NCBI GenBank assembly: GCA_006969745.1 | Contig: CP030886.1 | Span: forward strand, 806,001 to 870,000 | Direction of reading: 5' to 3' | Source of the DNA: Cytophagaceae bacterium | GTDB lineage: Bacteria; Bacteroidota; Bacteroidia; Cytophagales; Cyclobacteriaceae | DNA length: 64,000 nt | Shown: one piece after another, positions 1 through 64,000 of the stretch | Position numbering within the stretch: the stretch's first letter is position 1 | Layout of the letters: each line of letters begins with the position of its first letter | The notes under the pieces: generated by a model | Seen by the model: only the letters and a program-made list of their open reading frames with translations | What the model was told of the DNA's origin: nothing | The model's database searches: none | Program-made: the position numbers and the translations under genes

Positions 1-26
1 CGTCGCATTTATCTTAAAATTATACC

Positions 27-2360
27 ATGGGAAAAAATCTCGTCATCGTAGAGTCGCCAGCCAAGGCGAAAACAATAGAAGGATATTTAGGGAAGGATTA
101 TGAGGTAAAATCATCTTATGGTCACGTCCGTGACCTTCCCAAAGATGATTCAGCCATTGATATTGAAAATGGTTTTGCACCTACGTACGAAATATCTAAG
201 GACAAAAAAGACGTAGTAAAGGAGCTGAAAAAGTTGGCTAAAGACGCTGAGACTATTTTTCTGGCATCGGATGATGACCGTGAAGGAGAAGCTATTTCGT
301 GGCATTTATCAGAAGCTTTGGATCTTGACAATGCAAAAACCCGGAGAATAGTTTTCAGAGAAATAACCAAGAACGCAATTCAAAATGCAATTCAAAACCC
401 AAGAGGCATTGACATAGATTTGGTCAATGCACAACAGGCCAGAAGAATTCTTGACCGACTGGTGGGTTTTGAACTTTCTCCGATTCTATGGAAGAAAATT
501 AAAGGCGGGCTATCTGCAGGACGAGTACAGTCCGTCGCTGTGCGATTAGTCGTTGAGCGAGAAAGAGAAATAGCAAAATTTCAGCCTGAATCCTCTTTTA
601 GAATTACCGCAGAATTCACCTTAGAAGGCGGTAAAATTTTGAAGGCTGAACTACCGAAAAAATTTAAAACGGAAGAAGAAGCAATGAGCTTCCTTCAAAA
701 ATGTAATGGTGCCGAATTTTCAATAGAAAACCTGGAAACCAAGCCAGCTAAAAAGTCGCCAGCGCCACCATTCACTACTTCTACACTCCAACAAGAAGCC
801 AGTAGGAAATTGGGATTTTCCGTTGCCCGAACCATGTCCGTGGCCCAAAAGCTATATGAAGCTGGTAAGATATCCTACATGAGGACGGATTCAGTAAATC
901 TATCAGATGAAGCCTTGAATGGTGCTGCTTCAGCCATCACCTCTAACTACGGCGAAGAGTATTCAAATAGACGTACATTCAAAACAAAAAATGCCGGTGC
1001 ACAAGAAGCACACGAAGCTATAAGACCTACAAACTTTGGGGTACAATCTGCTGGCAAAGATGATGCAGAGAATAGACTTTACGACCTAATTTGGAAGCGT
1101 GCGATCGCCTCGCAGATGTCAGATGCTCAACTGGAAAAAACGACTGCTACCATTGGGATATCTACGACAGATGAGAAACTTGTAGCCAAGGGTGAGGTTG
1201 TCAAATTCGAAGGATTTTTGAAAGTCTATATTGAGTCTACGGATGATGAAAGTGGTGAAGAAGAAAATACCAACATGCTTCCACCTCTTAATGTCGGTCA
1301 GGTTTTAGATCTTAAGCAAATATTATCAAAACAAGGGTTTACCAGACATCCACCGAGATATACAGAAGCAAGCCTTGTAAAAAAACTGGAGGAAATGGGC
1401 ATTGGACGACCATCAACTTATGCTCCTACAATTTCTACCGTTCAAAAACGAAATTACGTTGAAAAAGACTCACGAGAAGGACGCGAGCGTACCTCCATTG
1501 AATGCCGATTGAAAGATGGTGATATAAAACGTGAAGAGGTAATTGAAATGACCGGAGTTGAAAAGAATAAACTCTTTCCGACAAACACCGCCATGGTTGT
1601 AAATGACTTCCTGGTAGATCACTTTCCAAACGTGATCGATTATCATTTCACAGCTGATGTAGAGCAACAGTTTGACGATATCGCACAAGGCAAAACCGAG
1701 TGGCATAAGATGATAGACAAATTCTACGGCGGTTTTCATTCCACAGTAGAAAAGTCGGCTGACCTTGACAGAGCGGCAGTCAATCAGGTGCGGGAAATTG
1801 GAGTTGATCCTGCCTCAGGTGAAAAGATATATGCACGTCATGGAAAGTATGGTGCATACGTGCAGAAAGGCGAGCTCGTAGAAGGTGAAGAAAAGCCTCA
1901 ATATGCAAGTCTCAAGCATGGCCAGTTTATGGACACTATAACGCTTGATGAAGCATTAGAGCTTTTTAAACTGCCACGCGAGGTAGGGACTTTTGAGGAC
2001 AAACCAATGGTAGCTGCGGTGGGCCGATTTGGACCATACATCCGACACGATGGAAAGTTTGTTTCCATTAAAAAAGAACAAGATCCATTGACCATTACAG
2101 AAGATGAGGCAGTGCAGTTGATTCTAGATAAGCGTGAAGCTGATGCCAACAAATACATCAAGACCTTTGATGAAGATGAGAATGTCGCTGTGCTCAATGG
2201 CCGCTGGGGACCATATATCAAATTCGGTAAAAAGAATGTAAAAATCCCAAAGGACATGGTACCTGAAGAGTTGACATTTGAGCAGTGTAAGGAATTGGCA
2301 GAAAAAGCTCCGGAGAAAAAAGGAAGAGGTGGTAAAAAAGCTGCCACCAAAAAAAAATAG
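27..2360 (+). CDS. topA: DNA topoisomerase I (type IA)
   Basis: Relaxes negatively supercoiled DNA by single-strand cleavage and passage. The N-terminus (VIVESPAKAKTI) and the acidic TOPRIM motif ASDDDREGEA show the metal-binding domain, and Tyr284 in ISYMRTDS is the expected nucleophile. Unlike E. coli TopA, the C-terminus has no four-cysteine zinc fingers. It carries at least three short repeats (GKYGAYV, GRFGPYI, GRWGPYI; about residues 600-750) of the zinc-free topoisomerase C-terminal type, then a lysine-rich tail. At 777 residues it has normal length for the zinc-free form. It starts at the first ATG. A small hairpin (CTCGAT/ATCGAG, 2364-2382) follows the stop but lacks a T-run, so termination there is uncertain. 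A sigma factor gene follows 48 bases downstream. Confidence 0.97.
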   Translation: MGKNLVIVESPAKAKTIEGYLGKDYEVKSSYGHVRDLPKDDSAIDIENGFAPTYEISKDKKDVVKELKKLAKDAETIFLASDDDREGEAISWHLSEALDLDNAKTRRIVFREITKNAIQNAIQNPRGIDIDLVNAQQARRILDRLVGFELSPILWKKIKGGLSAGRVQSVAVRLVVEREREIAKFQPESSFRITAEFTLEGGKILKAELPKKFKTEEEAMSFLQKCNGAEFSIENLETKPAKKSPAPPFTTSTLQQEASRKLGFSVARTMSVAQKLYEAGKISYMRTDSVNLSDEALNGAASAITSNYGEEYSNRRTFKTKNAGAQEAHEAIRPTNFGVQSAGKDDAENRLYDLIWKRAIASQMSDAQLEKTTATIGISTTDEKLVAKGEVVKFEGFLKVYIESTDDESGEEENTNMLPPLNVGQVLDLKQILSKQGFTRHPPRYTEASLVKKLEEMGIGRPSTYAPTISTVQKRNYVEKDSREGRERTSIECRLKDGDIKREEVIEMTGVEKNKLFPTNTAMVVNDFLVDHFPNVIDYHFTADVEQQFDDIAQGKTEWHKMIDKFYGGFHSTVEKSADLDRAAVNQVREIGVDPASGEKIYARHGKYGAYVQKGELVEGEEKPQYASLKHGQFMDTITLDEALELFKLPREVGTFEDKPMVAAVGRFGPYIRHDGKFVSIKKEQDPLTITEDEAVQLILDKREADANKYIKTFDEDENVAVLNGRWGPYIKFGKKNVKIPKDMVPEELTFEQCKELAEKAPEKKGRGGKKAATKKK

Positions 2361-2408
2361 TATCTCGATGAAATAAATCGAGTGATTTAGCCACTAACAC
2401 CAAGTTGC

Positions 2409-2885
2409 GTGTCGGAAGATTTCTTCAAATCATACGTAGAGGAAAACATGCCCCTAATAATGCATATATGCCGGGCTTACTCGAGAGATGAGGAATCATT
2501 GAAGGATTTAGTACAGGAAGTCACATTGCAACTTTGGAGGTCTCACAAGTCCTTTAAAGGCAATTCACAACTTTCTACCTGGGTATATCGGGTGACGTTG
2601 AATGTTTGCCTGTCACATTCCAAGAAAATGAAACGAAAGGTGGAGACGGTACCGTTGGAATGGAAGCGCGACTCTGCAATAGAGGAAGATGCCGAGAAGG
2701 AACTCATAGATAAGTTGTATGCTGGCATCAAAAGACTAAAGGAATCCGACAGAGCAATTGTATTGCTTTATCTGGAAGATAAAAGTTATAAGGAAATGAG
2801 TGAGATTTTAGGTATCACTGTGACCAATGTGGGTGTAAAGGTCAATCGACTCAAGGATAAGTTAAAAGAATTAATCAATGGCTGA
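2409..2885 (+). CDS. RNA polymerase sigma-70 family (ECF-type) sigma factor
   Basis: A 158-residue two-domain sigma factor. Region 2 spans about residues 10-75 (SLKDLVQEVTLQLWRS and STWVYRVTLNVCL are typical of the -10 recognition helices). Region 4 is at about 105-155 (YLEDKSYKEMSEILGIT followed by a helix-turn-helix). The predicted start is GTG at 2409, as no ATG precedes region 2. The stop overlaps the start of the next gene by 8 bases, which points to translational coupling with a multi-pass membrane protein. That arrangement resembles sigma/anti-sigma pairs, although the partner matches no anti-sigma family I recognise. A paralogue with the same architecture lies at 26580. The regulated genes are unknown. 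Confidence 0.9.
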   Translation: MSEDFFKSYVEENMPLIMHICRAYSRDEESLKDLVQEVTLQLWRSHKSFKGNSQLSTWVYRVTLNVCLSHSKKMKRKVETVPLEWKRDSAIEEDAEKELIDKLYAGIKRLKESDRAIVLLYLEDKSYKEMSEILGITVTNVGVKVNRLKDKLKELING

Positions 2886-3474
2886 GGAATTAGACATACG
2901 ATCAGTCTGGAACAGAAGTAAGGCAAAGGAAGACCCTTCTTCGCTTCGAATAGATAAACTTGAACGGAAGGGAACTAAAACCATCCTCTACTGGATCAAG
3001 ATGATCCTATGGATTGAATTTGGTTTGACCATTATCTCAATGCCTTTCCTGCTGGTTTACGTTACAGCGAGAGGAGACTCTACCGCCTGGATTACTTTTT
3101 ACATTATTGTAACCTTTATTTACTTGTGCTACTATCAGTTCCTGATCTACCAAATACGGAAGTTCAGCTACGATGGTAATGTGTTGCAGAGCCTTAAAAA
3201 GGTCTATGGGTATCTATGGTTCTACCATCTTCACTACAAGGTAGTCTTTTGGCTATCAATGATTTGTGGAATTGCTTTTGCCTTTCAAGACCCGGCAAGT
3301 GCAGAAGAACTGGCAAAGATTGAAACAACGAAACAATGGGCTTTGGTGATCGCTGTATGGGCTGTCATGCTGTTGGTAATTGGTGCTGTCTTTCACACAC
3401 TTCTCCATCTCATCTATGGTCGTAAAATCACGCGGCTTAGACAGATGGTCAAGGATTTGGAAAGTGGGGAGTAG
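2878..3474 (+). CDS. four-TM membrane protein coupled to sigma factor (candidate anti-sigma)
   Basis: A 198-residue protein of unknown family. A short polar N-terminus containing DIRSVWNRSK precedes about four hydrophobic segments (roughly 38-60, 68-90, 118-138 and 155-178), and a basic tail follows. The start ATG lies inside the end of the sigma factor gene. The downstream partner of the second sigma factor (27073) has the same plan: a short N-terminal motif containing WN and K, then four TM segments. I infer that the cytoplasmic N-terminus could bind the sigma factor, which would make this an inner-membrane anti-sigma factor. The family assignment is unproven, and a simple co-transcribed membrane protein is the alternative. 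A hairpin terminator follows at 3533. Confidence 0.75.
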   Translation: MAEELDIRSVWNRSKAKEDPSSLRIDKLERKGTKTILYWIKMILWIEFGLTIISMPFLLVYVTARGDSTAWITFYIIVTFIYLCYYQFLIYQIRKFSYDGNVLQSLKKVYGYLWFYHLHYKVVFWLSMICGIAFAFQDPASAEELAKIETTKQWALVIAVWAVMLLVIGAVFHTLLHLIYGRKITRLRQMVKDLESGE

Positions 3475-3532
3475 TGAAAGGTGACTATTACCTTCGAGGG
3501 CCTCAGGCTGACGGTTCTTACAGACTAGAAAC

Positions 3533-3565
3533 AAAAAAAGTGACACCTTTCGACATCACTTTTTC
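3533..3565. terminator. bidirectional hairpin terminator
   Basis: AAAAAGTGA at 3535-3543 pairs with TCACTTTTT at 3556-3564 around a 12-base loop. An A-run on the left and a T-run on the right let it serve the membrane protein gene on the plus strand and dnaN on the minus strand, which converge here. Confidence 0.65.
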
Positions 3566-3588
3566 TTAAAGATCTTTCGTATTTCTTA

Positions 3589-4713
3589 TTATACCTGATT
3601 ATTCAACATCACAGGCATTACAAGCATCAAGATGTCCTCTTCTTCATCTTTGTCATGTGGAGTAATGATTCCAGCTTTGTTTGGAGCGCTAAGCTTCAAG
3701 GTGATATCATCTGAATCAATATTGCCCAACATCTCTACCAGAAATTTTGCATTGAATCCAATCTCTAGATCTTCTCCATCATGCTCACATGAGAGTCGTT
3801 CGTTTGCTTCGTTTGAGAAATCAAGGTCTTCAGCTGAGATCATCAGCTCGCTTCCTGTAATCTTTAATCTCACCTGATGAGTGGTCTTGTTCGCGTAAAT
3901 CGCGATACGTTTCAATGAGCTAAGTAGCTCATCTTTCTTCACCACCACATTGTTGTTATTATCCAGAGGAATTACATTTTCATAATCCGGGAATCGCTCA
4001 TCGATCAAACGACAGATCATTTTCACCTGATTGAAATTGAAGAATGCGTTTGAGGCATTAAACTCCACATTTACATTGGTCAGCTCTGAAGGCAATGTCG
4101 CTTTCAAAAGCGTCAATGCTTTTCTTGGGATGATCATGCTATGTCCCATATCTGCAACCACATCTACTCTTCTGTAACGAATCAGTCGGTGACTATCAGT
4201 AGCTACAAAAGTTGTATTTGTCTCATCCAACTTTACAAACACACCTGTCATTGCAGGTCTGAGTTCATCGTTGGAGGTTGCAAAAATCGTATTGTTAATT
4301 GCCTTACCAAGAACCTCTGATGACATGTTTACAGAATATCCGTCGGAAACAGTAGGGATCTTAGGAAAGTCTGTAGCGTTCTCTCCGGCTAACTTATATC
4401 GGCCATTGTCAGAATTGATCTCTATGCTGTAAGTGTTGCTATCGATGGAGAAAGTGACCGGTTGTTCAGGCAGATTTCTCAATGTCTCCAATAATATCTT
4501 TGCCGGAATGGCTATGCTTCCATCTTCTTTTGCTTCCACCTGAAGCTCAGTAATCATGCTAGTCTGCAAATCTGATGCAGTCACAGTAAGATTTCCATCA
4601 CTTATTTCAAACAAGAAGTTTTCTAAGATCGGCACTACAGGGTTTGTGGTAATTACGCCATTAATGGCTGATAATTGCTTCAGTAGGTAAGATGATGAGA
4701 CTATGAATTTCAT
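3589..4713 (-). CDS. dnaN: DNA polymerase III subunit beta (sliding clamp)
   Basis: Forms the ring clamp that tethers the replicative polymerase to DNA. The 374-residue length and the three-fold clamp-domain plan match the family: an N-terminal MKFIVSSSYLLKQLSAINGV, a central segment with ATDSHRLIRYRR near residue 175, and a C-terminal domain ending MLVMPVMLNNQV. The C-terminal ending resembles the usual PMR(L) clamp terminus loosely. The gene stands alone on the minus strand between a terminator and the end of the gld operon. dnaA is not adjacent, so this is not evidence for an origin here. Confidence 0.96.
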   Translation of the reverse strand: MKFIVSSSYLLKQLSAINGVITTNPVVPILENFLFEISDGNLTVTASDLQTSMITELQVEAKEDGSIAIPAKILLETLRNLPEQPVTFSIDSNTYSIEINSDNGRYKLAGENATDFPKIPTVSDGYSVNMSSEVLGKAINNTIFATSNDELRPAMTGVFVKLDETNTTFVATDSHRLIRYRRVDVVADMGHSMIIPRKALTLLKATLPSELTNVNVEFNASNAFFNFNQVKMICRLIDERFPDYENVIPLDNNNNVVVKKDELLSSLKRIAIYANKTTHQVRLKITGSELMISAEDLDFSNEANERLSCEHDGEDLEIGFNAKFLVEMLGNIDSDDITLKLSAPNKAGIITPHDKDEEEDILMLVMPVMLNNQV

Positions 4714-4806
4714 ATAATTGTAAAGCTTAGTGAGTTAAGGCAATTGCCCTGTTTTTTCGGGTCGCTAATTTAATCACAAATTGTGAGATAAACAGTTGAA
4801 ATATGA

Positions 4807-5700
4807 TCAGTTAAGTCGATCTGGATTAGACAGAATCTGACGGACCCTCTGCGCATCAATTACCATCTGCCTACCGTCCTGATCTTTGACAAGGTGATAA
4901 GGCTGGTTTGGTATGTTAGGGTAAAATTCTAAATGAATAGGTTGCTCGTATTTGATATCATCAATTAAAATTCGGGCAAACGGCTGAGTTTCGGATATGC
5001 TATCCATCTCGTCGAACCTTCCACTTGAAATCATTTCGTTAGCCTGAAACTGTTGAAATTGGTTTAAATAATTTACTACAGCTGAACTGTCTGTCGCCGG
5101 TTCACCATTAACCAAAAAGAACTTCTCATCAAAAGAGATCTGAAACTCTTCGCCAAGAGAATTATTCACCTGGATATTTTGGATGGTACGCCAACTCCCG
5201 TCAAGAACCATTCGATCTCTCCATTGATCCGGATGCAACGTGAAGATGTCGATCACATTGTCACGATATCCAGGAACAGAAACTTCTTTAGCTCCATTTT
5301 CAGTGATGAAATAGGATTTTGTTTTATTGGCATTAGATCCAAAATCAAAACGGTACCTTGAGTTAAAGTCGAATTCCACCTCGACACTTCCCATTGCTCC
5401 TGAATTCCAATTATTAATTGTCCTTCCTACCTCAACCCTTGCCAAAATGGAAATTAGCGTATTTACAAATCCTTGATCTGCGAGATATTCATCATTGACA
5501 ACCCACCCATCCTCTGTCATTTCGAGAGTGGTTGTATCTCCGCTAAATACAAATTTGAATGCACTTGCGCCTTGTAAATCATCAGTAACAAAATACTTCT
5601 CTGAAGCTTGTATAGTATCTCCTTTTCCCGAAAAGAATAACCAGAGGTTAGCTAATAATAACAATGCGATTGCAACGATGTATTTGCCTGATTTACTCAT
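4807..5700 (-). CDS. DUF4340-like membrane-anchored protein, last gene of gld operon
   Basis: About 297 residues. One N-terminal hydrophobic anchor (YIVAIALLLLANLWLFF) is followed by a long, probably periplasmic domain resembling DUF4340 (WRDRMVLDGSW, GEEFQISFDEKFFLVNG). I chose ATG at 5700; the longer frame would need TTG at 5709. The gene overlaps the end of gldG by 8 bases and is therefore translationally coupled to the gliding ABC transporter genes. DUF4340 proteins often accompany GldG-type transporter subunits, so a role in the same envelope complex is inferred. No catalytic motif is visible, and the DUF4340 assignment is from memory of the family's look. Confidence 0.8.
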   Translation of the reverse strand: MSKSGKYIVAIALLLLANLWLFFSGKGDTIQASEKYFVTDDLQGASAFKFVFSGDTTTLEMTEDGWVVNDEYLADQGFVNTLISILARVEVGRTINNWNSGAMGSVEVEFDFNSRYRFDFGSNANKTKSYFITENGAKEVSVPGYRDNVIDIFTLHPDQWRDRMVLDGSWRTIQNIQVNNSLGEEFQISFDEKFFLVNGEPATDSSAVVNYLNQFQQFQANEMISSGRFDEMDSISETQPFARILIDDIKYEQPIHLEFYPNIPNQPYHLVKDQDGRQMVIDAQRVRQILSNPDRLN

Positions 5701-7375
5701 TGCTTGCAAATTTTCTTTTTCTTAAATACCACTTCAATGCTCCAATAATCAAAACTAAGATGACTGGAACCACAAGGTTTATTATTTGCCATTTGGTGCG
5801 TTCCGTTTGCACTTTCACTCGATCGAGCGGGCGAATTTTTACCTCTCTAGATCTGGTCTCAATAAGTCCGGAATCATCCGTCAGGTAATCAAGAATGTTT
5901 AAAACGAATTCTTCGTTGGCATAAGTAGTTTTTGTGAATGGCTCTACACCAAGCCCAAGTGGCTCGCCTGTTTCAGGGTCAATATCATTTCGTATCATGT
6001 CGCCATCACCTATCACGATTACCTTACCCGGCTCTCCCTTCTGAATAAATTCATCTTTATTAAATCCTCTTGGAACCAGACGATTGGCATAAAGCGAGGT
6101 AAATGATCCTTCGAGTAAATAACCGACAGTTTTAGGGCCATCTGTGAACCTTTCGGGTCTAAGTTTATCTCTTAAATCATTAAATGCTACTCGTACCGGC
6201 GGACCTAACAACTTGGTATATTGACTCGTATTCATCAAAGGAATTTTTTTAATTCCTTCAGCCTTGACTGTGTCTATTTCGGATACAAATCTTCCCAATA
6301 TTGCGTCCAGATTTCTTACCGAAGGATGCTTGCTGAAGTTGGTAAGTACTGGAAAGAATGGCCATGGTATCATCTGGATCTGAGGTTGATTGCCAACATT
6401 CCCAGCTACAACCGGAAACTGGCCGCTGTTTACATCCAATACATAGTTTTGGTTGATACGCACACCGTATTTAAAAAGCTGGTCGTTTAAATTCGTCTCA
6501 TATGGAATCGCAATGGTGCCTTCACCTGACGCACTGTCCATGTTTACGCTCAGCGCATCAATGAAATAAATAAGATTGCCTCCTCGCATCAGGTATTGAT
6601 CTACAAGGTATTTCTCTTGTTCTGTGAAAGGTTGAGTTGGTTTCCCAATCACAACCGCGTCGTATCCACTCAGTTCTCTTTTATTGGCCAGATTAACATT
6701 GTAAAGGTCAAACTTCGACAACACGGTATTTCTGAAGCCGGCAATTTCAAGTGAGTCCGGAGATCCATGACCAGATACATAAGCAATTCGTTTAGTTGTA
6801 CCATCCACCAATTGAGCGATGGCGGCCGCCAACTCATACTCCAGACCTTCAATGCTTTGGTTTAAAACAACATCAACACCAGCTGCACTGTTGCCATTGA
6901 TTAGATTAACACTGATTTCATTCATGCCTTTGGAAACAATGGCACCAGGAAAAAGGAGTTTTTCCATTTTATCACCATCCGCATTTTTGTAATTGAGATT
7001 CGATGGCTCAATGCCTTTATCGATAAGCGACTGATAGAATTGATTGCGAGCTTGTAGGTTGGTTGCCTGTGCAGGGTCAGTAAACTTATACTGGACTTTA
7101 TTTCCACTTTCAATGGTAAACTGCTCCAGCATTTCCCCTATTGAATTTTGAAAGCGCTCAAAATTGGAAGGCAATTCACCTGCCAGGTAAACTTCAAAAT
7201 AGACTTGCTCATCTAGCGACTTAAGTAGATTTTTGGTTGCATCGGAAATTGTGTATCGTTTTTCTTCGGTGAGATCAAATTGTATCCTATACTTATCGGC
7301 AAGCTGATTTACCAACCACACGGAAAGGAGAACCATCAAGCTCTGAAGAATTACTATTTTTCTACTCTCTCTCAT
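5693..7375 (-). CDS. gldG: gliding motility ABC transporter auxiliary subunit GldG
   Basis: A 560-residue inner-membrane protein with an N-terminal TM segment (about 7-26), a large periplasmic region and a C-terminal TM (about 530-550, IINLVVPVILVLIIGALKWYL) before a basic tail. The segment TISDATKNLLKSLDEQVYFEVYLAGELP is characteristic of the GldG/ABC-transporter-auxiliary family, as are VAYVSGHGSPDS and the segment KVIVIGDGDMIRND. In Flavobacterium johnsoniae, GldA, GldF and GldG form a transporter needed for gliding, though many gliding Bacteroidota function without it. The start ATG overlaps the gldF stop by 4 bases. Length agrees with known GldG. Confidence 0.92.
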   Translation of the reverse strand: MRESRKIVILQSLMVLLSVWLVNQLADKYRIQFDLTEEKRYTISDATKNLLKSLDEQVYFEVYLAGELPSNFERFQNSIGEMLEQFTIESGNKVQYKFTDPAQATNLQARNQFYQSLIDKGIEPSNLNYKNADGDKMEKLLFPGAIVSKGMNEISVNLINGNSAAGVDVVLNQSIEGLEYELAAAIAQLVDGTTKRIAYVSGHGSPDSLEIAGFRNTVLSKFDLYNVNLANKRELSGYDAVVIGKPTQPFTEQEKYLVDQYLMRGGNLIYFIDALSVNMDSASGEGTIAIPYETNLNDQLFKYGVRINQNYVLDVNSGQFPVVAGNVGNQPQIQMIPWPFFPVLTNFSKHPSVRNLDAILGRFVSEIDTVKAEGIKKIPLMNTSQYTKLLGPPVRVAFNDLRDKLRPERFTDGPKTVGYLLEGSFTSLYANRLVPRGFNKDEFIQKGEPGKVIVIGDGDMIRNDIDPETGEPLGLGVEPFTKTTYANEEFVLNILDYLTDDSGLIETRSREVKIRPLDRVKVQTERTKWQIINLVVPVILVLIIGALKWYLRKRKFASNE

Positions 7376-8100
7376 CCTTTTTGAACGTTCATTATGATTC
7401 GAGTCAAGTATAGGAATAGGGCTATCATTGAAATGAAATAGACCACATCACTCATATCTATCAACCCTTTACTCAATGTTTCATAGTGAGAAAGAATGCC
7501 AATCTGCTCAATGATATAGGACGTTTCAGACCATATATTGATGGCAGCAACAGAATCAAAACCAGCATAAAATGCAAAGCATAGAAAAGCGGCCAGAATA
7601 AAGGAAACGATTTGATTGCCGGTGAGTGCTGAAGACAAAATACCAATCGAGGTAAAAATTCCGCCTAACAGAATAAGGCCAACATAGGATCCAATGATAC
7701 CAGCTGTATCAATATTACCCACCGGATTGCCCAGATACGATAAGGTGAAATAGTAAATAAGTGTTGGCACTACGGAGAATATTACAAGAAGAAATCCTGC
7801 CAAAAACTTCCCAACTACAATCTCTATATCTCTGAAAGGGAGCGTATATAAAAGTTCAATGGTCCCTCCTCTTTTCTCCTCAGCGAAGGCTTTCATGGTT
7901 ATAGCAGGAATCAAAAACATAAAGACATATGGTGCTAAAGAAAACAGCGACTCCATACTTGCATATCCGTAATCCAGCACATTGGTATCGGGAAATACCC
8001 ACATTAAGAGTCCAATTCCAGTAAGAAATATTCCGATCACTACATAAGCGATCAGGGAATCGAGGAACTCGTTAAATTCTTTTCTTAGAATGGTAATCAT
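7372..8100 (-). CDS. gldF: gliding motility ABC transporter permease GldF
   Basis: A 242-residue ABC-2-type permease with six hydrophobic segments. The motif FAEEKRGGTIELLYTLPF near residue 72 is typical of this permease class (the family pattern is F..E...GT.E.L...P). It is co-translated with gldA upstream and gldG downstream through 4-base overlaps on both sides. Together they should form an inner-membrane transporter whose cargo is not known. Length matches GldF of gliding flavobacteria. Confidence 0.92.
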   Translation of the reverse strand: MITILRKEFNEFLDSLIAYVVIGIFLTGIGLLMWVFPDTNVLDYGYASMESLFSLAPYVFMFLIPAITMKAFAEEKRGGTIELLYTLPFRDIEIVVGKFLAGFLLVIFSVVPTLIYYFTLSYLGNPVGNIDTAGIIGSYVGLILLGGIFTSIGILSSALTGNQIVSFILAAFLCFAFYAGFDSVAAINIWSETSYIIEQIGILSHYETLSKGLIDMSDVVYFISMIALFLYLTRIIMNVQKG

Positions 8101-8996
8101 CTTCCTTGTGTCAATTGCTGAAAAACTCCTTCAAGTGATTGCTCTTCTTTTGAAATATTGATCAGTGGTAATTCGTGCTCGCCCGCTACTTTCATTATGA
8201 TCTTTCTTGGATCTATGGAAGCAGAAATTTGATAACTGGTTTCACCTTGCACAGATATCGACAATCCCTCCTTTTCAAATAATGTTGTATCGACCTTTGC
8301 CTCAAATTCAACCTTATATGTTATAGCCTCTGACTTCATGGATTTCAGATTCTTCACCTCATCATCCGCAACAATCACTCCTTTGTTAATGATCACCACT
8401 TTATCGCAAAGAGCCTCTACCTCTTGCATGATATGAGTAGAAAGAATCACCGTTTTATCTTGACTCGCCTCCTTTATCACCTTCCTTATTTCTACAAGCT
8501 GATTGGGATCAAGGCCGCTTGTTGGCTCATCCAATATCAGTACCTGAGGGTCATGAATTAATGCCTGAGCCAGACCTACCCGTTGACGATAACCTTTCGA
8601 AAGTGCGCCGATTTTTTTGTGTTGTTCCCTCCCTAGCCCACACATTTCTATCATATTGGCCACCCTGGATCCTTTATTATCTAACTTATATGCTGAGGCG
8701 ACAAAGCTCAAATATTCCTTCACATACATTTCAAGGTACAGTGGATTGTGCTCTGGCAGGTAACCAGTAATACGCTTGATCTGGAGTGGCTCTGCCGATA
8801 CATCTATTCCATCTACTAGCACAGAACCTGAAGTGAGACCTATATAACCTGTTGCAATCTTCATGGTGGTGGACTTGCCAGCACCATTCGGTCCCAGAAA
8901 GCCTGTAATCTTTCCTTTTGAAGCTTCAAAAGTGATCGAATCCAGTGCTTTTTGAGCTCCGTAGACTTTGGTTAATTGATCTACTTTTATCGACAT
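8097..8996 (-). CDS. gldA: gliding motility ABC transporter ATPase GldA
   Basis: A 299-residue ATP-binding subunit. Walker A GPNGAGKST (about 35-43), signature LSKGYRQRVGLAQAL (about 133-147) and Walker B VLILDEPTSG (about 155-164) are all intact, with the switch His in STHIM. The C-terminal ~80 residues form the extra domain seen in drug/multi-exporter type ATPases. It is the first gene of the minus-strand gldA-gldF-gldG-DUF4340 operon and is divergent from the reductase gene at 9133. No clear consensus promoter was found in the 136-base divergent gap. Confidence 0.93.
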   Translation of the reverse strand: MSIKVDQLTKVYGAQKALDSITFEASKGKITGFLGPNGAGKSTTMKIATGYIGLTSGSVLVDGIDVSAEPLQIKRITGYLPEHNPLYLEMYVKEYLSFVASAYKLDNKGSRVANMIEMCGLGREQHKKIGALSKGYRQRVGLAQALIHDPQVLILDEPTSGLDPNQLVEIRKVIKEASQDKTVILSTHIMQEVEALCDKVVIINKGVIVADDEVKNLKSMKSEAITYKVEFEAKVDTTLFEKEGLSISVQGETSYQISASIDPRKIIMKVAGEHELPLINISKEEQSLEGVFQQLTQGR

Positions 8997-9132
8997 TGAA
9001 CTAAAAGCCTTTCTGAGGGTTTACAGGTTTGATGTTTATTTGTGCTCTGATCAGCAGATCAGAAAACGCAATTATCGGGCAAATATTTCTATATGCGTCC
9101 ACATCTACAATTTTGATTTTAGAAAATCCCGC

Positions 9133-9657
9133 ATGATTACAATCATAAGCAGTACGAATCGTAAAAATTCTGTGTCTAAGCAAGTGGCTTTACAGTATCA
9201 AGAGATTCTCCAAGAATTGGCAATTGAGTCCACAATCATCGATCTTGAACATCTTCCTTCTGATTTTATCACTTCAGCACTTTACGAAAATCAAGGAACG
9301 AATGTAGATTTCAATCCCATCCGCGATCATATGAAAGAAGCGCAGAAGTTTGTATTCATAGTGCCTGAGTATAATGGTTCCTTTCCGGGAATTCTTAAAA
9401 CATTTTTAGATGCACTTGAATTTCCAGGCACACTTAAAGGTAAGAAATGCGCAATGGTGGGGCTGTCTTCAGGAATACAAGGCGGTGTAATGGCTATGAG
9501 TCATCTTACCGATATTTTCAACTACCTTGGTATGCATGTGATGGCTGCCAAACCTAAATTGACTCGTGTAAATGGACTAATGGAAGGCGGAAAAATAACA
9601 GATGAGTCAAGTATAAGAAGGTTAAAAGATCAGGCTCAAGCATTTATTGATTTTTAG
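9133..9657 (+). CDS. NADPH-dependent FMN reductase family protein
   Basis: A flavodoxin-fold oxidoreductase of about 174 residues. The start ITIISSTNRKNSVSKQVA is the FMN phosphate-binding loop. VFIVPEYNGSFPGILKTFLD is the strongly conserved (V)PEYN(G)S motif of NAD(P)H:FMN reductases, and GLSSGIQGGVMAM fits the second flavin loop. An in-frame extension reaches 9040, but those 31 residues match nothing in the family, so ATG 9133 is preferred. The physiological electron acceptor (quinone, azo compound, chromate or free flavin) cannot be read from sequence. The DinB-like gene follows 4 bases downstream. Confidence 0.88.
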   Translation: MITIISSTNRKNSVSKQVALQYQEILQELAIESTIIDLEHLPSDFITSALYENQGTNVDFNPIRDHMKEAQKFVFIVPEYNGSFPGILKTFLDALEFPGTLKGKKCAMVGLSSGIQGGVMAMSHLTDIFNYLGMHVMAAKPKLTRVNGLMEGGKITDESSIRRLKDQAQAFIDF

Positions 9658-9661
9658 CGGC

Positions 9662-10204
9662 ATGATTGAAAACATTGTAAAACTGCTTCAGTACTACAAG
9701 TCACTTGGTGAACGATCTTTTGATGCTTTGTCTGATGAAGAACTGCACTTGATCCCCGGTGATGGATCTAACAGTATCCCAACCATAGTCAAACACTTGT
9801 GGGGCAATATGATGTCCAGATGGACCAATTTTCTTACCGAAGACGGGGAAAAGGACTGGCGAGACAGAGAGGGAGAATTCGAGACAACTATAAAGAGCAG
9901 GGAAGAAATGCTGGAAAAATGGGAAGAAGGCTGGAAAATTTTCCTCGATGCATTACGCAGCTTAAAAGAAGAGGATCTGCAGCGAACAGTTTATATCCGC
10001 AATGAAGGTCATTCAGTAATTGATGCGATACATCGGCAGCTTGCACATTACAGCTATCACATAGGTCAAATTGTATACTTAGCCAAGTTGATAAAAGGAG
10101 AAGATTGGGCTTCCCTTTCTATTCCCAAGGGAGGCACATCGCAGTACAATAAAGACAAATTTTCAGGAGAGAAAAGTAAAAGACACTTTACAGACAAAGT
10201 ATAA
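9662..10204 (+). CDS. DinB-superfamily protein (DUF1572-like)
   Basis: About 180 residues, predicted to be a four-helix-bundle DinB/YfiT-like fold. The histidines expected to bind a divalent metal are visible as TIVKHLWGNM (near residue 43) and QLAHYSYHIGQIVYLAK (near 130), a pattern typical of DUF1572. It starts at ATG 9662; the longer frame would need TTG at 9647, inside the previous gene. It probably shares a transcript with the FMN reductase. Relatives are thiol transferases or stress-induced proteins, but the exact reaction is unknown. Confidence 0.82.
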   Translation: MIENIVKLLQYYKSLGERSFDALSDEELHLIPGDGSNSIPTIVKHLWGNMMSRWTNFLTEDGEKDWRDREGEFETTIKSREEMLEKWEEGWKIFLDALRSLKEEDLQRTVYIRNEGHSVIDAIHRQLAHYSYHIGQIVYLAKLIKGEDWASLSIPKGGTSQYNKDKFSGEKSKRHFTDKV

Positions 10205-10318
10205 AAGACTTGAATCAGCTCTTCATCGTTTTTGAAGGGTTGTTGGTAGGAAAATTGAGAGGATCATTTAAAGAATGTTGTATCCTTGTTATCTTCATAA
10301 GACTACCATTGAAGATTT

Positions 10319-13207
10319 ATGCTAAGAAAAAGCCTTATAATTCTATTTACGGCAACATCATTTTCTCTACTAGGACAATCCTGTCTTCAAAAACTAGATA
10401 GTGCAGAATACTTCAAGTATAGTAATCCACTGAAATCTAAATTCTATGCCAGTTCCCTCCTATCGGATTTAGACTCTGCAAAGTGTGTCACTGAAATTGG
10501 CATTGCGGGACTTTATAATAATGTGGGCTTAATACTTTGGGAAGTCAATGACAAACAGCGCAGTTTAAACGCATTGCACAGTGGACTTAGCTTTGAAGTG
10601 GCCAAGAAAGATTCGTTGCATCAAGACCTTCTGGGAATTTATTATAACCTTTCGGCTCTTTACCAGGAATTAGGAGAATTTGAAAAGGCGGGGAAATTTC
10701 TTGAGCTCGCAGGAAGAGTAACCTCTGCGAGGCTATCCAATGATACTAAAGCACAAATCAGGTATTTATATCGCGTAGGAATATATCATAGGGAAGTAGG
10801 AAACTTTGAAGAAAGTCTACAGGCGCTAAATCAAGGACTTGCAACCGGAAAAGACTTAAGTGACTCAATCAGCATTGCGCTACAAATTGAACTGGGCACC
10901 ACATATCGACATTTTGGCGATCTCAACAAAAGCGAAAGTGAACTTCTCAAAGCCATAGAAATGGCAAAAGGAAAAGACGAAATCCAGTATTTCCGAGCTA
11001 TTGATCGACTATCGGCTTTAAAAATTGAACAAGGAGAATATTCGGATTCTGAAAACTACCTGCTCTACAATCTTGAGAAAAAAAATGCAAACTACCAGGA
11101 GGATAAGATCATGCTCTTGGAGACACTCAATGGTTTGAGTATCCTCTACTATCGACTCAACGACCTAAAGACTGCCAACAACTACATGGATCAGGCTTTG
11201 AATGTAGCTGGTGAAATACGAACTATTCGACCTTATATGATCAACAATCTTGGCACGATCTACAAACGCCAAGGCGACATTGAAAAGGCTGAAGAATGTT
11301 TTCTTGAGAGCTCCAAGGGTTTTTTAGAACTTTTCGGATCCATGAATCCTGATTATGCCAGCAGTTTGAGTAATCTGGCTAGTATTTATAAAGACAAAGG
11401 TGAGCTTCCAAAAGCACTTGACTTATACATGAAGGTATTGGATATGGATAAAGTTATATATGGAACCGAGCATGCCAACTATGCCACCTCGCTTAACAAC
11501 GTAGCTCTTCTCTATCTTCAATTTGGTAACTTCTCTCTGGCTGGAAAGCTCCTGACTGAAGCCAAAAGAATACGCGCCAATACACTCGGCAACTATCATC
11601 CGCTTTATATCAAAACGGTAAATGATTTGGGTCTTTATTACATGATCATAAAAGACTATCAAAAGGCAATGGAGTCTTTCGATCATGCGCTTTCGGCGGA
11701 AATCAAACACATGCAAGATATATTTCCTGTGCTTACAGATAATCAGCGGAAACTTTACTTTGATGAGACCAGGTACAATATCGGCAGGTTTTGTGCACTT
11801 GCCTTTGCCGATGATAACATTGATTCTAAATACGCCAACAATGCACTAAATCACTTTTTGAATACGCGAGGTATCCTTTTTTATGCATCTGAGAAAATGA
11901 GAAAGTTGATTCAAAACAGCGATGATGACAAAATAAAAAGGGACTATAACACCTGGCGTGAGAAAAAATACAGCTTAGCACAAGCATACCTGCTTACCGA
12001 AGAAGATAGAATAAAGCAAGGAATATCTATCACACACCTGGAAGAAGAATGCGCCAATCTTGAGAAAGACCTTTCGCGTAAGTTTAAGGTCTTTGCTGAT
12101 CAGGAAAAATCTACCTATCACCATTGGTCTGAAATAAGTCATGAATTAGAGGATAGCACTGCTATGGTTGATATCATTCAGTATAGAGACTATTCGGTAG
12201 AGGTAGTAGATGAGAAGATCGATCAAGGGTTTGAAGATGAATCGCACTACATGGCCTTTATCATAAAGAAAGATAGTGTGTTGGAAACGGTGAAATTTCC
12301 TTCAATAGACCTAACCAAAGGTTTTGCTACCTATCGAAATTCTTTAAAGTATGGAGTGAAAGACAAGCGCAGTTACGGAGTATTCTGGCAACCTATCGAC
12401 GAGCATTTAAATGATGTAAACAAGCTTTATTTATCACCTGACGGGATTTATCATAAATTGAACCCGGTGGTCTTCTACGATGATCGAAGTGATAAATACA
12501 TGTCTGACAAGTACGATATTATCAATATCACAAGTGGCAAGGATTTGTTGTACAGAGACGCTTCTGAGCTAGTCACAGATGCCAAAATTTTCGGAAATCC
12601 TGACTTTTCCAGAATTGAAGGATTTACACTCAATCAGTTGCCCGGAGCTGAACAAGAGGCGAGTGATATAAGCGAAATACTGGACGTACGCAGATGGAAA
12701 ACAGAAACCTTTTATTTCTCTGAAGCTACCGAGGATCGAATCAAAAATTTTAACAATCCCGGCATCATACACATTGCTACGCATGGATATTTTATTGATG
12801 ATCCAAATTATACTGATCCATTGCATAGTTCAGGGCTATTCTTAAGCAAGTCTGAGTCCAGCACCAATGATGGCTTGCTTTCAGCATATGAGGCCATGAA
12901 TCTGATTTTAGATCAAACCAATCTTGTAGTATTGGCCGCTTGTGAAACCGGCTTAGGAAAGGTTCAAAATGGTGAAGGAGTGTTTGGACTTCAGCGGGCA
13001 TTTCTGGTAGCAGGAGCTCAAAATGTGCTCCTTTCACTTGTAAAGATAAATGACGAAGCGGCCCGTAAATTCATGAACCTTTTTTATAAAGAATTGCTCG
13101 TAGTGAAAGATCCGCAGAGGGCATTTTTTAATGCCAGAAGGGAGTTTAGAAAAGTAGATACAAACCCATATAATTGGGGAGCTTACATTTTGGTTTCTAA
13201 AGGATAG
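10319..13207 (+). CDS. exported TPR-CHAT protein (caspase-like cysteine protease fold)
   Basis: 962 residues. A signal peptide (about 1-20, hydrophobic with SLLGQ at the cleavage region) directs export. Tetratricopeptide repeats fill about residues 50-470 (for example YASSLSNLASIYKDKGELPKALDLY). A helical linker leads to a C-terminal CHAT domain (about 640-960). The catalytic pair is intact: His822 in IIHIATHGYF and Cys875 in LAACETGLG. CHAT domains belong to clan CD with caspases, gingipains and separase, so a peptidase role is likely, with the TPRs choosing the partner. It is convergent with the fibre-secretion operon, its stop ending at 13207 and the OmpA-like gene beginning at 13208. No CRISPR or gasdermin gene is nearby. 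A secreted processing enzyme is an inference. Confidence 0.88.
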   Translation: MLRKSLIILFTATSFSLLGQSCLQKLDSAEYFKYSNPLKSKFYASSLLSDLDSAKCVTEIGIAGLYNNVGLILWEVNDKQRSLNALHSGLSFEVAKKDSLHQDLLGIYYNLSALYQELGEFEKAGKFLELAGRVTSARLSNDTKAQIRYLYRVGIYHREVGNFEESLQALNQGLATGKDLSDSISIALQIELGTTYRHFGDLNKSESELLKAIEMAKGKDEIQYFRAIDRLSALKIEQGEYSDSENYLLYNLEKKNANYQEDKIMLLETLNGLSILYYRLNDLKTANNYMDQALNVAGEIRTIRPYMINNLGTIYKRQGDIEKAEECFLESSKGFLELFGSMNPDYASSLSNLASIYKDKGELPKALDLYMKVLDMDKVIYGTEHANYATSLNNVALLYLQFGNFSLAGKLLTEAKRIRANTLGNYHPLYIKTVNDLGLYYMIIKDYQKAMESFDHALSAEIKHMQDIFPVLTDNQRKLYFDETRYNIGRFCALAFADDNIDSKYANNALNHFLNTRGILFYASEKMRKLIQNSDDDKIKRDYNTWREKKYSLAQAYLLTEEDRIKQGISITHLEEECANLEKDLSRKFKVFADQEKSTYHHWSEISHELEDSTAMVDIIQYRDYSVEVVDEKIDQGFEDESHYMAFIIKKDSVLETVKFPSIDLTKGFATYRNSLKYGVKDKRSYGVFWQPIDEHLNDVNKLYLSPDGIYHKLNPVVFYDDRSDKYMSDKYDIINITSGKDLLYRDASELVTDAKIFGNPDFSRIEGFTLNQLPGAEQEASDISEILDVRRWKTETFYFSEATEDRIKNFNNPGIIHIATHGYFIDDPNYTDPLHSSGLFLSKSESSTNDGLLSAYEAMNLILDQTNLVVLAACETGLGKVQNGEGVFGLQRAFLVAGAQNVLLSLVKINDEAARKFMNLFYKELLVVKDPQRAFFNARREFRKVDTNPYNWGAYILVSKG

Positions 13208-15253
13208 TTATTGGCTGAATAGCTTCAAACTTTCCTCGCCTACCAGGAAATTGATTGGGCGTTCTACATTTGAATCTTCATATACACGAATGGTGTTGCC
13301 GGCAGCAAGAACTCCATTTTTTCCACCGTTCCATTCCATAAGTTGCTCATAGTCAACATTTAATATTTCTGCGATTTTTTGCATTGTTACCGATCGCCTG
13401 ATGATATATGTTTTGGCTGTCTGAAGATTTAGTTCTTCGCTTGTTTTCACAATAATCTCTACGCGCCTTCGGAATATTCTACGAAACCAGTGATCCTTAC
13501 CCTGCGAAGGAATCTCTCCGCGTGGGAGAACATTGATTTTCGCAGAATCAATACCAAGTGAGAAAAGGTATGCTTTGGTCGCTTCACCTCTATTTCTACT
13601 AAGTCTTAAATTGCCATTATCCGTACCAATACTATCGGTAAATGCTAAGATGTCTATGGATTGAAAATTGCGTCCTTGAATTTGTTCAAAGAGGTAATCC
13701 AGCCCTGCTTTTGCTTCAGGTCTTAGTGCGGAAAGCCCATAATCAAAGTATAACTTTTCGAAGCGAAACTCAACAGATTCTCCGAATGCCACAGTCACAT
13801 CGTCTTCCAAAATTTTAGGTTTAGGCTTTGATGGCCTTATCGGTTCAAACAGATCATAGCCGGCATAATCCTCTACTCGAAATGTCACCAAATCTAGCGA
13901 CTGAATGTCCCTAAACTTCGAAACTAATCGAGCGTCGATCAACGACTCACCCGAAATCAATAAGGAAAGAAATAACCGTTCATTGCTTACTGCAAAGTTG
14001 TAAATGTTTAGGATTTCATGATCCGCTCGATTAGAAGAAAGAAATCCTACTGTATCTGATATTGCAAAATAGGTATCGTCCCAGGTAGAATTAAACGGAT
14101 CTCCAAGATTATATATCTGAGGCTCAAAGAACGATTCTCCTTTTGCCGCATACAAGTCATATCCTCCATATCCTACGTGTCCGTCGCTTGCAAACAGCAA
14201 ACATTCAAAAGCTGATGAATAGTAGGGTGTGATCTCATTTTCTGGGGAGTTTATTACTGCTCCCATGTTGATTGCCGGTGTCCAGGCTTCTTGTTCGAGT
14301 CCTTTTAGGCTCATCCAAATATCACTACCTCCATTTCCTCCTGACCTGTTTGAGCTGAAGAATAGAGTGTCGCCGGTGGCCGAAATTGCTGGTTGCTTAT
14401 TCTCTGATCCTGGTTCGTTTATATATGCATTCAGGGCTACAGGAGCAGTCCATTTATCGTTTTCAAGATACGATACCATGATAGTACACTGAGATCCTTG
14501 ACCTTCTGTGCAGGAGGAAAAATAGAATTTAGTGCCGTCCTTAGTAAAGGATCCTGATCCTTCTGGCCATTTGGTGTTCAATTTTGAAAAATCCTGATTG
14601 GATGACGACATCCTCCATCTTCCATTTCCCCTGTTTTCAAATGAAACCAAATCCGGTAAAAGTCCCTCATATTGCAACTCTTCGTATTGTGTTCCGGGTA
14701 GATTTCTTGTGGTGGCCAGGACCACATGTTTGCTGGATGGATTGACAACTGCACCAAAATCGTGAAACTTAGAATTGATCTCATCCATTGAATTTATGGC
14801 AAATCCTCGATCTGCCTTTTTTTGCCTGAGTGCCAGCTGGCATCCTTCACTTTGCTTTCGAGCCAGCTCAATCAAATAAGGTTCTGCGTCTGGTACCGAT
14901 ATTAGAAATGAATAGATTGAATCGGCTTCATTGAACCGAGTTTCTTGTTTAAGTAAGCCTGCGTAACTGTACATGGAACGCGCTCTGTACTCGTGATTAG
15001 GTGTATTACTTAACCTCAAAAAGGCCTCTTTGGCCTTTTCATATTGCAATGTTTTATTGTAGCACTCGGCCAGTCTGAATCGTGCAAAATGATTGTCTTT
15101 ATCAATTCCGGATATTTTATCATAAAACTCTATTGCATCATTGTAAACACCATTTTGATAATTCTCATCGGCCAATTTCAAGAGTTTTGGAACCGATTGA
15201 GAATACCCGACTATAGTGGCGAATATGCAACCTATGGTGAGTATTTTTTTCAT
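13208..15253 (-). CDS. TPR-PD40-OmpA-LysM envelope protein
   Basis: 681 residues. A signal peptide (about 1-18) is followed by TPR-like helices (about 20-170) and PD40/WD40-like beta-propeller repeats (about 235-410, with the recurrent SSNR and GG.D.W/Y patterns). An OmpA C-terminal peptidoglycan-binding domain lies at about 490-600 (LYFDYGLSALRPEA; AFTDSIGTDNGNLRLSRNRG), and a terminal LysM-like domain at about 610-658 (TYIIRRSVTMQKIAEILNVD). The TPR-PD40-OmpA order resembles PorE and related type IX secretion components. Two different peptidoglycan-binding modules in one protein is less usual. It is the last gene of the fibre operon, 8 bases after porP/sprF. I infer that it anchors the outer-membrane complex to the cell wall. 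Confidence 0.88.
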   Translation of the reverse strand: MKKILTIGCIFATIVGYSQSVPKLLKLADENYQNGVYNDAIEFYDKISGIDKDNHFARFRLAECYNKTLQYEKAKEAFLRLSNTPNHEYRARSMYSYAGLLKQETRFNEADSIYSFLISVPDAEPYLIELARKQSEGCQLALRQKKADRGFAINSMDEINSKFHDFGAVVNPSSKHVVLATTRNLPGTQYEELQYEGLLPDLVSFENRGNGRWRMSSSNQDFSKLNTKWPEGSGSFTKDGTKFYFSSCTEGQGSQCTIMVSYLENDKWTAPVALNAYINEPGSENKQPAISATGDTLFFSSNRSGGNGGSDIWMSLKGLEQEAWTPAINMGAVINSPENEITPYYSSAFECLLFASDGHVGYGGYDLYAAKGESFFEPQIYNLGDPFNSTWDDTYFAISDTVGFLSSNRADHEILNIYNFAVSNERLFLSLLISGESLIDARLVSKFRDIQSLDLVTFRVEDYAGYDLFEPIRPSKPKPKILEDDVTVAFGESVEFRFEKLYFDYGLSALRPEAKAGLDYLFEQIQGRNFQSIDILAFTDSIGTDNGNLRLSRNRGEATKAYLFSLGIDSAKINVLPRGEIPSQGKDHWFRRIFRRRVEIIVKTSEELNLQTAKTYIIRRSVTMQKIAEILNVDYEQLMEWNGGKNGVLAAGNTIRVYEDSNVERPINFLVGEESLKLFSQ

Positions 15254-15261
15254 GCTATTAA

Positions 15262-16302
15262 TCAGAATATCGGACTTGAAACATTTCTCAATGGATTCGA
15301 AAGATCGAGATTGTAAGTTAAAGAAACCTCATAGGTAGGCAAGTTGGCGCCAAGCTGATCTGTGATATCGAACGATTGCGTATTTAGATCGAAGCTAAAG
15401 CCAATCTTCAGATTATCTATTTCAAATCCGGCTAGCACGATGATGGAATCTTCCAGACGATACCACGAACCAATCTGAAGATTTACGGCTGTATTGGAAG
15501 ATGGCGAACTTACCAGCGTGGAAAGATAAACGCCCGTGTTTATTTGACTACTGCCCTGGGAATACAGCACATAGGCTGAAGGATGTACGTACCATCGAGG
15601 AGCTATATTGAATTTTGAAGAACCGAATGCTTTAAACAGCAGACTTTTTCTTGCACCTTCCAGTCCTTCAATTGAAACGTTGGCTCGATTCAGATTATCA
15701 ACGCTTAGTCCAAATAGCAAGCTCTTATCGCGGATGTATCTATTCTCATTGTCAAAAGAAGAATAAATCACGCCAAAGTTGAACGTTGGGTAAAGAACCG
15801 GGTTAGCACCTAAAGCCTCGCCTACTTTCGTATCGTCATATCCAATGTATCTATTGAATTGCGAACCCCATGTCAATACATTTCCATCAATTGTATGCTG
15901 AACAAGTCCGCCTTGCAGCCCAAATACAATGGTCTTATTTGTAAGTCGGCTTAGCCGAATGGCGTATGCTCCGGTCAGAAGGATCTTTTTGGAAGTATAG
16001 ATGCCTTCAAATCCTCGCTTTTCCTGAAAAAATGTAATTCCCGCGCCTCCTATTTGATGGTCTTTACTTGTTGTCTTTTTAAAAGGATAGGTGAAAGTGA
16101 CCTGCAGCAGCTCAAGGAATGCATCTGAACTTGGCGATCCTCCTCTTTTGTAATTAGAATTGAATGAAAGATTTGGTATAGTTCCCGTAAATGCAGGATT
16201 GAGGACACTCGAACTTGCAAAGTACTGAGAAAATTGGCCTTCCTGTCCCAGCAAAGAGAACGAGCATGCTATCAATAATATGGTGATTAGCTGCTTCTTC
16301 AT
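15262..16302 (-). CDS. PorP/SprF family type IX secretion outer-membrane protein
   Basis: 346 residues with a signal peptide ending near SLLGQ. The mature start FSQYFASSSVLNPAFTGTIPNLSFNSN (about 24-50) is the diagnostic PorP/SprF opening (Q(Y/F)...NPA..G). The remainder alternates hydrophobic strands, as expected for an outer-membrane beta barrel. In known systems, SprF-like proteins are encoded next to, and are specifically needed for, secretion of a type B sorting-domain cargo. Here the gene directly follows such a cargo-type gene, overlapping it by 4 bases, and precedes the OmpA/LysM protein. A cargo-specific accessory role is therefore likely. Confidence 0.92.
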   Translation of the reverse strand: MKKQLITILLIACSFSLLGQEGQFSQYFASSSVLNPAFTGTIPNLSFNSNYKRGGSPSSDAFLELLQVTFTYPFKKTTSKDHQIGGAGITFFQEKRGFEGIYTSKKILLTGAYAIRLSRLTNKTIVFGLQGGLVQHTIDGNVLTWGSQFNRYIGYDDTKVGEALGANPVLYPTFNFGVIYSSFDNENRYIRDKSLLFGLSVDNLNRANVSIEGLEGARKSLLFKAFGSSKFNIAPRWYVHPSAYVLYSQGSSQINTGVYLSTLVSSPSSNTAVNLQIGSWYRLEDSIIVLAGFEIDNLKIGFSFDLNTQSFDITDQLGANLPTYEVSLTYNLDLSNPLRNVSSPIF

Positions 16303-17501
16303 TTGACAAGTAAAATTGAACCGACCTGCGTATATTCTTGAGAATCTGCAACTATTCTTACATTGTAATAATACACCCCTTCCGGGGCATCCTGACCAGA
16401 ATTAAGTACACCATTCCAACTAAACTGAGAAACATCTAAGTCGTCACCGCTCTGACTCACGGTAAAGACCTGCTTGTTGAAGGAATCATATAAAGCAATT
16501 GAAATCGATGTGACAAGCGTTCCGGTGAAGTAGGCCTTGAATTCCCTGTTTTCTTCTAAGGTAGCATTAGGCGCAAATGCTTTTGGGATATACAGGCGCG
16601 GCTCATCAACCAAAGGAACCAAGGCAATTGCCATCCTTCGTCCTTCATTTGTGATCCAAATTGATTCATTGGAAGTAATTGTCCCGCTTGGGTTAAATGG
16701 ATCAGCCGTATTCTGAGTGCCATCTAAAATATGATATAGTGTATCCTGCTTGGAAAATAATGCGATGGCAGGCGTGTAGGCATTGGCGCGAATTGATTCT
16801 CCATTTGAAAAATTATTGAGATCAACACCGGAAAAACTTACTGATATCTGAGCTGTAGTGGAATCTCCTTTGACTTTCAAAATCCACTCCACTTCATCAC
16901 TCAACCCGACCATGTCTTCATCCGGTAATAACTGTGCCTGATCAGGAATTCTGCACTCAACACTTACTATGCTACCTGTAGCTAAACTTGAGATAGTTAC
17001 ATAATTTGGAGATCCATTTACACCCATTGGGAATGTGACTGGTCCTCCTTGAGAGATGCCTACCAGCTTTCCTTCAACGTAGCCTGTTCCCAGTGCCTGT
17101 GAACTACCGCTGACCAATAAGTCTTCTTCATCTTCGGCATCTATAATTCCGCTGCGGGTTTCCAAGGCTCCGGAAACTATTACGCGATCTGTTAATAGCG
17201 TCAATTTACCTTGCTTATCAACCACAAAATCTCCAACCTCTAAGGTGTCGCCGCTAAGGTTTTGATCATTCGCACCAGTAAATTTAAGGTTGCCCACATC
17301 CCTATTGAGCACAAAGTCAAAATCACCGTAACTAACAATAGTCCCGGTATTCGTAAGGGACCCATTGAGACTCGTGTTTCCTCCAAAGAAAAAGACGGTT
17401 CCATCACCTACATATAGTGATGTTTGGTCTCCAAATGTGATGGATTGAGATAATGCCGTGTGGGCACAAATCATAACGATAACTCCAAATAATTTTTTCA
17501 T
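16299..17501 (-). CDS. secreted protein with type B (gliding motility-associated) sorting domain
   Basis: 400 residues. A signal peptide (MKKLFGVIVMICAHTALSQ) precedes a beta-rich region of unknown family (about 20-300). The C-terminal ~95 residues match the gliding motility-associated/CHU_C sorting domain: YIPKAFAPNATL in place of the usual FSPNGDG, a YDSFNKQVF strand, FSWNG, then APEGVYYYNVRI. This domain routes cargo through the type IX secretion system. The gene starts 4 bases after the giant fibre gene and is followed by porP/sprF. Because the fibre itself shows no sorting domain, this protein may act as its secretion partner or surface anchor, which is my inference. Confidence 0.85.
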   Translation of the reverse strand: MKKLFGVIVMICAHTALSQSITFGDQTSLYVGDGTVFFFGGNTSLNGSLTNTGTIVSYGDFDFVLNRDVGNLKFTGANDQNLSGDTLEVGDFVVDKQGKLTLLTDRVIVSGALETRSGIIDAEDEEDLLVSGSSQALGTGYVEGKLVGISQGGPVTFPMGVNGSPNYVTISSLATGSIVSVECRIPDQAQLLPDEDMVGLSDEVEWILKVKGDSTTAQISVSFSGVDLNNFSNGESIRANAYTPAIALFSKQDTLYHILDGTQNTADPFNPSGTITSNESIWITNEGRRMAIALVPLVDEPRLYIPKAFAPNATLEENREFKAYFTGTLVTSISIALYDSFNKQVFTVSQSGDDLDVSQFSWNGVLNSGQDAPEGVYYYNVRIVADSQEYTQVGSILLVK

Positions 17502-17505
17502 AAAA

Positions 17506-20500
17506 TTATGGTTGTGAGGTTCGTCCGATTTCTATCCAAAATGAACCTACATATACCAAGTGCAAGGTCGAATTCACATTCATCAAGAAATTGGTATCGT
17601 TGTTCTCTAGCTGAATATTTACTCCGCCATTGTCCGCATCAATAATATCAACACCAGCTGCTTGAGCAACAAGAATGATTTCTTGTCCGGGCAACCCTGT
17701 AGCTAGATCACTGATTGGCCCTCCATCTAATGTCACAATTCGTGTGTCGGTTGCCACCGGGTCAGCACTAAATGGACCTGAGATAGCACTAACTAAATTA
17801 CCTCCCAATGAAATATCGCTAGCTGTATTAACCGCACCATTTACATCGAGTGTAGCTGTTGGATTGGCAGTGCCAATTCCTACGTTTAAATTATTATTTG
17901 TGCCGTCTCCCAATGCTATTACATTGGCAGTATTAACGAAGGTATTGTTTCCAATGGCAACTGAATTAGTGGAACCACCGGTCACTGATGCACCAAAACC
18001 AACCGCTATTGAGCCCGCTGCACCGGCCGTCGTACCTGTTCCAATCGCTGTTCCATTACCGACAGCATTTGCATTCGTACCTAATGCAATCGCACTCCCT
18101 CCTGAAGCAGCAGCAATATTTCCAATTGCTATTGAACCAGTCGACCCGGCAGTGACAATAGCATCAAATCCTAGCGCTATTGCGTTTACTCCTAATGTTT
18201 CAGCTCCAAAGCCATTAGATGTACCTCCTCCAATTGCTATGCCTCCATCTAAATCAACATAACTAGTAGTTCCAATTGATATGGCATCCAATGTTCCTGC
18301 AGAAACATCAGAAGCAGAACCTACGACAACATTTCCCGAGCCAGTAGTAATTGTATTTCCTGCACCATCACCTATTATAACATTTTGACCACCTCCCGCT
18401 AAGGCAGTAGCACCATTACCTCCAATACTATTTTGGTTAACGTCAAATACAAAATCACCAGCTCCACCTGGAGCCCAGGTAAGGTTGCCTGCACCATCAT
18501 TTGTGAGTGAACCTGTTCCCTGATTTTGAGGTAAAATCACAGTATACGCACTACTTGTCGGATGAGCTTGCAATACAAAAGCATTAGCTCCCCCATCATC
18601 TTCAAGTTCTAATGTTCCTCCAAACCCTGGAGTAGGGTTATCTACACGAATAACACCATGTGTCTCGATGATGCCGTGATTGGCTGCACTCCCAGGAAGA
18701 CCTGAAGAGATTACTACATCACCTCCGTTGCCTCCTGTGGCATCTCCATCTCCGGCATTTAAGTATAAATTACCCCCTTGATCAGGTGATCCGCTTGCTG
18801 AACCACCGGCGCTGATTGCAAAGTTATTTCCGGGACCAGTTCCATTTGTGAAAATACTAATGGACCGATCTACACCATCGAAGAAACTTACATTCCCATC
18901 AACCTCTATAGCATCACCTCCATTACTTCTAAATCTAGCAGCTTGTCCAGCACCAGAGTTTTGAACTTCGAACAAAACTCCACCATCAGCCTGCGTTTGA
19001 GAAAAGGGTAAAGTCAAGCCTCCTCCGCCAAGAGAATTCCATGATCCTGCAGTATATCCCTCGAATGCTGATCCGTTGTACCGAATCATCCCATCCTCCT
19101 CATCTCCCGGATCTGGTGACCCTAATCGAATACCTTCTGAAACGTCGATATTTCCATCATTTCTCATACCCATCCAGCTACGAACATCTGTACCTGAATC
19201 AGATAAATCCAACTGAGAATCCGGCGCACCGTTAACCACATTCATGAACAATATTTCTCCATCGTCAAAGAATATAAATGAGGCAGAATCTGAATTTGTT
19301 CTTCTCAGCTGATTTACTGTCGGAACAGAATAATCAGGATAAAGATTTGACATGATTGCATCTCCTAATATGGTTTCCGTACTGTTTTCAAAATGTCCCA
19401 TACTAAGTTCGCCACCGATTTGTAATGGAGCTCTCACATCTTGAACTCCAATGCCAACAAAGTAATCTGAGTTGATGCCATCACCCAATATAATGGTATT
19501 TGGAATATTAGCGTCTGTGTTGGTACCAATTGCTATTGCATCATTTGCATTAGACACAGCATTTCTTCCTATTGCAATTCCATCGATATTATTCGTTTGG
19601 GCGTTAAATCCAATTGCTACACTACCATCCCCCGGAGCATTTGCATTGAATCCAATACCAACCACATTTTGAGAAGTAGAGCTTGTATTTGAGCCTGATC
19701 CTATTAGCGTATTTCTAGTCCCACTAATAAGTGTTAAACCGGAATTTCGTCCAACTGTCACGTTATCTGTTCCAGTTGTAATGCCACTACCTGAATTTTC
19801 TCCAATTAAAACGTTTCTGTCTCCTCCAGTCATCAAGCTACTTCCTGCTGCAAAACCAGCGATTAGGTTTTCTGTAAACGGGTTATCAATAAGTCCTGAA
19901 CCTCCACCGATAGGTCCCCAAGCTCCTTCAATGAAGCCTTCAAAACCCTCAGCTCCAGGCTCGTTGCTATACCTTAACATTCCATTTGCTGGGACTCCAG
20001 GACGTTGTGCATCGTTGCCAATTGGCAGCTGAATTGCGTCAGTTCCAACAATATCCAATATTACTCCCGGAGTAGTTGTTCCTATCCCAATTGGTGCATC
20101 CGTTGTAATAGCAGGTCCAACACCTGCATGAATCACATTAATAACAGCACTAGAATTACTACCATTATTATTCGAAAAAGTAGCGGTATGGCCTAACCCG
20201 CTTGTAAAAGCATTAAGGGCTTGTGCAGTTCCGGTTGCATTATCATAGGATATACGAGCTGCGTCTCCTGCTCCATTACTTTGTGCAAGAAGTGCATAAG
20301 AACCAGCGGCTCCATCTGAAAGTGCTTCTAATGCCGGCACAGTGCTACCAACATTTGTAACATTAAAGAAACCTGCTCTGAAATTTCCTGTTTGTGTGAT
20401 TGAGAATGCATCTGCTGTATTATCCAATCCTGAAAAAGGTAAGACTAAACCATTATCCACAGCTGGGTTCCAATTGGCTCCATCCCAGGCCAATACTTCT

Positions 20501-23500
20501 CCTGGATTAGGCGCTATTGCAGTGGTGTGAATGCTCATATCAAACGCGTCTCCGGCTATGGCGCCTGGATCATACGTGCCAGAAAGCATATCGCCTCCCG
20601 TGTTATCTACTGCAGGGTTCCAATTGGCTCCATCCCATGCCAATACTTCTCCTGGATTAGGCGCTATTGCAGTGGTATGAATACTCATGTCAAATACGTC
20701 TCCGGCTATGGCGCCTGGATCATACGTGCCGGAAAGCATGTCGCCTCCGGTGTTGTCTACTGCAGGGTTCCAATTGGCTCCATCCCATGCCAATACTTCT
20801 CCTGGATTAGGCGCTATTGCAGTGGTATGAATACTCATGTCAAACGCATCTCCGGCTATGGCACCTGGATCATATGTGCCAGAAAGCATGTCACCTCCGG
20901 TGTTATCTACTGCCGGATTCCAATTGGCTCCATCCCATGCCAATACTTCTCCTGGGTTTGGAGCGATCGCAGTGGTATGAATACTCATGTCAAATGCGTC
21001 TCCGGCTATGGCGCCTGGATCATACGTGCCTGAAAGCATGTCGCCTCCGGTGTTATCTACTGCCGGATTCCAATTGGCTCCATCCCATGCCAATACTTCT
21101 CCTGGGTTTGGAGCGATCGCAGTGGTATGAATGCTCATATCAAACGCGTCTCCGGCTATGGCGCCTGGATCATACGTGCCTGAAAGCATGTCACCTCCGG
21201 TGTTATCTACTGCAGGGTTCCAATTGGCTCCATCCCAGGCCAATACTTCTCCTGGATTAGGCGCTATTGCAGTGGTATGAATACTCATGTCAAACGCATC
21301 TCCGGCTATGGCACCTGGATCATATGTGCCAGAAAGCATGTCGCCATCGTCACTGCTATCTAAGTCTAAGGCTGGTGCCGAGTTCACGGCTGTGGTAGCG
21401 GCTGCTACGTTTGCTGCAGTCTGGCCACCTACCTGATCTACGGTGAAGCCGGCAGTATAACTACCTGATACATCGCCGGCAGCTGGATTGGCCCCTGTTA
21501 AAACATCATCACTTGTATCTAAATCTAAAGATGCTGCTCCATTAACTGTTGCAGTCGCTGCTGCTACGTTTGCTGCAGTTTGGCCGCCTACCTGATCTAC
21601 GGTGAAACCCGCAGTATAACTACCTGATACATCACCGGCAGCTGGAGCTGTTCCTGTAGCTACATCGTCACTGCTATCTAAGTCTAAGGCTGGTGCCGAG
21701 TTCACTGCGGTGGTAGCGGCTGCTACGTTTGCTGCAGTCTGGCCACCTACTTGATCTACGGTGAAGCCGGCAGTATAACTACCTGATACATCGCCCGCAG
21801 CTGGATTGGCCCCTGTTAAAACATCATCACTTGTATCTAAATCTAAAGATGCTGCTCCATTAACTGTTGCAGTCGCTGCTGCTACGTTTGCTGCAGTCTG
21901 ACCGCCTACTTGATCGACGGTGAAGCCTGCAGTATAACTACCTGATACATCACCGGCAGCTGGAGCCGTACCTGTAGCTACATCGTCACTGCTATCTAAG
22001 TCTAATGCTGGTGCCGAGTTCACGGCTGTGGTAGCTGCTGCTACGTTTGCTGCAGTCTGGCCACCTACTTGATCTACGGTGAAGCCAGCAGTATAACTAC
22101 CTGATACATCGCCCGCAGCTGGAGCTGTTCCTGTTGCCACATCGTCACTGCTATCTAAGTCTAAGGCTGGTGCCGAGTTCACTGCGGTGGTAGCGGCTGC
22201 TACGTTTGCTGCAGTCTGGCCACCTACTTGATCTACGGTGAAGCCGGCAGTATAACTACCTGATACATCGCCCGCAGCTGGATTGGCCCCTGTTAAAACA
22301 TCATCACTTGTATCTAAATCTAAAGATGCTGCTCCATTAACTGTTGCAGTCGCTGCTGCTACGTTTGCTGCAGTCTGGCCACCTACCTGATCTACGGTGA
22401 AGCCTGCAGTATAACTACCCGATACGTCGCCCGCAGCTGGAGCTGTTCCTGTTGCCACATCGTCACTGCTATCTAAGTCTAAGGCTGGTGCCGAATTCAC
22501 GGCTGTGGTAGCGGCTGCTACGTTTGCTGCAGTCTGGCCACCTACCTGATCTACGGTGAAGCCGGCAGTATAGCTTCCTGATACATCACCGGCAGCTGGA
22601 GCCGTACCTGTAGCTACATCGTCACTGCTATCTAAGTCTAATGCTGGTGCCGAGTTCACTGCGGTGGTAGCGGCTGCTACGTTTGCTGCAGTCTGGCCAC
22701 CTACTTGATCTACGGTGAAGCCGGCAGTATAACTACCTGATACATCGCCCGCAGCTGGAGCTGTTCCTGTTGCCACATCGTCACTGCTATCTAAGTCTAA
22801 GGCTGGTGCCGAGTTCACTGCGGTGGTAGCGGCTGCTACGTTTGCTGCAGTCTGGCCACCTACTTGGTCTACGGTGAAGCCAGCAGTATAACTACCCGAT
22901 ACGTCGCCCGCAGCTGGAGCTGTGCCTGTTGCAACATCATCACTACTATCTAAGTCTAAGGCTGGTGCCGAGTTCACGGCTGTGGTAGCGGCTGCCACGT
23001 TTGCTGCAGTCTGGCCACCTACTTGATCTACGGTGAAGCCTGCAGTATAACTCCCAGAGACATCACCGGCTGCTGGATTGGCGGCATTGGTAATATCATT
23101 TGTTTGATCCAAATCGAGATTTGCAGGTATTCCTGTTAATTCTGAGAAATCAATTCCATCTTTAATATTTGCAGGAACAGTTGGGTCACTTTCTGTTACA
23201 ACAAATCCCGCAGTAGTCAAGTCAATGGTATTGCCTCTTTCAACAGAAAGATTGGTTCCCGATAGACTTAAATTCTGATTATCTGTATTTAAGGCACTTA
23301 AATCAACTGTATTTCCATTTGCTATTGAAAGATTGGTTCCTGCTAAAGTCAGGTTCTGGTTGTCAGTGTTGGTTGTTACTACCCAATTTGGGTTTACCCA
23401 GAAATAAAATGCATTTAAATCACTATCAAATATCATCAAGCCATTGTCGCTTGCGGTTAGCGAACTTGCCATTCCGGTCCTTTGGGCGGTCGTTAGGCTA

Positions 23501-23661
23501 GGAATCAATAATCCCTGATTTCCATTGGGCGCCACAAGGTGTAAAACTGCATTAGGATTAGGAGTTTCGGTATTTATTCCGGCTGTAAACTCTTGAGCAG
23601 CAAGAGTGGCTGAGAGTAACAAAGTCGCCATTGCGACGAGAAGTCTCGGGGTAATTTTCAT
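17506..23661 (-). CDS. giant surface fibre/adhesin with two tandem-repeat arrays
   Basis: 2051 residues. Signal peptide about 1-22. The following segment (NPNAVLHLVAPNGNQGLLIP) is common at the start of Bacteroidota tail-fibre-like surface proteins. Residues 189-771 are 11 tandem 53-residue repeats (AAGDVSGSYTAGFTVDQVGG core). Residues 773-1070 are 6 near-identical 50-residue repeats (GDMLSGTYDPGAIAGDAFDM core). Both repeat types recall phage tail-fibre shaft motifs (VGGQTAANV; GDML..TYDP). About 1257-1403 and 1737-1924 hold YadA-head-like SxAIG repeats. GIGT.NPT..LDV segments recur. Repeats are acidic and Ala/Gly/Asn-rich with no Lys or Arg. No type IX sorting domain, S74 chaperone or autotransporter barrel is seen at the C-terminus. 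A trimeric beta fibre at the cell surface is the best inference. Confidence 0.85.
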   Translation of the reverse strand: MKITPRLLVAMATLLLSATLAAQEFTAGINTETPNPNAVLHLVAPNGNQGLLIPSLTTAQRTGMASSLTASDNGLMIFDSDLNAFYFWVNPNWVVTTNTDNQNLTLAGTNLSIANGNTVDLSALNTDNQNLSLSGTNLSVERGNTIDLTTAGFVVTESDPTVPANIKDGIDFSELTGIPANLDLDQTNDITNAANPAAGDVSGSYTAGFTVDQVGGQTAANVAAATTAVNSAPALDLDSSDDVATGTAPAAGDVSGSYTAGFTVDQVGGQTAANVAAATTAVNSAPALDLDSSDDVATGTAPAAGDVSGSYTAGFTVDQVGGQTAANVAAATTAVNSAPALDLDSSDDVATGTAPAAGDVSGSYTAGFTVDQVGGQTAANVAAATTAVNSAPALDLDSSDDVATGTAPAAGDVSGSYTAGFTVDQVGGQTAANVAAATATVNGAASLDLDTSDDVLTGANPAAGDVSGSYTAGFTVDQVGGQTAANVAAATTAVNSAPALDLDSSDDVATGTAPAAGDVSGSYTAGFTVDQVGGQTAANVAAATTAVNSAPALDLDSSDDVATGTAPAAGDVSGSYTAGFTVDQVGGQTAANVAAATATVNGAASLDLDTSDDVLTGANPAAGDVSGSYTAGFTVDQVGGQTAANVAAATTAVNSAPALDLDSSDDVATGTAPAAGDVSGSYTAGFTVDQVGGQTAANVAAATATVNGAASLDLDTSDDVLTGANPAAGDVSGSYTAGFTVDQVGGQTAANVAAATTAVNSAPALDLDSSDDGDMLSGTYDPGAIAGDAFDMSIHTTAIAPNPGEVLAWDGANWNPAVDNTGGDMLSGTYDPGAIAGDAFDMSIHTTAIAPNPGEVLAWDGANWNPAVDNTGGDMLSGTYDPGAIAGDAFDMSIHTTAIAPNPGEVLAWDGANWNPAVDNTGGDMLSGTYDPGAIAGDAFDMSIHTTAIAPNPGEVLAWDGANWNPAVDNTGGDMLSGTYDPGAIAGDVFDMSIHTTAIAPNPGEVLAWDGANWNPAVDNTGGDMLSGTYDPGAIAGDAFDMSIHTTAIAPNPGEVLAWDGANWNPAVDNGLVLPFSGLDNTADAFSITQTGNFRAGFFNVTNVGSTVPALEALSDGAAGSYALLAQSNGAGDAARISYDNATGTAQALNAFTSGLGHTATFSNNNGSNSSAVINVIHAGVGPAITTDAPIGIGTTTPGVILDIVGTDAIQLPIGNDAQRPGVPANGMLRYSNEPGAEGFEGFIEGAWGPIGGGSGLIDNPFTENLIAGFAAGSSLMTGGDRNVLIGENSGSGITTGTDNVTVGRNSGLTLISGTRNTLIGSGSNTSSTSQNVVGIGFNANAPGDGSVAIGFNAQTNNIDGIAIGRNAVSNANDAIAIGTNTDANIPNTIILGDGINSDYFVGIGVQDVRAPLQIGGELSMGHFENSTETILGDAIMSNLYPDYSVPTVNQLRRTNSDSASFIFFDDGEILFMNVVNGAPDSQLDLSDSGTDVRSWMGMRNDGNIDVSEGIRLGSPDPGDEEDGMIRYNGSAFEGYTAGSWNSLGGGGLTLPFSQTQADGGVLFEVQNSGAGQAARFRSNGGDAIEVDGNVSFFDGVDRSISIFTNGTGPGNNFAISAGGSASGSPDQGGNLYLNAGDGDATGGNGGDVVISSGLPGSAANHGIIETHGVIRVDNPTPGFGGTLELEDDGGANAFVLQAHPTSSAYTVILPQNQGTGSLTNDGAGNLTWAPGGAGDFVFDVNQNSIGGNGATALAGGGQNVIIGDGAGNTITTGSGNVVVGSASDVSAGTLDAISIGTTSYVDLDGGIAIGGGTSNGFGAETLGVNAIALGFDAIVTAGSTGSIAIGNIAAASGGSAIALGTNANAVGNGTAIGTGTTAGAAGSIAVGFGASVTGGSTNSVAIGNNTFVNTANVIALGDGTNNNLNVGIGTANPTATLDVNGAVNTASDISLGGNLVSAISGPFSADPVATDTRIVTLDGGPISDLATGLPGQEIILVAQAAGVDIIDADNGGVNIQLENNDTNFLMNVNSTLHLVYVGSFWIEIGRTSQP
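20452..21345 (-). repeat. tandem array, 6 copies of a 150-bp unit
   Basis: Six in-frame copies within the fibre gene encode a 50-residue unit with core GDMLSGTYDPGAIAGDAFDM. Five are identical at protein level; the fifth from the N-terminus has GDVFDM instead of GDAFDM. DNA differences between copies are nearly all synonymous and are shared in mosaic combinations, such as GGATTAGGCGCTATTGC versus GGTTTGGAGCGATCGC on the plus strand. The last copy lacks its final two codons. Confidence 0.97.
21349..23097 (-). repeat. tandem array, 11 copies of a 159-bp unit
   Basis: Eleven consecutive in-frame copies of a 53-residue unit in the fibre gene. The central block (AAGDVSGSYTAGFTVDQVGG and the following QTAANVAAAT) is invariant in every copy. 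Variation is confined to the unit edges. Copies ending ATVNGAASLDLDTSD are always followed by a copy beginning DVLTGANP; this junction occurs three times. Ordered from the N-terminus, the blocks are 5, 3, 2 and 1 copies long. The first copy starts DITNAANP. Confidence 0.97.
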
Positions 23662-23685
23662 GGTTTTGACTGTTTAGCGGGTATT

Positions 23686-23693
23686 CAAAAATA
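23686..23693 (-). promoter_or_regulatory. putative -7 element for the fibre operon
   Basis: CAAAAATA on the plus strand reads TATTTTTG on the minus strand, a perfect TAnnTTTG Bacteroidota -7 element 24 bases before the fibre start codon. The -33 region about 19-20 bases upstream is T-rich (GTTTT) but lacks a clean TTTG. Confidence 0.45.
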
Positions 23694-23898
23694 ATTATTA
23701 CCAGCGGCTAAAAACTTTCATTTATGGCTTATTCGACCTAATGTGAATTTCAATAGATCGACATCTAAATCTATGGGAACAAACAAAGGATGGTAAATAT
23801 TTGAAAAAGCTAAATACCATGAACTACGGATGTAAAATCACAACTGGAGGGTATTGAGTAATGAACTAAATACTAGAAACTTAGCCTGAAAAAACACT

Positions 23899-24393
23899 AT
23901 GAATATCATTAAATTATCCGCCTACTTTATTCTCTCTATTTTACTTTTTTCGTGTGGAGGAGATTCAGACGATGCTGTTCCTGCTGGAAATAGTCTAACT
24001 GCAACAGTCACTGGTGACATTACTGCTAATTTTAATGCGTCTGGAGAAGTTCAGGGTCAAAAACTAGTACAGGCCAATCTCACGAGTTCGAGTAATGGAA
24101 ATGTGCTAGCCATTGTAGCGTCTGAAGGGACAGGTAACTCAATGGCAATCTCTATTGTTAGCTTTGATGGTGCCGGAACTTACAGCCTTGAAATCGCCTC
24201 AAGCAATACAGCAACATTCACTTCGGTAAATACATCCACCTTCGAAACAACAGGCATTACGGCTATTTCAGGAAGTATCGAGGTGACAGTTTCAGGAGAT
24301 GTTATAAATGGCACCTTTAGTTTTGACGGAGAAGGAAGTGATGACATTCAAGCTGAAGTAACTGGGCAATTTTCTGTCACCCCAGAAGAATAA
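23899..24393 (+). CDS. small surface or periplasmic lipoprotein, unknown function
   Basis: 164 residues. The N-terminus (AYFILSILLFSCGGDSDD) is a lipoprotein signal with lipobox LFSC, so Cys20 should be lipidated. The acidic residues after the GG could favour surface export, as reported for other Bacteroidota lipoproteins. The mature part is rich in Ser, Thr, Gly and acidic residues and is probably an all-beta domain; no known family is recognised. It lies 237 bases upstream of, and divergent from, the fibre operon, so it may belong to the same surface programme, but that is only positional. A hairpin terminator follows at 24432. Confidence 0.8.
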   Translation: MNIIKLSAYFILSILLFSCGGDSDDAVPAGNSLTATVTGDITANFNASGEVQGQKLVQANLTSSSNGNVLAIVASEGTGNSMAISIVSFDGAGTYSLEIASSNTATFTSVNTSTFETTGITAISGSIEVTVSGDVINGTFSFDGEGSDDIQAEVTGQFSVTPEE

Positions 24394-24431
24394 AAGAATA
24401 ATCGTATTAGTTTGTAGTTACTTTTCAATAG

Positions 24432-24465
24432 GGTGATCTGATTAGAGATCACCTTCTTGTCTTTT
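24432..24465. terminator. hairpin terminator
   Basis: GGTGATCT (24432-24439) and AGATCACC (24446-24453) form a perfect 8-bp stem with a 6-base loop. TTCTTGTCTTTT follows. It ends the lipoprotein gene and lies between it and the convergent FAD oxidoreductase gene. Confidence 0.75.
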
Positions 24466-26026
24466 AAGGGGAGCCGTACAGTTTAATGACTTGATCCATA
24501 CATCTTTCTCCATCCATTGCAGCAGAAACAATCCCACCGGCATATCCTGCTCCTTCAGCACATGGAAACAATCTTTTTATTTCTACATGCTCACAAGTAT
24601 CTTTTGCTCTTGGAATCCTCACTGGAGATGAGGTTCGGCTTTCTACTCCAACAATTTGTGCTTCATTTGTTAAATAGCCTTTCATCTTTTTCCCAAAATG
24701 CTGGAACCCTTGTCGTAATCTTTTGCCTACAAAATAAGGGAGCACTTCCATCATGTCAGCCGAACACAATCCTGGCTGATACGAGGTTTCTAACAGGCTC
24801 GGTGACAATACTCCATTAACAAAATCAACCATTCGCTGTGCAGGGGCAACCTGAGTACTACCTCCCATTTTCCACGCCCTCTTCTCAACATCTGCCTGAA
24901 ACTCCATAGCGGCCAGCTCATCGAATTTTTGGTATTCGGGAATATCCTCCAACTCGATAGCAGCTACCATTCCAGAATTGGCATACTTGCTATCTCGTCT
25001 GGAAGGACTCATACCATTTACAACCAACTCTCCGGGTGAAGTCGCAGCAGGCACAATAAATCCTCCCGGACACATACAAAATGAAAAAACACCTCGCTCC
25101 TTTCCTTTCAGGGTGGTTTGAGAAACCAATGAATAAGCGGAAGCTGGTAAGTATTCGCCTCGATCATTGCATTTGTATTGAATCTGATCTATCAATTGCT
25201 GTTGATGCTCGATTCTGACTCCCAATGCAAATGGTTTAGCTTCTATTTTCACTCGTTTAGCTTTACATAACCGAAAAATATCTCTTGCAGAATGTCCGGT
25301 TGCTAATACTACAGCTATTCCCCGATGTTCCCCTACCTCGGATTTAACTCCCTTTATTTCTCCATTATCAATGAAAAAATCTGTCACTTTAGTATCAAAG
25401 TGCACTTCGCCACCAGCGTCTTCTATGGTTTCTCTTAGGGCGGTGACCAACTTTGGTAGTTTGTTTGTACCTATATGCGGGTGTGCCTCAAATAAAATAT
25501 CAGTTGTAGCACCATGCGCCACAAGAATCTCAAAAACTCTCCGAATACTACCTCTCTTTTTTGAACGTGTATAAAGTTTACCGTCTGAATAGGTTCCTGC
25601 CCCTCCTTCACCAAAACAATAGTTACTTTCAGGATTCACAATATGATCTTTGTTGATGGCTGCCAGGTCTCGCCTTCTTGCTCTCACATCTTTGCCGCGT
25701 TCTAAAACAATTGGCTTTAACCCACCTTCTATTGCTTTTAATGCTGCGAATAATCCAGCTGGACCCGCTCCTACTATGATTACAGGTTTAGCATTGGTTA
25801 CATTGTATTCTTTGCGGAAATACTCAACATACTCGACTTTTGGAGGTGTATCCTTTATTTCTACTCTGAGGTTGACCTTAATGTTTTTTTGCCTGGCGTC
25901 GACAGATCTTCTTAAGATATCTACATATTGGCCTTGCTTGAGTTGATCTGTTCGCTTCAAATAAGCTTCTAGTACTTCGGGGCTAAATCCCACTTCAGGG
26001 CTTACTACTAGGTCATGTATTGGCAT
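24464..26026 (-). CDS. FAD-dependent dehydrogenase (COG2509-like)
   Basis: About 520 residues. The dinucleotide-binding motif VIIVGAGPAGLFAALKA lies near residue 80, and a second conserved FAD segment with GAGYAGGIVSAAMDG is near the C-terminus. CFGEGGAGTYSDGKLYTR is a signature of the uncharacterised FAD-dependent dehydrogenase family COG2509. An N-terminal ~75-residue domain precedes the FAD fold, as in that family. ATG 26026 (MPIHDLVV) is chosen over a longer frame reaching 26095, whose first 23 residues look unrelated. The gene is monocistronic on the minus strand. The substrate is unknown; no partner gene hints at it. Confidence 0.88.
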   Translation of the reverse strand: MPIHDLVVSPEVGFSPEVLEAYLKRTDQLKQGQYVDILRRSVDARQKNIKVNLRVEIKDTPPKVEYVEYFRKEYNVTNAKPVIIVGAGPAGLFAALKAIEGGLKPIVLERGKDVRARRRDLAAINKDHIVNPESNYCFGEGGAGTYSDGKLYTRSKKRGSIRRVFEILVAHGATTDILFEAHPHIGTNKLPKLVTALRETIEDAGGEVHFDTKVTDFFIDNGEIKGVKSEVGEHRGIAVVLATGHSARDIFRLCKAKRVKIEAKPFALGVRIEHQQQLIDQIQYKCNDRGEYLPASAYSLVSQTTLKGKERGVFSFCMCPGGFIVPAATSPGELVVNGMSPSRRDSKYANSGMVAAIELEDIPEYQKFDELAAMEFQADVEKRAWKMGGSTQVAPAQRMVDFVNGVLSPSLLETSYQPGLCSADMMEVLPYFVGKRLRQGFQHFGKKMKGYLTNEAQIVGVESRTSSPVRIPRAKDTCEHVEIKRLFPCAEGAGYAGGIVSAAMDGERCMDQVIKLYGSP

Positions 26027-26156
26027 ATCTACAAAAGTAGGCGGAGGGACATGAAAATGATATAGATTATACGAGCAAGTTGCAATTGAATTCAAAAACG
26101 GATGCTAGTAATTACAGCAGATAACTTTCTTATTCCCAATAGCTAAATTTAGACGT

Positions 26157-26516
26157 ATGAATATTCAAGAACACCTGGCCAAGGTTAGCCAATACTTCTC
26201 TCCAAAAGTGATTGGGGAAGTAAATGACGTTTATGTGAAAGTTGCGAAAATAAAAGGAGAGGATATCCCATGGCACAATCATGCAAATGAAGATGAAGCC
26301 TTCTTTATACTGGACGGTGAACTACTCTTTGAGGAAGAAGGAAGAGATCCATTCATGATGAAAAAAGGAGATTTTTATGTGGTGAAAAAAGCAGTGAATC
26401 ATCGAGTTTCATCAGCCAAAGAGTGCCAAATAATGTTGATAGAAAACAAATCAACAGCCCATACAGGTGAAGTAGATGCACCAATAACCAAGAGCATCCA
26501 GGATCAGCTTGATTAA
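26157..26516 (+). CDS. small cupin-domain protein
   Basis: 119 residues forming a single cupin barrel. PWHNHANEDEAFFILDGELLF (about 39-59) is cupin motif 1, with two His and one Glu placed to bind a metal, and GDFYVVKKAVNHRV (about 76-90) is motif 2 with the last metal His. Such stand-alone cupins include mannose-6-phosphate isomerase-like and dioxygenase-like proteins. The ligand here is not determinable. The gene begins 130 bases from the divergent FAD dehydrogenase and precedes a sigma factor gene. Confidence 0.85.
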   Translation: MNIQEHLAKVSQYFSPKVIGEVNDVYVKVAKIKGEDIPWHNHANEDEAFFILDGELLFEEEGRDPFMMKKGDFYVVKKAVNHRVSSAKECQIMLIENKSTAHTGEVDAPITKSIQDQLD

Positions 26517-26579
26517 TATTTTTTCATCCTTTTGTAAGAAATACGCTACTCCTGGTACTAGTGGAGTAACGATTCGAAA

Positions 26580-27089
26580 ATGAAAGAAAGCGAACAGCGT
26601 AAAATCTTTGACGAATGGCTTGATGGATATCGGGCGTTGCTCTTTAAGATTATTAAAGCGTATGCATTTACTGAAGCGGATCAGAATGATCTCTTTCAGG
26701 ATATCTGCTTACAGATGTTTCGATCCATTCCAAATTTTAAAGGTTCTTCAGCAGTATCAACCTGGCTCTATCGGATTGCTCTCAACACCGCAATCAAGTG
26801 GAGTACCAAGGAAAAGAAACATGTAGCCGGTCATCAGGAGGTGGAAAAAATGACCAATGTGCTGGCTGCTAATGAAGACTCTAAAGACGAACGTGTGACT
26901 TGGCTTTATGACCAAATCAAGCAGTTCAATGAGATTGACCGTTCGCTTACACTACTTCTTCTCGATGGGTATAGCTACAAGGAGATGTCCGAAATGATGG
27001 GCATTTCTGAAAGCAACATCGGCGTGAAGATTCATCGGATCAAAAAGCAATTAGTGACTAACTCTAAACAATATGAATATGGAGTTTGA
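26580..27089 (+). CDS. RNA polymerase sigma-70 family (ECF-type) sigma factor
   Basis: 169 residues with region 2 (QNDLFQDICLQMFRSIPNF; STWLYRIALNTAIKW) and region 4 (LLLDGYSYKEMSEMMGIS plus the recognition helix SNIGVKIHRIKKQL). It is closely similar in plan to the sigma factor at 2409: the YKEMSE and NIGVK or NVGVK stretches agree almost residue for residue, indicating paralogy. The stop overlaps the next gene, again encoding a four-TM protein, by 17 bases. A small inverted repeat (TACTCC/GGAGTA, 26547-26568) sits 11 bases before the start codon and could be an operator or a leader hairpin. Confidence 0.9.
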   Translation: MKESEQRKIFDEWLDGYRALLFKIIKAYAFTEADQNDLFQDICLQMFRSIPNFKGSSAVSTWLYRIALNTAIKWSTKEKKHVAGHQEVEKMTNVLAANEDSKDERVTWLYDQIKQFNEIDRSLTLLLLDGYSYKEMSEMMGISESNIGVKIHRIKKQLVTNSKQYEYGV

Positions 27090-27651
27090 GGAAATGCAAA
27101 AAATCTGGAATGAACAAAAAGGAGAAACTATGTACGCAATAAATGAAACCGCTCTTCATAAAAGCATCACTCGCAAGAAGAATGCTGCAAGCAAGAGAAT
27201 TAATCTTGTTGAGATCAGTCTAATCATCATAAACAGCATTGTTACTGTTGTTTTGATAGTCGACGCAATCCTCGATAAAGAGGGATTATGGGATTATGTA
27301 GGAGCAATAATCATGGCTCTGACGGTGGTTTTTTTGATCGCATTTAGGTTTAGAAGAAAGCGAAATGAGCAAATGTTTGACCGGTCGATGCTAGGCGAAT
27401 TGGATCATGCAATTTCCAATAGCCATTCAATGATTCAAATAGCTACGCTAATGATATACTATTACCTTCTACCGATGAGCTTGTTTTCTCTAAGCAAAAT
27501 GCTCTATCAGGGTGCCTCACTAGAGAAGTGGCTTTTAATTATAGGAACATTTGCTTTGTCATTTACCTTGATTCGTTGGGAAAGGAAGAAGATGCACATT
27601 CCACGCAAAAAGAACCTGGAGGGATTGAAGAAAAAATTGATGGAGGAATGA
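27073..27651 (+). CDS. four-TM membrane protein coupled to sigma factor (candidate anti-sigma)
   Basis: 192 residues. The cytoplasmic N-terminus FEEMQKIWNEQKGETM is followed by a basic stretch and about four TM segments (roughly 43-63, 72-92, 118-138 and 150-166), with a basic tail. The gene starts inside the sigma factor gene (ATG 27073 or 27079). The N-terminal WN..K element is shared with the partner of the first sigma factor at 2878, although the rest is divergent. A membrane anti-sigma role is inferred from this repeated arrangement. A strong hairpin terminator follows. Confidence 0.75.
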   Translation: MNMEFEEMQKIWNEQKGETMYAINETALHKSITRKKNAASKRINLVEISLIIINSIVTVVLIVDAILDKEGLWDYVGAIIMALTVVFLIAFRFRRKRNEQMFDRSMLGELDHAISNSHSMIQIATLMIYYYLLPMSLFSLSKMLYQGASLEKWLLIIGTFALSFTLIRWERKKMHIPRKKNLEGLKKKLMEE

Positions 27652-27803
27652 TAAAACCAAAATAGCTAGCACCAATTGGTCTGATTAAAGCAACCTTATT
27701 GCTTACAGATACTGATCTTTCTTACTCCGAAATCACACGTATATAATGAATTATTAAACTAATTCTATTCCTTCGACCAAACATCCAATTCTATCTACAA
27801 AAG

Positions 27804-27843
27804 CCATTATTATTCCTTTAAAGGGTATAATAATGGCCTTTTT
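27804..27843 (+). terminator. hairpin terminator of sigma operon
   Basis: CCATTATTAT with CC (27804-27816) pairs with GGGTATAATAATGG (27823-27836) around TTTAAA, with one mismatch, and CCTTTTT follows. It lies about 150 bases after the membrane protein stop in a 272-base gap, in which I see nothing else convincing. Confidence 0.7.
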
Positions 27844-27923
27844 AAATACCTGAAAAACACTACAATTAACAGTCATGGCACGATGCTTGAATATTTCTTG
27901 TCCGAACCAAACACTTATCAATT

Positions 27924-28340
27924 ATGAAAAGAAGTGTACAAATAATCGGAATGGCAATAATCATGTTGATGGCTTTTACTCAAGTAGAAGCTTGTTCGAA
28001 GCATCATAAGCATAAGCAAAGGCACCAGGTAAAAAAAGGACCGCCGGTGTGGGCACAGGCACATGGCTATAGAATCAAGCAGGTGCACAGGTTTACCTAC
28101 TTTCCTGAATATAATATCTACTACGATCAGCGAAGAGAAGTTTTTCTTTATGTAGATGCAGGAGTTTGGAGAATGTCTGTAAATCTTCCATATCCTGTTC
28201 GCATGCGAAATCTAAGAAGGACATACAGCGTTGAACTGAACTTATCAGCGAACAATCCTGTAGCGAATAATGCATATCATATTAAACGCTATCGTAAATA
28301 TGGGAAGAGACGATATTACGCAGATGGGTACGGAAGATAA
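27924..28340 (+). CDS. small exported basic protein of unknown function
   Basis: 138 residues. A signal peptide (about 1-23, ending VEA) is followed by a His/Lys-rich stretch (CSKHHKHKQRH) and a conserved-looking core: GPPVWAQAHGYR, then FTYFPEYNIYYDQRREVFLYVDAG and LPYPVRM. Similar small exported proteins with an HGYR...YFP...YYD pattern occur widely in Bacteroidota, but no function is known. The His-rich start could bind metal, which is speculative. It is monocistronic and ended by the terminator at 28368. Confidence 0.8.
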   Translation: MKRSVQIIGMAIIMLMAFTQVEACSKHHKHKQRHQVKKGPPVWAQAHGYRIKQVHRFTYFPEYNIYYDQRREVFLYVDAGVWRMSVNLPYPVRMRNLRRTYSVELNLSANNPVANNAYHIKRYRKYGKRRYYADGYGR

Positions 28341-28367
28341 AATTGAGTTTTGATTTTGGGTAAAAAG

Positions 28368-28390
28368 AAGCGGCTGATGCCGCTTTTTTT
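28368..28390. terminator. hairpin terminator between converging genes
   Basis: AAGCGGC (28368-28374) pairs with GCCGCTT (28379-28385) around TGAT, followed by TTTTT and preceded by AAAAAG. It can stop transcription of the small exported protein gene and, on the other strand, of sppA. Confidence 0.85.
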
Positions 28391-28393
28391 ATA

Positions 28394-30127
28394 TCATCTT
28401 ACCTCAAGATTTCCTGGCAGTCTCGCTTGCAGACCTTTAAGATTATTCAGTTCCTTGGTCTTCTTCACTAATGGATCTGCATCTACCCCAAATAAGGTAA
28501 ACTGTATCTTGGCGTTCATTTTATCAAGAATCTCTTCAATGAATGGCTTTTTCTTTGGGTAATAAGCTACCATGTAATCATCTTCGATTCCAGCGGCTTT
28601 GGCAGCCATTTGTATGGCATCATTAAAGTCACCAAGTTGATCAACAAGCCCATTATTCAAGGCTTGCTCTCCACTCCACACTCGTCCACTTGCTATTTGC
28701 TTTATTTCTTCCTGTGTTTTGCCTCTTGCATCAGCTACTTTTTGAGTAAATACTTCATATCCTTCATTTACACCACGTTGAATGATCGCTCGTTCAGCAT
28801 CTCGAAGTGGTCTCGTAACTGTGTAGATATCCGAATATTCTCCAGTTTTTACTACATCATGGGTGATCCCAATTTTATTCTCCAGGAATTCACCAAAATT
28901 GAACCACATTCCAAAAATTCCAATCGAACCCGTAATGGTGTTTGGTTGTGCCAAAATGGTATCAGCAGGCATTGCAATGTAGTATCCACCTGAAGCGGCT
29001 GCTCCTCCCATAGACGCAATTATTGGTTTCTTTCCTTTGGTCAGCATCAATTCTCTCCAGATCATATCAGAGGCAGTCATGCTTCCACCTCCGGAATTTA
29101 CCCGCATTACTATGGCTTTCACTTTATCGTTGTTTCGTGCCTTTCTAATTTCTTCCGCAAATGTTGCTCCCACAATGCCTTCATCACCACCCATCACAAT
29201 ATCTCCTTCCGCAACGATAACAGCGATCCTATTGCTGGAATAATTACTTTCAGCTGATATCGCTTGAATGTATTTGTTCATTTTCATGGTGCGGAGATCT
29301 TTGTCTTCATTGAGACCGAGTTTCTCTTTCATTACACTTTTTAGCTCATCTTCATATCCAATTTTATGAATCAACCCTACATCTACAGCATCTTGAGGCA
29401 GGCTTACCTTCATCTGATTCGAGATGTCCTGAAGCTTAGCTATTGGGATTTGGATGGAGTTGGAAACGTTTTCCAGGTAGGTTCCATACATGGAATTGAG
29501 GAGCTCGGTGTACTGCAACCTGTTTTCATCACTCAGGTCTTTCCGAATATACGGTTCTACGTAGCTTTTAAAATCGCCAACTCTGAACACTTCCGGCTTG
29601 ATATCCAGTTTATCAAACATGCCTTTTAAAAAGGTGATATTCACATCTAATCCATTGAATTCTATCGCACCGGTTGGATTAAGGAACAAACTGTCGGCCA
29701 CAGAGGCAACATAGTAGTCAGATTCGCTGATATACTCACCGTAAGCGTATACGAATTTGCCCGATTCCTTAAAATCCAAAAGCGCATCCCTTATTTCCTG
29801 AAATCCTGCATAGCTCCCTGCCAGATACATCGGCTCGAGATAAATTCCTCGTATCCGATCATCAGTCTTCGCTCGATTTATTGCTGAGATTATATCAAGT
29901 AAGCTCAATGGTGTAGGTCCGTCTGCAAAGGCATTTAAGAATGGATCCTCAACGGTCTTTTCTAGTAAAATTCCCGACATAGGGAAATAAAGCACAGAAT
30001 TGGATTTTACTGTAGGCACTTCATCAGAGGATGCTGAAGCTACTAAGCCAACGAGCATGAAAAATCCAAGGAATGTGAAAATGACCAGACCTAGTATTGT
30101 GGCTAAAAGATTTCTTAAAAAAGCCAT
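28394..30127 (-). CDS. sppA: signal peptide peptidase SppA, 67K type (protease IV)
   Basis: Membrane-anchored serine protease that degrades leftover signal peptides. 577 residues with one N-terminal TM (about 8-32) and two tandem SppA domains, as in the E. coli long form. The catalytic Lys is Lys187 (VGDFKSYVEPY) in the first domain. The nucleophile is Ser379 in GGAAASGGYYIAMPADT of the second. Both agree with the Lys/Ser dyad of the family (Lys209/Ser409 in E. coli). It is a single gene, divergent from folK. Confidence 0.95.
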   Translation of the reverse strand: MAFLRNLLATILGLVIFTFLGFFMLVGLVASASSDEVPTVKSNSVLYFPMSGILLEKTVEDPFLNAFADGPTPLSLLDIISAINRAKTDDRIRGIYLEPMYLAGSYAGFQEIRDALLDFKESGKFVYAYGEYISESDYYVASVADSLFLNPTGAIEFNGLDVNITFLKGMFDKLDIKPEVFRVGDFKSYVEPYIRKDLSDENRLQYTELLNSMYGTYLENVSNSIQIPIAKLQDISNQMKVSLPQDAVDVGLIHKIGYEDELKSVMKEKLGLNEDKDLRTMKMNKYIQAISAESNYSSNRIAVIVAEGDIVMGGDEGIVGATFAEEIRKARNNDKVKAIVMRVNSGGGSMTASDMIWRELMLTKGKKPIIASMGGAAASGGYYIAMPADTILAQPNTITGSIGIFGMWFNFGEFLENKIGITHDVVKTGEYSDIYTVTRPLRDAERAIIQRGVNEGYEVFTQKVADARGKTQEEIKQIASGRVWSGEQALNNGLVDQLGDFNDAIQMAAKAAGIEDDYMVAYYPKKKPFIEEILDKMNAKIQFTLFGVDADPLVKKTKELNNLKGLQARLPGNLEVR

Positions 30128-30167
30128 GTATTTTGTTTTGTGGGTTTTAGTTTGTCTATGAAACCTG

Positions 30168-30175
30168 CAAAAGTA
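30168..30175 (-). promoter_or_regulatory. putative -7 element for sppA
   Basis: CAAAAGTA on the plus strand reads TACTTTTG on the minus strand, a perfect TAnnTTTG 41 bases before the sppA start. No TTTG is seen at the usual spacing, so this rests on the -7 box alone. Confidence 0.3.
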
Positions 30176-30210
30176 AGACGAGGATCTTAAACTTTGGATT
30201 AAGAAACTGT

Positions 30211-30702
30211 ATGAACGGAATTTACCTCCTGTTGGGCAGTAATATGGGCAATCGGTTGGAATACCTCAGAGAGGCAGAAAACCTGTTGATCAGAGAAGGA
30301 ATCCATATTCTAGATGAATCGTCCGTTTATGAAACTGAACCTTGGGGCAAAAAGGATCAGGATTGGTTTTTAAATGTCATCCTGCAAATAGACACTAACA
30401 AGCAACCTGCAGAACTGATGGAGTCGCTTCTTGAAGTGGAGAAGCAGTTGGGAAGAATCCGACAAGAGAAATGGGGAGAGCGATGCATTGATATTGATAT
30501 TCTGTATTATCATGACAAGGTCATTGCTTCCGAAGATCTTACACTACCCCATCCCGGTATTCCTCAAAGGAAGTTCACCCTCGTGCTCCTGGCAGAGATG
30601 TGTCCACTGGAGCTGCATCCAATCACAGGAAAAACACAAATACAATTACTTGCTGATTGCACAGATGACTTAGATTGCAAGCTCACAGATTATAAGCTCT
30701 AA
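30211..30702 (+). CDS. folK: 2-amino-4-hydroxy-6-hydroxymethyldihydropteridine pyrophosphokinase
   Basis: Transfers pyrophosphate from ATP to 6-hydroxymethyl-dihydropterin in folate synthesis. 163 residues, the usual length. The start LLLGSNMGNRLEYLREA and the segment SSVYETEPWG form the pterin site. EKWGERCIDIDILYY corresponds to the conserved R...(D)LDI(L/M) motif that binds Mg-ATP, and LPHPGIPQRKFTLVLLAE matches the family's LPHP...R.FVL.PL.E. The TauE/SafE gene starts 1 base after the stop, so the two are co-transcribed. Confidence 0.95.
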   Translation: MNGIYLLLGSNMGNRLEYLREAENLLIREGIHILDESSVYETEPWGKKDQDWFLNVILQIDTNKQPAELMESLLEVEKQLGRIRQEKWGERCIDIDILYYHDKVIASEDLTLPHPGIPQRKFTLVLLAEMCPLELHPITGKTQIQLLADCTDDLDCKLTDYKL

Positions 30703-30703
30703 T

Positions 30704-31450
30704 ATGTCTTTACTGGATGGCCTTATACTGATAGGTGCTGGCGTCTTTGCCGGCTTTGTAAATAGCATTGCCGGAGGTGGTTCTTTACTGGTAATGCCAT
30801 TACTAATTTTTATGGGACTTCCTTCTGCCGAGGCGAATGGCACAAATCGGGTAGCCATATTTATACAAAATATTTTCTCAGTGGCAGGGTATAGAAGTAA
30901 AGGTGTTTATGTGTTTCCTTTTGCTATCTATGTCGCTATCCCAGCAATTGCCGGAGCTATTATCGGTTCAAATATTGCTGTTGATATCGGTGATCAATTG
31001 TTTAATCGCATACTCGCCATTGTCATGTTGGTCGTAATGGCGATATCTGTTTTTCGTCCTGCAATTAAAATCAACCCGGAAGAGATTCTCTCCAGAAATA
31101 AAATTTGGACAAGTGTTGTAGCGTTTTTCTTTCTGGGAATCTATGGTGGTTTTATTCAGGCCGGAATAGGCTTTCTCATCATTGCCACACTTACAGGCAT
31201 TCATGGTTTCAATATGGCGAAGACGAATAGCATTAAGGTCTTTGTGATCCTTTGCTACACTGTTGCTGCAGTTGCTGTATTTTACATCGAAGATAAAATT
31301 CGATGGGAATACGGTTTGATTTTGGCAATTGGAAATTCGCTGGGAGCCTGGGTTGGCAGTCGGTGGTCTGTAGGCAAAAGTGATCGGATGATTCGGATGA
31401 TTCTATTGGTGATGGTCGTTGCTCTTTCTTTTAAATTGTGGTTTTTTTAA
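30704..31450 (+). CDS. TauE/SafE family sulfite/anion exporter-like permease
   Basis: 248 residues with about 7-8 hydrophobic segments. The N-terminal repeat GFVNSIAGGGSLLVMPLLIF and ANGTNRVA are the family's conserved glycine-rich motif and its following Ala/Thr/Asn loop. A weaker matching repeat (GFIQAGIGFLIIATL, then NSIKVFV) lies in the second half, giving the usual inverted duplication. Family members export sulfite, sulfoacetate or other small anions. The substrate cannot be inferred from the folK context. The next gene starts about 10 bases downstream. Confidence 0.9.
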   Translation: MSLLDGLILIGAGVFAGFVNSIAGGGSLLVMPLLIFMGLPSAEANGTNRVAIFIQNIFSVAGYRSKGVYVFPFAIYVAIPAIAGAIIGSNIAVDIGDQLFNRILAIVMLVVMAISVFRPAIKINPEEILSRNKIWTSVVAFFFLGIYGGFIQAGIGFLIIATLTGIHGFNMAKTNSIKVFVILCYTVAAVAVFYIEDKIRWEYGLILAIGNSLGAWVGSRWSVGKSDRMIRMILLVMVVALSFKLWFF

Positions 31451-31459
31451 TTCTGCCGT

Positions 31460-32953
31460 GTGGGAGTCGTAATAAAACAAAGTTTTTGGGGTACAATTAT
31501 CGCCTATCTAGGGGTACTGATAGGCTTTGCCAATACTCTTTATCTAAGGCCTGAATATTTTCAATTGGATGAAATTGGGTTGTTTGGAATTATCACGGCA
31601 AATGCAATGATGATTTCTCCATTTACCTCTTTTGGTATGGCTAGTTCGTATCTCAAGTTTTTTCCTCTATTTCCAGAAAAGGATAGAAACAGTGTATTTA
31701 CATTTCAATTACTGATTGTTCTAATAGGTTGCCTGGTAGTTATTTCTTTTGCCTATTTGATGAGAGACGCCATTGCAAACAGGTATGTCAATTCTGCCCC
31801 TGAATATGTAAACTACCTTTCAATTACGGCAATCATTATTGTTGTCAACAGCTTTTTCGAAATGTTCTTTAGCCTTAGTAGAACTAATCTTAGAGTTCTT
31901 TTTCCGTCGTTTATACGCGACGTGTTTCTAAGGATTGGCTCAATAGTTTTGGTAGTCGGCTATGCTTTAAACTGGTTTAGTTTTGAATGGGCTGTGAGAG
32001 GTCTTGCCATCAACTATTCATTGGCTCTGATTTTACTTTTCGTCAAGCTTGTACTGTTCAATGGATTTAGGTTTAGTTTCAACTTTTCACTAATCACTTA
32101 TGAATGGAAAGTGAAACTCATGCAATTTGCAGTTTATTCAATGCTCCTGGCCGGCAGTTTTGCGATTATGAATAATGCTACCTACGATCTGGTTACCTCA
32201 ATTCTAGGAACTGCCGCTAATGGAATTTTCGTCACATGCTTCTTCATAGGAACGATTGTAGAAATGCCAAGAAGAAATATGGCAAAAGTTATCTCTCCAA
32301 TAATTTCATCAGCGCTTGAAAACAAAAATCTGGATGGGGTTCATAGCCTTTATAAGCGCAGCTCCATTACCATGTCTGTGTTTGGCTTCCTTTTGTTTAT
32401 TGGTTTAATAACAAACCTTCAGGACTTGTTTCAATTCATTCCCCAGGGAGATGAATTTAAAGCTGGCTTTTATGTTGTGGTTTTGGTTTGTTTAGCGAAG
32501 CTTGCTGTGATGATTTCCAGCTTCCCTGGCGAAATAATAAACTATTCTCACCTATACAGGTACAACCTTGTTTTTCAGCTTGCAACGGCAATTTTACTTG
32601 TAGCCTTAAATTATTTACTTATTCCTATTTGGGGATTGGAAGGTGCTGCTATCAGCTACTTCGCAGCAATTATGATTCATTTAATTGTAAAGATCATATA
32701 CGTTAAATATCATTTTAACATGCATCCTTTTCAAAAATCTCACTTAACACTTTTTATAATTGGTATTTTGACTTTTGTCTTGGCCTATTATTTCAGTCTG
32801 GACCTTCATCCCATCATTTTAATATTCATTCGGTCAATTTTGACGGCTATTGCATTTATTGCACTTGTATATCTATTTAGAATATCTCCTGATATTAATA
32901 AAATCATTCATTCTACCTTTGAAAGGTTCTTAAAAATCAACCTCCCAAAATGA
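31460..32953 (+). CDS. polysaccharide flippase (Wzx/MATE-like oligosaccharide transporter)
   Basis: 497 residues with about 14 predicted TM segments. It begins VIKQSFWGTIIAYLGVLIGF, the standard opening of Wzx-type lipid-linked oligosaccharide flippases, and has a second-half repeat near residue 330-430 (VVLVCLAKLAVMISSFPGEIINYSHLYRYNLVFQ). It is expected to move undecaprenyl-linked repeat units across the inner membrane. The start is GTG at 31460. It overlaps the YfhO-like gene by 4 bases and faces the sugar-synthesis genes on the opposite strand, which fits a surface glycan locus. Confidence 0.9.
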   Translation: MGVVIKQSFWGTIIAYLGVLIGFANTLYLRPEYFQLDEIGLFGIITANAMMISPFTSFGMASSYLKFFPLFPEKDRNSVFTFQLLIVLIGCLVVISFAYLMRDAIANRYVNSAPEYVNYLSITAIIIVVNSFFEMFFSLSRTNLRVLFPSFIRDVFLRIGSIVLVVGYALNWFSFEWAVRGLAINYSLALILLFVKLVLFNGFRFSFNFSLITYEWKVKLMQFAVYSMLLAGSFAIMNNATYDLVTSILGTAANGIFVTCFFIGTIVEMPRRNMAKVISPIISSALENKNLDGVHSLYKRSSITMSVFGFLLFIGLITNLQDLFQFIPQGDEFKAGFYVVVLVCLAKLAVMISSFPGEIINYSHLYRYNLVFQLATAILLVALNYLLIPIWGLEGAAISYFAAIMIHLIVKIIYVKYHFNMHPFQKSHLTLFIIGILTFVLAYYFSLDLHPIILIFIRSILTAIAFIALVYLFRISPDINKIIHSTFERFLKINLPK

Positions 32954-35385
32954 ATTCAACTCTGAAGAAAAATATTCTCACCCACGGATTAATAATTCTC
33001 GGTTTTCTATTGATTACAATACTTGTTCACTATCCAACTTTTATTGGTGACAAGCAAATCAATCAACACGATATTTTACAAGGTACAGGTGGCAACAACC
33101 AGCTTCAAATGCACAGAAGTGGAACAAGCGAAGAAGCTCTTTGGAATCCATACATGTTCAGTGGAATGCCAGCTTATTTAACTGGCGTTCAGTACTCTGG
33201 TGATCTTATTGCCTATGTGTACAGAGTAATAAGACTTGGTATGAAGCACCCTCAAGGAATTCTCTTTGTAGCATTTGTGAGTTTTTACATTTTGCTCCTT
33301 AGCTTCAAAGTAAGACCAATCCTTGCTGCTGCCGGAGCAATTGCCTTCGGCCTAAATGGGTTTAGCATGATTGGTATAATGGCCGGACACAACGCCAAGA
33401 TTGCCGCTGTATCACTAATGCCACTTGTCCTGGCCGGTATCCATCTTTCCTTTTCAGGAAAGAGGTGGCTTGGTTTCGGAATAACTGCCCTTTCCCTGGC
33501 GCTTCAGATTAGAACAAATCACCCGCAGATTACCTATTACCTGGCCATCATTGTAATTGCCTATGGTATCAATGTTTTATTTCAAGTTTTGAGGACAAAG
33601 GACTTCAAGTCTTTTAGTATTAATTCCGGCCTTATGATTTTGGCGGCCGTATTGGCGGTGGGCGCCAACTATGGAAGGCTCGCTTCTACTTTGGAATATA
33701 GCAAGTATACTATTAGAGGTAAGTCAGAACTTCAAGCAGATCAGAAAGAATCATCAGGGCTGGACAAAGAGTATGCTTTTAGATATAGTAATGGAATTGC
33801 CGAGCCTTTATTTCTTTTTGTTCCAAACATTTTCGGTGGTTCATCTCAGCAAGAGCTTTCGACAAAATCTGCTGTGGCTGATGCTTTAAGAAATGCAGGA
33901 TATAATAGATCTCAAATCGAAAATCAGGTGAAATCCATCCCAACCTACTGGGGAGATCAACCATTGACTGCACCCTATTATGCTGGTACTTTGACAGTCA
34001 TTCTTTTCATTTTGGGCATTCTTATTTTACCTAAGAAACAGAAAGTATGGCTCATATCGCTGGCTGTCCTTGGTATAATGATGAGCTGGGGCAAAAACTT
34101 CGAAGGTTTTAATAATATGCTCTTTGACTACCTGCCGGGATACAATAAGTTCCGGTCGGTTACATTCACCATCATCATTACCATATTTGCTATGAACCTA
34201 CTTGGTTTTGTGGCATTGGATAGGTTGGTAGACAAGGAATGGAATCAGGAGTTAAAAAAGAAGATCTTTATTTTATTTGGCATTGCAGGAGGATTTCTGG
34301 TATTAATAATGCTTTTCTCCGGTGCATTGGGCTTTCGCGGATCAGTGGATTCTCAATTGCCGGATTGGTTTTTAGATGCCGTCCGAGAAGATCGAAAATC
34401 CTTATTGATCAGAGATAGTATGAGAGCACTCATGTTTGTTGTCGCCTTTGCAATCGTAATTTGGGCGCTGATAAAGAAAAGGGTTAAAACCAGTCAGGTG
34501 ATGCTTGGACTTGCCTTCCTTGTCTTTGTTGACAGTTTCTCTCTAACGAAGAGATTCCTGGGCGAAGAAAAGTTTGAGAAGGATCCTAGCCGTACATTCT
34601 TTCAGATGACAGATGCAGACAAGGCAATAGCTTCTCAAGCATTCTATGGAGATCGCGTATTAAATCTCCAAAATCCATGGAATGAGAATCGGACGTCCTA
34701 CTTTCATGAGTCTATCGGTGGATACCACGGTGCAAAGATCAGACGATACAACGATCTTATAGATTATTGTCTTCAATCAGAGCTTCAGCAAGCCTATCAA
34801 ACCTTGCAAAGTCAGTCCATGAATTTCTCCGGATTGAACGTTTTAAATATGCTCAATACCAAATTTATGTATGCGGGATCACAAGCCAATGCGGTGTTTC
34901 CAAATCGCTACGCTAATGGAAATGCCTGGACAGTCAATCGGGTGATTCCTGTCAATACTCCGGACGAGGAAATTGGTCAGGTTTGCTCCATTGATACAAA
35001 AAACGTGGCACTCATTGATCAAAATAAATTTGATATCCCTCAAATTTCCGGAAACGGAACGATTTTACTGACAGAAAAAAGCCCCAACAAAGTGACGTAT
35101 TCTGCAGAAATCAGCGGTGGAACAGCTTTGGGAATATTCTCGGAGATATACTATCCCGAAGGCTGGACAGCTTCAATAAATGGAAACGAAACAGAAATAC
35201 TTAGAGCAAACTATGTCCTTCGTGCCCTGGCAATACCTTCAGGAAGTCATGAAATAATTTTCGAGTTTAAGCCTCAAACTTATTACACCGGAAATACAAT
35301 CATGCTTTTAAGTTCCATCTTGGTCTTACTTGCATTTTTAGGCGGTGTTGGCGTAGAATTACGATCAAGTAATGTCTCTACCTAA
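32950..35385 (+). CDS. YfhO-like multi-pass membrane protein (GT-C-like glycosyltransferase candidate)
   Basis: 811 residues with an N-terminal TM, a run of about 11 further TM segments to about residue 520 and a C-terminal extracytoplasmic beta-rich domain ending in a last TM. The loop QHDILQGTGGNNQLQMH, the MFSGMPAYL motif and LPGYNKFRSVTFT match Bacteroidota YfhO-family proteins. YfhO of Gram-positives is a GT-C-type enzyme that decorates teichoic acids. An analogous role of adding sugars from polyprenyl-phosphate donors to a surface polymer is plausible here, given the flippase just upstream. The acceptor is unknown. Confidence 0.82.
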   Translation: MNSTLKKNILTHGLIILGFLLITILVHYPTFIGDKQINQHDILQGTGGNNQLQMHRSGTSEEALWNPYMFSGMPAYLTGVQYSGDLIAYVYRVIRLGMKHPQGILFVAFVSFYILLLSFKVRPILAAAGAIAFGLNGFSMIGIMAGHNAKIAAVSLMPLVLAGIHLSFSGKRWLGFGITALSLALQIRTNHPQITYYLAIIVIAYGINVLFQVLRTKDFKSFSINSGLMILAAVLAVGANYGRLASTLEYSKYTIRGKSELQADQKESSGLDKEYAFRYSNGIAEPLFLFVPNIFGGSSQQELSTKSAVADALRNAGYNRSQIENQVKSIPTYWGDQPLTAPYYAGTLTVILFILGILILPKKQKVWLISLAVLGIMMSWGKNFEGFNNMLFDYLPGYNKFRSVTFTIIITIFAMNLLGFVALDRLVDKEWNQELKKKIFILFGIAGGFLVLIMLFSGALGFRGSVDSQLPDWFLDAVREDRKSLLIRDSMRALMFVVAFAIVIWALIKKRVKTSQVMLGLAFLVFVDSFSLTKRFLGEEKFEKDPSRTFFQMTDADKAIASQAFYGDRVLNLQNPWNENRTSYFHESIGGYHGAKIRRYNDLIDYCLQSELQQAYQTLQSQSMNFSGLNVLNMLNTKFMYAGSQANAVFPNRYANGNAWTVNRVIPVNTPDEEIGQVCSIDTKNVALIDQNKFDIPQISGNGTILLTEKSPNKVTYSAEISGGTALGIFSEIYYPEGWTASINGNETEILRANYVLRALAIPSGSHEIIFEFKPQTYYTGNTIMLLSSILVLLAFLGGVGVELRSSNVST

Positions 35386-36211
35386 TTTTATTATAGCAGG
35401 CCCCCCGAAAACGGGAACTACCTCACTTTTTGACTGGCTCTCGGCGCATCCTAACGTTCTGCCCTCCAAGATCAAGGAGACTTACTACTTCTATGATGAC
35501 GCCAATGTCGGGAGCGCTTTTGCCAATTTTAATAAAGATGGCTGGGAGAAGTATGAAGAATACTTCTCTGAGCACTCAAATGAGGCGATCGTAATGGAAG
35601 CATCCCCTGGATATATTTACTCCGAATTGGCGGCTAAGCAACTCAGCACCCTTAAGGATTTAAAGGTTGTTATTGTTTATCGTGCGGCTGCAGACAGGCT
35701 CTTTTCAGAATACCAATTCAATAGATTTAAGACTAAGAAATTCAGTGGCTCATTTGATGAATATCTTGGGTATGATGGGACCAGATTCACAAGTCATTTA
35801 GTTGAAGAGTCTATCCTGACACCCTATGTAGACTTATGGCTGAAATATGTAAAAGAGTATCAATTTCGAATAATCAATTTCGATGATCTGAAGTCTGATC
35901 ATCTTCAGGTTTTAAGGAAGCTGGCCAGCTACTTGGGGATTGATGCATCATACTTTGAGACTGTCACTCTGGAAAGAAAGAACGAAACTTTTGGCCTACG
36001 AAATCGCAAATTGCACCAATGGGCACTAAGCATCAAAAGGCGCACTCCTAAGGCACTGCAAAACCTTATCACACCACTTTACTATGCGTTTAACAAAACC
36101 GATGTACCTCCAATTAGCTCTGAGGAGCAACAGTTAAAAAAACAACTTGGAGTGTATCTGCGCAATGAAGAAGAGGCCTTTCAAGAAAAATTCAACCATC
36201 TTTTTTTGTAG
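35372..36211 (+). CDS. sulfotransferase domain protein
   Basis: 279 residues. The PAPS 5'-phosphosulfate loop GPPKTGTTSLFDWL is at residues 10-23, and the 3'-phosphate region VIVYRAAADRLFSEYQF near 105-121 supplies the conserved Arg and Ser. The overall size fits carbohydrate (heparan N-/O-type) sulfotransferases. It overlaps the YfhO-like gene by 14 bases, and its 3' end overlaps the convergent WecF-like gene by 20 bases. I infer that it sulfates a sugar of the surface glycan. PAPS synthesis genes are not in this window. Confidence 0.88.
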   Translation: MSLPNFIIAGPPKTGTTSLFDWLSAHPNVLPSKIKETYYFYDDANVGSAFANFNKDGWEKYEEYFSEHSNEAIVMEASPGYIYSELAAKQLSTLKDLKVVIVYRAAADRLFSEYQFNRFKTKKFSGSFDEYLGYDGTRFTSHLVEESILTPYVDLWLKYVKEYQFRIINFDDLKSDHLQVLRKLASYLGIDASYFETVTLERKNETFGLRNRKLHQWALSIKRRTPKALQNLITPLYYAFNKTDVPPISSEEQQLKKQLGVYLRNEEEAFQEKFNHLFL

Positions 36212-37382
36212 CTAATTGAACAATCCCTACAGCAGATTCTCTTATTTTTTGTTGAGAGAATTCTCCTCTTAGCAGCTTTCGATTTTCATCAACTAACGAC
36301 GATGACAGTGGAGTCAATTGCGTAACATTATTAAGTTCATTCATTGAATACACGTGACAACCGATCCGTTTCAAAAAGCTGTAAATAGTATTCTCAGGTT
36401 TTAAGTAGACTTTCACACCCAGGTATACTAAAGCGAGTACGTTGTTGAATGCTTGTTGGCGATTATGATGCATTATAGCATGTGAGCACGTGCGTAAAAC
36501 CTGCGTATATTCATTAAGAGGCATCAGTTGCATTAGAGGCTCAAAAGATTGTCCAAAGCAACGATTACCTTCTTCCACTATCCAGTCACGGTATTTTCCA
36601 AGATCCTTACCGTAGCTAAGCGGACAAATCACTTGCTGACCTTTGTCGAGATTTATGTGCTGGATAGCTTGAAATGCATCAACATGGTTATTCTCCATGG
36701 TACAGGAGTTACCGATTAAGATATTGTTGCCGGAAATATGATCTCCCGAATTACCTATGAGCTGTTCAAGACTTATAAATCTGGCATCAATCCATTTCAT
36801 TGAAAATGCATACTTGCTTTGCAACAATTCGTAATCCTCTTTTAGAAATGTGCCGCAGTAGTTTACCCGGCTGTAGACTTCATTTTTGATTTTTTCAGAA
36901 GAACCGGACGTCCTACGTTTCCTTAAAAATTCAAATGTGAGACTTGCAAAGAAGGGAAAATTAAACACAGATTTGATTCCTAGTTCTGCCTTCATCTTAT
37001 CGAGCTTGGAAACGGTGTTAGCGTGTTTGAATCCTTGGGAAGTGTATTTATCATATAGGTTTTCACTCATTTTGGGAAGGCTATACCCGTCTCCTCCCCA
37101 AAAAATCCAAACCAACTTGATGTGTTTAGGTAAAACAGAAAGAAATTCATACCATCGGATATCCATGAAGTGAACGACAACCATGGCAGGTTTGATCTTT
37201 GCCAGAAGCTTTTCTGGACTGTTCCAACCAAAAACGTAGGTATTGACATGAGACTGTTTTGTTACAAATCTTAGTTCTTGATTGGGATACCTTAGTCCAA
37301 TCAAATGAAAACTATTCTCCTTGCCAAATACTTCAATTGTGTAGTTTGCAAATCTCGAATCCGTATGCAAATGAAGAATCAC
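36192..37382 (-). CDS. wecF: WecF-like TDP-Fuc4NAc:lipid II Fuc4NAc transferase
   Basis: 396 residues. The C-terminal half aligns by eye with E. coli WecF: ILIGNSCTMENNHVDAFQAI for [20 protein letters not shown], then ICPLSYG, YTQVLRTCSHAIM and the QQ pair in RQQAFNNV. VWIFWGGDGY corresponds to the conserved (W)..WG.D.Y segment. The enzyme adds 4-acetamido-4,6-dideoxygalactose to a lipid-linked acceptor. The start is GTG at 37382, overlapping the WecE-like stop by 4 bases. Length is slightly above the ~360 of E. coli. The direct coupling to a WecE-type transaminase supports the assignment. Confidence 0.8.
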   Translation of the reverse strand: MILHLHTDSRFANYTIEVFGKENSFHLIGLRYPNQELRFVTKQSHVNTYVFGWNSPEKLLAKIKPAMVVVHFMDIRWYEFLSVLPKHIKLVWIFWGGDGYSLPKMSENLYDKYTSQGFKHANTVSKLDKMKAELGIKSVFNFPFFASLTFEFLRKRRTSGSSEKIKNEVYSRVNYCGTFLKEDYELLQSKYAFSMKWIDARFISLEQLIGNSGDHISGNNILIGNSCTMENNHVDAFQAIQHINLDKGQQVICPLSYGKDLGKYRDWIVEEGNRCFGQSFEPLMQLMPLNEYTQVLRTCSHAIMHHNRQQAFNNVLALVYLGVKVYLKPENTIYSFLKRIGCHVYSMNELNNVTQLTPLSSSLVDENRKLLRGEFSQQKIRESAVGIVQLATKKDG

Positions 37383-38497
37383 CCGTAAAACTCTTTAATG
37401 GCGTCAACTACAACTTGCTGATCCTCTCCTAGTTCATAATAAAATGGAAGCCTAACCAGGTTTTCAGCGTATCGATCACAATTGGGAAGTTCGCCTCCAT
37501 GATACTTATCACTATAAAATGGACTCTTATGTAAAGAGAGATAGTGAAAAACAGGGTGAGCGCCACGCTTCCTAATTTGTTTGATTAATTCATCCCTCTC
37601 ATCGCCCGATTTACACACCAGGTAAAACATATGTGCGTTGTTCTCAGCATAGGGTGGTATAAAAGGTAAATACTCTCCACGATCATTAAGAAAGTCTAGT
37701 TCTTCCCGATATCTATGCCAAATGCTAATGCGTTTTTTTTGAATGTCATCCAAACTTTCCAACTGTGCAAATAAGAAAGCAGCAGTGATTTCTGATGGTA
37801 AGAATGAGGAGCCTACATCTACCCATCCATATTTATCCACCTCACCTCTAAAAAAAGAAGCTCTATTGGTCCCTTTTTCCCATAAAATCTCTGCACGCTG
37901 CTCAAATTTTTCATCATTGATTACCAGCATACCTCCTTCTCCTGAAATAATATTTTTTGTTTCATGAAATGAAAAAGCAGCAAGATGACCTATTGAGCCA
38001 AGAGCTTTATCCTTGTACTTGCTATCGATGGCCTGGGCTGCATCTTCCACTACATAAATATTATGTTCTCGAGCAAGTGACATTATTGCGTCCATGTCAC
38101 ATGCCACTCCGGCGTAGTGAACCACCAGGATTGCTTTGGTTTTATTGGTGATTAGGGAGCGAACGCTATCAACGGATATATTTGGATTCAATTCATTACT
38201 ATCAGCAAACCGGATGGAAGCACCTCTTAAGACAAATGCATTGGCAGATGACACAAATGTATAGCTGGGAATTATTACCTCATCTCCTGGCTGGATATCT
38301 AATAAAAGTGCTGCCATTTCAAGTGCATCGGTGCAAGATGTTGTAAGCAGACATTTTCGAAAGTTGAATTTTTCTTCAAAAAATTCATGGCACTTTTTTG
38401 TGAATTCACCATTCCCGGAGATTTTACCGGTTTCAACAGCATCCCGGATATAATCCGTTTCTTTTCCTGTCAAATATGGTTTGTTGAATGGAATCAT
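37379..38497 (-). CDS. wecE: dTDP-4-amino-4,6-dideoxygalactose transaminase
   Basis: Makes dTDP-4-amino-4,6-dideoxy-galactose from the 4-keto sugar with PLP and glutamate. 372 residues of the DegT/DnrJ/EryC1 family. IPFNKPYLTGKETDYI at the start, CTDALEMAALLLDI, the Asp in VVEDAAQ and the PLP lysine in FHETKNIISGEGG follow WecE/RffA closely. It is preceded by a hexapeptide acetyltransferase with a 4-base overlap and followed by the WecF-like transferase. The dTDP-4-keto-6-deoxyglucose precursor enzymes (RmlA, RmlB) are not in the window. Confidence 0.85.
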   Translation of the reverse strand: MIPFNKPYLTGKETDYIRDAVETGKISGNGEFTKKCHEFFEEKFNFRKCLLTTSCTDALEMAALLLDIQPGDEVIIPSYTFVSSANAFVLRGASIRFADSNELNPNISVDSVRSLITNKTKAILVVHYAGVACDMDAIMSLAREHNIYVVEDAAQAIDSKYKDKALGSIGHLAAFSFHETKNIISGEGGMLVINDEKFEQRAEILWEKGTNRASFFRGEVDKYGWVDVGSSFLPSEITAAFLFAQLESLDDIQKKRISIWHRYREELDFLNDRGEYLPFIPPYAENNAHMFYLVCKSGDERDELIKQIRKRGAHPVFHYLSLHKSPFYSDKYHGGELPNCDRYAENLVRLPFYYELGEDQQVVVDAIKEFYG

Positions 38498-39102
38498 GAC
38501 TTCTTGTATTCCGCAGGTACTCCAACATAGAGCCCCGGTATTTCCAGTTTTTGAGTAACCACAGCTCCTGCCCCGGTTCGCACTCCCGATGAAATATGGA
38601 TATTATCAATCACCTTGGTGCCAGTGCCAAGATTCACTTTTTGCTCCACCGTCACAAAACCGGAAATGATCACACCCGGTGATAACATGGAGTGACGACC
38701 AATCTTTGAATCGTGCGCAATGACACATCCGGCGTTTAGTGATACATTTTCGCCAAGAACAACATTCATGTCCAAAACACATCCCGGATAGATGAATGTC
38801 CCTGCTCCAATCTGGCAGGAAGAATCGACGTAGGAAGACGGATGTACTACTTTTCCGAAAGGTATCGTCTGAGAGAGTTTGTCAAAAATCCTTGATCGAA
38901 AATCCATGTGTTTGTAACCGACACCTATCATCAACTCATCATACTTTGCATTCTCAAATGCTGTTTTCGCATCGTCAACTTTTCCGATAACATCTGAAGA
39001 GTAATCATCAAAAAAACCAACGACCTCATATCCATTTTTTGGGGCATGATAAGCGATCTGATGACCAAGATCTCCTGCACCGATAATTGCCAGTCTTTTC
39101 AT
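38494..39102 (-). CDS. NeuD/PglD-type sugar O/N-acyltransferase
   Basis: 202 residues. An N-terminal Rossmann-like part (LAIIGAGDLGHQIAYHA) is followed by left-handed beta-helix hexapeptide repeats (about 90-190, for example IGAGTFIYPGCVLDMNVVLGENVSLN) and the closing GLYVGVPAEYKK. This is the NeuD/PglD plan; PglD acetylates UDP-4-amino sugars. The catalytic His is probably in IAHDSKIGRHSML. Its position directly before wecE suggests that it acetylates the 4-amino group to give Fuc4NAc, replacing the GNAT-type WecD of E. coli. Confidence 0.85.
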   Translation of the reverse strand: MKRLAIIGAGDLGHQIAYHAPKNGYEVVGFFDDYSSDVIGKVDDAKTAFENAKYDELMIGVGYKHMDFRSRIFDKLSQTIPFGKVVHPSSYVDSSCQIGAGTFIYPGCVLDMNVVLGENVSLNAGCVIAHDSKIGRHSMLSPGVIISGFVTVEQKVNLGTGTKVIDNIHISSGVRTGAGAVVTQKLEIPGLYVGVPAEYKKS

Positions 39103-39737
39103 AGCAGTGAAGATAATTGGTTCATTGAGTTAATCTTTACGCCATTATAAGCTGAATAGAAGTTATTTCTATCAATCAACACTGCTTGCATTCCTGCATT
39201 TTTAGATGGATTAATATCAAGGCGCATTGAATCTCCAACAAACATAATTTCATTTGCTTCAAATCCGGATGCTTCGAGCATTTTATCAAAAAACTCTGAA
39301 TGTGGTTTTTTAACTCCTAGTTCTTCTGATACCAGGATCCACCGAAAATCATAAGAAAAGTAATGTTTGAGTTTAGTTCGAAGTGATTTATCCCAATTTG
39401 ACGCAATCCCAATTGGTATTGACAGTTCCTTAAGAACCAATAGATCATCAAATGCTGCCCACTCTAGTCCTTTACTTGCTTCGAAGATTTCGTTTACTAG
39501 CGAATCAGTTGCCTCCATATTCAGTGATTCACAGAGTTTGGCATTAAATCCAAGATAAAATTCCTTTGTGGTTTCGTCTGGAAAAACGATCTCCTCGGTT
39601 AGTTTTTGATGGTTCGTTTTTATTTGAGAAAGAGGAATTTCATGCCCAAATTTTTTGAAGGCCACGAGTATACTCTCCATCAAGGCAGGTTTGTGCAAAA
39701 GAGTATTTGCTACGTCAAAAAATATGGCTTTAGTCAT
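39099..39737 (-). CDS. HAD-superfamily hydrolase
   Basis: 212 residues with HAD motif I FFDVANTLLH (Asp8 nucleophile; the second acidic residue of the usual DxD is replaced by Ala10-Asn11). Motif II is GIASNWDKS, motif III the Lys near ELGVKKPHSEFF, and motif IV MFVGDSMRLDINPSKNAGM. The unusual DVANT in motif I, in place of DxDGT, may lower phosphatase activity or change its specificity. Overlaps of 4 bases with both neighbours place it firmly in the sugar operon. Its substrate is probably a phosphorylated intermediate of the same pathway, which is inference. Confidence 0.85.
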   Translation of the reverse strand: MTKAIFFDVANTLLHKPALMESILVAFKKFGHEIPLSQIKTNHQKLTEEIVFPDETTKEFYLGFNAKLCESLNMEATDSLVNEIFEASKGLEWAAFDDLLVLKELSIPIGIASNWDKSLRTKLKHYFSYDFRWILVSEELGVKKPHSEFFDKMLEASGFEANEIMFVGDSMRLDINPSKNAGMQAVLIDRNNFYSAYNGVKINSMNQLSSLL

Positions 39738-40708
39738 CTGAGTTTATAATTGTCCTTCTCGTTTTTGATGTCTTCAAGCCTGATATCAGGATATATTATA
39801 TCGTCAATCACACGTAAGGCACATCCAGGCACAACGGTATGTTCTTCAGCCTCTTGATTAAAAAGCCATTCCTGTACTGTGAATTTTACGTCAGGAAACC
39901 CAAAATATGGTCTGAGTGAATTCGTTCCTGATATCCTGCTATTGATTTCAAAAGGAATTATTCCTTTTGCTGTCACTTTAGATTGAATGTTGATTGATCC
40001 AATACATTCGAAGTTTTCTATGAATGGTTCAATGATTCTAAGAAGCTCATCCTCGTAATGAAAAGTGACCTCTGCCTTGGACGTATTACCAGAGTCTAGC
40101 TCTCGAACGAATGTAATCTGCCCCTTTAGCTTCTTTTGCTTTGTCACATAGAAAGTAGTGGTGATTTCCGGTCCCTCTAAAAGTTCCTGCACGATGAATG
40201 TATCTTCAAAACCAGAAGGACTTTCGGGGTTGATATAGATATCTCGTGAGCCTCTTCCTGTTCTTGGCTTCACCACTGTACGGTCAAATTGATTGTTGTA
40301 TTCGCTTGGTAGAAATGATGAAGCAAAAGGTATTTTGGCTGCCTTGAGTGCTTCATAGGTTTTCCACTTATCTAGACTTAATCCTGTAACGCTTGGTTCA
40401 GAAATAGCGATCCTTACTCCCGCCGGAAGTTTGTCTTTATGCAAGCCCAGATAATAGGATTCCAAGTCAGTTGATGGAATAATTAGTTCCACCTTTTCTT
40501 TAGCCGTTATATCATGAATAGCTTTCAAGTAAGTGGGATCATTACCTAATGGGACCTTGTAGACCTCAGCACATAGATAATTTCCAGCGGATACCGATAA
40601 TGTATTGGTTCCGATTAAACGTAAATCAGGAAACTCCATTTTTATGTTTTTCAGAATTCCTTGGCCTACTACGCCTCCAATGCCGGTGACTAAAACGGTT
40701 TTACTCAT
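39734..40708 (-). CDS. ATP-grasp domain protein (carbamoyl-phosphate synthase large-chain-like)
   Basis: About 324 residues. An N-terminal nucleotide-fold start VLVTGIGGVVGQGIL precedes an ATP-grasp domain (about 110-290) with TVVKPRTGRGSRDIYI, IVQELLEGPEITTTFYV and the metal-binding PFEINSRISGTNSL. Such proteins in glycan loci ligate an amino acid or other carboxylate to a sugar or modify a carboxyl group, but the product cannot be named here. ATG 40708 is chosen; the longer frame would use TTG. It overlaps the HTTM gene by 8 bases and HAD by 4. Confidence 0.87.
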   Translation of the reverse strand: MSKTVLVTGIGGVVGQGILKNIKMEFPDLRLIGTNTLSVSAGNYLCAEVYKVPLGNDPTYLKAIHDITAKEKVELIIPSTDLESYYLGLHKDKLPAGVRIAISEPSVTGLSLDKWKTYEALKAAKIPFASSFLPSEYNNQFDRTVVKPRTGRGSRDIYINPESPSGFEDTFIVQELLEGPEITTTFYVTKQKKLKGQITFVRELDSGNTSKAEVTFHYEDELLRIIEPFIENFECIGSINIQSKVTAKGIIPFEINSRISGTNSLRPYFGFPDVKFTVQEWLFNQEAEEHTVVPGCALRVIDDIIYPDIRLEDIKNEKDNYKLR

Positions 40709-42593
40709 CAAACTTTATTGTTTCAACTGGCGGAAATGTAGATATAAATCTATCCCCTTCCCAATAGCCTTTACCAGCTAGTTTCCAATCTTTTTCTTTT
40801 TGCTTTCGCAAGAAATCCTTTTCCCATTTTCGTGGAATTTCGAGTGGCCTCACGTAAATATTAAAGCTGATGTCATAAACATCATATCCATTTGAAATTG
40901 CCCAGAATGTTCCAAAATCTCTTATCCCCTGAGATAAGGCTTCTTGTTTTACTTCATTGTCTACAACCCGAAAAGTCCATTTTACCCAGTTAAATGAATA
41001 ATCATACCATCCGGCCGTTCCGTCCTTATTAATAATGGGTAGCCACTTACTAGACCCGTCAGGAAGGATTGCTTCCACACCTACAATGTGGTTGTAATCA
41101 TAAAAGTGTCCATCCATAAAAACTCCGTGCCTTGTGATTCCAAAGAATATTTTACTTACACCCCACACTTTCTTTGAGTACTTAGAAAAGGTCTTTTGGA
41201 CTGCCGTCTCATGAATTCCGGATTGTTTGAGGAGATCGCTAAACAGCTTAGAATGCGTGGTTACATTCAGTTGAAAGAAAATCATTAAAAAAAATACAAA
41301 CCCCCAACCAAAAACCTTCAGCTGTCTGAGATTCAATGTTTCAAGAATTTTGATTTCTGTATCCTTGGAAGGAACAAGCGGTGGAGTATAGCCGCACGTT
41401 TCATCTGTACAATGACTGGTGTATCTACCCTGTGCAATTTTATTGTAAACCCATTTTGCTGAGTGATAAATTCCCGGTATCGAAAGGATTACATAAAATA
41501 TCCATAACAACGGAATTCGCTTTAATATCTTTAAGTAGGTATCTACTCCTTTTACAACTTTACCAGCTGAGTCTACACCATGCATTGTTAGATACATGTC
41601 TGATCTTTCAATGCCTTCGATGTTGGCTGACTCGATGCCCTTCCATTCCACCTTGTTCAGGTAATCCAAATGATCTACCGTTATTCGAGTCCGATTGCAA
41701 AGAGGACAGTATTCATCATAAAAGACTGTGAGTGATGATTGATTTGCCCTCATCTTATTTTTCATCCATTTCCAGCAAGCATGAGGAATCATTAATAAGT
41801 AAATAGCCAAAACACACAATCCGAACCAGGGAATTGGGAAAATAAGGATAATACCTAAATGTAATCCTGTGCCAATAATGAGAAGCGGAACTCGGAAACG
41901 TTTGATGAAAAAGGTGAATAAGAATATGAGCTCAAAAACTACGGTGATGTACCCCATTCCAATTGCAAGCCATTTGATATTTAATATTGGCGTAGCATCG
42001 AAGTGAGTGGCCATTGGTAAAGAAGCTGGCAGCCACATGCCCAAACCGTGCATCCAATTGTAGGATGCTAGTTTGAAAAATATTGAATCAAAATAAACAA
42101 AGCCAACACCTACAGCTATGAGGACAAAATAATGCCAAGCGCTGACAGTGGCTTCCGGGTTGGCAGTGAACCTGGCCGTTGAGTACTTCAGTTTTTTCCT
42201 CAATCGATCAATGGAATGATCTTTTGAAATATCAGTAAATAAGAACAGGAAATTCACACCCATGTAGGTATAAAAGACGTGATATTCATAGGTAGAAATT
42301 GTTCCAATAAAAACCAGAGAAAGAATGTAATTGACCAGGGCAGCCTTTCGTGTGTAAAATCCGAAGAGAATAAACAAAACTGATATCATCCAAACGATAA
42401 GGCCAGGAAGCACATTGATTTCTGCGGGGAGCAGAAAGGGTACCTTATCGTAAATCAAGTGACGGAAATAGATGATTTGGCTTATTTCCATCAGAAGAAT
42501 AAGGCAGTAGGCAATTCTAAAAAGTGCCAGACCTGTTGCATTTACTTGTTTAGAAAGTAAGCCATCAATCCATGAAAAATATTTTTTAATCAT
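40701..42593 (-). CDS. HTTM-DCC fusion membrane protein
   Basis: About 630 residues. The N-terminal ~275 residues hold several TM segments of HTTM type (vitamin K-dependent gamma-carboxylase-like; for example ALFRIAYCLILLMEISQII and YEYHVFYTYMGVNFLFLF). A DCC domain follows at about 285-400 with the motif TVFYDEYCPLCNR, whose CxxC is intact. The last ~220 residues are a TM followed by a soluble region of no recognised family. ATG 42593 is chosen over GTG 42599. HTTM and DCC pairing suggests membrane-linked thiol or quinone redox chemistry. Its meaning inside a sugar operon is unknown. Confidence 0.82.
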   Translation of the reverse strand: MIKKYFSWIDGLLSKQVNATGLALFRIAYCLILLMEISQIIYFRHLIYDKVPFLLPAEINVLPGLIVWMISVLFILFGFYTRKAALVNYILSLVFIGTISTYEYHVFYTYMGVNFLFLFTDISKDHSIDRLRKKLKYSTARFTANPEATVSAWHYFVLIAVGVGFVYFDSIFFKLASYNWMHGLGMWLPASLPMATHFDATPILNIKWLAIGMGYITVVFELIFLFTFFIKRFRVPLLIIGTGLHLGIILIFPIPWFGLCVLAIYLLMIPHACWKWMKNKMRANQSSLTVFYDEYCPLCNRTRITVDHLDYLNKVEWKGIESANIEGIERSDMYLTMHGVDSAGKVVKGVDTYLKILKRIPLLWIFYVILSIPGIYHSAKWVYNKIAQGRYTSHCTDETCGYTPPLVPSKDTEIKILETLNLRQLKVFGWGFVFFLMIFFQLNVTTHSKLFSDLLKQSGIHETAVQKTFSKYSKKVWGVSKIFFGITRHGVFMDGHFYDYNHIVGVEAILPDGSSKWLPIINKDGTAGWYDYSFNWVKWTFRVVDNEVKQEALSQGIRDFGTFWAISNGYDVYDISFNIYVRPLEIPRKWEKDFLRKQKEKDWKLAGKGYWEGDRFISTFPPVETIKFDE

Positions 42594-42599
42594 TGTCAC

Positions 42600-43403
42600 T
42601 CAATTCATCTTTACGCTCTTTATACTAACATTAAAGAGTTTATTTGGAAGTGTTTCAAATCCTGAATTATTTGGAGTCAATGCTCTCTTGGTGTACATGG
42701 CACACATCGTGTTGGAAACTCGATATACATGCTCAAATTGCTCTTCTGAGCATGCATCTCTGATAGCCACAATTGATTCGTACCTTAAATCTTGCATACC
42801 GAAACCGCAATCATGCCAAATAATCACTGAATCATTATCTTTTAAAAGCTTCAGGGCATTGATCGAATCAGATTTTACACCCTTGTATGAATGATCTCCA
42901 TCTATAAAGATGACATCAAATTTGTTATTTAATTGATCAAAATCATACGTTTGAGAATTTGCTTCAATATGGGTCACATTTGGCAATTCTTTGGATAGAA
43001 AATTTAACGCCTGGGCGTCTGAACTACTCAATCCAAATTCAATCATTTCCTCTTTGGATAGAGAAATTGAGGTACAGCGATCGACGACTGATGCCACGTT
43101 CAATATACTCTCACCTCTCCATGATCCTATTTCTAGATAATTGCACTTTTGATACTTTCTACATACGGCTTTCAAGAAGGCAATATCCATGGTTCTGGAG
43201 GTTCCATCCAAATAGGTATAGCTTGAAACTTCTTCATCTATACGGTCAACAACATCCAAAATATCTATTTTTTTAATGGTGTGCCCTTTAAATTGATTTG
43301 CTCGATAAGCTTCTTTAGTATGTCTTAAAAGAGCTTTCAAGATTCCTCTCGGATTGCTAAAAAGAAGCTTAAGAAATGGCATTGCTGCCTGTTTCGGATT
43401 CAT
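42600..43403 (-). CDS. class I SAM-dependent methyltransferase
   Basis: 267 residues. YLEIGSWRGESILNVA (near residue 78) is the SAM-binding motif I. VIFIDGDHSYKGVKSD (near 165) is the post-motif typical of the Methyltransf_24/cephalosporin hydroxylase-like class often found in polysaccharide loci. VIIWHDCGF follows. It is predicted to O-methylate a sugar or a related small molecule. The gene follows the DegT aminotransferase by 13 bases and directly abuts the HTTM-DCC gene. Confidence 0.85.
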   Translation of the reverse strand: MNPKQAAMPFLKLLFSNPRGILKALLRHTKEAYRANQFKGHTIKKIDILDVVDRIDEEVSSYTYLDGTSRTMDIAFLKAVCRKYQKCNYLEIGSWRGESILNVASVVDRCTSISLSKEEMIEFGLSSSDAQALNFLSKELPNVTHIEANSQTYDFDQLNNKFDVIFIDGDHSYKGVKSDSINALKLLKDNDSVIIWHDCGFGMQDLRYESIVAIRDACSEEQFEHVYRVSNTMCAMYTKRALTPNNSGFETLPNKLFNVSIKSVKMN

Positions 43404-43416
43404 AAAACTATATGGG

Positions 43417-44502
43417 TTACTGGTTTAGTATTTCACATATCCAATCGACCTCCTCCTCACTCAATTCTGCAAACATGGGCAAAGAAATGATCTCATTGCA
43501 CAATTTCTCAGCTATTGTAAATTCTCCTCTTTGATGATTTTTATATGCATAGCTCTTAAGGTAGGGCAATGGTGTAGGGTAATGAATGGCACAGCCGATA
43601 TTCGCTTCTTTCAGCTTAGTCATTAGGTCAGCCCGTTTACTCGATTGTACAACATAGAGGTGAAAAACGTGACGCATGTTTTCTGGGGTTACCGGCCGTT
43701 TCAATCCAGTAAGCCGCTCTTCGTACCATCCTGCTACCCGAATTCTAGCCTCCGTCCACTGCTCTGCATGTGGAAGCTTGGCATTTAAAATGGCTGCTTG
43801 CATGGTATCCAGGCGACTGTTTCTGCCAATGATCCGATGATCGTGCTTGCTCATCTGCCCATGGTTTGAAAGCATTCGGCACGTTTCAGCCAAATCATCT
43901 CTATTGGTTACCACAGCTCCTGCATCACCATATGCACCTAGATTCTTTCCCGGATAGAATGAAAATGTGGCAATATCACCAAATGTGCCTACTCGCTGAT
44001 CATTAAACTCGGCACCATGCGCTTGTGCACAATCTTCTATGACATGTAGATCATGCTTCTCAGCAATAGTCATTATGCGATCCATCCTGGCAGGTAGACC
44101 GAATAAATGCACAGGAATTATCGCTTTCGTTCTATCCGTAATTTTTTCTTCAATCTGAGCAGGATCAATCGTACGCTCATCCTCCAACACATCCACAAAA
44201 ACCGGCTCAGCTCCAATTCCATTAACTGCTCCCGCGGTACTTATCCATGTGAGGGCGGGAACAATCACTTCATCTCCAACTCCAATTCCCAATGCTTTTA
44301 GTGCTATTTCAATTGCATCGGTCCCATTTGCCATGCCTATGCAGTGCTTAGAACCAACGTATTTAGCAAATTCGCTTTCAAACGACTTTACTTTCTCTCC
44401 ACCAATGAAAGATGTTTCATTAATTACTGATGCTATCGCAAGATCAATTTCTTCTTTGATTGACTCATACTGTGCTTTCAGATCTACGAAAGGGATACTC
44501 AT
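43417..44502 (-). CDS. DegT/DnrJ/EryC1/StrS sugar aminotransferase
   Basis: 361 residues, PLP-dependent. IPFVDLKAQYESIKEEI at the start, GMANGTDAIEIALKAL, VIEDCAQAHGA (the PLP-ring Asp) and SFYPGKNLGAYGDAGA with the Schiff-base Lys are all present. The sequence looks closer to enzymes that aminate C-3 of nucleotide sugars (WbpE/WlbC or FdtB/QdtB types) than to the WecE-type enzyme at 37379. It is paired with the hexapeptide acyltransferase upstream through a 4-base overlap. The pair should make an N-acylated amino sugar; which one cannot be settled from sequence. Confidence 0.87.
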   Translation of the reverse strand: MSIPFVDLKAQYESIKEEIDLAIASVINETSFIGGEKVKSFESEFAKYVGSKHCIGMANGTDAIEIALKALGIGVGDEVIVPALTWISTAGAVNGIGAEPVFVDVLEDERTIDPAQIEEKITDRTKAIIPVHLFGLPARMDRIMTIAEKHDLHVIEDCAQAHGAEFNDQRVGTFGDIATFSFYPGKNLGAYGDAGAVVTNRDDLAETCRMLSNHGQMSKHDHRIIGRNSRLDTMQAAILNAKLPHAEQWTEARIRVAGWYEERLTGLKRPVTPENMRHVFHLYVVQSSKRADLMTKLKEANIGCAIHYPTPLPYLKSYAYKNHQRGEFTIAEKLCNEIISLPMFAELSEEEVDWICEILNQ

Positions 44503-44954
44503 ATCTCTCTGATTTTTTTCGCAGGATTTCCTGCATAGATTCCTGGATCAGCAATATCTTTTGTAACAACAGCACCGGCACCAATGACCACATTATCGCA
44601 AATAGAAACCGGAAGTATTGTAGCGTTTGATCCTATAGAGACATTGTTTCCTATGGATGTTGATTTCCACTTTGAAGAATCACCACCTGCAGGCTTCCCC
44701 GTCGAGAATTTATCATTAATAAACATTACGCCATGCCCAATGAAGCAATCTTGACCAACTGTGACCTGCTCACAAATGAAAGAGTGAGATTGTATTTTGG
44801 TTCGGGCGCCGATTTTTACATTTTTTTGAATCTCGACAAATGGACCTACGAAAACATCCTCTGCTAATTCACAGCCATATAGATTACTTGGCATAATCAC
44901 TTTTACGGTTTCATGCGCGTTTACATCTTTTATTCCCGACTCTATTATTTTCAT
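44499..44954 (-). CDS. hexapeptide-repeat acyltransferase (WbpD/FdtC-like)
   Basis: 151 residues almost entirely of left-handed beta-helix hexapeptides (CELAEDVFVGPFVEIQKNVKI and so on), closed by AGNPAKKIREI. GHGVMFINDKF is the conserved loop of nucleotide-aminosugar N-acetyltransferases such as WbpD, WlbB and FdtC. It should use acetyl-CoA to acylate the amino group made by the adjacent DegT enzyme. The start overlaps the cytochrome b5 gene by 4 bases. Confidence 0.85.
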   Translation of the reverse strand: MKIIESGIKDVNAHETVKVIMPSNLYGCELAEDVFVGPFVEIQKNVKIGARTKIQSHSFICEQVTVGQDCFIGHGVMFINDKFSTGKPAGGDSSKWKSTSIGNNVSIGSNATILPVSICDNVVIGAGAVVTKDIADPGIYAGNPAKKIREI

Positions 44955-45178
44955 TTTTCCAGACGTCCAATTACCCGCAATTTCTCAAAAACTTTTGTAT
45001 CGTGAGGTGCATCTTCTAATTCATCTGTTAAGTCTTGCCCCGCCCAATGTTCATAATGCTTGCCATCTTTCCACATTCTTGATTTTGTCACATCATAAAT
45101 CACTCCTTTGTAGGCAATCCATATTTCTTCGCGATCGTTTCCGTTTCTAAGAGCCAACTGCTGTAGTGTGTAGATCAT
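44951..45178 (-). CDS. minimal cytochrome b5-like heme-binding protein
   Basis: 75 residues. Only the cytochrome b5 heme-binding core is present: YTLQQLALRNG, WIAYKGVIYDVTKS, KHYEHWAGQDLTDELEDAPHD and FEKLRVIG. The His in YEHWAG and the His in APHD are in the places of the two axial heme ligands in short prokaryotic cytochrome b5-like proteins, replacing the classical HPGG site. There is no signal peptide, so it is cytoplasmic. Its ATG overlaps the mutS2 stop by one base (TAATG). Its redox partner is unknown; an oxidoreductase in the glycan pathway is a guess. Confidence 0.87.
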   Translation of the reverse strand: MIYTLQQLALRNGNDREEIWIAYKGVIYDVTKSRMWKDGKHYEHWAGQDLTDELEDAPHDTKVFEKLRVIGRLEK

Positions 45179-47538
45179 TATTGTAGCTTGATAATGGATA
45201 TTCCTGCTCCTCCTCTGTCAGCATGTTCATCTTCCACACTAGCAATACTCGGATGCCCTTTGGTAATATTTCTGACGATCTCCCGCAGAACTCCATGTCC
45301 TTTCCCATGGACAATTCGAATCTCATCCACGCCTACTAATAGTGCCTCATCGATAAAGGTCTCCACCTTGTTCATCGCCTCATCTGCCCGCATGCCTCGA
45401 ATGGAGATTTCATGGTCAAAATTTGCCATCTTCTGGCTGATATCCAGGCCAAGCTTCTTTACTTTCTTTTGATAGCTTACCTGTGGTGCTACCTGCGCCT
45501 TTTCTAGTTTGCTAATTGAAACAATAGACTTCATGGAGCCAAATAGTACCTCGGCTTGCTTTCCTTTGATTTTTTGAATTGTTCCTGCTGTCTCCTGCCC
45601 CACTACTCTAACTACATCGCCTTCTTTTAAGCTAATCTTGGATTTGGCAGGCTTCTCCTGAAATTTAGATTTCTTGTTAGCTAGTTCTTCTCTCGCAGCT
45701 TTAGTACGCTCCTTTGATGCCTTACTTTCTTTGATCTCACGAATAACACGCTCCACATCTTTATTTGCATTTTCCAAAATATGATTGGCTTCTTTTTTCG
45801 CTTCCTTGAGGATACGCTTTTTATCCTCCTTCAGCATTCCACGAAGATCTTCATAGTCCTTGCGGACTTTGGCAATATCTGCATGATCCCTTTCAAGCTT
45901 TTTATTCAACTTGTCATACTTAGCTTTTTCCTTTTCCAGCTGGTTTAACAATTGGTCATAAGCAACATGGGAACTTCCAATCTTTAATCGTGACGATTCT
46001 ATTATTTCCTTTGGTAGTCCAATTTTTCCTGCAATTTCAAAAGCAAAAGAACTCCCGGGTTTTCCTACCTCAAGTTCAAACATTGGTTCCAGGGCATCAA
46101 GATCATACTTCATTGCACCATTGACCAAACCGGGAGTTTCATCACCTACTTTTTTCAAATTTTGATAATGTGTAGTGACTATTCCATAAGCTTTCTTCTT
46201 ATTAAGCTCAGAAAGCACGGATTCAGCTATGGCACCACCAAATTGCGGCTCAGTACCTTTACCAAACTCATCAATTAGAAACATCGATTTCTTATCCGTA
46301 TGCTCCAGAAAATGTTTCATTGATGTCAAATGAGAACTATAGGTACTCAAATCATCTTCAATGGATTGGGTATCTCCAATGTCAATAAAAATTGATGAAA
46401 AAGTTCCGAGCGTGCTTTCTTCATTTACAGGTATCGGCAAACCCGTCTGAAGCATGTATTGAAGTAATCCAACAGTCTTTAATGCTACAGATTTACCACC
46501 TGCATTTGGCCCGGATATGATCAGTATCCTTCGTTCATGGTCCAACGATAGATTTAGTGGAACCACAGACCTACCACTTTCTTTGTGTGACAAATAAAGC
46601 AATGGATGCACGGCATTTACCATACGAAAGGCATTCGTCTTTTCTACTTTTGGAACAACTCCATTTATTAGATCCGCTAAAAGAGCTTTAGCATGTATGA
46701 AATCTAATTTCTCGAGCAAACCAGCACCATTTTTCAGGTCAGATAGGTTTGCTCTAACATGATCTGAAAGTTCGATCAATATCCTAATGACTTCTCGTTT
46801 TTCAGCGTATTTAAGTTCCCTTACTTGATTATTCAAATCCAGAACTTCCCCTGGCTCAAGATACACTGTTTGACCTGTGGCAGATTCATCATGTACAAAT
46901 CCCTGAATTCTCTTTTTGTGCTCTGCTTTGACTGGGATGACCAACCGTCCATCTCTTACAGTAAGCGTACTGTCGTCATCCGTAAATTGATCTTCTTTTG
47001 CCTTCTTTAGAATCTTTTGTATTGCCGAGCGTACTGCTCGTTCAGACTTAGATATTTTCGAACGGATTTCTGAAAGTTCTCTGGAAGCAGAATCCTTCAC
47101 TTCTCCGCGATCATCAATTGCCTTATCTATGTGAATAGCGAGATTTGGATCAATCTCGATGAAGTTTGAAATGTTGTACAGCTCAGGGTATTCGCTCCCT
47201 TTTTTTTGAAAAAAGAGAACCCATGAGGTCAGGGAGTTTACACCTCTTTTCAGTTCGTGAAAATCTGATGGTTCAAGAAATGAGCCTGGAACTTTGATAC
47301 GCGTAAGGTATTCGTCCATATCCGGGAATTCGAAAGAAACCTTATCCTCCGAGCTACCTTTCAGATGAATCATTTCTTTGGCCTGATTTAGCCACTTTAT
47401 CACAACATCAAAACGATCTGCTGGCTTAGCTTTTTTTGCCAGGTCTTCACCACGTTCGCTTTGACAAAATCGAATCAGATGCGCTCTAATCTGATCAAAG
47501 CCTAATTTCTCTTCTATATCCTGAGGATAGACTTTCAC
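45178..47538 (-). CDS. mutS2: endonuclease MutS2
   Basis: 786 residues. The N-terminal clamp region precedes the ABC-type ATPase with Walker A SGPNAGGKSVALKT (about 338-352) and Walker B SMFLIDEFGKGTEP. A long coiled coil (about 510-620, Lys/Glu-rich) leads to a C-terminal Smr nuclease domain (about 710-786; IRGMRADEAMNKVE and RIVHGKGHGVLREIV). MutS2 acts on recombination intermediates or collided ribosomes in different bacteria, not in mismatch repair. The start is GTG at 47538, overlapping the lipoprotein stop by one base. It stands in the leading part of the long glycan directon. Confidence 0.95.
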   Translation of the reverse strand: MKVYPQDIEEKLGFDQIRAHLIRFCQSERGEDLAKKAKPADRFDVVIKWLNQAKEMIHLKGSSEDKVSFEFPDMDEYLTRIKVPGSFLEPSDFHELKRGVNSLTSWVLFFQKKGSEYPELYNISNFIEIDPNLAIHIDKAIDDRGEVKDSASRELSEIRSKISKSERAVRSAIQKILKKAKEDQFTDDDSTLTVRDGRLVIPVKAEHKKRIQGFVHDESATGQTVYLEPGEVLDLNNQVRELKYAEKREVIRILIELSDHVRANLSDLKNGAGLLEKLDFIHAKALLADLINGVVPKVEKTNAFRMVNAVHPLLYLSHKESGRSVVPLNLSLDHERRILIISGPNAGGKSVALKTVGLLQYMLQTGLPIPVNEESTLGTFSSIFIDIGDTQSIEDDLSTYSSHLTSMKHFLEHTDKKSMFLIDEFGKGTEPQFGGAIAESVLSELNKKKAYGIVTTHYQNLKKVGDETPGLVNGAMKYDLDALEPMFELEVGKPGSSFAFEIAGKIGLPKEIIESSRLKIGSSHVAYDQLLNQLEKEKAKYDKLNKKLERDHADIAKVRKDYEDLRGMLKEDKKRILKEAKKEANHILENANKDVERVIREIKESKASKERTKAAREELANKKSKFQEKPAKSKISLKEGDVVRVVGQETAGTIQKIKGKQAEVLFGSMKSIVSISKLEKAQVAPQVSYQKKVKKLGLDISQKMANFDHEISIRGMRADEAMNKVETFIDEALLVGVDEIRIVHGKGHGVLREIVRNITKGHPSIASVEDEHADRGGAGISIIKLQ

Positions 47539-47870
47539 TACTTATATCTTTGCTCTTTTTCCATTAATGTGTCTACGACTGCATTGTAGATCTTTTCAAA
47601 TTCATTGGGATTGTCAACATAGTAATTGAAACTTCGCTCATATTGATCCTGAGTGATTCCAAGATCCTTGAACAACAGTTTTTCGTAGTGATCGTAAACA
47701 GCCTGAGTACTATCTACCGGATCTACTGGCACTTTATTTATTTTGGCCTCCAGCAAATGAATTTCTGTCATTACTTTCACCATTTGTTCCTGACTTATTA
47801 AGTCATCCGGTTCGTTTGAGCCGGAACATGAACAAACTATTACAAGAACGGTTAAAAAAATGTTTTTCAA
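47538..47870 (-). CDS. DUF4296-like lipoprotein
   Basis: 110 residues. The signal FLTVLVIVCSCSGS has a lipobox (VCSC or CSCS region), and the mature chain MVKVMTEIHLLEAKI plus DSTQAVYDHYEKLLFKDLGITQDQYERSFNYYVDNP is typical of DUF4296, a Bacteroidota family of small lipoproteins of unknown function. The start appears to be TTG at 47870, since it gives a complete signal peptide and no ATG is available upstream of it. It is the first gene of the minus-strand run that continues through mutS2 into glycan genes. Confidence 0.8.
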   Translation of the reverse strand: MKNIFLTVLVIVCSCSGSNEPDDLISQEQMVKVMTEIHLLEAKINKVPVDPVDSTQAVYDHYEKLLFKDLGITQDQYERSFNYYVDNPNEFEKIYNAVVDTLMEKEQRYK

Positions 47871-48004
47871 ATCAGTCTTTAAATTCGTGAAAATATAATT
47901 TTGAAGATCAAAGTATGTTTTGATCTATGGCAAAGATCATACATGCGTTGCAATTATCAATGATGCCATATTAATGCCAAACTTGATAGAGCAAAAAACT
48001 CAAT

Positions 48005-48889
48005 ATGAAGGATATCCTTAAACGACTAAGAAGGTACGAAATACGCATTCGTAAGGCGATAAACTCGCAAATGCAAGGAGACTTCCATTCCATCTTCAAA
48101 GGGTCTGGTTTAGAATTTGATGACGTACGCCCATACCAATGGGGTGATGATGTTCGAAACATCGATTGGCGTGTGACCGCCAAAGGTCATGGTACATTCA
48201 TGAAAACTTTCATAGAAGAGAAAGAACAAACTGTTTTTTTCCTTTTGGATGTTTCTGCATCCCAGGAAATCGGAAAAGACAATCGCCAAAAAATTGATTT
48301 GGCGAAAGAGATGGCAGGGCTTCTTGCACTCTCAGCCATACGTGAGGGAAGCAAGGTTGGACTCTTGTGTTATTCTGATCAAGTTGAAGACTATATAAAA
48401 CCCAGCAAGACTGTTAAGCATGCATATGAAATCATCAACCGCATGTTTATGCTTAAGCCAAAGTCCAGGAAGACTAATCTGGATGAGGGGATAAAGTACA
48501 CTTTAAATCTCCTCAACAAGAAAGCCATTGTGTTCATCATCTCCGATTTTATTGATGAAAATTTTACTCATTCAATGCGTGGGCTTGCCAGAAAGCATGA
48601 TTTAGTTGTTGTTCACATTTCGGATAAGCGCGAGTCAGCCATACCTCACCTGGGTATTGTGCCACTATATGAAAAAGAATCAGGAAAGACTGTCTGGCTC
48701 AATACGTCATCCAAAGAATTCAAGAATGCAGTCGATAAGACCCACGGGAAAAACAAGGACTCTCTTGAGGATTTTTGCAAGAGAAACGATGTAAACTACG
48801 TGTCAATCAGTACTGAAGATGATTACGTTCCCAAACTCATCAAACTATTCAGACATAGAAATAGAAGTAATGCGAGAAGGACGAGGTAA
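48005..48889 (+). CDS. DUF58 domain protein (Bat/MoxR-associated)
   Basis: 294 residues. The diagnostic DUF58 stretch is present near residues 35-62 (EFDDVRPYQWGDDVRNIDWR), followed by a VWA-like fold (FFLLDVSASQEIG near 80). DUF58 proteins normally sit next to a MoxR AAA ATPase and VWA proteins in the aerotolerance-type Bat operon. Here the two following genes fit that operon, but no moxR lies upstream in this window. A TAATTTTG -7-like element sits at 47896. The stop overlaps the next gene by 20 bases. Confidence 0.9.
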   Translation: MKDILKRLRRYEIRIRKAINSQMQGDFHSIFKGSGLEFDDVRPYQWGDDVRNIDWRVTAKGHGTFMKTFIEEKEQTVFFLLDVSASQEIGKDNRQKIDLAKEMAGLLALSAIREGSKVGLLCYSDQVEDYIKPSKTVKHAYEIINRMFMLKPKSRKTNLDEGIKYTLNLLNKKAIVFIISDFIDENFTHSMRGLARKHDLVVVHISDKRESAIPHLGIVPLYEKESGKTVWLNTSSKEFKNAVDKTHGKNKDSLEDFCKRNDVNYVSISTEDDYVPKLIKLFRHRNRSNARRTR

Positions 48890-49772
48890 AAGTTGGTTAG
48901 CGGCAATTGCTGTTTTGTGCGCATTGAACCTGAATGCACAGGAAATCTCAGTAAAAGGAGGTTTTGTTGAAGACAGTCTGCTGATTGGACAGGATGTGAA
49001 ATTTTGGATATCTGCTACCTATCCACCATCGATGGAGATGGTTTTTCCTGACAGCCTATACCCATTCAACCCTTTTGAAATAAGTGGGAAGGAATATTTC
49101 CCAACAGAAATCAAGGGCGGTCTGGCTTATGATAGTACTGTCTACATCATTCAATCATACGAAATTGACAAAGTACAATACCTCAAATTACCTGCTATAG
49201 TCCTAAATGGAAGCGATTCCATTGTCATAGAAACACCAATAGACTCGATCTTTCTGACAGAGCTCGCACCTTTCGTTTCTGACACCACCGCCCTCAAAAC
49301 AAACCTTGACTATCAGCTTGTAGATACACAATTTAATTATCCACTTATGTACTACATATTGGGTGGATTATTGCTGCTGACAGTCATACTATTATTGATA
49401 TTTGGGAGACGAATTCTTAAATGGATCAAGCTTCGAAGGTTACGTAAGCAATACGAGCAGTTCTCAGAAGTTTTCGATTCGTACATCAAAAAACTGAAAC
49501 TTGATCCTGATCCAGCGTTGGCAGAAGCCGCACTGGTTCACTGGAAAAAGTATCAACAGCGACTTGACAAAATACCTTTTACAGTATTGACTACTAAAGA
49601 GATTTTAAATCAGGATTTTGCCCAAGAGCTAGAAAAACCGTTAAAATCAGTCGACCGTGTAGTTTACGGCAAACGTATCCAGGAGGATGTTTTTCAGGAT
49701 TTTGAGCAAATAGAAGATTTCACACAAGATCGATATGCTAAAAAAATAGAGGAAATCAAAGATGGAAAATAA
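48870..49772 (+). CDS. membrane-anchored protein of the Bat-type operon
   Basis: About 300 residues. ATG 48870 gives a signal peptide (WLAAIAVLCALNLNAQ) and a periplasmic beta-rich domain (about 20-155, with a BatD-like SVKGGFVEDSLLIGQDVKFW opening). A single TM follows (about 160-182, YILGGLLLLTVILLLIF), then a basic cytoplasmic coiled region. The longer frame to 48819 would hide the signal peptide. Position and architecture match the short unnamed protein between DUF58 and BatA in Bacteroidota. It overlaps the VWA gene by 11 bases. Its function is probably scaffolding, by inference. Confidence 0.82.
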   Translation: MREGRGKSWLAAIAVLCALNLNAQEISVKGGFVEDSLLIGQDVKFWISATYPPSMEMVFPDSLYPFNPFEISGKEYFPTEIKGGLAYDSTVYIIQSYEIDKVQYLKLPAIVLNGSDSIVIETPIDSIFLTELAPFVSDTTALKTNLDYQLVDTQFNYPLMYYILGGLLLLTVILLLIFGRRILKWIKLRRLRKQYEQFSEVFDSYIKKLKLDPDPALAEAALVHWKKYQQRLDKIPFTVLTTKEILNQDFAQELEKPLKSVDRVVYGKRIQEDVFQDFEQIEDFTQDRYAKKIEEIKDGK

Positions 49773-50805
49773 GACAATAGATTGGTTTTCTTGGGAATGG
49801 TTTACACCTGCAAAACTTCAAAATTTTGACTGGGCCAATCCATTATGGTTTTATGCAATGTTTGCTATCCCTTTGTTATTTCTATTGAGATGGCTCATAA
49901 TTACCCGTTTTAATCAAAAACTACCCGTTGCACTTACCAAGAAAGACCTGAATAGCGACCCTATTACCTATCTAAGATTCATTCCTCCAGTCTTCTTTAT
50001 CATCAGCCTCCTGTTGATCATGACCAGTCTTGCTCGTCCACAAACGACCAATGAACAAGTGGAGCAGTGGAGTGAAGGCATTGATATTGTTCTGAATATA
50101 GACATCTCTGAATCCATGCAGATCATGGATTTTTTACCAAATCGTTTAGAAGCTGCTAAAGAAGTGGCACATAATTTCGTGGCTGGAAGGTTTCAAGATC
50201 GAATTGGTCTTGTCATCTTTTCAGGTGACGCATTGCCCTCATGCCCTCTCACTACCGACTATGGTTTGCTGTATGAGCTGATCGACGATATAGATTTTGA
50301 CAAAATAGAAAGTAGAGGAACCGCGATTGGTAATGCTGTAACCTCAGGCATCAATTTTCTGCGAGAATCAGAATCAGAATCTAAGGTGATGATTCTCCTA
50401 AGTGATGGCGACAACACCGCTGGTAATGTGGACCCGATAACGGCCGCTAATTTGGCAAACGCCTACAACATTAAAATGTATGTAATCGCGATTGGAAGAG
50501 ATGGGAAGGTTCCTTTCGGAACCGATTTTTTTGGACGACCAAGACTTGTTGAAAATACCTTTGACGAATCTACACTTCGAGAGATTGCAAAAATTGGTAA
50601 TGGGAAATTTTACCGGGTTTCGGATAAAGAAGCGCTTGTTCAGGTATTTGATGAGATTGATCGCCTGGAAAAAGCAGAGATCAAAGAAACGCGCTATAAA
50701 GACACAAATGACTTTTACTATGTCTATCTGAAGTGGGCAGCGGTCTTTTTGCTATTATGGCTGATTACCAAGTCTACATTTGTCACAAACGTTTTGACTG
50801 ATTAA
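49762..50805 (+). CDS. BatA-like VWA domain membrane protein
   Basis: 347 residues. Two N-terminal TM segments (about 28-47 and 72-92) are followed by a von Willebrand A domain (about 108-300) with the MIDAS residues in NIDISESMQIMDF, and SDGDNTAG. A C-terminal TM closes the protein (about 322-340). BatA proteins are linked to oxygen tolerance and envelope stress in Bacteroides and others. In the usual operon BatB, BatC and BatD follow; here a toxin-antitoxin pair follows at once, so the operon ends early or has been interrupted. Confidence 0.9.
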   Translation: MENKTIDWFSWEWFTPAKLQNFDWANPLWFYAMFAIPLLFLLRWLIITRFNQKLPVALTKKDLNSDPITYLRFIPPVFFIISLLLIMTSLARPQTTNEQVEQWSEGIDIVLNIDISESMQIMDFLPNRLEAAKEVAHNFVAGRFQDRIGLVIFSGDALPSCPLTTDYGLLYELIDDIDFDKIESRGTAIGNAVTSGINFLRESESESKVMILLSDGDNTAGNVDPITAANLANAYNIKMYVIAIGRDGKVPFGTDFFGRPRLVENTFDESTLREIAKIGNGKFYRVSDKEALVQVFDEIDRLEKAEIKETRYKDTNDFYYVYLKWAAVFLLLWLITKSTFVTNVLTD

Positions 50806-50830
50806 TTTTTTGTATTACATTTGTAATACA
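50793..50830 (+). promoter_or_regulatory. consensus promoter with overlapping palindromic operator for the toxin-antitoxin pair
   Basis: TTTG at 50793-50796, exactly 19 bases, then TACATTTG at 50816-50823 is a full match to the Bacteroidota promoter TTTG-N19-TAnnTTTG. Overlapping it is the perfect palindrome TGTATTAC (50811-50818), ATTT, GTAATACA (50823-50830). The -33 box lies inside the end of the batA-like gene. A ribbon-helix-helix dimer bound to the palindrome would cover the -7 box, giving autorepression. Confidence 0.82.
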
Positions 50831-50851
50831 GTGGAGGATAAAAAGGAAAAC

Positions 50852-51100
50852 ATGCTAAACGTTCGGCTTGATAAGCTAACCAATGACAAACTGGAAAAAT
50901 ACAGTGAGCAGCATAGTACTTCCAAATCCTCGATTGTCAAAGAAGCATTAGCAATGTATTTTACTAAAGAACAAATGAAACAGTTACCGTTCGCCCTTGG
51001 TCAAGATTTGTTTGGTACTGCCAAAAGTGGAGAAATTGATAACTCTACACGCTTCAAATCAAAACTAAAAGTCAAACTCCGTGAGAAACACACTCATTGA
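50852..51100 (+). CDS. ribbon-helix-helix antitoxin
   Basis: 82 residues from ATG 50852. The start MLNVRLDKLTNDKLEKYSEQ and SKSSIVKEALAMYF give the beta-helix-helix of CopG/RHH DNA-binding proteins. The C-terminal half is a charged, probably disordered tail that should wrap and inhibit the toxin. GTG at 50831 or TTG at 50810 could extend it, but the latter lies inside the operator palindrome, so 50852 is preferred. It overlaps the PIN toxin gene by 20 bases. It is likely to repress its own promoter. Confidence 0.82.
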   Translation: MLNVRLDKLTNDKLEKYSEQHSTSKSSIVKEALAMYFTKEQMKQLPFALGQDLFGTAKSGEIDNSTRFKSKLKVKLREKHTH

Positions 51101-51491
51101 CGCTGGCCCACTTATCGCACTTTTTGACCAATCTGATAAATATCATTTAAAGTCAGTTCGATTCCTGGAAAATTATGAAGGCTACTTGTGGACAACTTGG
51201 CCTGTAATTACAGAAACCTGTCATTTGCTTGATTTCAGCACTAAAGCCCAGTTAGCATTTCTCGAATGGATTGACCGAGGCGGGTTAAGAATTTTTTACC
51301 TGAATGAGAAGCATATTCCTAGAGTTCAACAACTAACGAGCAAGTTTAGCGATGTGCCTATGGATTTAGCCGATGCATCTTTGGTAGTCGTATCTGAAAT
51401 TTCCGGATATAATGAAATCATTTCGATCGATTCAGATTTTTATATTTATAGGGATATACGAAATGAGTATCTAACCAATATCTTCAAATAG
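51081..51491 (+). CDS. PIN domain toxin (VapC-like ribonuclease)
   Basis: 136 residues, the typical PIN length. The acidic metal site is complete: Asp7 in LIDAGPLIALF, Glu45 in VITETCHLL, Asp95 and Asp98 in PMDLADASLV, and Asp117 or Asp119 in SIDSDF. The likely start is GTG at 51081, within the antitoxin gene, so the pair is translationally coupled. VapC-type toxins cut tRNA or rRNA and are held inactive by the partner. The RNA target cannot be told from sequence. Confidence 0.87.
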   Translation: MRNTLIDAGPLIALFDQSDKYHLKSVRFLENYEGYLWTTWPVITETCHLLDFSTKAQLAFLEWIDRGGLRIFYLNEKHIPRVQQLTSKFSDVPMDLADASLVVVSEISGYNEIISIDSDFYIYRDIRNEYLTNIFK

Positions 51492-51548
51492 AATCTTTTT
51501 TATTAATCTTCTGTAACTTTTCGTTCGGCCTCCACATCATCTAGCTGA

Positions 51549-52058
51549 ATGTCACAAAACCTATACCATAAACACATACTTCCAGCCTCTGACGGCATGT
51601 ATCGGTACGCATTATCGATAGTACATGAACCAGAGACTGCAAGAGATGTTGTGCAGGATTGCCTCACGAAAATCTGGAGTATTCGTAAGGACCTGGATAA
51701 AGTTGAAAAAGTCAACGCGTGGGCTTTTCGCATTGTCCGAAACAGATGCATCGAAATCTTACGAAGAAACCGATACGCAGACCTGGACGAAAAAGTGGTA
51801 AATATGAGGCATACAGGTACGGTGGAAGAGCAAGCCATCACTGACGACTTTATGTCATTAATGAAGGAAGTGCTCTCAACGCTACCGGCCAAGCAGCAGG
51901 AGGTTTTCCACCTTCGCGAAGTGGAAGACATGAGCTATCAGGATATAGCTGAAACGTGTGGGATCAGTGAAGGTGATGTTAAAGTCAATATTCACAGAGC
52001 TCGAAAGAAAGTAAAAGAAGCCATGCAAAAAATAGACGCATATGGGATCGCAAATTGA
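51549..52058 (+). CDS. RNA polymerase ECF sigma factor
   Basis: 169 residues. Region 2 is at about 10-75 (ARDVVQDCLTKIWSIR; VNAWAFRIVRNRCIEILRR) and region 4 at about 105-160 (LPAKQQEVFHLREVEDMSYQDIAETCGIS and the recognition helix GDVKVNIHRARKKVKEAM). It is a more conventional ECF factor than those at 2409 and 26580. The following gene starts 17 bases before its stop and encodes a one-TM protein, then two DUF4252 genes. That sigma/TM protein/DUF4252 order recurs in Bacteroidota to my knowledge. Confidence 0.93.
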   Translation: MSQNLYHKHILPASDGMYRYALSIVHEPETARDVVQDCLTKIWSIRKDLDKVEKVNAWAFRIVRNRCIEILRRNRYADLDEKVVNMRHTGTVEEQAITDDFMSLMKEVLSTLPAKQQEVFHLREVEDMSYQDIAETCGISEGDVKVNIHRARKKVKEAMQKIDAYGIAN

Positions 52059-52458
52059 TAAACTACTTGAAAAGTACTGGAATGGTGAGACCAGCCTGGA
52101 AGAAGAGAAAGTGATAAAATCACATTTCAAATCCAACCCGGCACTCAACAATGAAAGTCACTACTTCCGATTTCTTGCCAAGCAAAAATCTGAGAGGTAT
52201 GAAGGATCAAAGGCGGTGAATAGAAAAAAAGCCTGGCTATCTGCAGCGGCCACAATCACGATTGGAGTTATTACCGCGGCGTTGGTATTCAACGACGCAA
52301 AGAAAGACCCCTTTGCGATTGACGATCCTGAGAAAGCTTTCCAGGCTACTAAAGAAGCACTGATGATGATTGGAGCTGAACTAAACCAGGGACAGAGTCA
52401 CACATTAGAGCTTACTAAAATTAACAAAGCAAAAGAAGAACTTCAGGAAGAGTCCTGA
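52042..52458 (+). CDS. one-TM anti-sigma-like protein
   Basis: 138 residues. The N-terminal cytoplasmic part IDKLLEKYWNGETSLEEEKVIKSHF resembles the short N-terminal segment of Bacteroidota anti-sigma-like proteins (L..Y..G..S..EE..I..Y). One TM follows (about 67-87, AWLSAAATITIGVITAALVF), then an acidic/polar tail. It overlaps the sigma gene by 17 bases. Regulation of that sigma factor is inferred from position and this N-terminus. No zinc-binding HxxxCxxC motif is present. Confidence 0.78.
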   Translation: MGSQIDKLLEKYWNGETSLEEEKVIKSHFKSNPALNNESHYFRFLAKQKSERYEGSKAVNRKKAWLSAAATITIGVITAALVFNDAKKDPFAIDDPEKAFQATKEALMMIGAELNQGQSHTLELTKINKAKEELQEES

Positions 52459-52508
52459 GCTTCGAAAGAAAACCAAAACCTTGATTTTAAGACCTTTTAA
52501 ATAAAAAA

Positions 52509-53039
52509 ATGATGAAAAAGATTGTATTAACCATGTTTATCCTTGCTGTAACGGGCTTTGCCTTCGGACAAGGAGCAGTAGTTTCCAAATACTTCGATAA
52601 ATACGAAGACGATGAAACCTTCACCAAAGTGTCTGTGAGCAGTAAAATGTTCTCACTTTTCACAGAGATGGAAGGTAATACCGAAGACGAAAAGGAGTTT
52701 CTCGATGTTATAAGCAAGCTAAAAGGAATGAAAGTAGTGGCAAGTGAAAAAGTATCTGATCCAAAAGGCCTTTACAACAGTGCAATAAGCGACGTTTCTA
52801 AAGCTGGATATGAGGAACTTATGACTGTAAAAGATGCAGAAGAAAACGTAAAGATTTCCATCAAAGAAAAAGACGGAATCATTGAGGAGTTGATATTGGT
52901 AGCCGGAGGAAAGGAGAAATTCGCGATGGTCAGCCTTTACGGAATAATAGATTTGAAGCAGGTGTCTAAGCTAGCCAGTATGATGCGCATGAGTGAGCTT
53001 AAATACCTTAAGAATCTTGATGATGATGACAATGAATAA
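52509..53039 (+). CDS. DUF4252 exported protein
   Basis: 176 residues. The signal peptide ends near GFAFGQ. The mature region VVSKYFDKYEDDETFTKVSVSSKMFSLF and EELMTVKDAEENVKISIKEKDGIIEELILVAGG is typical of DUF4252, a Bacteroidota periplasmic family of unknown function. The gene belongs to the sigma factor cluster, 50 bases after the anti-sigma-like gene, and is ended by the hairpin at 53058. A second DUF4252-like gene follows. Confidence 0.87.
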   Translation: MMKKIVLTMFILAVTGFAFGQGAVVSKYFDKYEDDETFTKVSVSSKMFSLFTEMEGNTEDEKEFLDVISKLKGMKVVASEKVSDPKGLYNSAISDVSKAGYEELMTVKDAEENVKISIKEKDGIIEELILVAGGKEKFAMVSLYGIIDLKQVSKLASMMRMSELKYLKNLDDDDNE

Positions 53040-53057
53040 GAAATAAGTTAGATGACG

Positions 53058-53098
53058 AAGGTGGGTTAGAGTATCACTTCTGCCCACCTTTATTTTTG
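53058..53098 (+). terminator. hairpin terminator that also carries a -7 element
   Basis: AAGGTGGG (53058-53065) pairs with CCCACCTT (53083-53090) around a 17-base loop, and the T-rich tail TATTTTTG (53091-53098) follows. The tail itself is a perfect TAnnTTTG -7 box 26 bases before the next gene, so the end of one transcript and the start of another may overlap. Confidence 0.75.
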
Positions 53099-53124
53099 CA
53101 GTTTAAAATTCACTACTCTACTAC

Positions 53125-53616
53125 ATGAAGAAATACCTACTTGCTACTTCTCTGGCACTCATTATTTTGCCAACCATAGCCCAGGAATCTATAATTAAAG
53201 ATTTTGCTGAGCCCAGAAGACCTACACGCTGGATGAATCCCATCTGCTTGTATCCCAGCACACTTCGTATGGTCAACCTGGCCCAAGACCCCAATTTCAA
53301 CGAAATGGTCAATGACATTGAAAAGGTGCTAATCTATACTTTAGATTCTGCCACTGCTGCCTCCAAAAGCTATAAAGATTTGCTCAAAGAATATGAAGCA
53401 GAAGGGTTTGAAGAATATATGACCATATATGGCAAGCAGGAAATGCGCATCGTTGGAAAAGAAGAAGAATACGTTGGTGTTTTGTCCGCAGAAGGCAATG
53501 CTATTGCATTCTACCTTCGAGGTGATATCCCATTCGGGAAAATACCAACGCTTCTTGAAAGCTTCCAAAGTTCAGATATGCTTCCATTATTAACAGATCA
53601 ATTCAAATTCAAATGA
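53125..53616 (+). CDS. second DUF4252-like exported protein
   Basis: 163 residues with a signal peptide (SLALIILPTIAQE). The mature chain has the DUF4252-like pattern YKDLLKEYEAEGFEEYMTIYGK and VGVLSAEGNAIAFYLRGDIPFGKI, but is more divergent than the preceding paralogue. Its stop overlaps the ABC ATPase start by 4 bases, linking it to the exporter genes rather than to the sigma cluster. The predicted promoter lies in the terminator tail at 53091. Confidence 0.8.
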   Translation: MKKYLLATSLALIILPTIAQESIIKDFAEPRRPTRWMNPICLYPSTLRMVNLAQDPNFNEMVNDIEKVLIYTLDSATAASKSYKDLLKEYEAEGFEEYMTIYGKQEMRIVGKEEEYVGVLSAEGNAIAFYLRGDIPFGKIPTLLESFQSSDMLPLLTDQFKFK

Positions 53617-54506
53617 GTGTATTAAAAATCAATAAACTCACCAAACGATTTGGGAAACTAACAGCTGTAGATCAGCTGGATCTGACAATAGAACAAGGTC
53701 AGGTATACGGCATCCTTGGACCCAATGGAAGTGGTAAAACAACGACCCTCGGTATGATCCTGGAAGTAGTTGCTCCAACAAGTGGCAACTTTGAATGGTT
53801 TGGTGGAATCGACAATGTAGAGGCTAGACAAAAAATTGGCTCCATCCTTGAGACTCCATGCTTTTACAGTTACCTCACGGCTACTCAGAACCTTCGGATC
53901 GTTGCTCACATCAAAAAGTGTGACACGAAAAGAATCGATGAAATCCTGAAGCAAGTCAATCTCTATGAAAGGAGAAATGACAAATTCAAGACGTACAGTT
54001 TAGGAATGAAACAAAGACTTTCGCTTGCAGCGGCGCTCCTTTCAGACCCACCTGTATTAATGCTGGACGAACCTACCAATGGACTAGATCCGGAAGGAAT
54101 AGCAGAGGTACGTCAATTGATCAGAGATATTGCAGCGCAAGGAAAAACAATCATTATGGCCAGCCACCTGCTGGATGAAGTACAGAAAGTCTGTACCGAC
54201 TTCTGTATCCTCAGGAAAGGCGTGAAACTGCATGAAGGATCAGTAAACGACATTCTTGGAGAAACCAATGCAGTAGAGATTTCGGCTGCCGATCTGGACA
54301 CACTAACAGAATCTATTCAAGGCTATAATGGACTTGAAAAAATTGAAAAACAGAATGGATCATTGATGGCATACTTAAAAGAAGGCAATTCATCCGATCA
54401 TCTCAATAAATTCTGTTTTGACCAGGGAATTGCACTTAGCAAACTCATCCCGCAATCAAAATCACTCGAACAAGAATTCTTAAAAATCCTCAAAGAAAAT
54501 GATTAG
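53613..54506 (+). CDS. ABC transporter ATP-binding protein
   Basis: 297 residues. Walker A GPNGSGKTTTLG (about 35-46), signature YSLGMKQRLSLAAAL (about 130-144), Walker B VLMLDEPTNGLDP (about 151-163) and switch His in ASHLLDE are all intact. A C-terminal extension of about 80 residues is present, as in ABC-2 exporter ATPases. It pairs with the permease downstream (8-base overlap). Substrate unknown. Confidence 0.93.
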   Translation: MSVLKINKLTKRFGKLTAVDQLDLTIEQGQVYGILGPNGSGKTTTLGMILEVVAPTSGNFEWFGGIDNVEARQKIGSILETPCFYSYLTATQNLRIVAHIKKCDTKRIDEILKQVNLYERRNDKFKTYSLGMKQRLSLAAALLSDPPVLMLDEPTNGLDPEGIAEVRQLIRDIAAQGKTIIMASHLLDEVQKVCTDFCILRKGVKLHEGSVNDILGETNAVEISAADLDTLTESIQGYNGLEKIEKQNGSLMAYLKEGNSSDHLNKFCFDQGIALSKLIPQSKSLEQEFLKILKEND

Positions 54507-55338
54507 AGCTTTTACACTGGAATGGCTAAAATTGAAGCACTACAGAGTCTTTTGGATTCTGTTTGGGCTCTATCTATTGGCACAACTAATTATCACCAAT
54601 GGAGGCATCTTTTTTCTTGAGTGGCTCAAGAGCAAAGGCGCTGATTTCGATGGAATAGACCCCACCATACTTCCGATCTATGACTTTCCTGACATCTGGC
54701 AAAACTCCGTTTGGCTAGCATCATTTGTAAAGGTGCTCATATCATTTATCGTGATAGTGTCAGTAAACAATGAGCTTTCATACAACACACTGAGGCAAAA
54801 CATTATAGATGGCATTAGCAAACGAGAATTTCTGCTATCCAAACTGTCTTTAATCCTCTTTCTTGCTGCTGTTTGTACACTTGTCCTATTCGGATCGGGT
54901 CTGGTAGCAGGGTTCATGTATTCCCATGTTACAGATCTCAAATACATCTTCGCGGATTTCGGATTTTTGCTCGCATACTTCCTTCAGCTGGTGGTGTTTT
55001 GTCTTTTTGCCTTTAGCCTTGCTATGGTGATAAAAAAGGCGGGTTTTGCTATTGTTATTACCATGCTCTACAGCCTGGTTTTTGAGCCAATCGTCACTTC
55101 TATTTTAGAATTTGCGCCCTTCACTCGAGACTACACGGCCGGTATAGTAAAGTTCTTCCCTATCTATTCAATGGAAAAGCTATGTGGTAAAGTATACGAA
55201 AGCCCATTTGCCCGTTACCTGTTTCAGGAAATCAAAGATTCAGTATACTGGTATGAGTGGCTCATTGCTATTGGTTGGGGCGCACTTTTCATGCTATTTA
55301 TTACCTGGATTCTTCAAAAAAGGGATTTAAAGGCCTAA
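54499..55338 (+). CDS. ABC-2 type transporter permease
   Basis: 279 residues with six hydrophobic segments (about 17-38, 70-95, 108-135, 150-172, 180-200 and 250-275). The motif NNELSYNTLRQNIIDGISKREFLLSKL after the second TM is the class-typical E...T.......SR..F...K pattern. With the ATPase it should form a dimeric exporter. The DUF4252 protein encoded upstream in the same operon may be its periplasmic partner, which is inferred from coupling only. Confidence 0.9.
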   Translation: MIRAFTLEWLKLKHYRVFWILFGLYLLAQLIITNGGIFFLEWLKSKGADFDGIDPTILPIYDFPDIWQNSVWLASFVKVLISFIVIVSVNNELSYNTLRQNIIDGISKREFLLSKLSLILFLAAVCTLVLFGSGLVAGFMYSHVTDLKYIFADFGFLLAYFLQLVVFCLFAFSLAMVIKKAGFAIVITMLYSLVFEPIVTSILEFAPFTRDYTAGIVKFFPIYSMEKLCGKVYESPFARYLFQEIKDSVYWYEWLIAIGWGALFMLFITWILQKRDLKA

Positions 55339-55383
55339 ACGACAAATTTCCGCATTTCACCTATTTTTTAAGACAACTGAACT

Positions 55384-55412
55384 AAAACCCTGATACTAAG
55401 TCAGGGTTTTTC
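55384..55412 (+). terminator. hairpin terminator of ABC operon
   Basis: AAAACCCTGA (55384-55393) and TCAGGGTTTT (55401-55410) form a perfect 10-bp stem with a 7-base loop, ending in a T-run. It ends the DUF4252-ABC operon 45 bases after the permease stop. Confidence 0.9.
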
Positions 55413-55448
55413 TCGTTTTTTGTGTTGTATAGAATAAAGAAAGCAGTT

Positions 55449-55781
55449 ATGATAAAGTTTGTGTCCATCCTCGTTTCGGTATTCTCATTCAACTTCGTTG
55501 TGTCATATAGTACCGTAGATCAGCCATCTGATGTAGCACTCGAATTTAGCGACAAGGCCGTGGCAGTAGAAAGTGGCCAGCCAGTGTTCACTAAAGGAAC
55601 CAAAGTTTGGTTATCAAATCCTCAGAAGCAGGAAATAAAGCTTTACCTGAATGAGGAAGTCAAAGAAATAAATGGTGTAAAAGTTGATTTGTCTAAAATC
55701 ACAAATTTGAATGAAGGCACCTATACTGTGGTTGTCAATACCAATTCTGATGAAAAGATATTTGGTTTTACCATACAGTAG
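55449..55781 (+). CDS. small exported protein of unknown function
   Basis: About 110 residues from ATG 55449, which gives a clean signal peptide (MIKFVSILVSVFSFNFVVSYS). A nine-residue basic extension is possible from TTG at 55422. The mature part looks like a single beta-sandwich (KVWLSNPQKQEIKLYLNEE, then GTYTVVVNTNSDEKIFGFTIQ), reminiscent of the terminal beta domains of Bacteroidota secreted proteins, but it is not a confirmed sorting domain. It is a single gene between two strong terminators. Confidence 0.68.
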   Translation: MIKFVSILVSVFSFNFVVSYSTVDQPSDVALEFSDKAVAVESGQPVFTKGTKVWLSNPQKQEIKLYLNEEVKEINGVKVDLSKITNLNEGTYTVVVNTNSDEKIFGFTIQ

Positions 55782-55810
55782 ATAAAAAGTTAGGTTAGGT
55801 TTTTAAGATT

Positions 55811-55846
55811 AAAAACGTATCTCATCATTTGAGATGCGTTTTTTTA
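55811..55846. terminator. bidirectional hairpin terminator
   Basis: AAAAACGTATCTCA (55811-55824) pairs with TGAGATGCGTTTTT (55829-55842) with one G-T pair and a 4-base loop. A-run and T-run flanks let it terminate both the small exported gene and the convergent LysE-family gene, whose stop codon overlaps its edge. Confidence 0.85.
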
Positions 55847-56464
55847 TGCATAATTGGTAAGAAGGAAATACAAAATCTGGATTGTAAAAAGGACCAGAAT
55901 GACAGCTACTGTCCTATTCATATTTCTTACGAATCTGACAGTAATGAGGTGTTTTAAACGATGGGCTACAAAAGCCTTACCCACATCCATACTAAATATT
56001 GTGATTAGCATCCCGCCAAAAAATTGAACTTGCTGATTGAACCCATACTCAAAGTTGATAGCAATAGCACTCACCCAGGTGGCCCATGATACAATTATAA
56101 ATGGATTTAATCCATTGAGTAACAGCCCTTTCATAAACTGTTTTGTAAAGTTAGAATCATTGGCCATGGCTTCCTCATTCTGAATTTTTGGTGTCTTAAA
56201 CCAAGAATAAACGCCATAAGCACCAAGCATAATCGCTCCGAAAATCCCCATCCAAAACTTGAAATTATCTGTTTCCAGTGCCTTGGACATACCAAACAGA
56301 ACTATGATAACATAGAAAACGTCACTGATAGATATACCCAAAGCCAGGAATATAGCCTTCTTCAATCCTTGCTGAATACTGGTCTGAATGAGAGCAAAAA
56401 ATGCCGGCCCGATGGCAAAAAGAAAGATTAGACCGAAGATCAGTCCGTTTAATATTGGAGGCAT
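55844..56464 (-). CDS. LysE/RhtB family amino-acid exporter
   Basis: 206 residues with about six TM segments. The opening FGLIFLFAIGPAFFALIQTSIQQGLKKAIFLALGISISDVFYV is the LysE signature (G...PGP.........G...G.....G...GD), with the usual PGP replaced by GPA. The loop after TM3 and LLNGLNPFIIVSWATWVS (the N-P motif) also fit. It immediately follows the GH3 gene with no gap, so the two are co-transcribed. The exported substrate is unknown. Confidence 0.87.
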   Translation of the reverse strand: MPPILNGLIFGLIFLFAIGPAFFALIQTSIQQGLKKAIFLALGISISDVFYVIIVLFGMSKALETDNFKFWMGIFGAIMLGAYGVYSWFKTPKIQNEEAMANDSNFTKQFMKGLLLNGLNPFIIVSWATWVSAIAINFEYGFNQQVQFFGGMLITIFSMDVGKAFVAHRLKHLITVRFVRNMNRTVAVILVLFTIQILYFLLTNYA

Positions 56465-58018
56465 TTAGTTAATCCCTGTATTTTGTTGGTTCAGAAAATT
56501 TTTCCAAAGTTGTGCCTTTTCTTTCTTAAGTACACGAGGAAATTTGTTTTGACTCCCAACTTTACCCTGAGATTCCATCCAATTATAAAATATTTCGGTT
56601 GGTAAAACGCTTATTATCACCTCTTTAAGAGCCGAACTACGCTCAACTTTATAGTCATCATTTAGTTGCATTAATTGAAAATCCAAACGCTCACACAAGA
56701 GGTTTTTATCAACTTCATCGTCTGTACCTATATACCAATGATGTGCAAATAAGCTCCCCGATCGGTCTCCCAGCAGTGTAAACTCTCTGATGTCAATCTT
56801 CATTTCTTCCTCCACCAACTCTATCGCCTTATTCATGTTGTCGAGACTCAAATGCTCACCACACAAGCTCATAAACAATTTAGTACGCCCGGTTATCATT
56901 ATCTCGCTTTCCTCAACAGAGACAAACTTTATCACATCTCCAATCATATATCTCCAAGCTCCTGCATTTGTGGTAATCAACAGCGCGTACTCCACTCCCT
57001 TTTTAACCTCATCAATCTTCAAAGTCTTTGCCTCTTGCTTCATCTTTCCATCCTCATCAAAGTTTGATTCAGTAAATGGTACAAACTCATAAAAAATACC
57101 ATTATTCAGAACCAGCCTCATCGACCTTCGATTGGGGAAAGCTTGAAATGCAATGAAGCCTTCGGAGGCGAGGTAGGTTTCCATGTAATTCAATGGCCTA
57201 CTCAAAAGCTTCTCAAATCCGCGTTTATACGGTTCGAATGAGACCCCTCCATGCACAAAAATCTGGAGGTTTGGCCAGATATCATGAATCGTACTTACTT
57301 TATACTCATCGATGATCCTTTCCATCAATATCTGCAGCCAGGCAGGCACTCCAACAATAATTCCAATATCCCATTCCGGCGCTTTCTTTATAATTTCCTC
57401 CAGCTTATCATGCCAATCTTTAGTCTTCGCTATCTTCTTACCAGGCTTATAAAAATGTTGAAACCAAAATGGAATCTGTGCGGCTGTAATTCCGCTAAGA
57501 TCACCTTCAAAGTAGTGACCACTTCGCTTCAAATCGGTACTGCCGCCAAGCATCAATATTCCCTTTGAAAACAAGGAAGCAGGCAGATCATATTTACTCA
57601 TGGTCAATATCTGACGCATTGAAGTTTTGCGAATGGCCTTGACCATTTCCCGTGTAATAGGAATGTACTTGGATGATGACCCTGAAGTACCCGAGCTTAG
57701 CGCAAAATATTTGATTTTTCCGGGCCAGCAGACATCCTTTTGACCGTCCTTGGCCATGTACCACCAATCCTCGTACATCTTTTCGTAATCATGAATGGGG
57801 ACGTGGGCAGTAAAAGACTTGTAAAAGTCGTCAGTATCTTTCTTAAAAGAGCCAAGTATAGAATTGAATGAATGCGCTTGACCAAACTTAGTAGACTGGC
57901 ATTGAATCAATAAATTTCGGAGTTCTTGCTTCTGTAATTCTAGAGGCGAAGTGTACAACTGCTCCAAACTTTCGCGCAACATGATTCCCTTCTTCAGTAA
58001 TGTGCCTAAAATTGCCAT
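56465..58018 (-). CDS. GH3-family acyl-adenylate/amido synthetase
   Basis: 517 residues of the GH3 auxin-responsive-promoter family in the ANL adenylating superfamily. The phosphate-binding loop YFALSSGTSGSSSKYIPITREM (about 100-121) and the central TTNAGAWRYMIGDVIKFVS correspond to the ATP motifs, as does ITGRTKLFMSLCGEHLS. Plant GH3 enzymes join amino acids to jasmonate or auxin. Bacterial homologues are widespread in Bacteroidota, but their acyl substrate is unclear. Coupling to a LysE-type exporter may indicate that the product or an amino acid is exported. Confidence 0.9.
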   Translation of the reverse strand: MAILGTLLKKGIMLRESLEQLYTSPLELQKQELRNLLIQCQSTKFGQAHSFNSILGSFKKDTDDFYKSFTAHVPIHDYEKMYEDWWYMAKDGQKDVCWPGKIKYFALSSGTSGSSSKYIPITREMVKAIRKTSMRQILTMSKYDLPASLFSKGILMLGGSTDLKRSGHYFEGDLSGITAAQIPFWFQHFYKPGKKIAKTKDWHDKLEEIIKKAPEWDIGIIVGVPAWLQILMERIIDEYKVSTIHDIWPNLQIFVHGGVSFEPYKRGFEKLLSRPLNYMETYLASEGFIAFQAFPNRRSMRLVLNNGIFYEFVPFTESNFDEDGKMKQEAKTLKIDEVKKGVEYALLITTNAGAWRYMIGDVIKFVSVEESEIMITGRTKLFMSLCGEHLSLDNMNKAIELVEEEMKIDIREFTLLGDRSGSLFAHHWYIGTDDEVDKNLLCERLDFQLMQLNDDYKVERSSALKEVIISVLPTEIFYNWMESQGKVGSQNKFPRVLKKEKAQLWKNFLNQQNTGIN

Positions 58019-58048
58019 TCAATCAATTGAAACTTATTCTTTAGTTTT

Positions 58049-58056
58049 CAAATTTA
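58049..58056 (-). promoter_or_regulatory. putative -7 element for GH3-LysE operon
   Basis: CAAATTTA on the plus strand reads TAAATTTG on the minus strand, a perfect TAnnTTTG 31 bases before the GH3 start codon. No TTTG lies at the standard spacing. Confidence 0.3.
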
Positions 58057-58077
58057 CGGATTGTAAAAGAGACAATA

Positions 58078-58746
58078 ATGAGTGAAATATCAAATCGCCT
58101 TAAAGAATTAAAAGAAACTTTACCCGGATCATGTACACTAGTTGCGGTGAGTAAGACCAAGCCTGGTTCTGCAATCGTGGAAGCATATGATTCAGGTCAT
58201 CTACACTTTGGAGAAAACAAAGTTCAGGAATTAACACAAAAAGCAGAAGAGCTACCAAAAGACATCAAATGGCACATGATTGGGCATCTTCAAAGAAATA
58301 AAGTAAAATACATTGCCTCTTTTGTCCATTTAATTCATGGTGTTGATTCTCTCAAACTGCTAAAAGAAATTAATAAGCAGGGAAAAAAAGCAGATAGAAT
58401 TATTGACTGTCTTTTGCAGATGCATATCGCAGAAGAGGATACCAAATTTGGCCTGGACAAGGAAGAACTTTTTGAAATTCTTGAAGGTGAAGAATTGAAA
58501 GAAATGACTAACGTCCGAATTGTGGGCTTAATGGGAATGGCCACCAATACAAATGATGATGATCAGGTCAGGAAAGAATTTAAAAACCTTAAGCTACTAT
58601 ATAAGGATATTAAAAATTCTGATCATGCTAATGTCAATATAGACACCCTCTCCATGGGTATGAGCGGAGATTATAAACTCGCGCTGGAAGAAGGAAGTAA
58701 CATGATCAGAATAGGAAGCGCAATTTTTGGCGCCAGAAATTATTAA
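58078..58746 (+). CDS. YggS-family pyridoxal phosphate homeostasis protein (PLPBP)
   Basis: 222 residues, single TIM-barrel domain. Lys26 in LVAVSKTKP is the PLP-binding lysine. FGENKVQEL, WHMIGHLQRNKVKYI, the LMGMAT strand and the terminal LSMGMSGDYKLALEEGSNMIRIGSAIFG are the conserved family signatures. It binds and buffers PLP rather than catalysing a defined reaction. The start ATG is 59 bases from the divergent GH3 gene. Its stop overlaps that of the convergent DUF1573 gene by 4 bases. Confidence 0.95.
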   Translation: MSEISNRLKELKETLPGSCTLVAVSKTKPGSAIVEAYDSGHLHFGENKVQELTQKAEELPKDIKWHMIGHLQRNKVKYIASFVHLIHGVDSLKLLKEINKQGKKADRIIDCLLQMHIAEEDTKFGLDKEELFEILEGEELKEMTNVRIVGLMGMATNTNDDDQVRKEFKNLKLLYKDIKNSDHANVNIDTLSMGMSGDYKLALEEGSNMIRIGSAIFGARNY

Positions 58747-59144
58747 TTGTTGGGGTCTGGAGGCATTACATTGGTAACAATCTTGACACGCTCAGGATTA
58801 TTTACCGCATTGGACATTACAGTGATTACCTTGTTTTGCATGCCCATTTTGCCCGCACTGTTAAAAACAACTTTTAGCCTTGCTTTCTTGCCAGGTGCAA
58901 TAGGTTCTTTTGGCCATTCCGGTGCGGTACATCCGCATGTAGTTCTCACATCTGATAAAATGAGTGGCTCATTTCCCGTATTTTCAAATTCAAATACATG
59001 CTCTACTTTCTCTCCTTGGGTAATCTCTCCAAAATCAAACGATTTTTCAGTAAACGAAATCTTTGGGCCTGTCATTGGCTCCTCCTCCTGTGCAGTCGCA
59101 AAAAATGCAAAACCAACCAACAGCAATGATGCTAAATATTTCAT
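58743..59144 (-). CDS. DUF1573 exported protein
   Basis: 133 residues. A signal peptide (about 1-18) is followed by a single ASPM-SPD-2-Hydin-like immunoglobulin fold with the DUF1573 hallmarks: FDFGEITQGEKVEHVFEFENTGN, then the cysteine-containing RTTCGCTAPEWPKEPIAPGKK. Function unknown; the family is very common in Bacteroidota periplasm. It is a monocistronic gene divergent from a NUDIX gene. Confidence 0.93.
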   Translation of the reverse strand: MKYLASLLLVGFAFFATAQEEEPMTGPKISFTEKSFDFGEITQGEKVEHVFEFENTGNEPLILSDVRTTCGCTAPEWPKEPIAPGKKARLKVVFNSAGKMGMQNKVITVMSNAVNNPERVKIVTNVMPPDPNN

Positions 59145-59178
59145 ATCTAAATTAGTTTATTGTAGTTCTTTATGATGT

Positions 59179-59186
59179 CAAAGTTA
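59179..59186 (-). promoter_or_regulatory. putative -7 element for the DUF1573 gene
   Basis: CAAAGTTA on the plus strand reads TAACTTTG on the minus strand, a perfect TAnnTTTG 35 bases before the start codon. TTTG occurs upstream only at non-standard spacing (14 or 26 bases). Confidence 0.3.
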
Positions 59187-59203
59187 ACGAACATACCATT
59201 CAA

Positions 59204-59695
59204 ATGTTAGACCAAAATCAGCTTTCAAAGTCATTTGGCGGGAAAATAAGGATAAGAGTTGGTGGACTTTTGGTGGAAAAAAGTAAAATCCTGTTGCTAA
59301 AGCATCAAAATCTTGGACCGGACGGCTATCTGTGGCTTCCTCCGGGTGGCGGTGTAGAATTTGGCGAAAGTTTAATCGATGCCCTAAAAAAAGAGTTTCT
59401 TGAGGAAACTAACCTTACAATTGAAGTTGGTAAGTATCTATTTGCTAATGAGTTCATTAATGATCCGTACCATGCTATTGAATTATTTTTTGAAGTAAAA
59501 CGTGTCTCAGGTACGCTAAAGCTAGGTTATGATCCTGAGTTACCTAAAAATCAGCAAATCTTAACTGAAGCAAAATTCTTTTCTCCCGAAGAAATTGAAT
59601 TGATTCCGGATGCTGCCATTCATAATGCTTTTAATGCCGCTGGTGAAAGACATAAAATTACCGATCTTAGGGGTTTGTTTACTTTTAAGCATTAA
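59204..59695 (+). CDS. NUDIX hydrolase family protein with altered Nudix box
   Basis: 163 residues. The Nudix box GGGVEFGESLIDALKKEFLEET is recognisable (residues about 50-73), but the usual REx2EExG is KEFLEETN: the first Arg is Lys and the Gly after EET is Asn. The glutamates that bind Mg are kept, so activity is possible. The region ahead (RIRVGGLLVEKSKILLLKHQ) is the normal beta strand pair. The substrate, a nucleoside diphosphate linked to X, is unknown. Confidence 0.87.
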   Translation: MLDQNQLSKSFGGKIRIRVGGLLVEKSKILLLKHQNLGPDGYLWLPPGGGVEFGESLIDALKKEFLEETNLTIEVGKYLFANEFINDPYHAIELFFEVKRVSGTLKLGYDPELPKNQQILTEAKFFSPEEIELIPDAAIHNAFNAAGERHKITDLRGLFTFKH

Positions 59696-59768
59696 TAGTA
59701 ACTGGTGCTTCAGGAATCACCATTAAATATTTATAATTGCAAAAACCTAGCGAAAAAGAAATTTAGCA

Positions 59769-60362
59769 ATGAGTAAAACGAAAATTGTTTCTGTGGTCAT
59801 GCTCGTAGTGTGGGTATCATTGGCCGTATTTTTAGTATACAGTATCAAGTCATCTATTGATGAAGCCGAGCGCATTGAAAATGCAGAAGCCAGAATCATC
59901 GAACAACTAAAGATGATAAGAGAAGCTGAGATTGCATATATGTCTGTAAATGGGCAGTATACAAGCGATTGGGACAAACTACTTGCATTTATCGATACAG
60001 GAAAATTTTACCTTACTGAGCGAAGTGAGACAATCATTCCTCAGCCATATGGAAAAGATAGTATCTATGTGGAGATCGATACCTTGGGTACTAAAGCTGT
60101 AATTGACTCACTATTTGGAAACAATAAGTGGCCAAGATTTGACTTAGCGACACTTCCATATGTACCTGGTGTGCAGCCAGCAGTGAAATTTGATGTCTGG
60201 GCGGACAAAATTTTGAAAGCCGGACTCCTTGTGAATGCAATTGAGGTGAAAAACCCTCGCCCAATTGATCCTACCAGGGACGAAGAAAGTGAATACAATA
60301 CCAGAAAGCCGCTAAGATTCGGATCTCGGACAAGTGTGACAACAGCTGGTAACTGGGAATAA
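59769..60362 (+). CDS. single-TM protein with pilin-like segment, unknown function
   Basis: 197 residues. An N-terminal TM (about 6-28, VSVVMLVVWVSLAVFLVYSI) leads straight into a helix, EARIIEQLKMIREAEIAYMSVNGQYTSDWDKLLAFI. This resembles the alpha-1 C segment and YxxxxGxYxxxxxxL turn of type II/IV pseudopilins, but no prepilin cleavage site (G with Glu+5) is seen. The C-terminal half is beta-rich. The DUF3822 gene begins 6 bases after the stop, in the same reading frame as the stop codon. The two probably work together; function is not known. Confidence 0.75.
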   Translation: MSKTKIVSVVMLVVWVSLAVFLVYSIKSSIDEAERIENAEARIIEQLKMIREAEIAYMSVNGQYTSDWDKLLAFIDTGKFYLTERSETIIPQPYGKDSIYVEIDTLGTKAVIDSLFGNNKWPRFDLATLPYVPGVQPAVKFDVWADKILKAGLLVNAIEVKNPRPIDPTRDEESEYNTRKPLRFGSRTSVTTAGNWE

Positions 60363-60368
60363 AATATT

Positions 60369-61259
60369 TTGATTGCACAGGACACATCTACTTACAAGCT
60401 CGTTAAGCGAGTAAAGGATACAAAGTTCACGATCGATGAACTTGACCATTACTCGCTTATCATGCAGGTTGGGATCTATGACCTACAATTTGCAGTTGTA
60501 GATTCCCAAGACAATGTAGTGATGGGTTTAGAGGATTATCGTCTTGAAGGAATCAAAACTGTAAATGGTCGCCTAAGACTCATCAAGGATATCCTTGACA
60601 ATCACGAATACTTAACGGCAGGATTTTGGAAAGATGTGAAGCTCTGCCTTAAATCACATAAATTTTCGTTGGTACCTGCGAGTATGTTTGTGCAGGAGGC
60701 GGCTGCTGATTATCTAGCACTCAATAGTGAGATTAAGACAGCTTTTGAGGAGGTAAACTACTATAAGCAGGTAGCAGTTGATTCTGTCAATGTATTTGCC
60801 GCTGAGACCAAACTTTGTCGGTGGATTGAATCGATTTATAAAAAGAAAAAAGTACACATCATTCATCAGGGAAGTGCCCTCATTGAAGGCTTTCTGAAGC
60901 ATGCGGATCATATTGATGAAAAAAGCATGTATGTGTACATAGATAGAGGAATCATGCATATTGTAGCTACAGAGGGAAAGAAACTTTTGTATTACAATCA
61001 ATTTGCAGCACGTAAGAAACAAGACTATCTGAAATACATCATGCTTGTATTTAATGAGCTTGGAATGAGCGGAAAAAACAGTCATGTATTTCTATGGGGC
61101 TTTATTAAACCTGCCTCCGAAGAAATGTCTTTACTCAAAAAGTATATCCGAAATATCTCGTTTGGATCTAAGCCATCTTTCCTTCGGTTCAGCTATCTCT
61201 ACGATGAAGTAGAGGATCATCAATACTTTGATGTGCTGAGTGGGTATCTTTGTGTCTAG
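60369..61259 (+). CDS. DUF3822 family protein
   Basis: 296 residues. It matches the Bacteroidota DUF3822 pattern: an N-terminal SLIMQVGIYDLQFAVVD strand, a middle SLVPASMFVQEAAADYLALN and a second half KSMYVYIDRGIMHIVATEGKKLLYYNQF. The two-lobed alternation of beta strands and helices suggests an actin/PilM-like fold, which I infer. The start appears to be TTG at 60369, the only plausible codon ahead of the conserved region. It is coupled to the pilin-like gene upstream and ends before a GC-rich hairpin. Confidence 0.8.
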   Translation: MIAQDTSTYKLVKRVKDTKFTIDELDHYSLIMQVGIYDLQFAVVDSQDNVVMGLEDYRLEGIKTVNGRLRLIKDILDNHEYLTAGFWKDVKLCLKSHKFSLVPASMFVQEAAADYLALNSEIKTAFEEVNYYKQVAVDSVNVFAAETKLCRWIESIYKKKKVHIIHQGSALIEGFLKHADHIDEKSMYVYIDRGIMHIVATEGKKLLYYNQFAARKKQDYLKYIMLVFNELGMSGKNSHVFLWGFIKPASEEMSLLKKYIRNISFGSKPSFLRFSYLYDEVEDHQYFDVLSGYLCV

Positions 61260-61264
61260 CACAA

Positions 61265-61295
61265 TTGAGCCCGAGGCTCAACTCAATCATTGAGC
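61265..61295 (+). other. tandem hairpins after DUF3822 gene
   Basis: TTGAGCC (61265-61271), loop CGA, GGCTCAA (61275-61281) is a perfect 7-bp stem. It is followed directly by CTCAA, TCA, TTGAG (61283-61295), which could form a second or an alternative structure sharing TTGAG/CTCAA. There is no T-run, so this is not a clear terminator. It may be a processing or attenuation element ahead of coaD. Confidence 0.4.
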
Positions 61296-61350
61296 AACCT
61301 TTATTGCCATCGATCCAAGTTGTACCAAAAGCTCATAAAATGATTTACAA

Positions 61351-61803
61351 ATGAAAACGGCCATTTTTCCCGGTTCCTTCGATCCTTTCACAAAAGGGCA
61401 TTACGATATTGTAAAGCGTAGCTTAGATTTATTTGACCGTGTGATCATTGCCATTGGCCATAATACTTCGAAAAATAATAGATATTTCGAACTGGATTGG
61501 ATGGTGGATAAAATCAAAGAAGCTTTTGAAGGTGAAGAGCGTGTTGAGGTAGAGGTTTACGATGAATTGACTGCCTCACTGGCTAAAAAATATGACGCTC
61601 AGTTTATGGTGCGAGGGTTAAGAAATACGACAGACTTTGAATATGAAAACAGTATATCTCAAATCAATCGTTATCTGAATGCTGACTTAGAAACAATCTT
61701 CCTCATCACAAGTCCTGAACTCGCTCCAATCAGCTCTAGCATCATTCGTGAAGTACATAGATATGGAGGTGATGTCGATCCATTTTTACCGTACAAGGTC
61801 TAA
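61351..61803 (+). CDS. coaD: phosphopantetheine adenylyltransferase
   Basis: Adenylates 4'-phosphopantetheine to dephospho-CoA in coenzyme A synthesis. 150 residues, a typical length. AIFPGSFDPFTKGHYDIVKR carries the T-x-G-H ATP motif (Thr14 to His17), and FMVRGLRNTTDFEYE and the closing ISSSIIREVHRYGGDV are conserved CoaD segments. It starts at ATG 61351. The NUDIX gene on the other strand begins its stop one base after the coaD stop, so the two converge with no spacer. Confidence 0.97.
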   Translation: MKTAIFPGSFDPFTKGHYDIVKRSLDLFDRVIIAIGHNTSKNNRYFELDWMVDKIKEAFEGEERVEVEVYDELTASLAKKYDAQFMVRGLRNTTDFEYENSISQINRYLNADLETIFLITSPELAPISSSIIREVHRYGGDVDPFLPYKV

Positions 61804-62478
61804 CTAAACCTCTTTCATCATTTTGGTATACTCCTGCATGACATAGCGAATGGACCTGTAGCTATCATGAAGGGCTTTACGTACTTGTTCCATATCCATC
61901 CATTCCACTTTTTTGATTCCCTCATCTTTTTGGGGGGTCATTTTGCTATCATCGATGCACCGCATAGCATACCAGTGGGTCTTCTTTAGGATGTATTTCT
62001 TTTTGGTGGTATAAGTATGCCACACAGAATCTATTTTCTTGTCTATCCGAACCTTTACCCCGGTCTCCTCTTCAACTTCCCGAATGGCACATTCTTCAAT
62101 ACTCTCCCCTTTGTCTAGCTTTCCTTTTGGGATGTCCCAAACCTTACGCCTGTAGATCATGAGCAACTTTCCTTCCTTCTCCACAATTCCTCCTCCAGCT
62201 TCTATTACTTTGAATTTACTTTTAATGTAATTGATTAGTTCCCTTTTCTCCCGGGAGGAAATAAATATCGAGTGAACTTTCTTGAGCTTCTTATCAGTCA
62301 TCAGCTTGAGTAAGCTATCAATTTGTTCAAAAGAAGCATTCATTATCAAAACATCATCGACAAGTACTTCCGGAACAATTCCCTCAAACTCTCTCACTAC
62401 CAAGCCGTAAGCCCGATTCATGTTTATCTTCCTTTCAGAGAGAATGTAGACAGGGATATCATTGATAAATATTTTCAT
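61804..62478 (-). CDS. NUDIX hydrolase with extra N-terminal domain
   Basis: 224 residues. The C-terminal part carries a complete Nudix box (about residues 118-140, GKLDKGESIEECAIREVEEE followed by TGV). An additional ~90-residue N-terminal domain (MKIFINDIPVYILS, then a helix-rich segment to INYIKSKFK) has no family I recognise and is not part of the Nudix fold. IPKGKLDKGES with preceding KVWD resembles the Ap4A/diphosphoinositol hydrolase type (DIPKGK). Convergent to coaD. Confidence 0.9.
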   Translation of the reverse strand: MKIFINDIPVYILSERKINMNRAYGLVVREFEGIVPEVLVDDVLIMNASFEQIDSLLKLMTDKKLKKVHSIFISSREKRELINYIKSKFKVIEAGGGIVEKEGKLLMIYRRKVWDIPKGKLDKGESIEECAIREVEEETGVKVRIDKKIDSVWHTYTTKKKYILKKTHWYAMRCIDDSKMTPQKDEGIKKVEWMDMEQVRKALHDSYRSIRYVMQEYTKMMKEV

Positions 62479-62640
62479 CTAAATGCTCTAAACGGATGCG
62501 CCAATATGCCTTTTTATCAATGGTGTATTAGAATAAACCACATTCATCTCTTTTGGTTGGTACCAAATCGAATTCATTAATAGATTCGATCGTGAAGGCA
62601 AGTAAATAATAAATTAAAAACGAAACAAGCCTTCTATATT

Positions 62641-62672
62641 ATTGATAGGTAATACAGGACTTATTTATTTTG
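62641..62672 (+). promoter_or_regulatory. putative promoter for pyrE
   Basis: ATTG at 62641-62644, 20 bases, then TTATTTTG at 62665-62672 is close to TTTG-N19-TAnnTTTG, with one mismatch in each box. The pyrE start is 8 bases further, so the transcript would have almost no leader. Upstream in this 201-base gap a 7-bp hairpin (ATCGAAT/ATTCGAT, 62567-62590) is visible without a T-run. Confidence 0.3.
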
Positions 62673-62679
62673 CAGCCTC

Positions 62680-63330
62680 ATGAGTATCAAAATATACAAC
62701 CCACAACTAGCCGCTGAAATAGCTGCTGATTTGTTAAAAATTGGAGCCATCAAGCTTAATCCGCAAGAACCATTTACCTGGGCTTCTGGCTGGAAATCTC
62801 CGATTTATTGTGACAATAGGCTGAGTCTCTCCTATCCGGACGTACGATCTAAAATCAAAACTGCCTTAGGTCTTGCCGTTTCTAATTCTTTCAATGGTGT
62901 AGATGTAATTGCAGGTGTAGCAACAGCAGGAATTCCACAGGGTGCTTTGGTGGCGGAAGAATTGGGGCTCCCCTTCATCTATGTTCGTTCCAAATCAAAG
63001 GGGCACGGTCTTCAAAATATGATAGAGGGTAAGATTGAAAAAGGTCAGCGAGTGTTACTAGTAGAAGATTTAGTCTCAACAGGTGGGAGCTCACTTGCAG
63101 CGGCGGATGCCCTTAAAGAGGCTGGAGCGGATGTTGCAGGCATGGTTGCTATTTTCACCTACGGTTTCCAGATTTCAGAAGATAATTTTAAAAATAAAGG
63201 CGTTGACCTGGTTGTGCTTAGCGACTACCATCATTTATTAGATCATGCACAAGATGAGCGCATGTTTGAAAACGACGTTTTAAAAACCCTTAAAGAATGG
63301 CGAAACGATCCCGGGAATTGGGGGAAATAA
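62680..63330 (+). CDS. pyrE: orotate phosphoribosyltransferase
   Basis: Joins orotate to PRPP to form orotidine monophosphate in pyrimidine synthesis. 216 residues. The PRPP-binding motif VLLVEDLVSTGGSSLAAA (about 127-144) is intact. LNPQEPFTWASGWKSPIYCDNR is the conserved N-terminal substrate segment, and YVRSKSKGHG gives the catalytic lysine loop. Normal length and a first-ATG start. An exported protein gene follows 79 bases downstream. Confidence 0.97.
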   Translation: MSIKIYNPQLAAEIAADLLKIGAIKLNPQEPFTWASGWKSPIYCDNRLSLSYPDVRSKIKTALGLAVSNSFNGVDVIAGVATAGIPQGALVAEELGLPFIYVRSKSKGHGLQNMIEGKIEKGQRVLLVEDLVSTGGSSLAAADALKEAGADVAGMVAIFTYGFQISEDNFKNKGVDLVVLSDYHHLLDHAQDERMFENDVLKTLKEWRNDPGNWGK

Positions 63331-63409
63331 TTTTTCAACATTCTTTATCTCGAATTGAGATGAGTAAATGATTTCTTAGGTAGTTTAGTATGCACTTACA
63401 CATAGTGCC

Positions 63410-64000
63410 ATGAAATCAAGAATATTATTTACCGTATTAATTGCATCGGTTTGCTTTTCAGCAAATACAATTATAGCTCCGGAAGAGGCATCATTGGATA
63501 AATTTCAGAATGCAAAAATTCCACTGGAATGGTTCACAGGAGACCAGCCGAAACTGCTGACTTCTATGGCTAATTCGATTGCAAAGCGCGAAGTACTAAG
63601 CGGGGATAGCCGAAACCTTACCGCTATTGTTGGTGGCTGGCATGCGCAGGCTGTAGGTCAATACAAAGATTACGTTTATGTGGCATTTAGTGATGGCGCC
63701 TTAACCAAAGCGGGCGTTTCTATTGGTTCTAAAGATCCGGTGGGAAAGCTTTGGATTTACAACACAAAAACTAAACAAAGTCAGCTCAAAGATCTTGAGA
63801 AAGGCTATCCTCATCCTTGCTCCATCCAGGTGACAGGAAAATACCTAACCATCGTTATTGAAGCAGAATACGGCCTTAGCCAGGCCGCTCTTGGCAATAA
63901 GCGTGAGGAACAGTCGATGGTCTTAATTTATGATTTGGAAAAGGATCCCAACTGTTCTGTAGAAGCAGGCAGAATTAATCAGGACAACACCAACAGCGGC
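63410..64000 (+). CDS. exported protein, cut by the window end
   Basis: Open reading frame from ATG 63410 through the last base of the window, 197 codons with no stop. The N-terminus (ILFTVLIASVCFSANTIIA) is a signal peptide. The sequence after it has beta-propeller-like features (IVGGWHAQAVGQYKDYVYVAF, then GKLWIYNTKTKQ and GKYLTIVIEAEYG), but no family is recognised. Because the 3' end is missing, its length and any C-terminal sorting domain cannot be judged. Confidence 0.7.
   Translation, partial: MKSRILFTVLIASVCFSANTIIAPEEASLDKFQNAKIPLEWFTGDQPKLLTSMANSIAKREVLSGDSRNLTAIVGGWHAQAVGQYKDYVYVAFSDGALTKAGVSIGSKDPVGKLWIYNTKTKQSQLKDLEKGYPHPCSIQVTGKYLTIVIEAEYGLSQAALGNKREEQSMVLIYDLEKDPNCSVEAGRINQDNTNSG

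Follow-up and report, generated by a model that had tools for sequence, protein, structure and literature searches.

A four-gene locus in a marine relative of Ekhidna (Cytophagales) encodes a long fibre without a recognised C-terminal sorting domain (CTD), followed by a small partner protein that carries one. The reading we favour, without regarding it as secure, is that of a surface-fibre module in which the sorting signal of the type IX secretion system (T9SS) is given in trans, with the partner docking to FIBN, the conserved N-terminal domain of the fibre.

Organization of the locus

In the open reading frame list of the window (the whole stretch of 64,000 nucleotides analysed), positions 13208-23661 of the minus strand hold four genes in the order fibre, partner, SprF and OmpA-LysM protein, with junctions of +4 bp (fibre/partner), -4 bp (partner/SprF) and +8 bp (SprF/OmpA-LysM); the partner/SprF overlap, 16299-16302, was confirmed on the sequence. 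The original prediction of four near-touching minus-strand genes was borne out with exactly the coordinates claimed, and its assignment of the products as a 2051-residue repeat fibre, a small type B sorting-domain protein, a PorP/SprF protein and a TPR-PD40-OmpA-LysM protein agrees with Pfam and NCBIfam scans.

17506..23661, minus strand: fibre gene; 2051 aa, signal peptide by inspection, no CTD
16299..17501, minus strand: partner gene; 400 aa, signal peptide, proposed trans-acting sorting adaptor
15262..16302, minus strand: PorP/SprF-type outer-membrane carrier gene; 346 aa, identified by Pfam and NCBIfam
13208..15253, minus strand: PorE-like TPR-PD40-OmpA-LysM gene; 681 aa, predicted peptidoglycan anchor
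10319..13207, plus strand: TPR-CHAT gene, convergent neighbour abutting the OmpA gene; 962 aa, apparent signal peptide

The gene for the TPR-CHAT protein also neighbours the module in relatives and at paralogous loci. A prophage origin was ruled out, as the neighbourhoods seen contain no phage genes, the genome has paralogues of its own and chromosomal synteny is kept.

The fibre lacks a recognised sorting domain

The fibre, which contains no cysteine, starts with a signal peptide (MKITPRLLVAMATLLLSATLAAQ, recognised by inspection) and comprises the following parts.

23368..23592, minus strand: N-terminal domain FIBN; residues ~24-98, alignment A4, proposed partner docking module
21345..23077, minus strand: shaft, 159-bp (53-aa) tandem repeat; ~11 copies of the GDVSGSYTAGF type
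20453..21345, minus strand: shaft, 150-bp (50-aa) tandem repeat; 6 copies
17893..18303, minus strand: YadA-head-like stretch; match to the solved chain 1p9h over residues 1787-1923
17509..17769, minus strand: C-terminal tip; ~85 aa, beta-sandwich-like

In alignment A4, FIBN follows the pattern (V/A)GIxTxxPNPNAVLxLVxPxxNQGLLIPxLTTxQRT...FYFW. The Pfam scan placed YadA head repeats (PF05658) in three stretches of the fibre (50.9 bits), and the shaft can be described, on sequence grounds, as YadA-like in part. An assembly artefact was ruled out as the source of the repeats, since orthologues are organised alike and differ in length.

Pfam and NCBIfam scans detected no sorting domain on the fibre, and an hhalign profile comparison found no relation between its C-terminus and the partner family (0.1% probability). 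The discovery of a sorting domain at the fibre C-terminus had been set beforehand as a refuting outcome, and it did not occur. An undescribed T9SS signal might still reside at the fibre's own C-terminus, making the fibre an independent substrate; the ~85-aa C-terminal sandwich is conserved among window-type fibres, and CTDs are C-terminal beta-sandwiches too. We consider this very unlikely, because neither the CTD families nor the partner CTD profile match the fibre, and because the C-termini of linked fibres are of several unrelated kinds, among them S74 with a coiled coil and a depolymerase-like sandwich. The N-terminal ~75 residues, by contrast, are conserved. Our own fold model of the fibre C-terminus was poor (pLDDT 60).

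The description of the fibre as phage-like holds for its relatives, which have clear phage-type domains, but the window fibre itself gave only one weak PHROG match. Its tip is related to that of the fibre at locus L039, which bears Phage_depo_C. C-terminal Peptidase_S74 is absent from the window fibre by Pfam scan and was found in about a dozen of its relatives, and Pfam scans matched a C-terminal YadA anchor barrel neither in the window fibre nor in the relatives' fibres. No FIBN relatives were found in viral contigs by a pattern-based scan with the fibre N-terminus, which reaches close relatives only, and no solved structure matched FIBN by sequence.

The partner carries a type B sorting domain

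The partner is composed of a signal peptide, a beta-helix (residues 20-150), a beta-sandwich (155-297) and a type B CTD (~305-400).

16302..16589, minus strand: type B sorting domain of the partner; CHU_C and structural match

The CTD of the window partner scores close to the family cut-off: in the whole-protein scan the CHU_C match (5.4e-6) fell just short of the cut-off of 27, at 26.9 bits, and in the six-frame scan it exceeded it, at 30.1 bits. The NCBIfam model TIGR04131 did not match the window partner, yet it matched several relatives. Residues 320-400 of the partner model superpose on the solved T9SS CTDs of PorU, PorZ, the NucA substrate and mirolase (Z 6.6-7.7), and a Foldseek search with the model returned PorU as the single match at E <0.001; by sequence, no solved structure matched the partner. 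The VIA-align comparison covers the CTD region, leaving the beta-helix and middle domain barely probed.

Fibre and partner genes are linked across genomes

A scan with the genus-level partner alignment A3 led to seven named loci. The upstream flank of a full-length 400-aa partner could be inspected at 39 loci. At 37 of them the gene directly preceding the partner, on the same strand, encodes a CTD-less fibre or adhesin, and at the remaining two the fibre gene follows OmpA; none of the genes upstream at the 37 loci matched the CTD model. The genes are thus linked in relatives from several families, and the second refuting outcome, unlinked genes in all relatives, did not occur either. Only the fibre-partner pair, the core of the module, is invariant: SprF is not adjacent in 7 of 40 loci, the OmpA gene lies at some loci on the opposite strand, and the pair persists after a change of gene order (L036, L038) and in seven loci despite loss of SprF/OmpA. 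Two loci (L078, L082) have CTD-less cargo other than a fibre, and at L135 a FIBN fibre stands beside a partner-like protein carrying a type A CTD.

The window's own genome contains three modules, one with a fibre of ~6,450 aa. All three of its strong-FIBN fibres adjoin a partner, these partners being 3 of the 11 type B CTD genes of the genome, and across 8 genomes every strong FIBN match (17/17) lies at a module or a contig end. In genome G000, three of four S74-tipped proteins have no strong FIBN and no type B CTD gene within 25 kb, indicating that the partner goes with FIBN and not with the tip. Identity among the three modules of one genome is 40-49% for FIBN, 18-25% for partners and 8-15% for tips. 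Homologues with a weaker match to FIBN occur widely in Bacteroidota and, in the short stretches examined, mostly have no partner, which implies other uses of FIBN.

Alternatively, the partner could be an ordinary type B adhesin and the fibre functionally unrelated to it, either periplasmic or released, the two genes being linked because surface genes are co-regulated or inherited together. Operons of the type B-SprF-PorE kind are frequent, with five in F. johnsoniae (PMC12618676), and the beta-helix domain of the partner is also present in large adhesins. Against this stands a pair that is linked across families, in each of the three own-genome modules, after reordering and without SprF/OmpA, and we judge the alternative to be quite unlikely.

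Partial distance correlations are also in line with docking, forming a chain from FIBN through the partner body and the CTD to SprF. The value for FIBN and partner given SprF was 0.37 (5-95% of subsamples, 0.08 to 0.57), that for CTD and SprF given the partner 0.64, and that for FIBN and CTD given the partner about 0. Because the CTD-SprF contact is already known (PMC9143113, PMC12618676), its correlation serves as a positive control. The distances are not independent and the FIBN-partner value is modest.

Carrier and predicted peptidoglycan anchor

SprF exceeds the cut-offs of TIGR03519 (158 bits vs 90.55) and PF11751 (PorP_SprF; 117.9 bits vs 22.3; 7.9e-34); no solved structure matched it by sequence. 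In the OmpA-LysM protein the PD40, OmpA and LysM domains all score above the Pfam cut-offs. It does not reach the NCBIfam PorE model (202 bits vs 600), and its predicted resemblance to PorE is confined to the TPR/PD40 region and the OmpA domain. A Cys-X-Cys motif in the SprF C-tail ties SprF to the gliding track (PMC12635249), and PorE-type neighbours accompany static type B substrates (PMC9143113, PMC12618676). The motif is absent from the window SprF, which has no C-tail cysteine at all, and C-tail cysteines are missing from the module SprFs; together with the PorE-like gene, this leads us to infer a static fibre.

Proposed model of fibre export

Beyond what is observed (the genes and their domains, a fibre with no recognised CTD, the conserved linkage and an SprA gene in the genome, 2452 bits), the steps of export are inferred. 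The fibre would reach the periplasm via Sec and presumably trimerise by phage- or TAA-type C-terminal elements; where relatives carry S74, cleavage would subsequently remove this C-terminal chaperone, as is known for endosialidases. The 400-aa partner is proposed to bind FIBN. Recognition of its type B CTD would fall to SprA, the translocon of the T9SS, and to the cognate carrier SprF, dependence on which is likewise inferred. The fibre might exit together with the partner, or the partner might catch it on the cell surface; it would remain on SprF, tied to peptidoglycan by the PorE-like protein, as a static fibre whose N-terminus sits at the membrane while the variable C-terminal tip points outward. 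The earlier interpretation, in which a separate adaptor carries or anchors the fibre, is supported, with physical contact and export themselves only inferred.

Several points count against docking. Interaction, export and localisation are without direct evidence, shared function could give operon linkage without contact, there is no proof that SprA lets a trimeric fibre through, and FIBN docking cannot account for the non-fibre cargo at L078 and L082. The weaker FIBN homologues without a partner, the modest FIBN-partner correlation and the near-cut-off score of the window CTD weigh on the same side. Alternatively, the fibre may take a different path across the outer membrane, or use a signal that escapes recognition, while the partner is exported by itself and merely anchors or caps it. 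Linkage and FIBN conservation are equally compatible with anchoring, and a capping role has been suggested for the PorP-bound type B protein PG1035 (PMC9143113). We hold this to be unlikely, since the gene cluster shows no other outer-membrane exporter, the fibres have no YadA anchor by Pfam and the neighbouring genes are T9SS parts.

Implications

To our knowledge, T9SS cargo described so far bears its own C-terminal signal. We found no literature describing a CTD-less fibre with a T9SS/SprF partner using fibre, YadA and phage-tail terms, with subscription papers and bioRxiv outside the scope of the search. If the signal does act in trans, the T9SS is able to move protein complexes, and a route to the surface exists for proteins needing a free C-terminus, such as those with a trimerisation chaperone or a receptor-binding tip. 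A large class of T9SS-dependent surface proteins would then have been overlooked, because CTD searches are blind to the fibres, and the portable partner-CTD pair might become a display tool. The more general proposal is a tentative one that we do not yet favour: that Bacteroidota have a widespread T9SS cargo class in which a dedicated adaptor gives the signal in trans, folded trimeric phage-type fibres being exported and presented N-terminus-in and tip-out as part of a heteromeric substrate, with a polarity opposite to that of all described substrates.

Comparison with known systems

The module resembles SprB-SprF, the gliding adhesin and carrier of F. johnsoniae, in encoding a type B CTD protein beside its cognate PorP/SprF carrier and in having a very long repetitive surface filament. 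It differs in the place of the CTD, which SprB has in cis and which is here found not on the filament but on a distinct protein of 400 aa. It differs further in having a PorE-like gene and an SprF without cysteines in the C-tail. SprB-type adhesins are held by the C-terminus, the reverse of the polarity proposed for the fibre. PG1035-PorP-PorE of P. gingivalis and Fjoh_3952-3951-3950 share with it a type B CTD protein, a PorP-like carrier, a PorE-like peptidoglycan binder and static anchoring, but a CTD-less fibre has not been described as a component of either. Trimeric autotransporter adhesins (YadA, type Vc) have similar YadA-head repeats, as reflected in the match to the head chain 1p9h; the window fibre has no anchor barrel and ends in a soluble C-terminal tip, and T9SS-type parts stand in for the barrel. 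Phage tail fibres and spikes with an S74 or depolymerase C-terminal domain are built alike, from a conserved N-terminal dock, a repetitive shaft and an exchangeable C-terminal tip, and S74, collagen and Phage_depo_C domains occur in relatives of the window fibre, which, unlike them, is chromosomal, has a signal peptide and linked T9SS anchor genes, and carries no S74.

Gene organization

The four overlapping or near-touching minus-strand genes of the original prediction were recovered with exactly the same ORF coordinates, and the label it had given to each of them was backed by Pfam and NCBIfam:

17506-23661, minus strand: fibre ORF
16299-17501, minus strand: partner ORF, with a type B C-terminal sorting domain (CTD) at its end (CHU_C)
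15262-16302, minus strand: SprF ORF (PorP_SprF, 7.9e-34; TIGR03519 over cut-off)
13208-15253, minus strand: OmpA-LysM ORF (PD40, OmpA and LysM over cut-off)

The successive gene junctions, from fibre to OmpA-LysM, measure +4, -4 and +8 bp. The partner CTD scored 26.9 bits against a CHU_C cut-off of 27 in one scan and 30.1 bits in a six-frame scan; the OmpA-LysM protein is PorE-like, yet reaches only 202 bits against the PorE cut-off of 600. The claim that the fibre itself lacks a sorting domain withstood Pfam and NCBIfam scans, which found none in the window fibre.

Two further genes flank the module. One, next to the OmpA gene (10319-13207, plus strand), encodes a caspase-like TPR-CHAT protein that appears to have a signal peptide. 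Such a gene also adjoins OmpA, in either of two orientations, at window orthologues and paralogous loci (L021, L028-L034, L091, L096); none was seen adjoining modules of more distant families. A small lipoprotein-like gene (23899-24393, plus strand, 164 aa), which weakly matches the Riean_0653 family of NCBIfam, diverges from the fibre gene and no longer adjoins it at loci L022 or L023.

Linkage of fibre and partner

Unlinked genes in all relatives would have refuted the proposed operon, and the linkage proved to be kept. Neighbourhoods were collected around full-length partner homologues from 59 relatives and 395 genomes of the phylum, and 40 partner loci were scored under one rule; at one of them the contig has nothing upstream of the partner. 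Of the other 39 loci, 37 have a same-strand gene for a CTD-less fibre or adhesin directly upstream of the partner. The edge of a contig or stretch truncates 13 of these 37 genes, and two, at L076 and L096, look frameshifted. In the remaining two loci (L036, L038) the fibre gene comes after the OmpA gene. None of the upstream genes in this 40-locus set was matched by a CTD model derived from the partner sequences. SprF is the next gene downstream of the partner in 33/40 loci; since the seven loci that lack an adjacent SprF (L072, L073, L079, L085, L089 and two in L090) still have the fibre, the fibre-partner pair is the core. At L080:7355-8521, L081:10051-11205 and L088:7182-8342, the place of SprF after the pair is taken by a protein of 384-388 aa whose C-terminus is basic and which might serve as carrier or anchor instead.

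The reverse search used the conserved fibre N-terminal domain (FIBN) and gave 17 matches below 1e-28, spread over eight genomes. A module is present at 14 of them. The other three are at contig ends: for two, the sequence can be followed into fragments of a module on another contig (L102/L029, L103/L028), and the neighbourhood of the third could not be judged. Weaker FIBN homologues, in the range 1e-15 to 1e-25, occur commonly among Bacteroidota, with 64 of 395 genomes under 1e-15, and mostly have no partner within the ~3.3-kb stretches around them. The linkage has other limits too. In the Flavobacteriia, L078 and L082 have before the partner a CTD-less gene that does not encode a fibre; its product carries DUF11 in one case and CUB, TSP_3 and Ig domains in the other. 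At L135:790-2697 the protein beside a FIBN fibre is partner-like, with a beta-helix, but its CTD is type A, not type B, and the partner gene comes first. The two Flavobacteriia proteins (L078:690-4022, L082:10466-14461) are multidomain adhesins with a common C-terminal tail, ITNPxIYQRVKxN, perhaps a docking peptide.

Three modules in one genome

Close kin of the window locus are found in Imperialibacter and in Ekhidna lutea DSM 19307, which makes the source of the window an Ekhidna relative within the Cytophagales. The genome of the window encodes SprA (2452 bits), nine PorP/SprF proteins and eleven type B CTD stretches, eight of which terminate ORFs between 541 and 7094 aa long. Short ORFs of 410, 409 and 382 aa end in the remaining three, and each of these ORFs is the partner in one of three fibre modules:

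module 1: the window
module 2: 1.775-1.795 Mb, fibre of ~6,450 aa with a Peptidase_S74 (S74) tip
module 3: 2.64 Mb

FIBN (alignment A4) occurs three times in this genome, each time within a module, an outcome with a chance probability of the order of 1e-8 on the assumption of ~3,700 genes, itself an estimate from genome size. The second fibre (L098, L147; G000:C1:1775406-1794770) consists mostly of 'DGQVQTADIADLNVTTGKLAADAVDNTKL'-type repeats before its S74 end.

Architecture of fibre and partner

The fibre is modular in the manner of phage fibres. The window fibre has tandem repeats of 53 and 50 aa, YadA_head repeats and a stretch matching the solved chain 1p9h (E 0.0011), and collagen repeats occur in some linked fibres. 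Among linked fibres, some have an S74 end (e.g. L021, L028, L033, L035, L036, L037, L076, L077, L080, L085), that of L039 has a Phage_depo_C-type sandwich there, and others end otherwise. The L039 tip and that of the window fibre are related (84% hhalign probability, E 8e-6). Because the three other S74 proteins of the window's genome have no strong FIBN and no type B CTD gene within 25 kb, the partner goes with the N-terminal domain and not with the tip. The Imperialibacter fibre (L096:4225-8948) is split by an apparent frameshift into two overlapping ORFs of 807 and 780 aa, reflecting either sequencing error or phase variation.

The partner has 20 homologues alignable end to end. Its predicted model (pLDDT 75) shows three domains: a beta-helix, then a beta-sandwich, then an Ig-like CTD. 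The last of these aligns with the CTDs of PorU, PorZ, the translocon-bound NucA substrate (8glk) and mirolase at Z 6.6-7.7, a range where generic Ig-like folds appear too; the first two domains gave no confident structural match. A 3083-aa surface protein encoded just upstream of the window (L110:5492-14743; G000:C1:786500-806000) contains a similar beta-helix/sandwich stretch, so the partner shares this domain with large adhesins.

Partial correlations of pairwise identities over the 18 modules with all parts present were 0.64 between CTD and SprF when controlled for the partner body, 0.37 between FIBN and partner body when controlled for SprF (0.08 to 0.57 in subsamples), and, both controlled for the partner, 0.20 between FIBN and SprF and -0.02 between FIBN and CTD. 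These sequence distances would fit a chain FIBN - partner body - CTD - SprF, a reading that is only suggestive, as the distances are non-independent and the FIBN-partner value is modest. The CTD-SprF link has already been shown experimentally (PMC9143113, PMC12618676).

Proposed mechanism and relation to known systems

T9SS substrates bind SprA and a carrier via the CTD, with CTD-first exit from the translocon implied (PMC10994853), and type B substrates remain on a dedicated PorP/SprF carrier (PMC9143113, PMC12618676). It follows that a filament with its CTD in cis is held by its C-terminus. Phage-type fibres, as is established for S74 proteins, need a free C-terminus so that they can trimerise, the chaperone can be cleaved and the tip can bind its receptor. 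Because that end must stay free, the sorting signal would have to come from the partner, which is proposed to supply the T9SS signal at the N-terminal end of the fibre.

The mobile gliding carrier requires C-tail cysteines (PMC12635249), which are absent from all 14 module SprFs examined, and a PorE-like gene is found in most modules, as also for the static substrate Fjoh_3952 (PMC12618676). We conclude that what the module displays is most likely a static trimeric fibre with its tip outward; the data do not decide between carriage through SprA and catching outside. The separate parts are of known kinds; for the combination of a CTD-less fibre with an obligate small CTD partner, a literature search found no description. 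We regard the module as a variant on the way the T9SS anchors type B proteins at the surface; proof of carriage in trans would make it a new class of secretion.

What the first reader, a model, noticed from the sequence alone, without database searches (positions are those of the whole stretch)
20452..23097. Two adjacent perfect-register tandem arrays of different unit size in one gene
11 x 159 bp and 6 x 150 bp arrays lie back to back and all units stay in frame. The fibre length can thus change in steps of 53 or 50 residues by recombination. The repeats are so alike that short-read assemblies would collapse them.
Basis: seen in the sequence. Interest (0 to 1): 0.6.

Follow-up and report, generated by a model that had tools for sequence, protein, structure and literature searches.

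The report
Variable-length repeat fibre on bacterial surface
A bacterium carries a gene for a long surface fibre whose shaft is built from two runs of near-identical protein blocks; the blocks are kept the same as protein while their DNA has drifted, and related species carry quite different numbers and kinds of blocks at the same place, so fibre length evolves by whole blocks.

Summary
The arrays are real. One 2051-aa ORF (17506-23661, minus strand) holds 10.9 units of 53 aa fused directly to 6 units of 50 aa, all in frame. At least 28 silent changes and no amino-acid change separate the seven full main-type units (neutral expectation about 30% silent). So sameness is held by purifying selection on the protein; the copies are not fresh duplicates. 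The gene heads a T9SS island: fibre, type B CTD protein, PorP/SprF, PorE/OmpA, plus a convergent TPR-CHAT gene. Its tip and paralogues look like phage tail fibres or spikes. Orthologous loci carry other arrays: a sister pair differs by one 53-aa unit and by a whole 52-aa array; the genome's own third fibre is 6454 aa against 726 aa in a congener. Draft assemblies break on the fibre side of the island (17 to 0). It works like a Periscope Protein, but is probably a trimeric, T9SS-docked fibre: a new variant of a known kind. Copy-number change within one species was not testable here.

The parts
17506..23661 (-). Fibre gene, 2051 aa, N-terminal Sec-type signal peptide (by eye), no cysteine, no CHU_C or other T9SS C-terminal domain of its own
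   Evidence: ORF and translation; Pfam: only YadA_head above its cut-off; Cys count
23287..23661 (-). Conserved fibre N-terminal domain (residues 1-125), shared with fibres at other islands
   Evidence: Homologues; BLAST query FIBN
21346..23073 (-). Array A: 10 full units of 53 aa plus 46 residues of an 11th; types a a a a b a a b a b a
20449..21345 (-). Array B: 6 units of 50 aa, joined to the cut 11th A unit without linker
19600..19659 (-). Best YadA_head repeat (residues 1335-1354), one of several
   Evidence: PF05658 E 1.8e-13 for the whole protein, 3 stretches
17893..18303 (-). YadA-like head region (residues 1787-1923) resembling PDB 1p9h
   Evidence: phmmer against PDB, E 0.0011
17509..17874 (-). 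C-terminal tip, 122 aa, predicted beta-sandwich like phage tailspike C-terminal domains
   Evidence: AlphaFold2 pLDDT 81; Foldseek best PDB match a phage tailspike depolymerase, E 1.5e-3, 107 viral models at E <= 1e-3; Phage_depo_C matched by 10 of 11 homologues, weakly (E 0.043) by this one
16299..17501 (-). Type B CTD protein, 400 aa
   Evidence: CHU_C E 5.4e-6, 26.9 bits against a cut-off of 27
15262..16302 (-). PorP/SprF outer-membrane protein; only cysteine is residue 13, no Cys-X-Cys tail
   Evidence: PF11751 E 7.9e-34, TIGR03519 E 3.2e-46; Cys positions
13208..15253 (-). PorE-like protein: TPR, PD40, OmpA, LysM
   Evidence: NF052230 T9SS_PorE E 1.3e-59 but 202 bits against a cut-off of 600
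10319..13207 (+). TPR-CHAT protein, convergent and stop-to-stop with the PorE-like gene
   Evidence: PF12770 E 1.1e-54; neighbour at 17 of 18 evaluable loci fetched by the type B gene

Best explanation
The gene encodes a long surface fibre of a Cyclobacteriaceae-like bacterium, related by its parts to phage tail fibres/spikes and YadA heads and so probably a homotrimer. [quoted passage not shown] INFERRED: the T9SS exports the type B protein, which stays on PorP; PorP is tied to the wall by PorE; and the fibre is seated on this base and holds its tip away from the cell. Shaft length evolves by recombination among units (unequal crossing-over, conversion, block duplication), always in whole units. 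Purifying selection keeps every unit the same as protein while silent sites drift, so protein sameness is a selected property and not only a by-product of recent duplication.
For: Unit anatomy and silent-only divergence: type a (7 full units) at least 28 silent changes, 0 replacement; type b (3) 11 and 0; array B (6) 24 and 1; a random change would be silent with probability 0.23-0.31. dN/dS 0 in a and b, 0.007 in B (bootstrap 0-0.023), against pN/pS 0.036-0.278 for neighbouring regions between sister species. Family-wide, 26 TRF-found arrays with pS > 0.05 have median pN/pS 0.09, 15 below 0.1. Locus: of 20 regions fetched by the type B gene, all 11 with a complete upstream gene have a fibre there; the other 9 run off the contig. 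Array turnover between orthologues and 6454 aa against 726 aa at a third island. Contig-edge bias 17:0. Fibre nature: C1q-like tip; Peptidase_S74, Phage_depo_C. SprA present in the genome. PorE-PorP-type B complex: PMC9143113.
Against: No trimer could be modelled; the single-chain model of three A units failed (pLDDT 35.5). The fibre has no T9SS signal of its own, so its export route is unknown. Tip and CHU_C matches of the window proteins are weak (E 0.043; 26.9 of 27 bits). The four-gamete counts are small and repeated mutation could add to them. No same-species strains were compared. Family pN/pS values lean low because TRF needs similar DNA; six of the 26 arrays, mostly long-period ones probably out of register, gave 0.33-0.90.
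Confidence: 0.68

Rival explanations
1. Ordinary recent tandem duplication: the units look alike only because they were copied recently, and selection on sameness is not needed.
For: This is the usual reading of homogenised repeats (PMC5120217). The 52-aa array of G059 fits it (pS 0.021).
Against: Window units differ at 17-33% of silent sites with no or one replacement; recent copies would be alike at silent sites too.
Confidence: 0.1
2. The silent differences are themselves selected, to keep neighbouring units from recombining and so to hold the array length steady.
For: High silent divergence under identical protein; in array A neighbours are not more alike than distant units.
Against: Permutation tests of neighbour distance show no significant excess in either window array (P 0.215 and 0.807) or in any of the other 11 arrays; three of those show the opposite.
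Confidence: 0.07
3. A prophage or phage-derived tail fibre gene that happens to lie beside T9SS genes.
For: Tip, Peptidase_S74 and PHROG tail-fibre matches in family members.
Against: The fibre and its partners recur together in different genera; no relative found in 2.9 million viral contigs; only short, low-identity phage matches.
Confidence: 0.05
4. A gliding adhesin like SprB: a moving fibre on a SprF-type carrier.
For: Large repeat protein followed by PorP/SprF in a T9SS genome.
Against: The fibre has no type B CTD. Its PorP has no Cys-X-Cys tail, the feature tied to SprB movement (PMC12635249), and a PorE-like gene is adjacent, which Gorasia et al. suggest marks immobile anchors (PMC9143113).
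Confidence: 0.1

Closest known systems
Periscope Proteins (SasG, Rib, Sgo_0707, CdrA; PMC8201768, PMC9704523)
   Same: Surface shaft of long, near-identical in-frame tandem repeats carrying end domains; unit number differs between relatives; assembly trouble without long reads.
   Different: Those are defined as single chains with units that fold alone and with high DNA identity. Here units are probably parts of a trimeric fibre, DNA identity is only 88-99% under (nearly) 100% protein identity, and anchoring is through T9SS proteins.
PorE-PorP-PG1035 complex of Porphyromonas gingivalis (PMC9143113)
   Same: The same three anchor components: PorE-like, PorP-like, type B CTD protein.
   Different: The window adds a separate long fibre gene upstream and a TPR-CHAT gene downstream, in one neighbourhood.
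SprB/SprF gliding adhesin of Flavobacterium johnsoniae
   Same: Very large repeat protein with a PorP/SprF-type partner and T9SS.
   Different: Fibre lacks the type B CTD; PorP lacks the Cys-X-Cys tail; PorE-like gene present.
Trimeric autotransporter adhesins (YadA)
   Same: YadA_head repeats; probable trimer; shaft length can vary.
   Different: No YadA membrane anchor domain or YadA stalk was found by Pfam.
Phage tail fibres and tailspikes
   Same: Tailspike-like C-terminal domain; paralogues end in Peptidase_S74.
   Different: Chromosomal, with a signal peptide and T9SS neighbours.

Membership tests
Periscope Proteins | Tandem units over 50 residues with at least 80% identity in a surface protein | tested here: met
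   53-aa units, 100% within a type (44 of 53 residues between a and b); the 50-aa array is at the limit rather than above it
Periscope Proteins | Unit number varies between closely related strains | tested here: inconclusive
   Varies between species, including a sister pair; no strains of one species available
Periscope Proteins | Monomeric chain with individually folding units | tested here: inconclusive
   Single-chain model failed, pLDDT 35.5; a shallow alignment may be the cause
Trimeric autotransporter adhesins | YadA_head repeats | tested here: met
   PF05658 E 1.8e-13
Trimeric autotransporter adhesins | C-terminal YadA membrane anchor | tested here: not met
   No such Pfam match; the C-terminus is a tailspike-like domain
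T9SS type B substrate (for the fibre itself) | CHU_C C-terminal domain | tested here: not met
   No CHU_C match in the fibre; it is in the next gene
PorE-PorP-type B anchor complex | Adjacent genes for type B CTD protein, PorP and PorE-like protein | tested here: met
   PorP over its cut-off; CHU_C 26.9 of 27 bits; PorE 202 of 600 bits, E 1.3e-59
PorE-PorP-type B anchor complex | Physical complex of the three proteins | not testable with these tools
   Needs pull-down
Mobile gliding adhesin system (SprB/SprF) | Cys-X-Cys in the PorP/SprF C-terminal tail | tested here: not met
   Only Cys13 in the protein
Phage tail fibre/tailspike | Tail-fibre domains | tested here: met
   (family level; weak by sequence for the window protein itself)
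Phage tail fibre/tailspike | Located among phage structural genes or in viral contigs | tested here: not met
   T9SS neighbours; none in viral contigs

The most novel reading that the evidence does not exclude
A five-gene surface organelle: a tail-fibre-like, unit-built fibre docked through a type B protein on PorP and PorE, and coupled to a probably periplasmic TPR-CHAT caspase-like protein that senses or trims it. The fibre shaft is a protein ruler in which selection enforces identical units, contrary to the reported general rule that repeat copies diverge fast within a protein.
Probability: 0.2. Interest if true: 0.72.

Novelty: new variant of a known kind. Interest (0 to 1): 0.45.

Why it matters
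Periscope-type length variation is described for single-chain stalks. This island would extend it to tail-fibre-like fibres of Bacteroidota held by T9SS parts. The silent-only divergence separates two causes of repeat sameness, recent copying and selection on the protein, and here favours selection; Persi et al. (PMC5120217) report the opposite trend, faster divergence among copies, as general. It also warns that counts of such fibres from draft genomes are biased, because contigs break at them.

Tried and rejected
Selected silent divergence to stop recombination: neighbour-distance permutation gave no support. Recent duplication as the cause of sameness: contradicted by pS 0.17-0.33. Prophage origin: no support. 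A single-chain structure of the A units: failed. Promoter and terminator scans around the operon: promoter-like hits at the shuffled level (24 against 24.4), terminator-like 15 against 9.4; nothing was built on them. The tip profile A3 searched in 291 genomes of the order matched only 4, so tips diverge fast or the profile is narrow. Unit A in phages: no match; unit B: 10 records, best E 3e-3, not used as evidence. My first pN/pS scan found arrays by protein identity and so was biased; it was replaced by a TRF-based one. Literature: searches showed no paper, in the listings or passages read, that describes a tail-fibre-like gene or a CHAT gene in a type B/PorP/PorE island; most subscription papers are not covered.
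Full report
OBSERVATION. The arrays exist as described. TRF gives 150 bp x 6.0 (20453-21345) and 159 bp x 10.9 (21345-23077), inside one minus-strand ORF of 2051 aa at 17506-23661. Unit by unit, array A is ten full 53-aa units plus 46 residues of an eleventh; array B (six 50-aa units) follows that cut eleventh unit with no linker. A has two unit types, eight a and three b, in the order a a a a b a a b a b a. They share their first 29 residues and differ at 9 positions afterwards.

Units of one type are identical as protein while their DNA differs. The seven full type a units carry at least 28 silent changes and none that alters a residue; the three b units 11 and 0; the six B units 24 and 1 (an A to V change). 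Under neutrality a change would be silent with probability 0.23-0.31, so 28 of 28 is of order 1e-15 (my arithmetic, taking changes as independent). Mean pairwise DNA identity is 93.8% (a), 95.4% (b) and 92.2% (B); pS is 0.229, 0.172 and 0.328; dN/dS is 0, 0 and 0.007 (bootstrap 0-0.023 for B; for a and b the bootstrap is uninformative because there is no replacement change). The three b units are identical as DNA over their last 30 or so codons, and their silent differences lie in the part shared with a, as segment exchange would give. Four-gamete conflicts occur in 12 of 21 informative site pairs in the shared part of A, 6 of 21 in the full a units and 34 of 91 in B. Recombination alone treats silent and replacement sites alike, so the missing replacements point to purifying selection on each unit.

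IS THAT GENERAL? TRF on 38 fibre genes or fragments of this kind, with DNA-level detection, left 27 arrays of at least three units; 26 have pS above 0.05, with median pN/pS 0.09, 15 below 0.1 and 20 below 0.2. The other six gave 0.33-0.90; I judge most of them to be out of register (periods of 174-566 aa, or 74-77 aa with indels), but they are kept in the counts. For comparison, sister-species pN/pS (G059/G130) is 0.036 for the fibre N-terminus, 0.278 for its C-terminus, 0.107 for the type B gene, 0.038 for PorP, 0.054 for PorE, 0.043 for the first A-like unit and 0.123 for the N-terminus of a second fibre. So within-type ratios in the window are below the vertical ones. Persi et al. (PMC5120217; abstract, part 1 of the Results and sections 8-11 read) report that copies within a protein diverge faster than orthologues do, and call it universal, while noting more variable results in prokaryotes. 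My comparison uses few arrays and different lineages, so it is a lead against that rule, not a test of it.

NEIGHBOURHOOD. The fibre is followed by a type B CTD protein (CHU_C 26.9 bits against a cut-off of 27), a PorP/SprF protein (PF11751 117.9 bits against 22.3) and a PorE-like TPR/PD40/OmpA/LysM protein (NF052230 E 1.3e-59, 202 bits against 600). Convergent with the last, stop codon to stop codon, is a TPR-CHAT protein. The genome has SprA, nine PorP/SprF matches and four Peptidase_S74 matches, one of them in the third fibre. Of 20 regions fetched by the type B gene, 11 have a complete upstream gene and all 11 are fibres; in 9 the upstream frame runs off the contig (for L115 the start was read). 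The CHAT gene is beside the island in 17 of 18 evaluable regions (absent in L114; L099 and L115 not evaluable; L116 judged through the overlapping L049, where PorE and CHAT lie in another orientation). In two distant loci fetched through the fibre (L046, L051) the fibre gene is last instead of first.

WHAT THE FIBRE IS. Pfam gives YadA_head (E 1.8e-13), and residues 1787-1923 match PDB 1p9h (E 0.0011). The last 122 residues fold with fair confidence (pLDDT 81); the best PDB matches are a phage tailspike depolymerase (E 1.5e-3), a phage capsid spike and a phage baseplate/tail entry, and 107 viral models match at E <= 1e-3. Ten of 11 homologous tips match Phage_depo_C, the window's own weakly (E 0.043). 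Family members end in Peptidase_S74 or a C1q-like domain (just under its cut-off), both trimer-forming by general knowledge (recalled), and one matches many PHROG tail-fibre families. The A units did not fold as a single chain (pLDDT 35.5), which fits, but does not prove, a shaft that needs partner chains.

HOW LENGTH EVOLVES. A profile of unit A, run over 41 fibre sequences or fragments, finds 11 copies in the window, 4 (two of them very weak) in G007, 3 in G130, 2 in G059 and 1 in G006; unit B finds 6 in the window, 9 in G059 (one weak), none in the G130 fibre at the same island, and single copies in five other fibres. The motifs are old and their amplification is lineage-specific. In the sister pair G059/G130 (PorP 97.1%, PorE 94.8%) both fibre ends are conserved while the middle is replaced; the 52-aa array of G059 is recent (pS 0.021). 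Complete fibres at this island and its nearest counterparts range from 938 to 2051 aa; at a third island the window genome has 6454 aa and G007 has 726 aa. The window arrays are not recent: pS between units (0.17-0.33) is not far below that between sister-species genes (0.35-0.52).

ASSEMBLY. In draft genomes with at least 20 contigs, 22 of 33 full-length type B genes lie within 3 kb of a contig end on the fibre side and 5 of 33 on the other side; 17 are discordant in the first sense and none in the second (p 1.5e-5); with contigs of at least 20 kb it is 11 of 22 and 0 of 22. The rows were chosen by me (E up to 1.5e-8, nearly full length, contig length known); three further hits that would otherwise qualify (G141:C164, G063:C178, G089:C3) were left out because their contig length was not printed, and hits beyond the printed list were not seen. 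In this gene the exact repeats are at most 239 bp (A) and 104 bp (B), so collapse is not certain. The window genome is one contig, which makes the copy count credible but does not prove it.

MECHANISM. Gorasia et al. (PMC9143113; abstract and Discussion read) show a PorE-PorP-type B complex and suggest that PorE marks immobile anchors. PMC12618676 (passages) shows that type B substrates need their cognate PorP/SprF shuttle. PMC12635249 (passages) ties the Cys-X-Cys tail of SprF to movement; the window PorP has no such tail. I therefore read the island as a fixed base with a long fibre. How a fibre without a T9SS signal crosses the outer membrane is open; co-export with the type B protein is a guess. 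The closest known kind is the Periscope Protein (PMC8201768 and PMC9704523; passages), whose review definition requires single-chain stalks and sets trimeric autotransporters apart. So this works like one without being a proven member. A survey of fibrillar adhesins (PMC8286594; passages) lists YadA_head and CHU_C among Bacteroidetes adhesins; its passages hold neither PorP nor tail fibre.

VERDICT. A real, well-formed case of a known phenomenon (length-variable repeat fibre) in a new setting (tail-fibre-like fibre in a T9SS anchor island), with one sharp extra fact: units held identical by selection rather than by recent copying.

Noticed in passing
window 10319-13207 (+): TPR-CHAT protein with a signal-peptide-like start and HIATHG / AACETG motifs (catalytic role recalled), convergent stop-to-stop with the PorE-like gene; beside 17 of 18 evaluable islands. 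Its link to T9SS fibres was not seen in the literature searched.
   Followed up: partly
G000:C1:1775406-1794770 (loci L197, L115): A third fibre of the same genome, 6454 aa, nearly all repeats (including about 10-11 units of 116 aa), ending in Peptidase_S74; the counterpart in congener G007 is 726 aa.
   Followed up: partly
L050 7345-11846: Two fibre genes in tandem in G007, the upstream one with a C1q-like tip just under the Pfam cut-off.
   Followed up: no
L104 7629-12349: The G130 fibre reading frame is interrupted within its repeats in this draft genome; real or assembly error unknown.
   Followed up: no
L046, L051: In distant islands the fibre gene is last, after the PorE-like gene, instead of first.
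   Followed up: no
window 23899-24393 (+): A small DUF6252 protein gene lies between the fibre and the FAD-dependent protein gene; no ORF of 120 aa or more was listed between the counterparts in L032 and L034.
   Followed up: no
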